Below, one piece after another: positions 1-43,406 of a DNA stretch of 43,406 nt. This DNA comes from Thiobacillus sp. (GTDB taxonomy: Bacteria; Pseudomonadota; Gammaproteobacteria; Burkholderiales; Thiobacillaceae). The stretch is from contig JADFDN010000009.1 in NCBI GenBank assembly GCA_018262815.1, positions 1 through 43,406 on the forward strand, read 5' to 3'. A program made the translations under genes and the position numbers. Each line of letters starts with the position of its first letter. Within the stretch, counting starts at the first letter, position 1. The notes beneath the pieces are model-generated. The model searched no databases. It was given only the letters and a program-made list of their open reading frames with translations, and was not told where the DNA came from.

Positions 1-126
1 GATGCCGACGCCTGCGGCAACGGCGCGTGCGTATTCGGCGTCGCGGTCGGCGTCGAACTCGGCCGCGTTGAGATGGCAGTGGGTGTCAATGAAAAACGGC
101 ACCGCGTTCGGTGCCGTTTTCGTCAT
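1..126 (-). CDS. tatD: TatD family metal-dependent hydrolase, N-terminal fragment
   Basis: Forty-two in-frame codons run off the left edge of the window. The fragment contains the metal-binding IDTHCHLN motif near residues 13-20, followed by EFDADRD, which is the standard opening of TatD-type Mg2+-dependent DNases (TIM-barrel amidohydrolase fold). I chose the ATG at 126, 13 nt after the stop of the upstream BI-1 gene. A GTG at 102 (reading MPFFIDTHCHL) is a credible alternative. That matters because the stretch between the two starts is a near-perfect intrinsic terminator hairpin. The rest of the gene lies outside the window. Family assignment is firm; the exact start is not. Confidence 0.85.
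   Translation of the reverse strand, partial: MTKTAPNAVPFFIDTHCHLNAAEFDADRDAEYARAVAAGVGI
91..121 (-). terminator. intrinsic terminator after yccA, overlapping the tatD start
   Basis: There is a perfect 12-bp inverted repeat (93-104 with 109-120) around a 4-nt loop. On the minus strand the GC-rich stem CGGCACCG/CGGTGCCG is followed by five T residues (96-92). It sits 19 nt after the yccA stop, as expected for its terminator. It also lies inside the first codons of tatD if tatD starts at 126. Confidence 0.75.
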
Positions 127-139
127 GCCTGCCACGATA

Positions 140-805
140 TCAATCGTTGCTGGCAAAGCCCAGCAGATGCAGCAGGCTGGTGAACAGGTTGAAGATCGAC
201 ACGAACAGCGTGACGGTCGCCATGATGTAGTTGGTCTCGCCGCCGTGGATGATGTTGCTGGTCTCGTACAGGATGAGGCCGGACATCAAGAGCACGAACA
301 TCGCGGACACCGCCAGCGACAGCCCCGGCATCTCGAAGAAGATCGCGCCGAGGCCGGCGAGGAAGGCGACCAGGATGCCGACCATGAGGAAGCCGCCCAT
401 GAAGCTGAAGTCCTTGCGCGTCGTCATCACGTAGGCCGACAGGCCGAGGAAGATCGCGGCGGTTCCGCCCATCGCCATCATCACCACCTGCGAGCCGTTG
501 GGCAGCGCCAGATAGGCATTCAGGATGGGGCCGAGCGTGTAGCCCATGAAGCCGGTCAGCGCGAACACGAAGGCGATGCCGAGGCCGCTGTCGCGGAACT
601 TGGTGGTCAGAAACAACAGACCGAAGTAGCCGACCAGGGTGATGATGAGGCCGGGGTGCGGCAGGTTCAGCGACATCGACAGTCCGGCGGTGAGCGCGGA
701 AAACGCCAGCGTCATCGACAGCAGCATGTAGGTGTTCTTGACGACCTTGTTGGTCGACATCGCCGCAGACTGGCTGCGGCCCAGAGTGGTGACTTGCGGG
801 TTCAT
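140..805 (-). CDS. yccA: Bax inhibitor-1/YccA family inner membrane protein
   Basis: A 221-aa, almost wholly hydrophobic protein with about seven predicted membrane segments, matching the size and pattern of bacterial BI-1/YccA proteins. E. coli YccA is a substrate and modulator of the FtsH protease, and other members act as Ca2+ leak channels. Which role applies here cannot be read from sequence. The C-terminus (HLLGFASND) is the acidic end typical of the family. The open frame extends up to 901, but the ATG at 805 is preceded by a strong AGGAGG at suitable spacing, so I use that start. It is followed directly by tatD on the same strand, separated by an intrinsic terminator. Confidence 0.9.
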   Translation of the reverse strand: MNPQVTTLGRSQSAAMSTNKVVKNTYMLLSMTLAFSALTAGLSMSLNLPHPGLIITLVGYFGLLFLTTKFRDSGLGIAFVFALTGFMGYTLGPILNAYLALPNGSQVVMMAMGGTAAIFLGLSAYVMTTRKDFSFMGGFLMVGILVAFLAGLGAIFFEMPGLSLAVSAMFVLLMSGLILYETSNIIHGGETNYIMATVTLFVSIFNLFTSLLHLLGFASND

Positions 806-968
806 CTGACCTCCTCTAATGAATTGCGAAACAGTGTGCTGGTACAGAGTGGTTGTGCACCGCACAGGTTCCCGAGTGCATCCGGGATTGGGCGTGAGCA
901 TACCGTGATGCCGCCGGGCATGCTACCCGTAACCTTTCCGGGGCCGGGGTTTTTGGCCGCCCGAGCCC

Positions 969-1727
969 TTATTCGTCGGCCCGGGTGCCTCGCATCATCA
1001 GGTTCATCAGTTCGCCCGGCATCGGGAAGACGATGGTGTTGGAGCGGTCGCCGGCGATATTGGAAAGCGTCTGCAGATAGCGCAGCTGCATCGCCTGCGG
1101 CCGGCCGGCGAGGACATCGGCGGCGGCCAGCAGTTTTTCCGAGGCCTGCAGCTCACCTTCCGCGTGGATCACCTTGGCGCGCCGCTCGCGTTCGGCCTCG
1201 GCCTGCTTGGCGATCGCGCGCACCATTGTTTCGTCGATGTCGACGTGCTTGATCTCGACGTTGGACACCTTGATGCCCCAGGCGTCGGTCTGGGTATCCA
1301 GCAATTGCTGGATGTCCTGGTTCAGGCGCTCGCGTTCGGCCAGCATGTCGTCGAGTTCGTGCTTGCCCAGCACCGCGCGCAGCGTGGTCTGCGCCAGCTG
1401 GCTGGTGGCGACCAGATAGTCTTCCACCTGGAGGATGGACTTGGCCGGATCGATGACGCGGAAATACACCACCGCGTTGACCTTGACCGAGACGTTGTCG
1501 CGCGAGATCACGTCCTGGCTCGGCACGTCGAACACGACGGTGCGCAGGTCCACCCGCACCATCTGCTGGATGCCGGGGATGATGATGATCAGCCCCGGGC
1601 CTTTTACCTTCCAGAAGCGTCCCAGCATGAACACGACGCCGCGTTCGTATTCGCGCAGGATGCGCAGGCTGGCGACCAGCAGCGCGACGATGACCAGGAC
1701 GATGGTGAGACCGCCGAATTCAAACAT
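969..1727 (-). CDS. slipin (stomatin/prohibitin, SPFH-domain) membrane protein
   Basis: A 252-aa protein with one N-terminal hydrophobic anchor (about residues 5-20), then REYERGVVFMLGRF and an SPFH/band-7 domain (about 25-185) and a C-terminal oligomerisation region ending in MPGELMNLMMRG. This is the p-stomatin/slipin pattern. Slipins form membrane-associated rings that partner NfeD proteins. Here the start codon overlaps the end of nfeD by 8 nt, so the pair is almost certainly co-translated. AAGGAG lies just upstream of the ATG at 1727. In archaea, an NfeD protease cleaves the C-terminus of its stomatin partner. By family knowledge the pair would act in membrane quality control. Confidence 0.92.
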   Translation of the reverse strand: MFEFGGLTIVLVIVALLVASLRILREYERGVVFMLGRFWKVKGPGLIIIIPGIQQMVRVDLRTVVFDVPSQDVISRDNVSVKVNAVVYFRVIDPAKSILQVEDYLVATSQLAQTTLRAVLGKHELDDMLAERERLNQDIQQLLDTQTDAWGIKVSNVEIKHVDIDETMVRAIAKQAEAERERRAKVIHAEGELQASEKLLAAADVLAGRPQAMQLRYLQTLSNIAGDRSNTIVFPMPGELMNLMMRGTRADE

Positions 1728-3102
1728 GCTTTTCTCCTTGCAAGGGTTCAACGTCCAGAACCAGGTCGTGCCTGGCCCGTACCCGCACCCGGCTGCCGCG
1801 CTTCAGCGGCACATTGCTGCGGACCCGCCAGCGCTCGCCGTGGAGGTGGGCCCAGCCTTCCTGCTCCATGTCTGCCAGGATTTCGCCGGAAGCGCCGATC
1901 ATTTCCTCGGCGCCGGTCACCACGGGGCGCGCCCGCGCCTTGACCGCCATGCCGGCGACGAAAAAGCTGAACAGGGCGCTCACCGCAGCCACGGGGACGA
2001 TCAGCATCCAGGGAATACCGTAGCCGGGGACGTCGGTGTCGATCAGCATCACCGAGCCGATGACGAACGCGATGATGCCACCCAATCCCAGCGCGCCGAA
2101 GCTGGGGATGAAGGCTTCCGAGATCATCAGCACGATGCCGAGGATCATCAGCGCCAGCCCGGCATAGCTGATCGGCATGACCTGCAGCGCGAACAGCGCG
2201 AGCAGCAGGCAGATGCCGCCGACCACGCCGGGGAACAGCATGCCGGGATTGGAGAATTCGTAGATCATCCCGTAGATGCCGAGCAGCATCAGGATGTAGG
2301 CGATAGCGGGGTCGCCGATCACCGCCAGCAGGCGGCTGCGCCAGTCGGGCTGAACGCGTTCGATAACGGCATTCGCGGTGTCGAGCGTGATTGTCTGACC
2401 GCCCGCCTGGGTGACGCGTCCATTGGCCTGCCTCAAGAGGTCGCCGATGTCGGCTGCCAGCAGGTCGATCACCTTCAGCTTCAGTGCCTCGGAGGCGGAC
2501 AAACTCACCGCTTCGCGCACGGCGCGCTCGGCCCAGTCGCCATTGCGTCCGCGCAATTCGGCCAGCCCGCGGATGTAGGCGGCGGCGTCGTGCACCGCCT
2601 TGCGCATTTTGGGGTCGCCCGGCGGTGCGGCGGCAGGCGGGGCTGCGCCGGGTTTGTCGCCTTGCGCGGGTTTGCCCGGCGCGGCGGGCTGGTCGCCACC
2701 GCCGGGGGCGAGTTCCACCGGCGTCGCCGCGCCGAGGTTGGTGGCGGGCGCCATCGCCGCGATGTGGCTGGCATACAGGATGTAGGTGCCCGCACTCGCG
2801 GCGCGGGCACCCTGGGGCGAGACATAGGCGGCCACCGGCACCGGAGAAGCGAGGATCGCCTTGATGATGTCCCGCATCGAGGTGTCGAGTCCGCCGGGCG
2901 TGTCCATCTCGATCACGATCAGATGCGCCTTGTCTTCGACGGCCCTGGCGATCCCGCGCAGCAGATAGTCTGCACTGGCCGGGCCGATCGCGCCCTGCAC
3001 CGTCAGCACCCGCACCATCGCCGCGCCGGCAGGAGCGGCCAGCAGCAGTGTCAGGCAGGCAAACAGGGCAAGTCTGGACAGGAAGCGCAGCGGATCGGCC
3101 AT
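1720..3102 (-). CDS. nfeD: NfeD family protein with ClpP-like serine protease domain (long form, NfeD1b)
   Basis: A 460-aa protein. A signal peptide occupies about residues 1-28, followed by a ClpP/crotonase-fold protease domain with MDTPGG at about 66-71 and the nucleophile serine in AASAG (S103). A Lys in KMRKAVHDAAAYI (K165 or K168) is the likely Ser-Lys dyad partner. After the protease domain come four or five membrane helices (about 235-365) and a C-terminal OB-fold NfeD domain (about 380-455). A Pro/Ala/Gly-rich insert of about 35 residues (127-163) separates Ser from Lys. It overlaps the slipin start. The periplasmic protease is expected to process slipin or other membrane proteins; the substrate is unknown. 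Confidence 0.93.
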   Translation of the reverse strand: MADPLRFLSRLALFACLTLLLAAPAGAAMVRVLTVQGAIGPASADYLLRGIARAVEDKAHLIVIEMDTPGGLDTSMRDIIKAILASPVPVAAYVSPQGARAASAGTYILYASHIAAMAPATNLGAATPVELAPGGGDQPAAPGKPAQGDKPGAAPPAAAPPGDPKMRKAVHDAAAYIRGLAELRGRNGDWAERAVREAVSLSASEALKLKVIDLLAADIGDLLRQANGRVTQAGGQTITLDTANAVIERVQPDWRSRLLAVIGDPAIAYILMLLGIYGMIYEFSNPGMLFPGVVGGICLLLALFALQVMPISYAGLALMILGIVLMISEAFIPSFGALGLGGIIAFVIGSVMLIDTDVPGYGIPWMLIVPVAAVSALFSFFVAGMAVKARARPVVTGAEEMIGASGEILADMEQEGWAHLHGERWRVRSNVPLKRGSRVRVRARHDLVLDVEPLQGEKHV

Positions 3103-3163
3103 GGCTTCACTTTAGACCGAAAAAATGATCCTGCCCTGGGTGCGATGTCTGAAAAGGCTTGTC

Positions 3164-3226
3164 CGCAAAGGACGCGAAAGCACACGAAGAAACCCGGATA
3201 GAGGGTTTTTCTTCGCGTCCTTCGCG
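3164..3226. repeat. interrupted inverted repeat, candidate dispersed hairpin element
   Basis: Arms 3164-3178 and 3212-3226 are complementary at 14 of 15 positions. An inner stem (GAAGAA..CCC at 3186-3195 with GGG..TTCTTC at 3203-3214) lies between them. It fills the gap between the convergent-looking ends of nfeD's 5' region and the OmpA gene's 3' end. The Lys/Ser-free, GCGTCC-TTCGCG wording resembles short dispersed palindromes common in betaproteobacterial genomes. It could also help end the OmpA-gene transcript. Copy number cannot be seen from one window. Confidence 0.5.
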
Positions 3227-3257
3227 GCAGAAAAGGGTTTTTGGCGGCTGGCGTCGC

Positions 3258-3935
3258 TTAGTTCGCGAGCACCGGCAGGATCCACAATTCGACCCGACGG
3301 TTCAACGCGCGGCCGGCTTCGGTGCCGTTGTCGGCACGCGGTTCTGCTTCGCCCCTGCCGTAGGATTCCAGGCGCAGCGGGTTGACGTTCTGGCCGGCGA
3401 AGTAATCCAGCACCGACTGCGCGCGCCGCTCCGACAAGGCCTGGTTGTAGGCGTCGGTGCCGACGCTGTCGGTGTGGCCGATCACGGTCACCGTGGTCTT
3501 GCCGTACTGGTTCAGCACGCGGGCGATCTTGTTCAAGGTCGGCATATAGCCCGGTTTCAGGACGGCGGAATCGGTGTCGAAGCCGGTGGTCGAGGTCATG
3601 CTGACCAGCACGGCATTGTCGCTGGCGCGTTTCTCGACGCTGACTTCGCCGCGCTGGATCTCGGGCTGCAGCTGCTTCAGCAGATCCTGCGCCTGTTTGT
3701 CCATGTAATAGCCCACGCCGGCGCCGGTCAGACCGCCGCCGACCGCGCCGATCAACGCGCCCTTGCCGCGGTTCTTGTGGTTGATGATCGCACCCAGCGC
3801 GGCGCCGCTCACGGTGCCGATGATCGCGCCCTTTTGGGTCTTGCTGAGATCGCGGGAGTCGCCCAGGTCGTTGGTCGCGCAGGCAGACAGCAGAAGGATG
3901 GCAGACAACGGGACGGCAATCAGATGTTTACGCAT
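3258..3935 (-). CDS. OmpA family lipoprotein with glycine-zipper segment
   Basis: A 225-aa protein with a lipoprotein signal: a hydrophobic stretch ends in LSAC, so Cys19 would be lipidated. Residues about 35-75 form a glycine-zipper hairpin (GAIIGTVSGAALGAII, then GALIGAVGGGLTGAGVG). Residues about 110-225 are an OmpA C-terminal peptidoglycan-binding domain with IGHTDSVGTDAYNQALSERRA and the NRRVE end motif. It therefore anchors outer membrane to cell wall, like YiaD/Pal-type proteins. The start at 3935 has AAAGGAG in front. It is monocistronic between the nfeD and mrp groups. The exact physiological role is not inferable. Confidence 0.92.
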   Translation of the reverse strand: MRKHLIAVPLSAILLLSACATNDLGDSRDLSKTQKGAIIGTVSGAALGAIINHKNRGKGALIGAVGGGLTGAGVGYYMDKQAQDLLKQLQPEIQRGEVSVEKRASDNAVLVSMTSTTGFDTDSAVLKPGYMPTLNKIARVLNQYGKTTVTVIGHTDSVGTDAYNQALSERRAQSVLDYFAGQNVNPLRLESYGRGEAEPRADNGTEAGRALNRRVELWILPVLAN

Positions 3936-3974
3936 GATGCTCCTTTGGTCGAGGGTTTGAATTGGAATGGGCGG

Positions 3975-3991
3975 CAATCGCGGAGCGATTG
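3975..3991. repeat. 7-bp hairpin between mnhG and the OmpA gene
   Basis: CAATCGC (3975-3981) and GCGATTG (3985-3991) pair around a 3-nt loop. It lies 3' of mnhG and 5' of the OmpA gene on the minus strand. No T-run follows, so it is at most a weak or Rho-assisted end signal. Confidence 0.35.
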
Positions 3992-4038
3992 TGCATTGAA
4001 GTTTGAGTGTGTATTGCCCGAAGGTTCCGAACGCAACT

Positions 4039-4374
4039 TCAGGACGAGTGCGGAGGCTGTCCGCTTCCCTCGTCTGGCGTCGGCGCCAGCGATTTCGCCT
4101 TGATATGCAGCGCCGCCTTGGCGAGCAAGTGGGCGCTCACCGGCGCGGTCATGAACAGGAACAGCGTCACCAGCACTTCGTGCAGGCTGAGGTCGCCGTC
4201 GACGCTGAAATGGATCGAGGACGCGATCAACAGGCAGCCGACACCGAGCGTGGTCGCCTTGGTGGGGCCGTGCAGGCGGGTGTAGAAGTCGCGGAAGCGG
4301 GCGAGGCCGAGCGAGCCGATGAAGGTGAAGGCGGCGCCGGTGAGGATGAGGGCTGACAGCAGAAATTCGAGCAT
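4039..4374 (-). CDS. mnhG: Na+/H+ antiporter subunit G (Mrp/Mnh/Pha)
   Basis: A 111-aa protein with three hydrophobic helices and the MnhG/PhaG signature around SLGLARFRDFYTRLHGPTKATTLG. It is a small membrane subunit of the multi-subunit Mrp antiporter that exchanges cytoplasmic Na+ (or K+) for protons. It is the last gene of the six-gene operon, 9 nt after mnhF, and its AAGGA ribosome site overlaps the mnhF stop codon. The C-terminal tail (about residues 90-111) is soluble and poorly conserved in this family. Confidence 0.93.
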   Translation of the reverse strand: MLEFLLSALILTGAAFTFIGSLGLARFRDFYTRLHGPTKATTLGVGCLLIASSIHFSVDGDLSLHEVLVTLFLFMTAPVSAHLLAKAALHIKAKSLAPTPDEGSGQPPHSS

Positions 4375-4383
4375 GGCGGGTCC

Positions 4384-4653
4384 TTATTCGATGATGTCGC
4401 CGCGCAGCAGATACTTGCAGAGCGCAACGGTGCCGACGAAGCCCATCATCGCGATCAAGAGCGCGGCCTCGAAATAGATCGGGTTGCCGAGGTCGATGCC
4501 GAGCAGCACCAGCAGCGCGACGGTGTTCACGTACAGCGTGTCGAGGCCGAGGATGCGGTCGGGCGCGTCGGGGCCGACGATGAGCCGGAAAAAACTGAAC
4601 AGGAAGGCGAACGCGACCAGCGCGTAGGCGATCGGGATGACGGTATTCAGCAT
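4384..4653 (-). CDS. mnhF: Na+/H+ antiporter subunit F
   Basis: An 89-aa protein with three membrane helices and the conserved RLIVGPDAPDRILGLDTL segment of MnhF/PhaF, followed by IYFEAALLIAMMGFVGTVALCKYLLRGDIIE, which is also characteristic. The start at 4653 overlaps the mnhE stop by 7 nt, so translation is coupled. It belongs to the core small subunits needed for assembly of the Mrp complex. Confidence 0.93.
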   Translation of the reverse strand: MLNTVIPIAYALVAFAFLFSFFRLIVGPDAPDRILGLDTLYVNTVALLVLLGIDLGNPIYFEAALLIAMMGFVGTVALCKYLLRGDIIE

Positions 4654-5138
4654 GATTCGAAAATCGCCTTCAGCGGCGCCTCGTAACGGTGCTTGATCTC
4701 GGCCACCATCGCCGCCGCGTCCTCGGTGTCGAGGCTGTGGACGGTGAGGGTGCGGCGGTCATCGCTCACCAGCACCGACACGGTGCCCGGGGTGAGCGAA
4801 ATGGTGTTGGCCAGCAGGCTGATCGCGAGGTCGGTCTTCAGTTCCAGCGGCACGGTGATGAAGGCCGGACGCAGGCTCGAAGGCCGACCGAGGATCAGCC
4901 GCGCCACGCGGAAGCTGCCGACGACGATGTCGTGCATGACCACGACGAGGTAGCGCAGCAGCACCGGCACATTGCGGATGCACACCGACTGCGGCCACAG
5001 CGAGCGGGTGGCGAAGGGAATCAGCCAGCCCAGCAGCAGGCCCAGCACCATGTGGCCGGCGCTGAAGGTGTTGACCAGCAGCAGCCACAGGACGGCGAGC
5101 GTCAGCGTCAGCAGCGGGTGGGGCAGCAGGCGCTTCAC
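4647..5138 (-). CDS. mnhE: Na+/H+ antiporter subunit E
   Basis: A 163-aa protein of the MnhE/PhaE family. It has two or three N-terminal helices (about 5-45), then a region with PLELKTDLAISLLANTISLTPGT (family hallmark) and a soluble C-terminal part with VHSLD. The open frame is much longer upstream, but the true start is a GTG at 5138 that overlaps the mnhD stop (GTGA) and is preceded by GGGAGG. This GTG start is easy to miss because no ATG exists nearby. It sits between D and F in canonical gene order. Confidence 0.9.
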   Translation of the reverse strand: MKRLLPHPLLTLTLAVLWLLLVNTFSAGHMVLGLLLGWLIPFATRSLWPQSVCIRNVPVLLRYLVVVMHDIVVGSFRVARLILGRPSSLRPAFITVPLELKTDLAISLLANTISLTPGTVSVLVSDDRRTLTVHSLDTEDAAAMVAEIKHRYEAPLKAIFESC

Positions 5139-6649
5139 GGGCGGCCTCCCAGCACGGCGTCGATGTAAGCCTGCGGTTCGAGCAGTTGCGCGGCGGTGGC
5201 GGTCGCGTAATCGGACACGGGGCCGGCCCAGAGCACCAGGCCGAACCCGAGCAGCAACAGGCCGGCGGCGGGCAGCCAGTCGGCCGTGCCCGGCGCGGGC
5301 AGCTTCTCGGTGGTGGAGTGGGTGCGATAGAACAGCAGGCTGCCGCTTCGTGCCAGCGCGATCACGCCGATGAGTCCGGTGGCGAGCACCGCACTCCACA
5401 GCCACGTCAGCCAGGGCGATTCGAGCGCGGCGCGCAGCAGCATGAACTTGCCGAGGAAGCCCGACAACGGCGGCAGGCCGGCCATCGCGATCGCGGCGGC
5501 GAAGAACAGCCCGCCGAGGATGGGTGCGCCGGGCATTGCCGGGCCGGGCTCGAAACGGTCGGCGCGCTCGCCGCGGGCGCGGCCGATCGGGTCGGCGAGC
5601 AGAAACATGGCCGCAGTGGCGAGCGTGGTGTGCGGCAGGTAATAGAGGCCGGCGGCGAGGCCGTCGACGCTGTCGAGTGCGAAGGCGGCGAGCAGGGTGC
5701 CGACCGACGCGATCACCAGGTAGGCAATCTGCTGGCGCAGCGCGGTGGCGGCGACGGCGCCGAGCATGCCGGCGACCAGCGTGACGAGCGCGAGCGGCAT
5801 CAGCCAGTCGGCGAGCAGGTTGGCCACCGCCCCCGCGTCGGCGCCGAACATCAGACTGTAGACGCGCAGGATGCTGTAGGCGCCCACCTTGGTCATGATC
5901 GCGAACAGCGCGGCGACCGGCGCGCTGGTGTGCGCGTAGGCGGCCGGCAGCCAAAGATGCAGCGGCAGCAGCGCCGCCTTCAGCGCGAACACGCCGAACA
6001 GCAGCAGGCCGGCCGCCTCGACCAGCGCCAGATTCTCGGGAACGGTGCGCGCCAGCTTGACCGCGAGGTCGGCCATGTTGAGCGTTCCGGTGACGCCGTA
6101 CAGCGTGCCGACGGCAAACAGGAACAGCGTCGAGCCGACCAGGTTGATCACCACGAAATGCAGCCCGGCCTTGACGCGCAGCCTGCCGCCGCCGTGCAGC
6201 AGCAGGCCGTAGGAGGCGAGCAGAAGGATCTCGAAGAAGACGAACAGGTTGAACAGGTCGCCGGTGAGGAAGGCGCCGTTGAGGCCGAACAGCTGCAACT
6301 GGTACAGCACATGGAAGTGGCGGCCTTTGACATCGTCGCCGCGCAGCGCATGCAGCAGCGCGAACAGCGCCACCAGCGCGGTGGCCATCAGCATCCAGGC
6401 CGCGAGGCGGTCGGCGACCAGCACGATGCCGTAGGGCGCATCCCAGTTGCCCAGCTTGTAGACGAGCTGGGTGCCGTCGCTGGCCGTGGCCAGCAGGGCG
6501 AGCGCGAGCGGCACCAGCGCCGCCGTTGCGGCGAGACTGATGCCGCGCTGAGCCGCGAGCGGCGCGCTGCGCAGCGTCAGCAGCACGATGCCTGCGACCA
6601 GCGGCAGCAGCACCGGCAGGATGGGCAGATGCATGGCGAGGCCGTTCAT
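5135..6649 (-). CDS. mnhD: Na+/H+ antiporter subunit D (NuoM/N-like)
   Basis: A 504-aa polytopic protein with about 14 helices, homologous to complex I subunits NuoM/NuoN. It has the family's proton-path features: FFEILLLASYGLLL with a membrane glutamate, then FALKAALLPLHLWLPAAYAHTSAPVAALFAIMTKVGAYSILR with the conserved Lys residues and P-rich HxW turn. The start at 6649 forms an ATGA overlap with mnhC; a second ATG at 6634 is possible but less consistent with coupling. It is one of the two large ion-translocating subunits of the Mrp complex. Confidence 0.94.
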   Translation of the reverse strand: MNGLAMHLPILPVLLPLVAGIVLLTLRSAPLAAQRGISLAATAALVPLALALLATASDGTQLVYKLGNWDAPYGIVLVADRLAAWMLMATALVALFALLHALRGDDVKGRHFHVLYQLQLFGLNGAFLTGDLFNLFVFFEILLLASYGLLLHGGGRLRVKAGLHFVVINLVGSTLFLFAVGTLYGVTGTLNMADLAVKLARTVPENLALVEAAGLLLFGVFALKAALLPLHLWLPAAYAHTSAPVAALFAIMTKVGAYSILRVYSLMFGADAGAVANLLADWLMPLALVTLVAGMLGAVAATALRQQIAYLVIASVGTLLAAFALDSVDGLAAGLYYLPHTTLATAAMFLLADPIGRARGERADRFEPGPAMPGAPILGGLFFAAAIAMAGLPPLSGFLGKFMLLRAALESPWLTWLWSAVLATGLIGVIALARSGSLLFYRTHSTTEKLPAPGTADWLPAAGLLLLGFGLVLWAGPVSDYATATAAQLLEPQAYIDAVLGGRP

Positions 6650-6986
6650 CGCGCCGCGTCCTCGTCGCTGTGCATGCCGTCGACATGGTCGTTGCCGAGT
6701 TCGGCGCGCGCCTTCAGCGCGAGCACGATGACGAAGGCGGTCATGCCGAAGCTGATGACGATGGCGGTGAGCACCAGCGCCTGTGGCAGCGGGTCGGTGT
6801 ATGCAGCGGCGTCGGAAATGACCGGCGGCACGCCGATCGCGAGACGTCCCATGACGAACAGGAACAGGTTGACCGCGTAGGACAGGAAGGTGAGGCCGAG
6901 CACCACCGGGAAGGTCTGCCCGCGCAGCGCGAGGAACACGCCGCTGGCGGTGAGGACGCCGATGACGAGGGCGATGAGCGCTTCCA

Positions 6987-6987
<1 letters not shown>
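6646..6987 (-). CDS. mnhC: Na+/H+ antiporter subunit C (NuoK-like)
   Basis: A 113-aa protein with three helices, homologous to NuoK/MnhC. It carries the conserved GLTFLSYAVNLFLFVMGRL segment and DPLPQALVLTAIVISFGMTAFVIVL. The C-terminal tail is acidic (HSDEDAAR). The start ATG at 6987 shares one base with the upstream TGA stop, and its own stop overlaps the mnhD start, so it is coupled on both sides. Confidence 0.94.
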
Positions 6988-9785
<2,798 letters not shown>

Positions 9786-9830
9786 CAATCGGGGATCGGG
9801 ATGGCCGGCCAGCGGCCGGAAGACGCGGCC

Positions 9831-9859
9831 ATTCTAGCGTGACTTGGCGATGCGCTGAA
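9831..9859 (-). promoter_or_regulatory. candidate promoter of the mrp operon
   Basis: On the minus strand, TTCAGC (9859-9854) is followed after 17 nt by a near-consensus TAGAAT (9836-9831), about 46 nt before the mnhA start. The -10 is good and the -35 weak (three of six). Confidence 0.4.
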
Positions 9860-10068
9860 CCCGTGGCCGCTTGTGCGTGCGGGTTCGGGATCGAAGCATC
9901 TTATGGGAAAATCGGGTCCCACCGAACCTTGCCCGCTTCAAGACCCATGTAATCCGGCTGCCTGCCTCTTGCTCCCGTTGACGGGCCCGTCCTGCGCGCC
10001 CGCACCGGATGGGCTTCTGTTCTCTCAAGCTGTGTTGCCCTGTCCGCGTGTTGCTCCCGCACACGCGG
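9857..10068 (+). other. hairpin-rich leader between the mrp operon and sulP
   Basis: This part of the 308-bp divergent region holds no gene but several perfect or near-perfect stems: GAACCCG/CGGGTTC (9857-9863 with 9880-9886), GCCCGTCC with GGATGGGC (9985-9992 with 10007-10014, one wobble), and CCGCGTGT/ACACGCGG (10044-10051 with 10061-10068). A CCCGT/ACGGG mini-stem (9974-9985) competes with the second. It may be an untranslated leader of sulP. I do not recognise a known riboswitch class. Confidence 0.35.
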
Positions 10069-10093
10069 GGGCATTGCCGTCCGGATCGTTACC

Positions 10094-11629
<1,536 letters not shown>

Positions 11630-11644
11630 TTGAGGCGTCGGCCT

Positions 11645-11657
11645 GCCCGGCCCGGGC
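11645..11657 (+). terminator. weak hairpin after sulP
   Basis: GCCCG (11645-11649) pairs with CGGGC (11653-11657) around a 3-nt loop, 16 nt after the sulP stop. The T content downstream is low, so terminator function is uncertain. Confidence 0.3.
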
Positions 11658-11687
11658 TTGCACGGCAAAATAGTTTTGTGCAAATAT
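11658..11687 (+). promoter_or_regulatory. candidate upstream promoter in the sucrose-operon leader
   Basis: TTGCAC (11658-11663) and AAATAT (11682-11687) are spaced 18 nt apart in a locally AT-rich patch. It would give a leader of about 220 nt before the fructokinase gene. That leader contains an interrupted stem GGTCCG...GTGCGGACC (about 11727-11758). Confidence 0.3.
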
Positions 11688-11857
11688 AAAAAGGCGTTTC
11701 CCCGCAATCCATTCTGACCGCCGACGGTCCGGGTGGATGCACATCATCGTGCGGACCTTGTGCCGCATTCATTTCTTTGTCAGCACGCGTCGACCGGGCA
11801 CTCCGTGTGACGCTGGATATTCAAGCCGGATGACGCCACCCAGCCAGGAATCTTAGG

Positions 11858-11886
11858 TTGGCCAAGGTGTCAACTGAAACTATTGT
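11858..11886 (+). promoter_or_regulatory. candidate proximal promoter of the sucrose operon
   Basis: TTGGCC (11858-11863) and TATTGT (11881-11886) with exact 17-nt spacing. It would start transcription close to 11893, about 20 nt before the fructokinase ATG. Match quality is moderate. Confidence 0.35.
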
Positions 11887-11913
11887 GCAATATGTTATTG
11901 GCAGGTGTTAAAC

Positions 11914-12888
11914 ATGAATACGCCGGGTGAAATGACCGCGATGCGCGCGTCCGACGACGCTTTGGGTTCGTCGGATCAGACCGTGATTGCCTTTGGCGAA
12001 ACCCTGGTCGACCAGTTTCGCGATCGCAATGTGCTGGGTGGGGCGCCGTTCAACGTGGCGTGTCACCTCGGCGCGCTGGGGGCGCACCCGATTCTGGTGA
12101 CGCGGTCGGGCAAGGATGCGATGGGCGAGCAGCTGCAGCAGGCGATGATCGAACGCGGCCTCGACATGCGCGGCGTCCAACGCGATCCGGTCCACCCGAC
12201 CGGACGGGTCAAGGTGACCGAGACCGGGAACGGTCATGCATTCGACATCCTGTCGGACCAGGCCTACGACTACATACACGCCAGTCTGGCACGGATGGTG
12301 GGTTTGTCCTCACATCCGCAGCTGGTCTATTTCGGTACGCTGTCTCAACGTGGCCTTTCGCGCCGCGCCCTGCATGCCCTGCTCGGCGCAGTTGATGCCC
12401 ATGCATTTCTGGATGTCAATCTGCGCGACCCCTGGGTGGATGCCGACACGCTGCGCTGGTCGCTGCAACAGGCCAACGTCGTCAAGCTCAACGAGGAGGA
12501 ACTGGTCCGCATCGCCGATCTCTTCTCGCTGGACGGCGCCACGTTGCAGGCCCGGGCCGCCGTGCTGGTGTCGAGTTTCGACTTGCTACGGGTGGTGGTG
12601 ACGCGCGGCGCGGACGGAGCCTGGACGCTCGACGGCGCCGGCCGCATCGAGTCGGTGAGGGGAACGCCGCTGGCGCATGTGGTCGACGCCGTGGGAGCCG
12701 GCGACGGATTCGCCGCCGTCTTCATCCTCGGCATGTTGCGGCGCTGGCCACTCAGACTGCGGCTGGCGCGTGCCGATGCCTTTGCCCGAGCGCTATGCCA
12801 GATCCGGGGCGCGGTGCCGCCGTCGCGGGATTTCTATGTTCCGTTCATCCAGGAATGGAAACTCGAATCGGAGAGAGCAAGTGCGTGA
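11914..12888 (+). CDS. PfkB-family fructokinase
   Basis: A 324-aa protein of the ribokinase/PfkB fold. It has the N-terminal FGETLVD and LGGAPFNVACHLGALG sugar-binding motif, and the C-terminal DAVGAGDGFAAVF ATP/anion-hole motif with the catalytic Asp (D264). It is expected to phosphorylate fructose to fructose-6-phosphate, feeding the sucrose-phosphate synthase encoded by the next gene or recovering fructose from sucrose cleavage. I chose ATG 11914 (GCAGG upstream); ATGs at 11932 and 11941 and a GTG at 11905 are also in frame. It overlaps the next gene by 8 nt. It is the first gene of the sucrose operon. Confidence 0.88.
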   Translation: MNTPGEMTAMRASDDALGSSDQTVIAFGETLVDQFRDRNVLGGAPFNVACHLGALGAHPILVTRSGKDAMGEQLQQAMIERGLDMRGVQRDPVHPTGRVKVTETGNGHAFDILSDQAYDYIHASLARMVGLSSHPQLVYFGTLSQRGLSRRALHALLGAVDAHAFLDVNLRDPWVDADTLRWSLQQANVVKLNEEELVRIADLFSLDGATLQARAAVLVSSFDLLRVVVTRGADGAWTLDGAGRIESVRGTPLAHVVDAVGAGDGFAAVFILGMLRRWPLRLRLARADAFARALCQIRGAVPPSRDFYVPFIQEWKLESERASA

Positions 12889-15043
12889 TTTGTATGTACT
12901 GATGGTGAGCGTGCACGGCCTGATGCGGGGGCACGATCTGGAGCTGGGACGTGATGCCGATACCGGCGGCCAGACCTTGTACGTGATCGAACTGGCGAAA
13001 TCGCTCGGACGGCATCCGCGTGTCGAGCAGGTCGACGTGCTGACCCGGCTGGTCGACGATCCGGCCGTATCTCCCGACTATGCCGTTCCCGAAGAGCCGC
13101 TGAGCGAGCGTGCCCGACTGGTGCGGCTGCCGTGCGGTCCACGCCGTTACCTGCGCAAGGAAAGTCTCTGGAATCATCTCGACCAGCTGGTCGACCGTAC
13201 CCTCAGTTATCTGCGCCAGCAGCCACGCCTGCCCGACGTCATCCACAGCCATTACGCGGACGCCGGCTACGTCGGCGTGCATCTGTCTCAGCTGCTCGGC
13301 ATTCCGCTGGTGCACACCGGCCATTCGCTGGGACGCTGCAAACGCCAGCGCCTGCTCGATAACGGACGCCGCGAACAGTCGATCGACCGCCAGTTCAACT
13401 TCGTGCGCCGCATCGCTGCCGAGGAGGCGGTGCTGGCGCACGCCGCGCTGGTGGTCACCAGCACCGCACAGGAAAGCAGCGAACAGTACGGCCTCTACAA
13501 CAACCATCAGCCCGCACGCATGGTGGTGATTCCGCCCGGGACCGATACGTCGCGCTTTGCACCGCCCGGCCGCGAACCGATCCCAGCGCATGTGACGGCG
13601 CTGGTCGACCGCTTCTTCACACAGCCGAAAAAACCCCTCATCCTCGCCATCTGCCGGCCCGAAATACGCAAGAACCTGAGCCGCCTGGTCGCCGCCTACG
13701 GCGAGTCGCCCGACCTGCGCGAACGCGCCAACCTCGCCATCGTCGCCGGCAACCGCGACGACATCCGCAGCATGGACGAGGCACAGGCCGATGTGCTGAG
13801 GGATCTGCTGCTCGATGTCGATCGCTACGACCTGTGGGGCAGCGTCGCGCTGCCGAAGCAGCATCAGCCGGATGACATCCCCGCGCTGTACCGGCTGGCA
13901 GCGCAACGGCGTGGCGTGTTCGTCAATCCGGCATTGACCGAACCGTTCGGCCTGACTCTGATCGAGGCGGCGGCGAGCGGACTGCCGGTGGTGGCCACCC
14001 ACGACGGCGGTCCCCGCGACATCCTCGCGCATTGCGAAAACGGCGTGCTGGTCGATCCGCTTGACAGCGCGGATATCGCGAGGGGGTTGCTTGCGGTGGT
14101 GTCGGACGCGCGCAGCTGGCAACGCTACGCGCGGCGCGGCATCAGCGGCGTGGCGCGCCACTACACCTGGGATGCCCATGTCGCCAAATACCTGAAGGCG
14201 GTCGATCACGTGGTCCACCGTACCCGCAAGCAGGTTCGGCGCGAGCGTGTGGTGCAGCGTCCGGCGACCAATCCGATGCCGTACGTGCAGCGCATGCTGG
14301 TGAGCGACATCGACAATACGCTGATCGGTGACCGCGCAGGACTTGCCACGCTGGTTCGCGTGCTTCGCGAGCGGTCGCGCGACTTGGGCTTCGGCGTGGC
14401 CACCGGACGCCATTTGCCGAGCGCACTCGAGGTGCTGCGCCAAGCGCGGGTGCCGCTCCCCGATGTGCTGATTACCGCAGTCGGGAGCGAAATCCATTAT
14501 GGCCCCGATATCCGTCCCGACGCGGGCTGGCAGCGCCATATCCAGCACCTGTGGCGACGCGATGCATTGGCAGCCTTGTTCGAGGACATGCCCGGGCTGA
14601 CGCTGCAATCGGACGACCAGCAAAGTGAATTCAAGCTGAGCTTCGATGTGGACCCGCTGGCCATGCCCAGCCTGCGCGAAATCGATAGACGGCTGCGCCA
14701 GGTTCGTCTGCACGCCAACCTGGTTTATTCGCATCAGGCCTATCTCGATGTTCTGCCTATCCGGGCGTCCAAGGGGCAGGCCATTCGCTATCTGGCCTAT
14801 AAATGGGGATTGCCCTTGCACGCTTTTCTGGTGGCCGGCGATTCGGGTAACGATCTGGAAATGCTGCTCGGCGATACCCAGGCGGTGGTGGTGTCCAATC
14901 ACAGCGCGGAACTGGACAAGCTGCGCGGGATGGATCAGGTGTATTTCGCCTCGACGCCCTGTGCGTCAGGCATCCTCGAGGGCATGACGCACTATGGACT
15001 GGTACGTGCGCCGACGCCCGACAGCCACAAGGAGGCCGCATGA
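12881..15043 (+). CDS. sucrose-phosphate synthase with fused sucrose-phosphatase-like HAD domain
   Basis: A 720-aa protein. Residues about 1-445 are a GT4 glycosyltransferase with [26 protein letters not shown] at the N-terminus, [11 protein letters not shown], and the nucleotide-sugar EX7E motif EPFGLTLIE (E354, E362). Residues about 470-715 are a HAD-IIB phosphatase with nucleophile DIDNT (D476) and GDSGND (D654). It would join UDP- or ADP-glucose to fructose-6-P and may remove the phosphate itself, since the HAD motifs look intact. The GTG start at 12881 has GGAGAG in front and overlaps the fructokinase stop. Its stop overlaps the next start (ATGA). Confidence 0.92.
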
Positions 15044-17430
15044 TCGATGCCCTAAAAACCTGGACGGCGGAGCACCGCGATCCGGTGGATGCCTACCTGC
15101 GCCGCTGCTTCGCCGAAAACCGGGCGCTGATGCTGCAAAGCGATCTCTGTCAGGTGCTCGATGCCCTGGCGGCCGATCCCGCCAGCCCGCCGCTCGACGG
15201 CACTCCCCTGCAGCAGGCGGTGCGGCATTTCCAGGAAGGCGTGTTCCAGACGCCATGGGCCTACTTCGCGCTGCGCGAGGGCGCTGGCCGTTGGCGTTAT
15301 CTGCGCATGCATCAGGAGCAGCTCGTGCCGGAGCGCGTGTCGGTGAGCGAATTCCTCGCCTTCAAGGAACAGCTGGTGAGGCCGGCGGGAGAGGGTGAAA
15401 GCGCACTGGAAATCGACTTCGAGCCGTTTGGCCGCCATGTACCGCGGCTGCAGGAAACGCGCTCGATCGGACAGGGCGTGCTGCATCTCAACCGGGCGCT
15501 GGCGAGCGCGATGTTCACCCGGCCCGAAGCGGGGCAGGCCAAGCTCGTGAACTTTCTGCGCATGCACAAGATCGACGGCCAGCAACTGATGCTTGCGCCG
15601 CACATCGGCGACGTGTCGCAACTGCAGAACGCGCTGCGGGAGGCGCTGCGACAGCTCGAAGCGCTCGACCCCGAGACGCCGTGGACCGGACTGGCGGCAA
15701 CGCTCGGCAGGCTGGGCTTCGAGCCCGGCTGGGGCGCCACGGCGGCGCGCGCGAGAGAGACCATGGAGATGCTGGTCGACATTCTGGAAGCGCCGTCGCC
15801 CGCCGTGCTGGAGGCCTTTCTCGCGCGCGTGCCGATGATCTCGCGCCTGCTGATCCTGTCGCCGCACGGCTACTTTGGCCAGGACAACGTACTGGGGCGC
15901 CCCGATACCGGCGGCCAGGTGGTCTACATCCTCGACCAGGTGCGTGCGCTGGAACACGAGATGCACGATCGGATGGCGGCCCAGGGAGTGCAGGTCGATC
16001 CGCAGATCATCGTGGTCACCCGGCTGATACCCGATGCCGACGGCACCACCTGCAACCAGCCTCTGGAGAAAATCCAGGGCACCGACCATGCCTGGATCGT
16101 GCGCGTGCCATTCCATCACCCCAACGGCGAGATCGTGCGGGAGTGGATTTCGCGTTTCGAGATCTGGCCTTACCTGGAAACCTTCGCGACTCATGTCGAA
16201 CGCGAGGCGCTGGCGAAGCTCGGGGGGCGCCCCGACCTCATCATCGGCAACTATTCCGACGGCAACCTGGTGGCGAGCCTGCTGTCTTCGCGACTGGGCG
16301 TGACGCAGTGCAACATCGCCCATGCGCTGGAACAGACCAAGTACCTGCACTCGGCGCTGTACTGGGAAGCCAACGATCCGACCTATCACTTCGCCTGCCA
16401 GTACACCGCCGATCTGATCGGCATGAATCACGCCGACTTCATCATCACCAGCACCTATCAGGAAATCGCCGGTACGGCGCACAGCATCGGCCAGTACGAA
16501 AGCTATCGCGCGTTCACCCTGCCGGGGCTGTACCGTGTGGTCGACGGCATCGACCTGTTCGACCCCAAGTTCAATATCGTCTCTCCGGGCGCCGATGCGG
16601 ACATCTATTTTCCCTACAGTGACACGGCGCGGCGGCTGCATTCGCTGATGCCCGATATCGAGCGCCTGCTCCATGCCTCCGATCCCGGGGTGCCGCATCG
16701 AGGACAGTTCGACGATCCCGGCAAGCCGCTGATCTTCACCATGGCCCGGCTCGACCGCATCAAGAACCTGTCCGGGCTGACCGAATGGTTCGGCGCCAGC
16801 GAGCGTCTGGCCGAGTCGGCCAATCTGGTGGTGATCGGCGGCCACGTCGATGCGTCTGCTTCCGGAGACGAGGAGGAACGGGCGGAGATCGAGCGCATGC
16901 ATGCGCTGATGGACCAGTACCGGCTGGACGGACGGATGCGCTGGCTCGGCGCCCGGCTCGACAAGAATCTCGCAGGCGAACTCTATCGCCATGTCGCCGA
17001 CTGCCGCGGCGTGTTCGTTCAGCCTGCGCTGTTCGAGGCCTTCGGCCTCACCCTGATCGAGGCGATGGCGTCGGGGCTGCCGGTGTTCGCCACCCGTTAC
17101 GGCGGGCCGCTCGAGATCATCGAGCACGGCAAGTCCGGATTCCACATCGATCCCAACGACGGCGCCGCGGCCGCCGAGGCGATCGCCGATTTCCTGCAGC
17201 AGTGCGCTAACGACCCGGCGCGCTGGCAGCGCATTTCGGATGCTGCGCTGGCACGGGTGGCCGCGCGCTACACCTGGAAGCTGTATGCCGAACGCATGAT
17301 GACGCTGTCGCGCATTTACGGGTTCTGGAAGTTCGTCAGCAATCTGGAGCGCGAGGAAGCCGGCCGTTACCTGCAACTGTTTCAACACCTGCAATTCCGC
17401 CCGCTGGCGCGCGCAGTGGGTCAGCACTGA
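15040..17430 (+). CDS. sus: sucrose synthase
   Basis: A 796-aa protein, the normal length for sucrose synthases. Residues about 1-250 are the N-terminal regulatory part. Residues about 265-755 are the GT4 catalytic part with [34 protein letters not shown] and the EX7E motif in [15 protein letters not shown] (E666, E674). It reversibly converts sucrose + nucleoside diphosphate to NDP-glucose + fructose. Next to the synthase/phosphatase it completes a sucrose cycle, as known in Nitrosomonas and thiobacilli, where sucrose can serve as compatible solute or glucose donor store. It is coupled to the upstream gene by ATGA, and mscS follows 11 nt later. Confidence 0.95.
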
Positions 17431-17441
17431 GAGGCTTCACC

Positions 17442-18344
17442 ATGGAGTATCTGAATACCCTGACTGTCTATCTGGGCGAATGGCGCGATCTCGCCGTGAT
17501 CGCGCTACACGTCGCCATCATTCTGGGGCTGACCTGGCTGGCCTTGCGCGTGATGCGCAAGATGCTGGAGCAATTGCGCAAGCGCATGCAGGAGGATGTC
17601 GACGATCTCGAACGCGTCAAGCGGCTCAATACGCTGGAACGCGTATTCCGCTACGTTGCCACCGTGATCATTATCCTGGTCGCCAGCATGCTGGTCCTTT
17701 CGGAGCTCGGCATTTCCATCGCGCCCATCCTTGCCACGGCCGGCGTACTCGGCATTGCCATCGGCTTCGGCGCACAAAGCCTGGTCAAGGATTATTTCAC
17801 GGGCTTTTTCCTGCTGCTGGAAAACCAGGTGCGGGTGGGCGACGTCGTCGAAGTGTCGGGCAAAGGCGGCCTGGTCGAGGAAATGACGCTGCGCTACATC
17901 CGTTTGCGCGACTACGAAGGCAGCGTGCATTACGTCCCCAACGGCACGGTCGACACGGTGACCAACCGCAGCCGCGGTTTCGCCTACGCGGTGATCGATG
18001 TCGGCGTGGCCTACCGGGAAGACATCGACGTTGTATACGACGTGATGCGGGAGGTCGCCTCCGAATTGCGTGTCGATCCCGAGCTCTCCAGCAGGATCGT
18101 CGACGATATCGAAATCGCGGGTGTCGACAACTGGGCGGATTCGGCCGTGGTGATCCGTTGCCGTTTCAAGGTGATGCCGCTGGAACAATGGGGCGTGCGG
18201 CGAGCCTATCTGTATCGCCTGAAAAAGGCGTTCGACGCTGCCGGCATCGAGATACCCTATCCGCATCTCACCGTGTATGCGGGGCAGGACAAACAGGGAC
18301 ACGCCGCGCCCCTTCCGCTGGTATTGCAGCGGAAGGCTGCCTGA
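17442..18344 (+). CDS. mscS: MscS family small-conductance mechanosensitive channel
   Basis: A 300-aa protein. Helices at about 17-38, 68-88 and 94-128 are followed by the pore-lining TM3 motif GVLGIAIGFGAQSLVKDYFTGFFLLLENQ, the Sm-like beta domain (RVGDVVEVSGKGGLVEEMTLRYIRLRDYEG, then VPNG) and the alpha/beta C-terminus. It opens on membrane tension to release solutes upon hypo-osmotic shock. It lies 11 nt after sucrose synthase, apparently in the same operon. This pairs synthesis of an osmolyte with a valve to release it (inference). Its last codons contain a perfect 10-bp stem. Confidence 0.93.
   Translation: MEYLNTLTVYLGEWRDLAVIALHVAIILGLTWLALRVMRKMLEQLRKRMQEDVDDLERVKRLNTLERVFRYVATVIIILVASMLVLSELGISIAPILATAGVLGIAIGFGAQSLVKDYFTGFFLLLENQVRVGDVVEVSGKGGLVEEMTLRYIRLRDYEGSVHYVPNGTVDTVTNRSRGFAYAVIDVGVAYREDIDVVYDVMREVASELRVDPELSSRIVDDIEIAGVDNWADSAVVIRCRFKVMPLEQWGVRRAYLYRLKKAFDAAGIEIPYPHLTVYAGQDKQGHAAPLPLVLQRKAA
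18311..18336 (+). terminator. perfect 10-bp hairpin in the 3' end of mscS
   Basis: CCTTCCGCTG (18311-18320) is exactly complementary to 18327-18336 around a 6-nt loop, inside the last codons of mscS. A second short stem GCGGC-CT-GCCGC spans the 15-nt gap to the convergent marR stop. There is no T-run, so it could protect the mRNA end or slow polymerase rather than act as a classical terminator. Confidence 0.4.
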
Positions 18345-18359
18345 GCGGCCTGCCGCGGC

Positions 18360-18833
18360 TCAGAGTTCCGACAGCGGTTTCTGCGCGTCCTGAATATTGA
18401 CTGCGCCCATGTGGGCGATCAACACCGCGAGATCCTGGTTCAGGCGCGTCAGCGCATCCTCGGGCAACTGGCCGAGCGCGTGCGTGAGGATGCCGGTCAG
18501 CGGCTGCGGTGCCTGTTCGAGTGCCTTTTCCCCCGCGGCAGTGAGATAGAGCTGGACCACGCGCTGGTCGGCGTGCTTGCGCTCGCGCCGGATCAGGCCG
18601 GCTTTCTCGATTTTGTCGAGCAGGTTGCTCGCGGTGGAGGCGTGGATCGACAGGGCCTGCGCCAGTTCCGACACTTTCATGCCCGGAGTCTGGCGCAGCG
18701 CGGCCAGTGCCCAGATCTGCGCACCGCTGACGCCGCAGGCTTTTTCCACTGCCTGAAAATGCTGGCGCACCGCGCCGAAAATGACGCGAAACTGGCGCAG
18801 CGCTTCGTTGGCGGCGTGGGGGGGTGAACTCAA
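18360..18833 (-). CDS. MarR family transcriptional regulator
   Basis: A 157-aa winged-helix protein. The dimerisation helix contains ALRQFRVIFGAVRQHFQAVEKACGVSGAQIWAL. The helix-turn-helix has MKVSELAQALSIHASTASNLLDKIEKAGLIRRE, and the wing has DQRVVQLYLTAAGEKAL. I use a TTG start at 18833 because GGAGAG lies 5 nt upstream; an in-frame ATG at 18893 would add 20 residues but lacks a good ribosome site. It is the last gene of the minus-strand group with the antiporters and UspA, and a candidate regulator of it. Target and ligand are unknown. Confidence 0.85.
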   Translation of the reverse strand: MSSPPHAANEALRQFRVIFGAVRQHFQAVEKACGVSGAQIWALAALRQTPGMKVSELAQALSIHASTASNLLDKIEKAGLIRRERKHADQRVVQLYLTAAGEKALEQAPQPLTGILTHALGQLPEDALTRLNQDLAVLIAHMGAVNIQDAQKPLSEL

Positions 18834-19000
18834 GTGGGCTCTCCGGGCATCAAAACGGTAATCATCGCAGAAATTCCGGGTCCCCGCGCTCATCGTCCTG
18901 AGCACCGGTGGCCAGAACGGGCCGGGATGGCGCCGCGCGGTCGCGGGCATGGGGTGTGCAGCGAAGGCCGGCCGGTCGGCACCTGGGTGCGGGGTGCGGA

Positions 19001-20077
19001 TTAATGCGGAGGCACTGCAACCGGTTCGTCGGCGTAACGCCAGATATTCACGTCCAGGCCGGCTTCGCGGATGTGCTCGGTCTTGGCGGCAAGGAAGCGC
19101 TGGAAGCTGGGCTCCTTGCGGTAGGACTTCGATGCGACGTAGTCGAACATGCCCAGGGTGTGGAATACGCGGAAGGACGATTCCCAGCGGATGACCTCCT
19201 TGCCGTCGGCGTCGAACAGCACGATGCCGGGGGCATAGTTGACGCCGAGCCGGCGCACCCAGTCGCGCACCGGCATGCGTTTTCCCTCCGGCGTGGTGAT
19301 CAGCTCGCGCGACCACATGTCGAGCTGCACGTTGTCGAACTTCGCGATCACGTCGCGGGTTTCGGGGTCGGCCAGCACGCGGCGGTGAAGCACTTCGCAA
19401 TCGGGGCAGTCCTTCTGCTCGAAAAACACGGCAAGCGGTCTGGCCGTCTTGCCGCGGCGTCGCAGGTCGGTGGCGTTCTTCAGGAAGAAGTCCTGTTTGA
19501 TCATGTCGCCCGAAGCCTGCTTCGGCACTTCGTGCGCGGCGACGAAATCGCGGAAGGCAACCGTGTTTTCATGGCGTCCGCCTACCCAGTCGAGCGCGGC
19601 CTGCAGGCGCGCCGGCGGCACATAGCCATTGAGCCGCAACAGGGTTTTTCCGGCCTCGTCGAAAAACACCAGACTGGGCGTGAACTGGATTTTCTGCGCC
19701 GCGCTGTAGCTTTTTTCGGTGTAGGTCCTGCCGTCCAGTCCGACCAGTTCCTTGTCACCCCACAGGTTGACCGCGATGACGTCGAATTTCTGCCGCATCG
19801 TGGCCTCGATCTCGCGCTGCGACAGGTTGCGCTCCACCAGCGCCGAACAATACGGGCAGCCGTCCTGGGTGAACATCAGGATGACGCGCTTGCCGTTTTT
19901 GCGCGCCTCGTCGATGTCTTCCTTCAGGTGCAGAAAGCTGTCCTTGAACCAGGCGGGGTACTCGGTCGTCTTGGCACCGTAGTAAGTGCCCATCCTGGCG
20001 GGCGCAGCCGGTTCGGCGGCGTGCAGGGGAAAAATCGGGAGCAGGGCAAACAGCGCAAGCAGCGTACGAATCTCCAT
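19001..20077 (-). CDS. exported protein with two thioredoxin-like domains
   Basis: A 358-aa protein with a signal peptide (about residues 1-20). The first thioredoxin fold (about 45-170) has active site CPYC (C74, C77) and cis-Pro FTPSL (P134). The second (about 185-340) has CPDC (C224, C227) and cis-Pro-like YAPGIVLFD. Single-domain relatives include SoxW, a periplasmic thioredoxin of sulfur oxidation, but the double arrangement is less usual. I place the start at 20077 (GGAG 6 nt upstream), not the ATG at 20089. It sits between uspA and marR. It is probably a periplasmic disulfide reductase or oxidase; the partner is unknown. Confidence 0.82.
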   Translation of the reverse strand: MEIRTLLALFALLPIFPLHAAEPAAPARMGTYYGAKTTEYPAWFKDSFLHLKEDIDEARKNGKRVILMFTQDGCPYCSALVERNLSQREIEATMRQKFDVIAVNLWGDKELVGLDGRTYTEKSYSAAQKIQFTPSLVFFDEAGKTLLRLNGYVPPARLQAALDWVGGRHENTVAFRDFVAAHEVPKQASGDMIKQDFFLKNATDLRRRGKTARPLAVFFEQKDCPDCEVLHRRVLADPETRDVIAKFDNVQLDMWSRELITTPEGKRMPVRDWVRRLGVNYAPGIVLFDADGKEVIRWESSFRVFHTLGMFDYVASKSYRKEPSFQRFLAAKTEHIREAGLDVNIWRYADEPVAVPPH

Positions 20078-20119
20078 GGCGGTCTCCATCCAGAGTCATC
20101 AGGTTTGCTGCTCCCCATG

Positions 20120-21049
20120 TTAGCAGTCCGCCGGTCCGTCGGGGCGGGCAACCGACTCGTCCTTTGCCAACCCGGCGATGAACACGTCGCTGCTGGAGTG
20201 CGACAGTACATGTTTGGTCACGCTGCCGAGCAGGAGCTCCTCCATCACCGACTGGCCGTGCTTTCCCATCACGATGAGGTCGGCGTCCATGGTCTGCTCG
20301 TGTTCGAGAATGCGCAGGGTGGCAGCGCCATGCACGAACTGGCGCGTCAGTTTATGGGCGGGCACCTGCAGCTTGCCGATGAAGGCCTCCATTGCCTGCT
20401 GCGCCGCGTCGCGCGCCTGGATGCGGTATTCATGAATCTGGTTGTCATCCATGCCGGCGAGCCGGAACGTGCTCTCCAGCTCCACCTCGAAGGCATTCAG
20501 CAGCACGAAGTCGGCATCGGGCAGCCAGGCATGGGCGGCGTTGACGGCGGCGGCGGCATGGTCGGAGAAATCGACCGGCGCGAGGACGCGCCGGTAGGGC
20601 GACTGCGGGCGCTGCTTGACCGCGAGCAAGGGACGGCGCGACTTGCGCAGCACCCGCTCGGTGGTGGAGCCGAGCAGCAGCTCGCGCACGAAATGCGCGC
20701 CGCGCACGCCCATCACCAGCAGGTCGATCTGCCGTGTCTCGACAAGCTCGGACAGTGCAGTGAGTGCCGATCCCTGTGCCAGCACGGTGTCGATGCTGCA
20801 GCCGTGGTGCGCCGCCAGATTCGTCGCAAGCTCGTTCAGTTCATTTTCTGCCTGGGCGAGCAGTTGCGCTTCCAGCGCGGCGGCGTTGCCCGGCAGGATA
20901 CGGCGCAGGTTGTCGAGCGCCGATCTGCTGACCACATGCGCGAGGGTGAGGCGGGAATCGGAATGCGCCTGCACAAGCAGGGCGGCGCGCTCCAGCGCAT
21001 GGCGCGCGGGTGCGGAAAAATCGGTGGCGGCGAGCACGGTGCGGGTCAT
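20120..21049 (-). CDS. tandem-domain universal stress protein
   Basis: A 309-aa protein with two UspA domains. Domain 1 (about 1-145) starts VLAATDFS and has the ATP-site motif MGVRGAHFVRELLLGSTTERVLRKSRRPLLAV. Domain 2 (about 150-300) has VLAPVDFS and MGKHGQSVMEELLLGSVTKHVL. Both G-2x-G-9x-G(S/T) nucleotide motifs appear intact. The start ATGA overlaps the stop of the CPA2 antiporter gene and AAAGGAG precedes it. Co-translation with a cation antiporter suggests it senses nucleotide or stress state to control ion flux (inference). Confidence 0.93.
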   Translation of the reverse strand: MTRTVLAATDFSAPARHALERAALLVQAHSDSRLTLAHVVSRSALDNLRRILPGNAAALEAQLLAQAENELNELATNLAAHHGCSIDTVLAQGSALTALSELVETRQIDLLVMGVRGAHFVRELLLGSTTERVLRKSRRPLLAVKQRPQSPYRRVLAPVDFSDHAAAAVNAAHAWLPDADFVLLNAFEVELESTFRLAGMDDNQIHEYRIQARDAAQQAMEAFIGKLQVPAHKLTRQFVHGAATLRILEHEQTMDADLIVMGKHGQSVMEELLLGSVTKHVLSHSSSDVFIAGLAKDESVARPDGPADC

Positions 21050-22716
21050 GGCGACTCCTTTTCGGGGGACAGTTCGGCGGAAGCGATGCGGGCGGCCAGA
21101 TCGAGCGCGGCAAAATCGGCAGCCTGGTTGAAGGGGTGAATGACTTCGATCTGGTCGAGTTTGCCCAGACGGGCGGCTTCGTTTTCGTCGCGTGCCACGA
21201 TGGCGATGTGACCGTCATAATGCTGCTCTTTCAGCGCGTGCAGCAGGGCGAAGTTCGATGCATAGTCGGGCAGGGTGCTGACGATCCAGGGGGTGTGTGC
21301 GATCGGCAAACTTTCGATGTAGTCGGGCGCCTCACCGTCGCCGAAGCGTGCATCCAGCCCGTGATGCTGCTGCGCCCGAACCACCTCGGGGTCGAAATCG
21401 ACGCCGACTACGTTGATACCTTGCTGTCTGAGCGTGTGCGCGAGCCGGCTTCCGTAGCGCCCAAGACCGAAGACGATGATGTCGGGGCGCTTGTTGTCAC
21501 GCTGTGCGTGCTCGACTGCGAGTTCTCTGAAGGGGTGCAGCCGTTCAAATGGACCCAGCCAGGGTGCCACCCACGCGTACAAACGCTGCGAGTAGAGGAT
21601 CATGTAGGACGACAGCGCGATCGTGATGAGGCCGACCAGCGTGGTCAGCCCGAGCGCGCTGTTGCCAACATGTCCCAGGCTGATGCCCATGGCGACGAAG
21701 ATGATGGAGAACTCAGAAATCTGCGCCACGGTCAGCCCGGCGAGAAATCCGGTGCGTTTGCGATAGCCCATGTAGCCCATGATCGCCATCACGATCAGCG
21801 GGTTGCCGATCAGCACGAACAGCGACAGCACGATGGAGGTGCCGATCTCGTCGCCGAGGGTGGAGAAGTGAAGCTTGGAACCGAGGTCGAGGAAAAAGAA
21901 CAGCAGCAGGAAATCGCGGATGCTGACGAGTCGTGCGCTGATCGCTTCCCGGTATGCCGTCGAGGCGAGCGAGAAGCCGGCGAGGAAGGCCCCGGCCTCC
22001 TTGCTGAAGCCGGCATATTCGCCGAGCGCGGCCAGCGCGGTGCCCCAGGCGATCGCGAAAATCAGCAGCAGTTCCTGCGAGCGCGCCAGGGTGTGGACGA
22101 TGCGCGGCAGCACGTAGCGCATCAGAACGAGCAGCAGCAGTGCGGCGCCGCCCAGACGCGCCAGCAGGGTCAGGATCAGCGTACCCCCTCCGGCCTCTTC
22201 ACCCATGCCACCAAGCCCGCTCATCACCATCATCGCGATGACCACGGCAAGGTCCTGTACGATCAGGAAGCCGACCGCGATGCGGCCGTGCAGCGAGTCC
22301 AGCTCGCGCTTGTCGGACAGCAGTTTGACCACGATGATGGTACTGGAAAACGTCAGCGCGACTGCCACATACAGTGCCTCCATCCAGCCCTTGCCGAGGG
22401 CAAGGATGATGAAGAAGCCAAACAGGATGGTGAACGTGAGCTGACCGAGGCCGGTCGCGAGCGCCACCGCGCCGATGTGGCGGATATGGCGCAGGTCCAG
22501 CTTCAGCCCGACCACGAACAGCAGCACGGTAATGCCGATTTGCGCCAGCAGGTCGATCTGGTCATGCGCCGTCACCAGCGAGAATCCGGCCGGCCCCACC
22601 AGGATACCCACCGCGATGTAAGCGATCAGCACCGGCTGGCGAAGCCGCACCGCGAGTGCGCTGACCGCGGCCGTGATGATCAGGAGCAGGGCGAATTCGG
22701 CAAAGGGTTCATGCAT
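21046..22716 (-). CDS. CPA2 cation:proton antiporter with TrkA-N (RCK) domain
   Basis: A 556-aa protein. Residues about 5-385 form the Na+/H+ exchanger-type membrane domain of the KefB/YbaL group, with FSSTIIVVKLLSDKRELDSLHGR and GFLIVQDLAVV containing the conserved Asp. Residues about 415-530 are a Rossmann TrkA-N domain starting IIVFGLGRYGSRLAHTL. It should export K+ (or Na+) in exchange for H+ under control of a nucleotide bound to the C-terminal domain. It lacks a TrkA-C domain. A TAGAAT -10 lies 32 nt upstream. Stop overlaps the uspA start. Confidence 0.92.
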   Translation of the reverse strand: MHEPFAEFALLLIITAAVSALAVRLRQPVLIAYIAVGILVGPAGFSLVTAHDQIDLLAQIGITVLLFVVGLKLDLRHIRHIGAVALATGLGQLTFTILFGFFIILALGKGWMEALYVAVALTFSSTIIVVKLLSDKRELDSLHGRIAVGFLIVQDLAVVIAMMVMSGLGGMGEEAGGGTLILTLLARLGGAALLLLVLMRYVLPRIVHTLARSQELLLIFAIAWGTALAALGEYAGFSKEAGAFLAGFSLASTAYREAISARLVSIRDFLLLFFFLDLGSKLHFSTLGDEIGTSIVLSLFVLIGNPLIVMAIMGYMGYRKRTGFLAGLTVAQISEFSIIFVAMGISLGHVGNSALGLTTLVGLITIALSSYMILYSQRLYAWVAPWLGPFERLHPFRELAVEHAQRDNKRPDIIVFGLGRYGSRLAHTLRQQGINVVGVDFDPEVVRAQQHHGLDARFGDGEAPDYIESLPIAHTPWIVSTLPDYASNFALLHALKEQHYDGHIAIVARDENEAARLGKLDQIEVIHPFNQAADFAALDLAARIASAELSPEKESP

Positions 22717-22747
22717 CGTCTTTGTATTGCCTTGTCGATCATTCGTT

Positions 22748-22753
22748 ATTCTA
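22748..22753 (-). promoter_or_regulatory. candidate -10 element upstream of the CPA2 antiporter
   Basis: TAGAAT on the minus strand in a 108-bp gap, the same hexamer seen upstream of the mrp operon, acs and yhdP. No convincing -35 is present at 16-18 nt. Confidence 0.3.
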
Positions 22754-22824
22754 GGGTAGCCGATTCACCCCCCTTGCCGAATGGGACACTGCAATCGGTC
22801 AAAAGAGGGAGGCCGTCAGCGGTA

Positions 22825-24561
22825 TCAGGTGGCATCTTCGAGATGGGTCGGAATCCGCAAGCCTACCTGGGTGACGCGGCCTTCATTCACGGTGCGCACC
22901 ACGAACTCCAACTTGCCCAGGCGGACGCGGTCACCGACCACCGGCTTGCCGCGCAGCTTCAAGGAAAGGAATTCCTCCAGGGTCAGCTCAGCCATCGTTT
23001 CCGGCAAGGGCAGATCGTACTGTGCCGAAACCGCTGCAATCTGCGAGTCGCCGCGCAGCACGAAGTCGCCATAGAACTGGCGCTTTTCCAGGTAGGCCGG
23101 CGCCTCGGGCCTGATCAGCAAATCGCTCAGCGCATCGCTTTCCGTTGTTCGCGCGAGAACGTAGAGCATGTCTCCGGAAGCCAGCGTGCCGGCGGATTCC
23201 GGCGGCACCGCCTCGCTGCCCCTGAGGACCGCGACCGGACGCGCCGAGCCGGGGAGCCGCAATGCATTCGCCTCCTGTCCGGCGAGCGGTGCATCCGCCG
23301 TGATCCGGTAACCATAGAAAGCGTGGCCGCTCGATTGGCCTGCAGCGAGGTCATGGCGCTCAGTCGGTTCAGGTGCTGGCGGCACCTGCAGGCGCAGGCG
23401 ACGGGCCAGCGCTGGAATAGACCATCCCTGGACGGTCAGCGAAATCAGTACGACGAAGAAAGCAACATCGAGAATGAGGGCGGCCTCCGGAATGCCGGCG
23501 AGCAGCGGGAACAGGGAAAGGATGATGGGCACCGCACCGCGCAGGCCGACCCAGGAGATGAACACCTGCTCGCGCCAGGGGAAGTGGAAGGGGAGCAGGC
23601 ACAGCCACACCGCCAGCGGCCGCGCGACGAACATCAGCACCAGCGCAATCGCGAGCGCCTCAGGCGCGTGCGCGACGAGGTCGCTCGGCGTGGCAAGCAG
23701 GCCCAGCATCAGGAACATGCCGATCTGTGCCAGCCAGGCCATGCCGTCGTGGACCTGCAGGATGTTGCTCGCTTCGCGCGGACTGCGGTTGCCGACCACG
23801 ACACCGGCCAGATAAATGGCAAGAAATCCACTGCCGCCCAACACCGTGGTGAGACTGTAGAGTAACAATCCGCCGGCAAGGATCAGCATCGGATACATGC
23901 CGCGCTCCAGCGGCAGGCGGTTGGTCAGCCATACCAGCAGCCAGCCGCCGCCGAGGCCGGTGACTAGGCCGAGCCCCATCTGCTGGACCAGGAGTCCGAG
24001 CGTTTCCCAGCCGGGCGTGCGCTGGCCGGCGAGAATCAGCTCAATGAAGGCGATGGTGAGCAGCGCCGCCATCGGGTCGTTGCTGCCGGATTCGATCTCC
24101 AGCGTGGCGGCCACCCGCTCCTTCAGCGTCAGTCCCTTGGCATGAAGCAGGGCGAACACTGCCGCGGCATCGGTCGAGCCCACGACCGCGCCGACCAGCA
24201 TCCCTTCCAGCAAACCGAAGTCAAGTACCCAGGCGGCGAACAGGCCGGTGATCACGCAGGTGATCACAACGCCAAGGGTGGCGAGCACCGTTGCTGGACG
24301 CAGGCTGGCCCGGAAGCTCTCGGCACGGGTGTTCAGACCGCCGTCGAGCAGGATGACGGCGAGTGCCAGGCTGCCCACCGTATAGGCGATGCCGCTGTCG
24401 TCGAACTGGATGCCGCCCGGACCATCCTCGCCGGCCAGCATGCCGACCGCAAGAAACACCAGAAGCAGCGGCATGCCGATGCGATACGAGAGTGCGCTGG
24501 CGAGGATGGCCAGCAACAGCAGTACGGCACCCGCGAGGACGAACTGGTTGATCAGGTCCAT
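22825..24561 (-). CDS. nhaP2: NhaP2/CvrA-type K+/H+ antiporter
   Basis: A 578-aa protein, the same length as E. coli CvrA. Residues about 1-395 are a CPA1 membrane domain with MLAGEDGPGGI, GAVVGSTDAAAVFALL, ESGSNDPMAA and FISWVGLRGAVPIIL. After it come a TrkA-C domain (about 400-480; DAPLAGQEANALRLP) and a CorC/HlyC-like C-terminal domain (about 495-578) ending RVTQVGLRIPTHLE. This architecture is that of potassium/proton antiporters regulated by K+ or volume. ATG 24561 follows the ATPase stop by 4 nt, so the two are probably co-transcribed. Confidence 0.92.
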   Translation of the reverse strand: MDLINQFVLAGAVLLLLAILASALSYRIGMPLLLVFLAVGMLAGEDGPGGIQFDDSGIAYTVGSLALAVILLDGGLNTRAESFRASLRPATVLATLGVVITCVITGLFAAWVLDFGLLEGMLVGAVVGSTDAAAVFALLHAKGLTLKERVAATLEIESGSNDPMAALLTIAFIELILAGQRTPGWETLGLLVQQMGLGLVTGLGGGWLLVWLTNRLPLERGMYPMLILAGGLLLYSLTTVLGGSGFLAIYLAGVVVGNRSPREASNILQVHDGMAWLAQIGMFLMLGLLATPSDLVAHAPEALAIALVLMFVARPLAVWLCLLPFHFPWREQVFISWVGLRGAVPIILSLFPLLAGIPEAALILDVAFFVVLISLTVQGWSIPALARRLRLQVPPAPEPTERHDLAAGQSSGHAFYGYRITADAPLAGQEANALRLPGSARPVAVLRGSEAVPPESAGTLASGDMLYVLARTTESDALSDLLIRPEAPAYLEKRQFYGDFVLRGDSQIAAVSAQYDLPLPETMAELTLEEFLSLKLRGKPVVGDRVRLGKLEFVVRTVNEGRVTQVGLRIPTHLEDAT

Positions 24562-24565
24562 GGCG

Positions 24566-27316
24566 CTAGCGTAAGCCGGCAGGGCGGGTCCGCCCACGGA
24601 TCACGGCCTTCTCGATCTCAACCACGCTGTAGACGACGATCCCGAACAGGATGATGCGACTCCAGGCGGCGACGTCGAGCGCGGCGGTGGCGAACAGCGC
24701 CTGCATCACCGGCAGGTAGGTGAACAGCCCCTGCAGCACGACCAGCACGCCGATGGCGATCAGCACCGCCCGGTTGCCGAAGAAGCCGGACCAGCCGACG
24801 ACCGGTGCAGTGAGACGGCGGCAGTTGAAGAGGTAGAAGATCTCGCCCATCACCAGGGCGTTGACGGCTGCAGTGCGGGCGATCTCGATTGGCACGCCGC
24901 GTTCCATTTCCCACAGGAACAGGCCGAGCGATCCGGCCACCAGGAACACGGTGACGAAGGCGATGCGCCACAGCATGAAGCGCGTCAGCAGCGGCTCGCC
25001 CGGATCACGCGGCGGCTGGCGCATGGCTTCGGGCTCGGGGCGCTCGAAGGCGAGTGCCAGCGCCAGCGTCACCGCCGTCACCATGTTGATCCACAGGATC
25101 TGCACCGGGGTGATCGGCAGGGTGAGCCCGAGCAGGATCGCGATCAGCACCATGCCGGCTTGCGCCGCGTTGGTGGGCAGGATGAAGACGATGGCCTTCT
25201 TCAGGTTGCCGTAGACGGTGCGGCCTTCCTCGACGGCGTGCGCGATCGAGGCGAAGTTGTCGTCTGCGAGCACCATTTCCGCCGCTTCCTTGGCGGCCTC
25301 GGTGCCTTTCTTGCCCATGGCCACGCCGACGTCGGCGCGCCGCAGCGCCGGCGCGTCGTTGACGCCGTCGCCGGTCATCGCGGTGACGTGTCCCAAGCTT
25401 TGCAGGGCCTCGACCAGACGCAGCTTATGCTCAGGGCTGGCGCGGGCGAAGATATCGGTTTTCGCGACCACGTCGCGCAGTTGCACGTCGTCGAGGGTCT
25501 CGGTCGCGGCGCCGGTTACCGCCCGTCCCGATTCGCTGAGCCCGAGCTGTTTGCCGATGGCCTGCGCCGTGGCGGCGTGGTCGCCGGTGATCATCTTGAC
25601 CCTGATGCCGGCCGCGCGGCAGGTGGCGACCGCCTTGATGGCCTCCTCGCGTGGCGGGTCGGCCAGCCCCAGCACCGCCAGCAGAGTGAAGCCGCCGTCC
25701 TCGATGTCGGAGAAGTTCAGCGTCGTCGTGGTTTCGTGCCGCACGGCCAGCGCCAGCAGCCGCATGCCCTCGGCGGCGGCGGTTTCCATGGGCGCATGCC
25801 AGAAATCGGGATCGAGCGGCGCCTCGCCGTCCGTGCCGCGCTGCGTCTCGCACAAGGCCAGTACCCGCTCCGGCGCGCCCTTGAGATAAATGAAGCCGCG
25901 CCCGTCGTGGTCGTGGTTGAGCGTCGCCATGAAGCGGTGCTCGGACTCGAACGGGATGACGTCGCTGCGCGGCAGCGCTTCGCGGGTCTGGCGCAGGTCG
26001 AGCCCGGCCTTCATCGCCAGGGTGAGCAGCGCGCCCTCGGTGGGGTCGCCGGCCAGCAGCCAGCCGGCGTCGGTGTCGCGCAGTTCGGCGTCGTTGCACA
26101 GCAGGGCGGCGTGCGCCACGTCCCGCAGCAGGGGCTGCGAGCCGGGGTCGACCTGCACGCCGTCGCGGGCAAAGCCGCCCTCAGGGGCGTAGCCGCTGCC
26201 CGACACCTCAAACATGCCGTCGGCGCCGATCACGGCCTGCACCGTCATTTCGTTGCGGGTCAGGGTGCCGGTCTTGTCGGAGCAGATGACGCTGACCGCG
26301 CCCAGCGTTTCCACTGCCGGCAGGCGACGGATGATCGCGTGGCGGTGCGCCATGCGGGTGACGCCGATGGCGAGCGTAATGGTCATGATCGCCGGCAGGC
26401 CTTCGGGGATCGCTGCCACCGCCAGCCCCACCGCGGCGAGGAACATCTCGCTTGCCGGGTACTCGCGCACCCATACGCCAAAGGCGAAGATCAGGCCCGA
26501 CAGCAGCAGGATGACGCCCGCCAGCCACTGGCCGAAACGTGCCATCAGCTTAAACAGCGGCGTGGTGAGCTTCTCGACGGTTGCCAGGAGCGTACTGATG
26601 CGCCCCAGCTCGGTGGCGGTACCGGTGGCCGTCACCACGCCGGTGCCCTGGCCGTAGGTGACCAGCGTGCCCGACCAGGCCATGCTGGCGCGGTCGCCGA
26701 GCGCGGCATCTTCCGCAACCGCATCGACCTGCTTGTCGACCGCGAGCGATTCGCCGGTCAGCGCGGCCTCCATCACCCGCAGGCTCTTGACGTCAATCAG
26801 CCTGAGATCGGCCGGCACGCGGTCGCCCGAAGTTAGGTGCACGATGTCGCCCGGCACCAGGTCCTCGGCGGGAATTTCGTGACGCTCGCCGGAGCGGGTG
26901 ACGGTGGCGTGCGGCGACAGCATGCTGCGGATCGCGTCGAGCGCTTCTTCGGCGCGCCCCTCCTGAATGAAACCGATCACCGCGTTGATGATCACCACGC
27001 CGAAGATCACGCCGGAATCGAGCCAGTGGCCGAGCAGCGCGGTGATGACGCCGGCGGCCAGCAGCACGTAGATCAGCACGTTGTGGAACTGCAGCAGCAG
27101 GCGCTGCCAGGCCGGCTGGCGCTGTGGCGGCGGCAGGCGGTTGTCGCCGTATTGCGCGCGCCGCGCCTCGACGGCGTCCGGGGTCAGGCCGCTGCGCGAT
27201 GCGTCTAGACAGCCCAGGGTGTCGCGGGCGGACAGGCTGTGCCAGCGTGGCGGATGTTCGTTTGTCTGCAAAGCGAGGCTCCGTTCGGTCGGCGTACCCG
27301 TAGAATTCTGGTACAT
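24566..27316 (-). CDS. P-type cation ATPase, P2-like with atypical ion site
   Basis: A 916-aa ATPase with A-domain LTGES, phosphorylation loop SDKTGTLT (D347), hinge TGDGVNDAPALRRADVGVAMG, and M4 IPEGLPAI. Overall it resembles P2A Ca2+ pumps, but in M5 the expected Glu is Gln (TNAAQAG, Q719) and in M6 the expected Asp is Ala (NMVTAV; N744, T747, A748). Its ion may therefore not be Ca2+. I use ATG 27316; a TTG at 27271 has a better ribosome site (GGAG, 7 nt) and gives a start just before the usual N-terminal region. It leads the antiporter/uspA group. Confidence 0.9.
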   Translation of the reverse strand: MYQNSTGTPTERSLALQTNEHPPRWHSLSARDTLGCLDASRSGLTPDAVEARRAQYGDNRLPPPQRQPAWQRLLLQFHNVLIYVLLAAGVITALLGHWLDSGVIFGVVIINAVIGFIQEGRAEEALDAIRSMLSPHATVTRSGERHEIPAEDLVPGDIVHLTSGDRVPADLRLIDVKSLRVMEAALTGESLAVDKQVDAVAEDAALGDRASMAWSGTLVTYGQGTGVVTATGTATELGRISTLLATVEKLTTPLFKLMARFGQWLAGVILLLSGLIFAFGVWVREYPASEMFLAAVGLAVAAIPEGLPAIMTITLAIGVTRMAHRHAIIRRLPAVETLGAVSVICSDKTGTLTRNEMTVQAVIGADGMFEVSGSGYAPEGGFARDGVQVDPGSQPLLRDVAHAALLCNDAELRDTDAGWLLAGDPTEGALLTLAMKAGLDLRQTREALPRSDVIPFESEHRFMATLNHDHDGRGFIYLKGAPERVLALCETQRGTDGEAPLDPDFWHAPMETAAAEGMRLLALAVRHETTTTLNFSDIEDGGFTLLAVLGLADPPREEAIKAVATCRAAGIRVKMITGDHAATAQAIGKQLGLSESGRAVTGAATETLDDVQLRDVVAKTDIFARASPEHKLRLVEALQSLGHVTAMTGDGVNDAPALRRADVGVAMGKKGTEAAKEAAEMVLADDNFASIAHAVEEGRTVYGNLKKAIVFILPTNAAQAGMVLIAILLGLTLPITPVQILWINMVTAVTLALALAFERPEPEAMRQPPRDPGEPLLTRFMLWRIAFVTVFLVAGSLGLFLWEMERGVPIEIARTAAVNALVMGEIFYLFNCRRLTAPVVGWSGFFGNRAVLIAIGVLVVLQGLFTYLPVMQALFATAALDVAAWSRIILFGIVVYSVVEIEKAVIRGRTRPAGLR

Positions 27317-27495
27317 CTCAAGGACATGGTAGCGCAATGCCTGTTCCCTACTCCCTCCCGGGCTGCACACCCGTCCTGACACGGCGCACGCCTGGGTCGA
27401 GGGGGCCGTGAGCTTGCAGGGGCTCAATCTTTCTGCCGATCACGCCGTCATAGCGACTAGAAACCCACTCCAATTCCGCTGCCTGACATAATCTG

Positions 27496-28047
27496 ATGCT
27501 GCCCGAGCATTTCCGCCGCTTTCTTCCCGACCCCCACGCCCTGCGTGAACATCGCGCGCTGCGCTGGCTGGGGCCCACGCTGCATCACCCGCGGCTGTGG
27601 CATGTCAACCGCCGGGGCATCGCCATGGGCCTGGCCGTCGGCGTCTTCTTCGGCCTGCTGATCCCGGTGGCGCAGATATTCTTCGCCGCGGTGACGGCGC
27701 TGTTGCTGCGCGCAAACATTCCGGCCGCGGTCGGCAGCACGCTCATCACCAATCCGATCACCTTCGCGCCGGTGTACTACGCAGCCTATCATCTGGGCGC
27801 CTGGATGCTGGGGAGCGCCGATGTGCCTGTGGCCGAGGTCAACCTCGACAGGGTCGCGGCCAGGACGGCGACCGGACTGGCGTTGTGGATGGACCGCCTG
27901 ACCACGGTGGGGGCGCCGCTGGCGATGGGGTTGCTGACGCTGGCTGTGTGTCTGTCTGTGTTGATTTATTTTGCCGTGCACTGGGCCTGGCGGCTGCGCA
28001 TCGTGCGCGCCTGGCAGCGTCGCAAGACCTCCCGTCGCAAGCGCTGA
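27496..28047 (+). CDS. DUF2062 domain membrane protein
   Basis: A 183-aa protein with the DUF2062 core: LWHVNRRGIAMGLAVGVFFGLLIPVAQ, LLRANIPAAVGSTLITNPITFAPVYYAAYHLG. It has two N-terminal-half helices, one at about residues 140-160, and a highly basic tail (RIVRAWQRRKTSRRKR). DUF2062 proteins are inner membrane proteins without assigned biochemical role. It is divergent from the P-type ATPase gene across 179 bp. A CATAAT -10-like hexamer lies only 3 nt before the ATG, so a near-leaderless mRNA is possible. Confidence 0.88.
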   Translation: MLPEHFRRFLPDPHALREHRALRWLGPTLHHPRLWHVNRRGIAMGLAVGVFFGLLIPVAQIFFAAVTALLLRANIPAAVGSTLITNPITFAPVYYAAYHLGAWMLGSADVPVAEVNLDRVAARTATGLALWMDRLTTVGAPLAMGLLTLAVCLSVLIYFAVHWAWRLRIVRAWQRRKTSRRKR

Positions 28048-28235
28048 CACGCACGGCAGCCCCAGCCGGCAAGCGCAGGTTCTGTCTCCGCGCGTTCACC
28101 GCAGCGTGTGCGGCAACGCTTGCATCCTTTCGCGTGCGCCTTCAGCATGCGCTTGGTCTCGCTGTTTCTATTGTGTTCGTGGAGTTCTAGCGTGCGCTCA
28201 AGGCGCGCGGATCGGGAGCCGCATTTTCGCCCATC

Positions 28236-29241
28236 ATGCAGAATCTCGCAGCCATCTGGGTTTCGCTGTTCGCCTGTCTTGCCGTGATCGGCGTTGCGGG
28301 TGTGCGGCTGTCGCGCTACGGCGACATCATCGCCGAGAAAAGCGGGATGAGCCGCGGCTGGGTGGGACTGATCCTGCTGGCCACGGTGACGTCGCTACCT
28401 GAACTGGTTACGGGCTTGTCTTCGGTGACAGTCGCCAAGGTGCCGGATATCGCGGTGGGCGACATCATGGGGAGCTGCGTGTTCAACCTCCTCATCATCG
28501 TGCTTCTGGATTTCCTCTATCGCAAGGAATCCGTCTATACGCGTGCACGGCAAGGCAACGTGCTGTCTGCCGGCTATGGCATTGCGCTGATCGGCTTCGC
28601 CGGGTTCAATCTGCTGCTCTATCGCGCGGGGACGATCCCTTCCATTGGCCACGTCGGCCTCTACACGCCGGTCATTCTGCTGTTGTACGGGCTGGCCATG
28701 CGTTCGCTCTATCGTTACGAGCAGGCTCAGGTCAGCGAATATGTGGAAGATCGTGTCGAACTCTACCCGGGAATCAGTCTGAAGCAGGCGGTGCGAGGTT
28801 ATGTCATCGCTGCGGTTGCAGTGATGGCGGCCGGCATCTGGCTGCCGTTTGTCGCCAGGGACCTGGCCATGGTCATGGCCTGGCAACAAAGTTTCGTGGG
28901 CACGCTGTTTGTCGCTGCAATCACGTCCGCTCCTGAAGTCGTGGTCACGGTGGCCGCCCTGCGCATGGGCGCGGTCGATCTGGCCATCGGCAACCTGTTC
29001 GGCAGCAACCTGTTCAATATCGCCATTCTCGCAATCGACGACCTGGCGTATCTGCCCGGCCCACTGTTCGCCGACGTTGCGATCTCGCATGCCGCCTCGG
29101 CCTTCTCGGCCATGATGATGAGCGGCCTCGCCGTGGTCGGCCTGGTGATGCGGCCGACCTCGCGCGTACTGCGCTCGGTCAGCTGGATCAGCGTGATGCT
29201 GCTTGTCATCTACCTGTTGAACACGCTCTTTCTCTATCTCT

Positions 29242-29252
<11 letters not shown>
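28236..29252 (+). CDS. CaCA-type cation (Na+/Ca2+) exchanger
   Basis: A 338-aa protein with ten or eleven helices and both alpha-repeats of the Ca2+:cation antiporter superfamily: ATVTSLPELVTG ... GDIMGSCVFNLLIIV (about 50-90) and AAITSAPEVVVT ... GNLFGSNLFNIAIL (about 228-267). The acidic residues in (T/S)xPE and the Asn of GSxxFN are present in both. A soluble loop with SEYVEDRVELYPG separates the halves. The end overlaps the following Ca2+-ATPase gene by 11 nt, so two mechanistically different Ca2+ exporters are co-expressed. 188 bp precede it without a recognisable gene. Confidence 0.9.
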
Positions 29253-31874
<2,622 letters not shown>

Positions 31875-31878
<4 letters not shown>

Positions 31879-34568
31879 CGCGCAGCGCCCATGACCTCGG
31901 CCCACAATGCGTTGACCGATTTTCGGATGGTTTCCACGGCGGCCGGCGGCACGCGCGCATAGTCTGCGCCGGAAAGCTTGATCGCATGCTGTTGGCGGCG
32001 CAGCTCGCGGTAGGCGTCGGCGGCGGCCTGCGCGAGCGCGGACGGGACCAGTCCGGCCGCGCCCGCGCGTTGCAGCAGGGCGATGTTGCCGACGTTGTCG
32101 GCCAGCTCGGGATGCGTGCTGCAATGCCGCAGCACCAGATACTGCACGCAGAATTCGACGTCGACGATGCCGCCGTGGTCATGCTTGAGGTCGAATAGCT
32201 CCGACTCGTTGACGTGGCCGGCGTGCATTTTTTCGCGCATCGCCAGGACGTTCTCGCGCAGCTTTGCCGCATCGCGCGGCAGGCACAGCACCTCGCGGCG
32301 CAGGGTCTCGAAGCTTGCGCCGATTTCGCTGTCGCCGCAGACGAAGCGGGCGCGCGTCAGCGCCTGGTGTTCCCACAGCCAGGCGTGATGCAGCTGATAG
32401 TCGCGGAAGGCCTCGGTCGAACTCACCAGCAGGCCCGAGGCGCCGTCGGGGCGCAGGCGCAGGTCGGTCTCGTAGAGCATGCCGGCCGAGGTGAGGGTGC
32501 CGAGCCAGGTGTTGATGCGTTGTGCCAGGCGCGCGTAGATTTCCTGCGCGCGCTCGTCGGCGTCGTCGTAGAGGAACACCAGGTCGAGGTCGGAGGCATA
32601 ACCGAGCTCCTTGCCGCCGAGCTTGCCGTAGCCGATGACGGCGAAGCGCGCATCGTCGCGGTGGCGCGTCTTCAGCCCGGCCCAGCAGCGCGCCAGGGTT
32701 TCATACAGGAGCGTGTCGGCCAGATACGACAGGTGGTCGGACAGCGCTTCCAGCGTCAGCCGGCCCGCCACGTCCTGCGCCAGCAGGCGCAGCGTCTGCG
32801 CCCGCTTGAAGCGGCGCAGCGCATCCATCTGCGCTTCGGTGTCGCCGGGATGGGCATCGAGTTCGGCGCGCAGCTGAGCGGCGAGCTGGCTCCAGTCGGG
32901 CACGCTCATCAGGTGCTGCGGCGCGATCAGCTCGTCCAGCAGCTGCGGCTGCTGCGTGATCATCTGCGCCGCCCACGGGCTCGCCGCCAGCAGGCGCACC
33001 AGCTGCCGCAGCGCCGCCGGGTATTCGGCGAGCAGCGCCAGATAGGTGGAGCGGCGCGCGATGGCCTGCACCAATGCGGCGAAGCGTTCCAGCGTGGCCA
33101 TCGGGTCGGGCTGGCTGCCGATGACCTCGAGCGCCGGCGGCAGCAGCGCATTGAGCATCAGCTGCGTCGACTCGGCCAGCCGCGCGGTGTTCTGGCGCAG
33201 CGTGTCGAGCGTCGCCAGCACGCGCTGCGGGTCGTCGTAGCCTGCGTTTTCCAGCAGCGCCTGGGTGGTGTCGGCGTCCGCCGTGCCGCAGCACACGGCA
33301 GTCAGCGGATGGCTGTTCTGGTCGGTTTGCGGTGCCGCGAACACCTGCTCGAAATGGCGCGTGACCTTGTTGCGATGGCGGTCGAGCGCGGCGAGCAAGG
33401 CCTCGTGGCCGGCAAACCCCATCGCTTCGGCGAGCATCGCCTGCGAGTCGGCATCGTCCGGCAGCAGCTGGGTCTGCGCGTCGTCGAGATACTGGATGCG
33501 ATGTTCCAGCCGGCGCAGAAAGTCGTAGGCGGCGGCGAGTTCCTGCTGCGCGTCCGCCGTCATCAGCCCGCTCCTGACCAGTTCGCCCAGCACGACCAGC
33601 GTCGGCCGCTGCTGCAGCGCCGCGATCTGGCCGCCGCGGATGAGCTGGAACACCTGCGCGGTGAATTCGATCTCGCGGATGCCGCCGGGCCCGAGCTTGA
33701 CGTTGTGCGCCATTTCGCGGCGCGCCACCTCGCGGCGGATCTGCACGTGCAGATCGCGGATCGCGGCAAACGCACCGAAGTCGAGGTATTTGCGAAAAAT
33801 GAAGGGACGCACGATCTGCATCAGTTCGTCGTGTCGAGCCCCGGTGAGCGGGCGCGCCTTGATCCAGGCGTAGCGCTCCCACGGCCGTCCCTGCGCGACC
33901 AGATAATCCTCCAGCATCGCGAAGCCCATCGCGAACGGGCCGGAGTCGCCCCACGGCCGCAGCCTCAGGTCGACGCGGAACACGTAGCCGTCGGCGGTGG
34001 CCTCGCCCAGCGCGGCGGTCAGCTTGCGCCCGAGGCGGATGAAGAATTCGTGGTTGCTGAGCGGGCGTATGGACGCGGCCGCGTCGTCGGCTGCGGTGTC
34101 GCCTTCATCCGGATAGAGGTAAATGAGATCGATGTCGGACGACACGTTGAGCTCGCCGCCGCCGAGCTTGCCCATGGCCACGACGACCATCTGCTGCGGC
34201 TGGCCGTTTTCGTCGCGCGGCTCGCCGTGGCGGGCGGCGAGTTGCGCGTGGTGGAAGTCGAGCGCCGTGCCGATGCAGACCTCGGCCAGCGTGCTCCAGG
34301 TGGCGGTCACCTCGGCCAGATCGGCGCTTCCCGCCAGGTCGCGCGCAGTGGCGACCAGCCACACGCGCTGGCGCAGTTGCCGCAGACGCTGATGCAGCGC
34401 GGCCTCGTCGGCGCAGGGCGGCTCGGCGAGGAAGGCCTGCATCGCCTCGCGGCTGACGCCCCGATCGAGCTGTGAAGCCACGGAGTCGGCCAGTTGCGGC
34501 TGCGCCGCCAGCAGGCGGCGGCCATAACGGGAACAGCGCGCAACGCGGTCGAGTGGGGAAAGGCTCAT
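31875..34568 (-). CDS. glnE: bifunctional glutamine synthetase adenylyltransferase/deadenylase
   Basis: An 897-aa protein with two nucleotidyltransferase halves. The first has [20 protein letters not shown] (about 150-170) and the second [24 protein letters not shown] (about 645-668), each followed by a GlnD-linker helical domain. GlnE adds or removes AMP on glutamine synthetase according to PII state, linking nitrogen supply to enzyme activity. The start at 34568 is the best fit to family length, but no clear ribosome site is seen, and the frame stays open to 34616. It is convergent with the Ca2+-ATPase and divergent from acs. Confidence 0.95.
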
Positions 34569-34592
34569 GGCTTGGATCAGGGTGGTTTGAAT

Positions 34593-34598
34593 TAGAAT
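34593..34598 (+). promoter_or_regulatory. candidate -10 element of acs
   Basis: TAGAAT in the 68-bp glnE/acs gap. A TTGGAT lies 15 nt upstream (34572-34577), shorter than ideal. No further regulatory site is recognised. Confidence 0.35.
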
Positions 34599-34636
34599 CG
34601 CGACGTTACCAAACACTCTATCAGTGGAGAGACGAT

Positions 34637-36604
<1,968 letters not shown>

Positions 36605-36626
36605 AACCGCGCGGTTCGAACGCGCC
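36605..36626 (+). repeat. palindromic hairpin after acs
   Basis: AACCGCGCGGTT (36605-36616) is a perfect 12-bp palindrome starting right after the acs stop. It overlaps a CGCG-GTTCGAA-CGCG stem. It may weakly end acs transcription; no T-run follows. Confidence 0.35.
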
Positions 36627-36635
36627 GCGCTCGCG

Positions 36636-36641
36636 TACAAT
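36636..36641 (+). promoter_or_regulatory. candidate -10 of the eRF1-like gene
   Basis: TACAAT, with TTCGAA 15 nt upstream, about 42 nt before the ATG. A short AGACC-TGTT-GGTCT hairpin (36647-36660) would lie in the 5' leader. Confidence 0.35.
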
Positions 36642-36682
36642 ATTCAAGACCTGTTGGTCTCGTTTAATCCTGAAAGGAAATC

Positions 36683-37072
36683 ATGTCCCATTACCATGCC
36701 GTCGTCTGGCTCGACCACAACGAAGCCCGCGTCATGCACATCAGCCCGGACGACGTCGAGAAGTCGGTGGTTCATCCGGCCAATCCGCCGCGTCACCTGC
36801 AGCGTAAGCGCGGATCGGTCAGCGGCAGCCGCCAGCCCGAAGACCAGCAGTACTACCACGAGGTCGTCGAGGCGCTGGCAGGCGCCCAGGAAATCCTGAT
36901 CGTCGGCCCCGGCCATGCCAAGCTGGAACTGATCAAGCATATCCATTCGCACGACCACGACGTGGTGGAGCGCGTGGTCGGCATCGAAACCGTCGACCAT
37001 CCCGGCGACGGCCAGCTGGTTGCCTATGCCCGCAAGTACTTCGTGGCCAAGGACCGGATGCTGTCGCAGTAA
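36683..37072 (+). CDS. eRF1-domain-3-like small protein (annotated elsewhere as translational machinery protein)
   Basis: A 129-aa soluble, His-rich protein. It starts SHYHAVVWLDHNEARVMHI, continues with a region DQQYYHEVVEALAGAQEILIVGPGHAKLELIKHI and ends TVDHPGDGQLVAYARKYF. This matches a widespread bacterial family related to the third domain of eRF1/pelota, judged from memory of the family. Its function is not established. AAAGGA lies 6 nt before the ATG. It has its own -10-like site and a strong intrinsic terminator, so it is a monocistronic unit rather than part of the acs operon. Confidence 0.8.
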   Translation: MSHYHAVVWLDHNEARVMHISPDDVEKSVVHPANPPRHLQRKRGSVSGSRQPEDQQYYHEVVEALAGAQEILIVGPGHAKLELIKHIHSHDHDVVERVVGIETVDHPGDGQLVAYARKYFVAKDRMLSQ

Positions 37073-37110
37073 GCCCGACGCTTCAGGCGGTGGACCGCTG
37101 CAAAAGCCGA

Positions 37111-37141
37111 ACGAGAGGCCCCGCAAGGGGCCTTTCGTTTT
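37111..37141 (+). terminator. intrinsic terminator of the eRF1-like gene
   Basis: AGGCCCC (37116-37122) pairs with GGGGCCT (37127-37133) around a GCAA tetraloop. The stem is extended by ACGA/TCGT and followed by TTTT. It ends 69 nt after the stop codon. Confidence 0.85.
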
Positions 37142-37179
37142 GGACGGGATTCAGGATGGGCTGGGCGGTTGTCTTAACT

Positions 37180-37191
37180 GATTGATCAATC
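37180..37191 (+). promoter_or_regulatory. 12-bp palindrome, candidate operator
   Basis: GATTGATCAATC is a perfect palindrome in an AT-rich patch, 36 nt upstream of the candidate sigma-28 promoter. No cognate regulator is identifiable. Confidence 0.35.
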
Positions 37192-37226
37192 GGCACATTA
37201 TTTTTCGGGTTTGTTGCCCGCCCGCC

Positions 37227-37253
37227 TCAAGTCTGTCGAAAAACCGTCGTTAC
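37227..37253 (+). promoter_or_regulatory. candidate sigma-28 (FliA) promoter
   Basis: TCAAGTCT (37227-37234), an exact 11-nt spacer, then GTCGTTAC (37246-37253). The E. coli FliA consensus is TAAAGTTT-N11-GCCGATAA, so 11 of 16 positions match with the correct spacing. The predicted start (about 37260) falls just ahead of the riboswitch core, which supports the call. Confidence 0.45.
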
Positions 37254-37261
37254 TGTTGATA

Positions 37262-37340
37262 AGCCGTACAAGGGCAAATCCGTCGCGAGGCGGAGACGCA
37301 ATGCTTCCGGTCTGGGGAATCCAGATGGCGGGGCTGCCAG
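37262..37340 (+). ncRNA. cyclic di-GMP-I riboswitch (GEMM-I)
   Basis: The aptamer core is readable in order. GGGCAAA (37272-37278) comes first. Then a 6-bp stem TCCGTC/GGCGGA carries a GCGA tetraloop (37279-37294; GNRA loop as required for docking). Next come GACGCAA (37295-37301), GC with TTCCGGTCT (37303-37313), a second stem TCTGG/CCAGA (37311-37325) and the GATGGCGGGGCTGCC element (37324-37338). These are the conserved blocks of the Vc2-type c-di-GMP aptamer, including the A in GACGCAA that stacks between the two guanines. The outermost helix is unclear, and the expression platform is not resolved: no terminator or obvious anti-Shine-Dalgarno lies before the next gene. Confidence 0.88.
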
Positions 37341-37403
37341 GCAAGCCAAATGGCATGGTGCGTCGCTGCCCGGATTGCGGCAGGCTTAGAAACAGGAGGT
37401 CCC

Positions 37404-37592
37404 ATGTCGCATCAATGCCCGTTCCCCGTCCGCTCGACCGATAACCGCTGCAGCTACCGAACCGGGAGTGCGCCGGGATTCACCCTGTGTCTGGCCCTGG
37501 TCGCCGCCCTGTCGTGTTATGCCGGTTTCAGCCACGCAGCGCCGGTCCAGACGCCGGCCCCGGGCCTCCACGGCACCGCGCTCCCGCGCTGA
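37404..37592 (+). CDS. small exported peptide under riboswitch control
   Basis: A 62-aa ORF with a strong AGGAGG 4 nt before ATG 37404. Residues about 1-23 form a basic/polar lead, about 24-40 a hydrophobic core (GFTLCLALVAALSCYAG), and SHA at 43-45 followed by AP looks like a signal peptidase I site. The mature part would be only 17 residues, Pro-rich (APVQTPAPGLHGTALPR). No homologue is recognised. An intrinsic terminator lies 81 nt downstream, so it is the only gene on this transcript. It is small, so coding status rests on ribosome site, signal-like profile and context. Confidence 0.65.
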   Translation: MSHQCPFPVRSTDNRCSYRTGSAPGFTLCLALVAALSCYAGFSHAAPVQTPAPGLHGTALPR

Positions 37593-37673
37593 TTGCGCCG
37601 CCGGCCAGTCGGTGTGCCCCACCGCACGCCAGACACGGCTGTCGGCCAGGCAAGTGTTGCTTTGCAGATGCAG

Positions 37674-37695
37674 GCGCCCTTCGGGGCGCTTTTTT
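37674..37695 (+). terminator. intrinsic terminator of the riboswitch transcript
   Basis: GCGCCC (37674-37679) pairs with GGGCGC (37684-37689) around TTCG, followed by six T residues (37690-37695). It is in plus-strand orientation and 5 nt from the convergent FMN reductase stop. Confidence 0.88.
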
Positions 37696-37700
37696 CATGT

Positions 37701-38276
37701 TCAGCCGGCCGTGCGGACGAGGGCCGTGCTGGTGTTCACCAGGTCCAGCACCAGCGCATGCAGGCGTGCCGGCGATTTGAGCGCACCGTTCTCTTCGTCG
37801 AATGCCTTGTCGGCGTGCGACAGCGAGAATTGCCCGGGCAGCACCAGCACGCCCAGCGTGTTCAGGATCTGCCGCAGGTGCGGCAGCATGCGCATGCCGC
37901 CGAACGTCCCCGGCGATGCGGCAAGGATGGCGGCGACCTTGTTCTGGTAGGGCACCAGTCCCGACTCGCCCTGCCATTCGCGCGATACCCAGTCGATCGT
38001 GTTTTTCAGCAGCGGCGGCACCGAACTGTTGTATTCGGGACTGGCGATCAGCAGGGCGTCATGCGCCTTGAACAGCGCCTTCAGACGCTGCGCGTTGGCG
38101 GGCAGGCCGTCGCGCGCTTCGAGGTCCTCATCCATCAGCGGCAGCGGATAATCGGCGAGATCGATCAGCGTAACTTCGCCGCCTGCGGCGCGCGCGGCCT
38201 CCACGGCGGCGTGAATCAACTTGCGGTTCCACGAATCGCGTCGCAGGCTGCCGGCAAAGGCGAGAATCTTGGGCAT
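37701..38276 (-). CDS. NAD(P)H-dependent FMN reductase
   Basis: A 191-aa flavodoxin-fold protein with the FMN phosphate loop AGSLRRDSWNRKL (about 9-21) and SPEYNSSVPPLLKNTIDWVSR (about 78-98), plus SPGTFGGMRMLPHLR. These are the YieF/ChrR/SsuE-like NADPH-dependent reductase motifs. The substrate (quinone, azo dye, chromate or free flavin) cannot be told from sequence. AAGGA lies 7 nt before ATG 38276. It is 43 nt downstream of the pirin gene on the same strand and likely co-transcribed. This gives a redox-responsive pair. Confidence 0.9.
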   Translation of the reverse strand: MPKILAFAGSLRRDSWNRKLIHAAVEAARAAGGEVTLIDLADYPLPLMDEDLEARDGLPANAQRLKALFKAHDALLIASPEYNSSVPPLLKNTIDWVSREWQGESGLVPYQNKVAAILAASPGTFGGMRMLPHLRQILNTLGVLVLPGQFSLSHADKAFDEENGALKSPARLHALVLDLVNTSTALVRTAG

Positions 38277-38319
38277 GGGGGATCCTTGCATCAAAAAGGT
38301 TCGAATTGTATCGGTTGCG

Positions 38320-39018
38320 TCAGGGCAGGTCGAAGCTGACCAGTTCGCTCGCTTCCAGCGCTTCGACGACGAGAGCGGACTCGAAACGCGTGGACACGGC
38401 GTCGCCGGCCTCCAGCGGGTAGCCTTTCACCCTGATCCGGCCGCGCGCCACCTGCAGCCAGGTGCGCCGTTCGGGGGCGATCTCCAGCGTGACCTGGTCG
38501 CCGGCCGCCAGTCGGCCGGCCCGGATGGCGGCATCCTGGTGGATCGTCACCGAGCCGTCGCGGCCGTCGTTCGAGGCGATCAAGCGCAGCTGGCCCTGCA
38601 GGCTTTCGGGCGCGAAGGCGATCTGCTCGTAGCCCGGCTCCAGCCCGTAGGCATCCGGCTCGATCCAGATCTGCAGCAGATGCACCGGTTCGGTCGCCGA
38701 CGCGTTGTATTCGCTGTGGGCGATGCCGTGGCCGGCGCGCATCCGTTGCACCTCGCCGGGTCGGATCACGCCGCCGTTGCCAAGCGAATCCTTGTGCTCG
38801 AGCGCACCCGACAGCACCCAGGTGACGATTTCCATGTCCTGGTGACTGTGAGTGGGGAAGCCCGTGCCCGGCGCGATGCGGTCTTCGTTGATCACGCGAA
38901 GCGGGCCGAAGCCCATCCACTCGGGATCGCGGTAGCTGGCGAAGGAAAAGGTATGGAAACTGTCGAGCCAGCCGTGGTCGGCGTGGCCGCGTTCGGACGA
39001 TTTGCGTACGGTGAGCAT
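38320..39018 (-). CDS. pirin family protein (YhaK/YhhW-like)
   Basis: A 232-aa bicupin. The N-terminal cupin has the metal ligands H57 and H59 in PTHSHQDMEIVTWVLSGALEHKDS and H101/E103 in GHGIAHSEYN; the C-terminal half is a degenerate cupin. Some pirins are quercetin dioxygenases and others act as redox sensors. It is divergent from a LysR-type gene, which recalls the E. coli yhaK/yhaJ pair. AGGAG lies upstream of ATG 39018. A TTTACT-N16-TATAGT promoter and two CAATTCGA repeats lie in the intergenic region. Confidence 0.92.
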   Translation of the reverse strand: MLTVRKSSERGHADHGWLDSFHTFSFASYRDPEWMGFGPLRVINEDRIAPGTGFPTHSHQDMEIVTWVLSGALEHKDSLGNGGVIRPGEVQRMRAGHGIAHSEYNASATEPVHLLQIWIEPDAYGLEPGYEQIAFAPESLQGQLRLIASNDGRDGSVTIHQDAAIRAGRLAAGDQVTLEIAPERRTWLQVARGRIRVKGYPLEAGDAVSTRFESALVVEALEASELVSFDLP

Positions 39019-39060
39019 GACGGACTCCTGGGGCTGGCCTGACGTTCAGGCGATGGAACG

Positions 39061-39088
39061 ACTATAGGCGTGGTGTCCTGCCAGTAAA
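39061..39088 (-). promoter_or_regulatory. candidate pirin promoter
   Basis: TTTACT (39088-39083), 16 nt, TATAGT (39066-39061) on the minus strand. The predicted start is near 39054. Confidence 0.5.
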
Positions 39089-39095
39089 ACCGGCA

Positions 39096-39125
39096 CAATT
39101 CGATCAACTCGTTCAACCAATTCGA
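39096..39125. promoter_or_regulatory. candidate LysR-type operator: two CAATTCGA repeats
   Basis: CAATTCGA occurs at 39096-39103 and 39118-39125, 22 bp apart. Relative to the predicted pirin start the centres fall near -46 and -68, the usual activation- and recognition-site positions for LysR regulators. The second copy abuts the LysR start codon. Confidence 0.5.
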
Positions 39126-39127
39126 AC

Positions 39128-40033
39128 ATGCCGCTGACCCTGGATGCGCTGGCCATCCTCGATGCCATCGACCGCAAGGGCTCGTTTGCCCGCGCCGCCG
39201 AGGAACTGGCGCGCGCGCCGTCCTCGCTGACCTACGCGGTGCAGCAGATCGAAGCCGAACTCGACGTGCTGCTGTTCGACCGTTCCGGCCACCGTGCGCG
39301 CTTCACCCCGGCCGGCCGCGTCCTGCTGGACGAGGGGCGGACGCTGCTGAATGCCGCTCATGCCCTGGAGAACAAGACGCGTCAGGTGGCGGGCGGCTGG
39401 GAGCCGCAGTTCACGCTGGCGCTGGAAGGCATTCTGCCGGTTGCGCCCGTACTGCCGCTGCTCGAGGATTTTTACCAACTGGGACACGCCACCGAAATCC
39501 GGCTGCGTCACGAAGTCCTGGCGGGCGGCTGGGACGCGCTTGCCAGCGGCCGCGCCGACCTGGTGATCGCCGGCGGCGATGCGCCTGCCGGCGGCGGCCT
39601 TCGCACCCGCGCGCTCGGTACCATCGAATTTGCGTTCTGCGTGGCGCCGCAGCATCCGCTGGCGCGCATCGGGCAGCCGCTCAGCCAGGCCGATATCGCC
39701 GCGCATCGCGCGGTGGTGATCGCCGACACCGCGCTCAACCTGCCGTTGCGCAGTGCCGGCTGGCTGCAGCAACAGCCGCGTCTGACGGTGGCCGACCTGC
39801 CGAGCAAGCTCGCCGCCCAGCAGGCCGGGCTGGGCGTAGGCTCGCTGCCGCGCTGGCTGGCCGATCGCGAAGTGGCCGCCGGCCGGCTGGTGCGCTGCGA
39901 ATGGGCAGGCGGCAATCCGCGCGAAACCCTGAAGCTGGCCTGGCGCAGCGGCGAGGCCGGGCGGGCGCTCGACTGGTTCATCCGCGCGCTGTCCCGGCCC
40001 GATGCATTTGCGGGCGTGTTCGATGCCGGCTGA
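39128..40033 (+). CDS. LysR family transcriptional regulator
   Basis: A 301-aa protein. The N-terminal helix-turn-helix (about 4-62) reads LDALAILDAIDRKGSFARAAEELARAPSSLTYAVQQIE, followed by a type-2 periplasmic-like effector domain (about 90-295). YhaJ-like similarity is inferred from the divergent pirin. No Shine-Dalgarno precedes ATG 39128; operator repeats end 2 nt upstream, so translation may be weak or leaderless. The stop overlaps hslR by 11 nt. It is likely both autoregulated and the activator of the pirin-FMN reductase unit. Confidence 0.92.
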   Translation: MPLTLDALAILDAIDRKGSFARAAEELARAPSSLTYAVQQIEAELDVLLFDRSGHRARFTPAGRVLLDEGRTLLNAAHALENKTRQVAGGWEPQFTLALEGILPVAPVLPLLEDFYQLGHATEIRLRHEVLAGGWDALASGRADLVIAGGDAPAGGGLRTRALGTIEFAFCVAPQHPLARIGQPLSQADIAAHRAVVIADTALNLPLRSAGWLQQQPRLTVADLPSKLAAQQAGLGVGSLPRWLADREVAAGRLVRCEWAGGNPRETLKLAWRSGEAGRALDWFIRALSRPDAFAGVFDAG

Positions 40034-40421
40034 CCGTTCACCGCTCGACCGGATGCGGCTCGACAAGTGGCTGTGGGCCGCGCGCTTTTACAAGACACGC
40101 AGCCTCGCCACCCAGGCCATCGAGCATGGACAGGTCAAACTGAACGGCGCGCGCGTCAAGCCCGCGCGCGAAGTGAAACCAGGCGACCGGCTGGAGGTCC
40201 AACTCGGCGAGACCGGATGGAGCCTGACGGTGCGCGCGCTGTCGATGCAGCGCGGCCCGGCGCCGGCGGCGCAGGCGCTGTACGATGAGGACCCGGCCAG
40301 CCACGCGCGCCGCCAGCAGCAGGCGAGCGAACGCAGGCTGGCGGTCAATCCGGCGGCGGCGATCAAGGGCAGGCCCACCAAGCGCGACCGCCGGCAGATT
40401 CACCGCTTTACCGGAGAGTGA
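40023..40421 (+). CDS. hslR: S4-domain RNA-binding protein, heat-shock protein 15
   Basis: A 132-aa basic protein. The S4 domain (about 10-60) reads MRLDKWLWAARFYKTRSLATQAIEHGQVKLNG, followed by VKPAREVKPGDRLEV. The C-terminal tail is Lys/Arg/Gln-rich (GRPTKRDRRQIHRFTG). HslR binds stalled 50S subunits carrying peptidyl-tRNA. The start at 40023 overlaps the lysR stop; a longer frame from 40002 is open but less likely. Linkage with lysR is probably only physical. Confidence 0.92.
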   Translation: MPADRSPLDRMRLDKWLWAARFYKTRSLATQAIEHGQVKLNGARVKPAREVKPGDRLEVQLGETGWSLTVRALSMQRGPAPAAQALYDEDPASHARRQQQASERRLAVNPAAAIKGRPTKRDRRQIHRFTGE

Positions 40422-40447
40422 GATTTCCCATTTGCTGCCGGCTTTCT

Positions 40448-40476
40448 TTCGCAGGGCGCGGACAAACGCATAGAAT
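40448..40476 (+). promoter_or_regulatory. candidate yhdP promoter
   Basis: TTCGCA (40448-40453), 17 nt, TAGAAT (40471-40476), 24 nt before the ATG. The -35 matches four of six, the -10 five of six. Confidence 0.5.
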
Positions 40477-40500
40477 CGAGCACTCCGCGATTTTTTCTTT

Positions 40501-43406
40501 ATGACCGTTTCTCCCACGTTCTCCGTGTTCCTGCGTCGCGCCTCGCGCTGGCTGGCGGCCCTGGCTGCGCTGGGTGCACTGGGTTTCGCGACGGCTGCGG
40601 CGCTGATGTTTTTCTGGGTGCTGCCGAATATCGCCGAACACCGCGAGACCGTGGCCAGCCTGATGTCGCGCGCCCTCGGCCAGCGGGTCACGCTGGAAGC
40701 CCTCTCGGGGGTGTGGCAGCAGGCACGTCCCGAATTCCGCCTGCAAGGCGTGCGCCTGTACGATCAGAAAGGCCAGCCGGCGCTTTACCTGCCCGAGCTG
40801 AAGGCCGAATTTGCCTGGCGTTCGCTGCTGTACCTCGAGCCGCGCTTCAACCGTATCGAACTGCAGGGGCTGATGCTGGGCGTGCGCCGCGCGAGCGACC
40901 GGCATCTCTATGTCGGCGGCATTCCCGTCAATCCGGCCGATCCCGACAGCGGCTTCGCCAGCTGGCTGCTGCGGCAGGGCGAGGTGCACGTGAGCGAGGC
41001 CACCCTGACCTGGCTGGACGAGGTGCGCGACGCCCCGCCGCTGATCCTGACGGCAGTCGACTTCACCCTGCGCAATACGCGCCGCACGCACCGCCTGACG
41101 CTGCACGCCATCCCGCCGGCCAGCCTGGCGCGGCCGCTGACGGTCGAGGCCAGGCTGAACAGCCGCGATGTGGACGACCTCACGACCTGGAACGGCGCGG
41201 TCGACGCGACCGTCGCAGGGGTGTCGTTCCCGCATCTGGGCAACTGGCTGGCGCTGCCGTATCAACCCCGGCAGGGCTGGGGCGCGTTGAAACTGACATT
41301 CGAGGTGGCGCACGGCAGTCTGGCAGGCGTGGTCGCCGGGCTCGATCTGCGGGCGCTCGAAGCCACCCTGGGCGACGGTCTCCCGGCGTTGCGGCTGGCG
41401 CAGGTGCGCGGCCGCGCGTTATGGCGGCGCGATGCGGACGAGCAGCGCGTGACGTTCGAAAACCTGCGCGTGGCGCGGCCGGGCGCCACGCTGGGTGCGC
41501 CGTTCAACATAGGCCTGGCCTGGGGCGCGACGTCGCGTGAAATCACCGCGAAAGCTTTCAAGCTGAGCGGCTGGCAGGACCTCCTGCCGAGCCTGCCGAT
41601 GGATGCGGCCTTGCGCGCGCGCCTAGACGCCCTGCAGCCGCAAGGCCGGTTCGATACCTTGCGCCTGCGCTGGAATGGCGCGCAGCCGGGGCTGGACAAT
41701 TTCGGCATCGCGGCCCACTTCAGCGGCCTGGGAATGAGGGCGGTCGATTCGCAGCCTGGGCTGGCCGGGCTCACCGGGCGCATCGAGGGCGATGCGCGTG
41801 CCGGCGTGTTCGAAATCGATTCGAAGCAGATGGTCCTCGATCTGCCCAGCCTGTTCCGCGAGCCGGTGGTCGGGTTCGACCGCATCCAGGCACGCGGCAG
41901 CTGGAAAAAGACGCCGCGCGGCCGCCGCGTGATGCTGGACGACGCATCGTTTGCCAATGCGGACGCCGCCGGCACGGCACGCGGCCATTACGAACTGATC
42001 GCCGGCCAGAGCGGGGTCATCGATCTGACCGCTCAGCTGAGCCGCGCCAATGGCACGGCGGTGTACCGCTATCTGCCGAAAAAAATCGGCGACCACACGG
42101 TCAACTGGGTGAAGCGGGGCGTCGTGGCAGGACATGCCGACAGCGTGCAGCTGAACCTGAGAGGCGATCTCGCGCGATTCCCGTTCGATCAGGGCGAGGG
42201 TGTGTTCCGGATCGAGGCGTGGGTGCGCGATGCGGTGATCGACTATGTGCCGGGCTGGCCGCGCATCGAGGACATCCAGGCGCGCATGCTGTTCGAGGGC
42301 AAGACCATGGAGATCGTCTCCAGCCAGGCGCGCATCTACGGTGCGGCGCTGTCGCCGGTGAAGGCGGTCATCCCGGACCTGATCCACCACGAGGAAGTGC
42401 TGAATGTCGACGGCGAAGCCAACGGCTCCATCCAGGATTTCATCCGCTTCGCCAATTTCAGTCCGGTGGGCGAACGCCTGCGCGGCTTCACCGATGCACT
42501 GGACGGCAGCGGCCCGATGAAACTGGCGCTGCAACTGCAGGTGCCGCTGCGCCACAGCCATGACACCACGCTGAGCGGTCGCGTGTCGTTTCTGGGCAAT
42601 ACCCTGTTTCCGGCGGGACTGCCGCGGCTTGACCAGGTGCGCGGCGATATCGATTTCACCGGCGACCGCCTGAATGCAAAAGCCGTCACCGCGCAGTTTC
42701 TCGGCGGCCCGTTGCGCGTCACCACCGTCACTCGCAATGGCGCGGTGAAGATTCTGGCGCAGGGCCGTGCCACCGCAGCGGGCATGACGCCCTGGCTCGG
42801 CGCAGCATGGGACAAGCGGCTGTCGGGGCAGACCACCTGGCGCGGGCAGGTCGACCTCGAACCGGTGGGCGAACGCATCCGCATCGAATCCGATCTGGTC
42901 GGGCTGGGCTCCAGCCTGCCGGCACCGCTGGCGAAGCCCGCCGCGCAAGCGCTGCCGCTGCGCGTGAGCAGCCAGCCGCAGGGCGACGGCCGCTTGCATG
43001 CCGTGCGGCTGGGGCAGCCCGTCAGCGCAATCTGGCGCAGCGCTGCGCCAGGCGGATTCGAGCGCGGCGAGATCCGTTTCGGCGGGCAGGCGGTGATGCC
43101 GTCCGAACCCGGCCTGCGCCTGGCCGGCAGCGCGCGCGGCATGGACATATCGGGCTGGCTGGCGCTGCTGCCCAGGGACGACGGCAAGGCCGCCTTGCCG
43201 CTGTCGGCCATCGATCTCGGCTTCGACGCGCTGGACCTGATGGGGCGGCGTTACCAGGCGGTGCGCCTGCAGGGACGCACCCGCAACGGCCTGCTGCGGA
43301 CCCAGGTGAGCGGACGCGAAGTGAACGGGGTGGTGACCTATCGACCCGCCGGTGCTTCCGATGCCGCAGGGACGCCTGCCCGGAATGGATCGGAGTCCAT
43401 GAAGAC
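40501..43406 (+). CDS. yhdP: YhdP family AsmA-like protein, 5' part
   Basis: At least 968 codons stay open to the right edge. A signal-anchor helix spans about residues 17-41, then ETVASLMSRALGQRVTLEALSG and a long periplasmic beta-rich region. Segments such as YRYLPKKIGDHTVNWVKRGVVAGHADSVQLNLRGDLARFPF and GDIDFTGDRLN are typical of the DUF3971/AsmA-C part of YhdP. These are bridge-like proteins that carry phospholipid between inner and outer membranes. Full family length is around 1,270-1,300 residues, so about a quarter is missing. No clear Shine-Dalgarno precedes ATG 40501. Confidence 0.9.
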   Translation, partial: MTVSPTFSVFLRRASRWLAALAALGALGFATAAALMFFWVLPNIAEHRETVASLMSRALGQRVTLEALSGVWQQARPEFRLQGVRLYDQKGQPALYLPELKAEFAWRSLLYLEPRFNRIELQGLMLGVRRASDRHLYVGGIPVNPADPDSGFASWLLRQGEVHVSEATLTWLDEVRDAPPLILTAVDFTLRNTRRTHRLTLHAIPPASLARPLTVEARLNSRDVDDLTTWNGAVDATVAGVSFPHLGNWLALPYQPRQGWGALKLTFEVAHGSLAGVVAGLDLRALEATLGDGLPALRLAQVRGRALWRRDADEQRVTFENLRVARPGATLGAPFNIGLAWGATSREITAKAFKLSGWQDLLPSLPMDAALRARLDALQPQGRFDTLRLRWNGAQPGLDNFGIAAHFSGLGMRAVDSQPGLAGLTGRIEGDARAGVFEIDSKQMVLDLPSLFREPVVGFDRIQARGSWKKTPRGRRVMLDDASFANADAAGTARGHYELIAGQSGVIDLTAQLSRANGTAVYRYLPKKIGDHTVNWVKRGVVAGHADSVQLNLRGDLARFPFDQGEGVFRIEAWVRDAVIDYVPGWPRIEDIQARMLFEGKTMEIVSSQARIYGAALSPVKAVIPDLIHHEEVLNVDGEANGSIQDFIRFANFSPVGERLRGFTDALDGSGPMKLALQLQVPLRHSHDTTLSGRVSFLGNTLFPAGLPRLDQVRGDIDFTGDRLNAKAVTAQFLGGPLRVTTVTRNGAVKILAQGRATAAGMTPWLGAAWDKRLSGQTTWRGQVDLEPVGERIRIESDLVGLGSSLPAPLAKPAAQALPLRVSSQPQGDGRLHAVRLGQPVSAIWRSAAPGGFERGEIRFGGQAVMPSEPGLRLAGSARGMDISGWLALLPRDDGKAALPLSAIDLGFDALDLMGRRYQAVRLQGRTRNGLLRTQVSGREVNGVVTYRPAGASDAAGTPARNGSESMK

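Follow-up and report, generated by a model that had tools for sequence, protein, structure and literature searches.

In autotransporters, the extended signal peptide region (ESPR) is a long n-region within signal peptides that precede different passengers. A long n-region in a signal peptide common to different passengers is also what we observed in a small gene of a Thiobacillus sp., which lies within a window of 43,406 nucleotides (the whole stretch of DNA that was analysed); the likeness is one of description, no autotransporter is present at this locus, and the unusual feature here is an ORF that contains the leader only. The gene is preceded by an aptamer that resembles the c-di-GMP-I riboswitch (RF01051) in sequence, fold, covariation and placement upstream of a gene for an exported protein, but the leader-only ORF is the only gene of the unit. 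Another short riboswitch-bearing transcript is merRNA, a c-di-GMP-riboswitch RNA of Bdellovibrio bacteriovorus that is reported, in the available excerpts of the study concerned, without a conserved ORF (PMC3627812). The same excerpts describe a FliA motif similar to a promoter-like box in our window, and FliA-type promoters appear in them as widely used in this organism, being assigned to many attack-phase genes in a table where merRNA itself is unmarked (PMC3627812). In contrast to merRNA as presented there, the window has a conserved and constrained ORF, and aptamer and ORF are separable; the FliA-type promoters beside the Bdellovibrio riboswitch RNA are best regarded as a parallel, not as evidence for the window. 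Among the matches listed in open-licence PMC text there was no report of such a riboswitch with a leader-only gene, and nothing relevant on c-di-GMP riboswitches or their regulon in Thiobacillus. The small gene described below is real, conserved and associated with a riboswitch; it is what remains of a protease gene that lost its body, namely the leader, and its signal-peptide region is still constrained.

Riboswitch, promoter box and reading frame

The predicted c-di-GMP-I (GEMM-I) riboswitch aptamer occupies positions 37263 to 37341 of the forward strand, where the RF01051 covariance model scores 54.1 bits (gathering score 35; E 6e-8). This is the sole Rfam match that reaches its gathering score across the 43-kb window, and no further RF01051 match was found in the own genome (a 2.5 Mb assembly, about 82% complete), while 76 of 100 related genomes have a match, 75 of them above the cut-off. 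The well-conserved GEMM-I aptamer claimed by an earlier sequence-only reading of this DNA, for which the Rfam scan had been suggested as a check, is thus borne out. Across 24 aligned related aptamers (15 preceding short ORFs and nine preceding the S8 subtilase genes discussed below) the AAxGGCAAA and GxCGCAA blocks are invariant, and RNAalifold predicts 20 pairs, nine of which have both partners changed in one or more sequences, i.e. compensatory change keeps the helices. One such double change is present in both the window and G008, a near relative, and another distinguishes the two. A short scan of the window ranked the GGC-variant model RF03167 above RF01051, yet the variant was rejected, its score of 47.1 being under its own gathering score of 59 and the diagnostic base being canonical: the window reads GACGCA where the RF03167 consensus has GACGCG, i.e. 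A and not G at the position as we read it. The aptamers of the S8 copies in G029 and G079 reach 59.4 with RF03167 against the gathering score of 59, and that of G029 carries the canonical A nevertheless.

Between the aptamer and the Shine-Dalgarno sequence lies the region where an expression platform would be expected (37342 to 37393, forward strand). When the leader regions of 30 loci were folded with versus without the aptamer, no consistent change was obtained, neither a terminator switch nor one that sequesters the Shine-Dalgarno sequence, whose accessibility is mixed among the 30 loci, and no terminator-like site was found between the window's aptamer and the ORF.

Upstream of the aptamer, and ending nine bases before it, a conserved box of the form TMAAGTYY-N11-GTCGTTAC, in the window TCAAGTCT-N11-GTCGTTAC (37227 to 37253, forward strand), resembles a sigma28 promoter; its first base is the position at which the sequence-only reading had begun the unit. 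The sigma28 (FliA) consensus is TAAAGTTT-N11-GCCGATAA. A loose form of the box pattern is present at 31 of 39 leader loci, and a 29-base pattern built from these loci has one match each in G000 and G072 at up to three mismatches. Searching five genomes with TMAAGTTT-N11-GCCGATAA at up to two mismatches gave 29 sites versus seven for a reversed control, whereas at up to one mismatch two genomes had no site. An ORF follows 25 of the 29 sites (assigned by script), many without an evident flagellar role; all five genomes have a site upstream of a gene that by eye is CheY-like, and three of the five have one upstream of a DUF1631 gene (assigned from a Pfam scan of one member) that itself lies behind a GEMM-I aptamer. 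In the window the -35 element and the spacing fit sigma28 and the -10 element, GTCGTTAC, fits only partially, and because of this deviation we can only infer a sigma28-like promoter for the unit. In many loci the -35-like and -10-like boxes enclose a near-palindrome of the type GTCGAAA..TTCGTCG (within 37227 to 37253 in the window), which is possibly an operator. GEMM-I aptamers also precede the DUF1631 gene (about 740 aa; L058, L071, L142) in many Thiobacillus genomes, in several of which that gene has a canonical sigma28-like box, as well as a 99-aa DUF1540 gene (L057, L093) and genes for PEP-CTERM-type proteins (by eye; L063, L108). From their sequences, the GEMM-I genes of Thiobacillus would form a c-di-GMP/flagellar regulon.

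The Shine-Dalgarno sequence AGGAGG (37394 to 37399) and the 62-aa leader-only ORF (37404 to 37592), both on the forward strand, agree with the short ORF with a strong ribosome-binding site described before. A mechanical ORF list opens the same frame further upstream, at an ATG at 37350 that would give 80 aa; the ATG at 37404 is the likely start because of the Shine-Dalgarno sequence and because an in-frame stop lies 15 to 21 bases 5' of the homologous ATG in four of 14 related short forms checked. Any further sense ORF of 50 aa or more in the unit overlaps this one in another frame, and the next gene, an FMN-reductase-like gene on the reverse strand (37701 to 38294; every NCBIfam similarity under cut-off), is convergent, so that there is indeed no other gene on the transcript. 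The intrinsic terminator (37672 to 37695, forward strand) comprises a hairpin at 37672 to 37691 and a T-run. Its score alone is weak evidence, since the unit has one terminator-like site and shuffled sequences average 0.7; it gains from the recurrence of 22 terminator bases, with at most one difference, directly 3' of the S8 gene in six of the eight S8 loci that were compared. This identity is itself modest evidence because the hairpin type is common, a similar one lying also 3' of the 129-aa gene in G077.

With the 62-aa ORF as query, matches were found in 24 of 60 relatives, all of them Thiobacillus, and the database yielded 77 short relatives (E <= 7.9e-12). A leader profile matches 37 of 56 Thiobacillus genomes (36 without the marginal G024, 17.9 bits), none of its matches containing an internal stop. 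Position counts were made on 76 of the 77 short relatives that are in register, P0061, which has an inserted residue, being left out. The mean frequency of the majority residue is 85% in the n-region (residues 2-24) and 82% in the hydrophobic part (25-42), but 27% in the tail (47-62), where mean entropy is 3.21 bits. Hydropathy peaks over 19 residues starting at residue 25, Ser or Gly stands at position 43 in 72 of 76 relatives and Ala at position 45, likewise, in 72; by rule, n-, h- and c-regions and an A-x-A-like site of a Sec signal peptide are present, with the cleavage site predicted. The signal-peptide profile noted in the sequence-only reading therefore holds, and the conserved leader (codons 1-46, 37404 to 37541, defined by profile A1) is predicted to be an unusually long signal peptide, followed by an unconserved tail (37542 to 37589) that makes up most of the mature peptide proposed there.

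In an unrelated family of 113 exported proteins, the same leader opens eight (N-termini read by eye; a regular expression caught six), and most others start with a short, ordinary-looking signal peptide; since the leader replaces the ordinary signal peptide in these eight, it acts as an exchangeable export module. Proteins of the MRGGF-motif family that carry the leader instead of an ordinary signal peptide are found at L085 (G019) and L111 (G032) and as P0114-P0116, P0118, P0120, P0132, P0195 and P0196; one member of this family that was scanned had no Pfam or NCBIfam match.

A subtilase gene at the same locus

In related genomes the leader opens a long protein that contains, in the G010 copy that was scanned, a Peptidase_S8 domain (PF00082, 176.8 bits), a Fervidolysin-type prodomain and Big_7 domains (Pfam). 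The gene order is shared: an acetyl-CoA-synthetase-type gene, the 129-aa gene (36683 to 37072, forward strand, in the window; present in 44 of 56 genomes), the leader gene and the convergent FMN-reductase-like gene (present in 54 of 56), although not all markers lie on every contig. The agreement of the neighbouring genes shows that the S8 and short forms occupy one locus. An S8 subtilase gene is found there in 13 of the 56 Thiobacillus genomes, 11 of these genes being complete (605-617 aa) and the contigs of G023 and G026 ending within theirs. Twelve of the 13 open with the same leader of about 46 residues, which has diverged in the S8 copy of G011 and is replaced by a different one in that of G034, and three of the 13 genomes also carry a short copy. 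The leader with only a short tail (44-88 aa) is found in 20 genomes, the window's included, and a 152-aa truncation in G003, which we counted outside these 20 here and together with them in the parsimony analysis below. In 11 genomes the locus is empty, in four it holds a PEP-CTERM-type ORF (by eye), and in seven its state could not be assigned. Where the S8 gene and a separate short-leader gene occur together, they lie in tandem (L102 in G029, L156 in G079 and L115 in G034), with a PEP-CTERM-type ORF (6279-7127) between them in L102. In other species (L191, L192, L193 and L194) an ORF of this type (215-349 aa) replaces the leader gene at the same chromosomal site.

The window shares with the Thiobacillus S8 subtilase (Fervidolysin_NPro, Big_7) the leader, the locus, the promoter box, the aptamer and the terminator, and lacks the prodomain, the catalytic domain and the Ig domains. 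The 62-aa ORF has no Pfam family at E <= 0.01, hence no Peptidase_S8 domain, and apart from the terminator no S8 remnants were found 3' of it. Nor did the S8 body (G010 query, E <= 1e-10; G010 itself matched as positive control) have a match in any of nine short-form genomes searched, five of which are at least 90% complete and one of which, the window's own, is 82% complete. Nine of the 77 short relatives retain, by pattern, the start of the prodomain, a piece of an Ig domain or C-terminal S8 residues, and for at least these nine the origin must therefore be an S8 gene that suffered a deletion or a truncation. By comparison with its relatives, the window ORF is what is left of an S8 subtilase gene, the N-terminal leader, after deletion of the body, an origin that the sequence-only reading had missed. 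On a tree of four neighbouring genes from 52 genomes, in which many deep nodes have support below 70, the S8 and short states are interleaved, and parsimony (Fitch) requires 10 changes over 34 taxa compared to a mean of 10.6 for shuffled labels; this interleaving implies either frequent loss or movement of alleles between lineages.

The pairing of riboswitch and short ORF, which the sequence-only reading had suggested looking for in related genomes, holds in part. RF01051 matches at 15 of the 20 short-only loci, and at the other five (G020, G028, G030, G031 and G069) not even a threshold of E <= 1 yields a c-di-GMP-I match, which is likewise the case for the second copies in G029 and G079. Degraded stretches of the aptamer can be recognised by eye in G020, G028 and G030. 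In G031 (L109) and G069 (L189) most of the aptamer is, again by eye, deleted internally while the promoter box, the Shine-Dalgarno sequence and the ORF are kept. The ORF thus survives at five of 20 short loci without a recognised riboswitch, which had also escaped the earlier reading, and use of the peptide therefore cannot depend on the aptamer everywhere.

Constraint on the leader and the tail

We compared three sister pairs of short-form genomes (G000/G008, G068/G016 and G072/G005). In the leader, 5 of 299 nonsynonymous (N) and 15 of 106 synonymous (S) sites differ, and in the tail 17 of 144 and 13 of 60, i.e. pN/pS is 0.12 for the leader and 0.55 for the tail, with 0.06 and 0.09 for the neighbouring 129-aa and FMN-reductase genes, respectively. 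Leader and tail differ at N sites (Fisher's test, p 1.3e-5) but not at S sites (p 0.28), N and S differ within the leader (p 3.8e-6), and the N:S ratio differs between leader and tail (p 0.026). A fourth pair, G012/G021, was kept out of the sum because its tail consists of prodomain sequence; its leader shows N 0/99 and S 2/36, and its tail N 5/95 and S 1/31. The excess of synonymous change that the sequence-only reading had proposed to look for is therefore found, and it is found in the leader: as a protein the leader is constrained, whereas the 17-residue mature peptide, which had been put forward as a new effector, is the least conserved part and much less constrained. One has to consider that a low dN is favoured by the way the relatives were gathered, namely through similarity of the leader.

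The constraint is specific to the frame. When nine short-form genomes are compared in all 36 pairs, pN/pS is 0.19 in the annotated frame, and third positions hold 523 of 792 differences; the other five frames give 1.58, 1.63, 1.71, 0.32 and 2.59. The value of 0.32 belongs to reverse frame 1, and a translated antisense ORF was rejected, since in our reading this ratio is low because third positions are largely shared with the sense frame. When all leaders are pooled, pN/pS is 0.326 for 21 short forms (without G065 and G069) and 0.447 for 12 S8 leaders (without G003 and the S8 copy of G034), with synonymous sites near saturation. Single pairs, picked by us, give 0.05, 0.11, 0.24 and 0.30 between S8 leaders, 0.74 between the S8 leader of G007 and the truncated form of G003, 0.23 for the second copies in G029 and G079, and 0.24-0.28 for short forms without a recognised aptamer (G020, G031 and G069), a weaker constraint than the 0.12 above. 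These ratios do not clearly set the short forms apart from the S8 forms as the more constrained group, and some of the constraint may be inherited from ancestors that carried the S8 gene, given the scattered states and the low support of deep nodes.

Frameshifts in the ORF, named beforehand, for loci that keep the riboswitch, as an observation that would count against it, are rare in relatives and not absent: P0076, of which the ORF only was examined, looks frameshifted after residue 38, and the ORF of G030, a locus with no recognised aptamer, stops at residue 44. In addition, the leader of G065 lacks its first residues. The peptide must be dispensable, since the locus is empty in some genomes and occupied by the PEP-CTERM-type ORF in others. 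Where the ORF survives, it is probably translated and useful, as its leader is constrained in its reading frame.

Alternative explanations and implications

Of the explanations we considered, we lean towards one in which the window holds the remnant of a riboswitch-associated S8 subtilase gene whose leader peptide is under selection in a role of its own. The ancestral unit would have been a gene for a secreted S8 subtilase behind a c-di-GMP riboswitch. Synteny with the relatives shows that the promoter box, the aptamer, the ribosome-binding site, the first approximately 46 codons and the terminator were kept, and that the prodomain, the catalytic domain and the Ig-like domains were lost. Transcription would start from the sigma28-like promoter in flagellated cells and be tuned by c-di-GMP; the leader, which the substitution pattern shows to be under purifying selection and which is most likely translated, would most likely be a small peptide, exported or located in the inner membrane, with its N-terminus inside and its tail, presumably filler, outside or cut off after A45. 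That it has its own job is probable because the front end of the gene still looks protected by selection. It is also conceivable, though rather unlikely, that the signal peptide itself is the selected output, a membrane-retained or released, c-di-GMP-regulated signal or regulator in motile Thiobacillus that already existed within the protease precursor and was freed each time the body was lost. A leader kept only so that the transcribed mRNA yields a harmless, cleanly exported product, which avoids toxicity or jamming of Sec, seems quite improbable to us: signal-peptide anatomy and a cleavage-like site persist next to a drifting tail, and the leader does serve as an export module in other proteins, but the n-region, whose detail is not required for export, is as conserved as the hydrophobic part.

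Alternatively, the gene may simply be dying, the protease having been lost recently and repeatedly so that the leader seems conserved for want of time to decay. We consider this unlikely. In its favour are the interleaving of S8 and short states on the tree, the several short forms in which deletion or truncation can be seen, the frequent loss of the whole locus, the damaged leaders of G030, G065 and P0076, and the aptamer that goes unrecognised at a quarter of the short loci. Nevertheless, tail and leader have the same past, which means that a lack of time cannot explain why only the leader was spared, and in a four-species short clade (100% support), as well as in G000/G008, the tails are homologous and N changes are concentrated in them; the pair G012/G021 points in the same direction. 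Likewise against it, a search for leader codons at 15 leaderless loci of the same site had no match at E <= 1e-3. Finally, the sequence-only reading had raised the possibility that the RNA itself is the product, as proposed for merRNA, with the ORF incidental. The unit is indeed short, terminated and riboswitch-containing, and FliA-type promoters were found in the Bdellovibrio study too; still, the constraint follows the reading frame, merRNA is without a conserved ORF in the excerpts concerned, and the ORF is kept where no aptamer is recognised, which together make an RNA product very improbable.

If the reading we favour, a selected leader left over from a protease gene, is correct, this would be a riboswitch whose sole coding output is a signal-peptide-like microprotein under selection. 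Thiobacillus offers a natural series, from the protease through the protease with a short copy, the short form only and the short form without a riboswitch to the empty locus, and along this series the roles of the riboswitch, the leader and the enzyme come apart. The function of the leader can be tested in Thiobacillus thioparus DSM 505, a type strain in culture that has a 72-aa form (locus L171). More generally, the locus suggests that selection can keep a "signal peptide" without its cargo.
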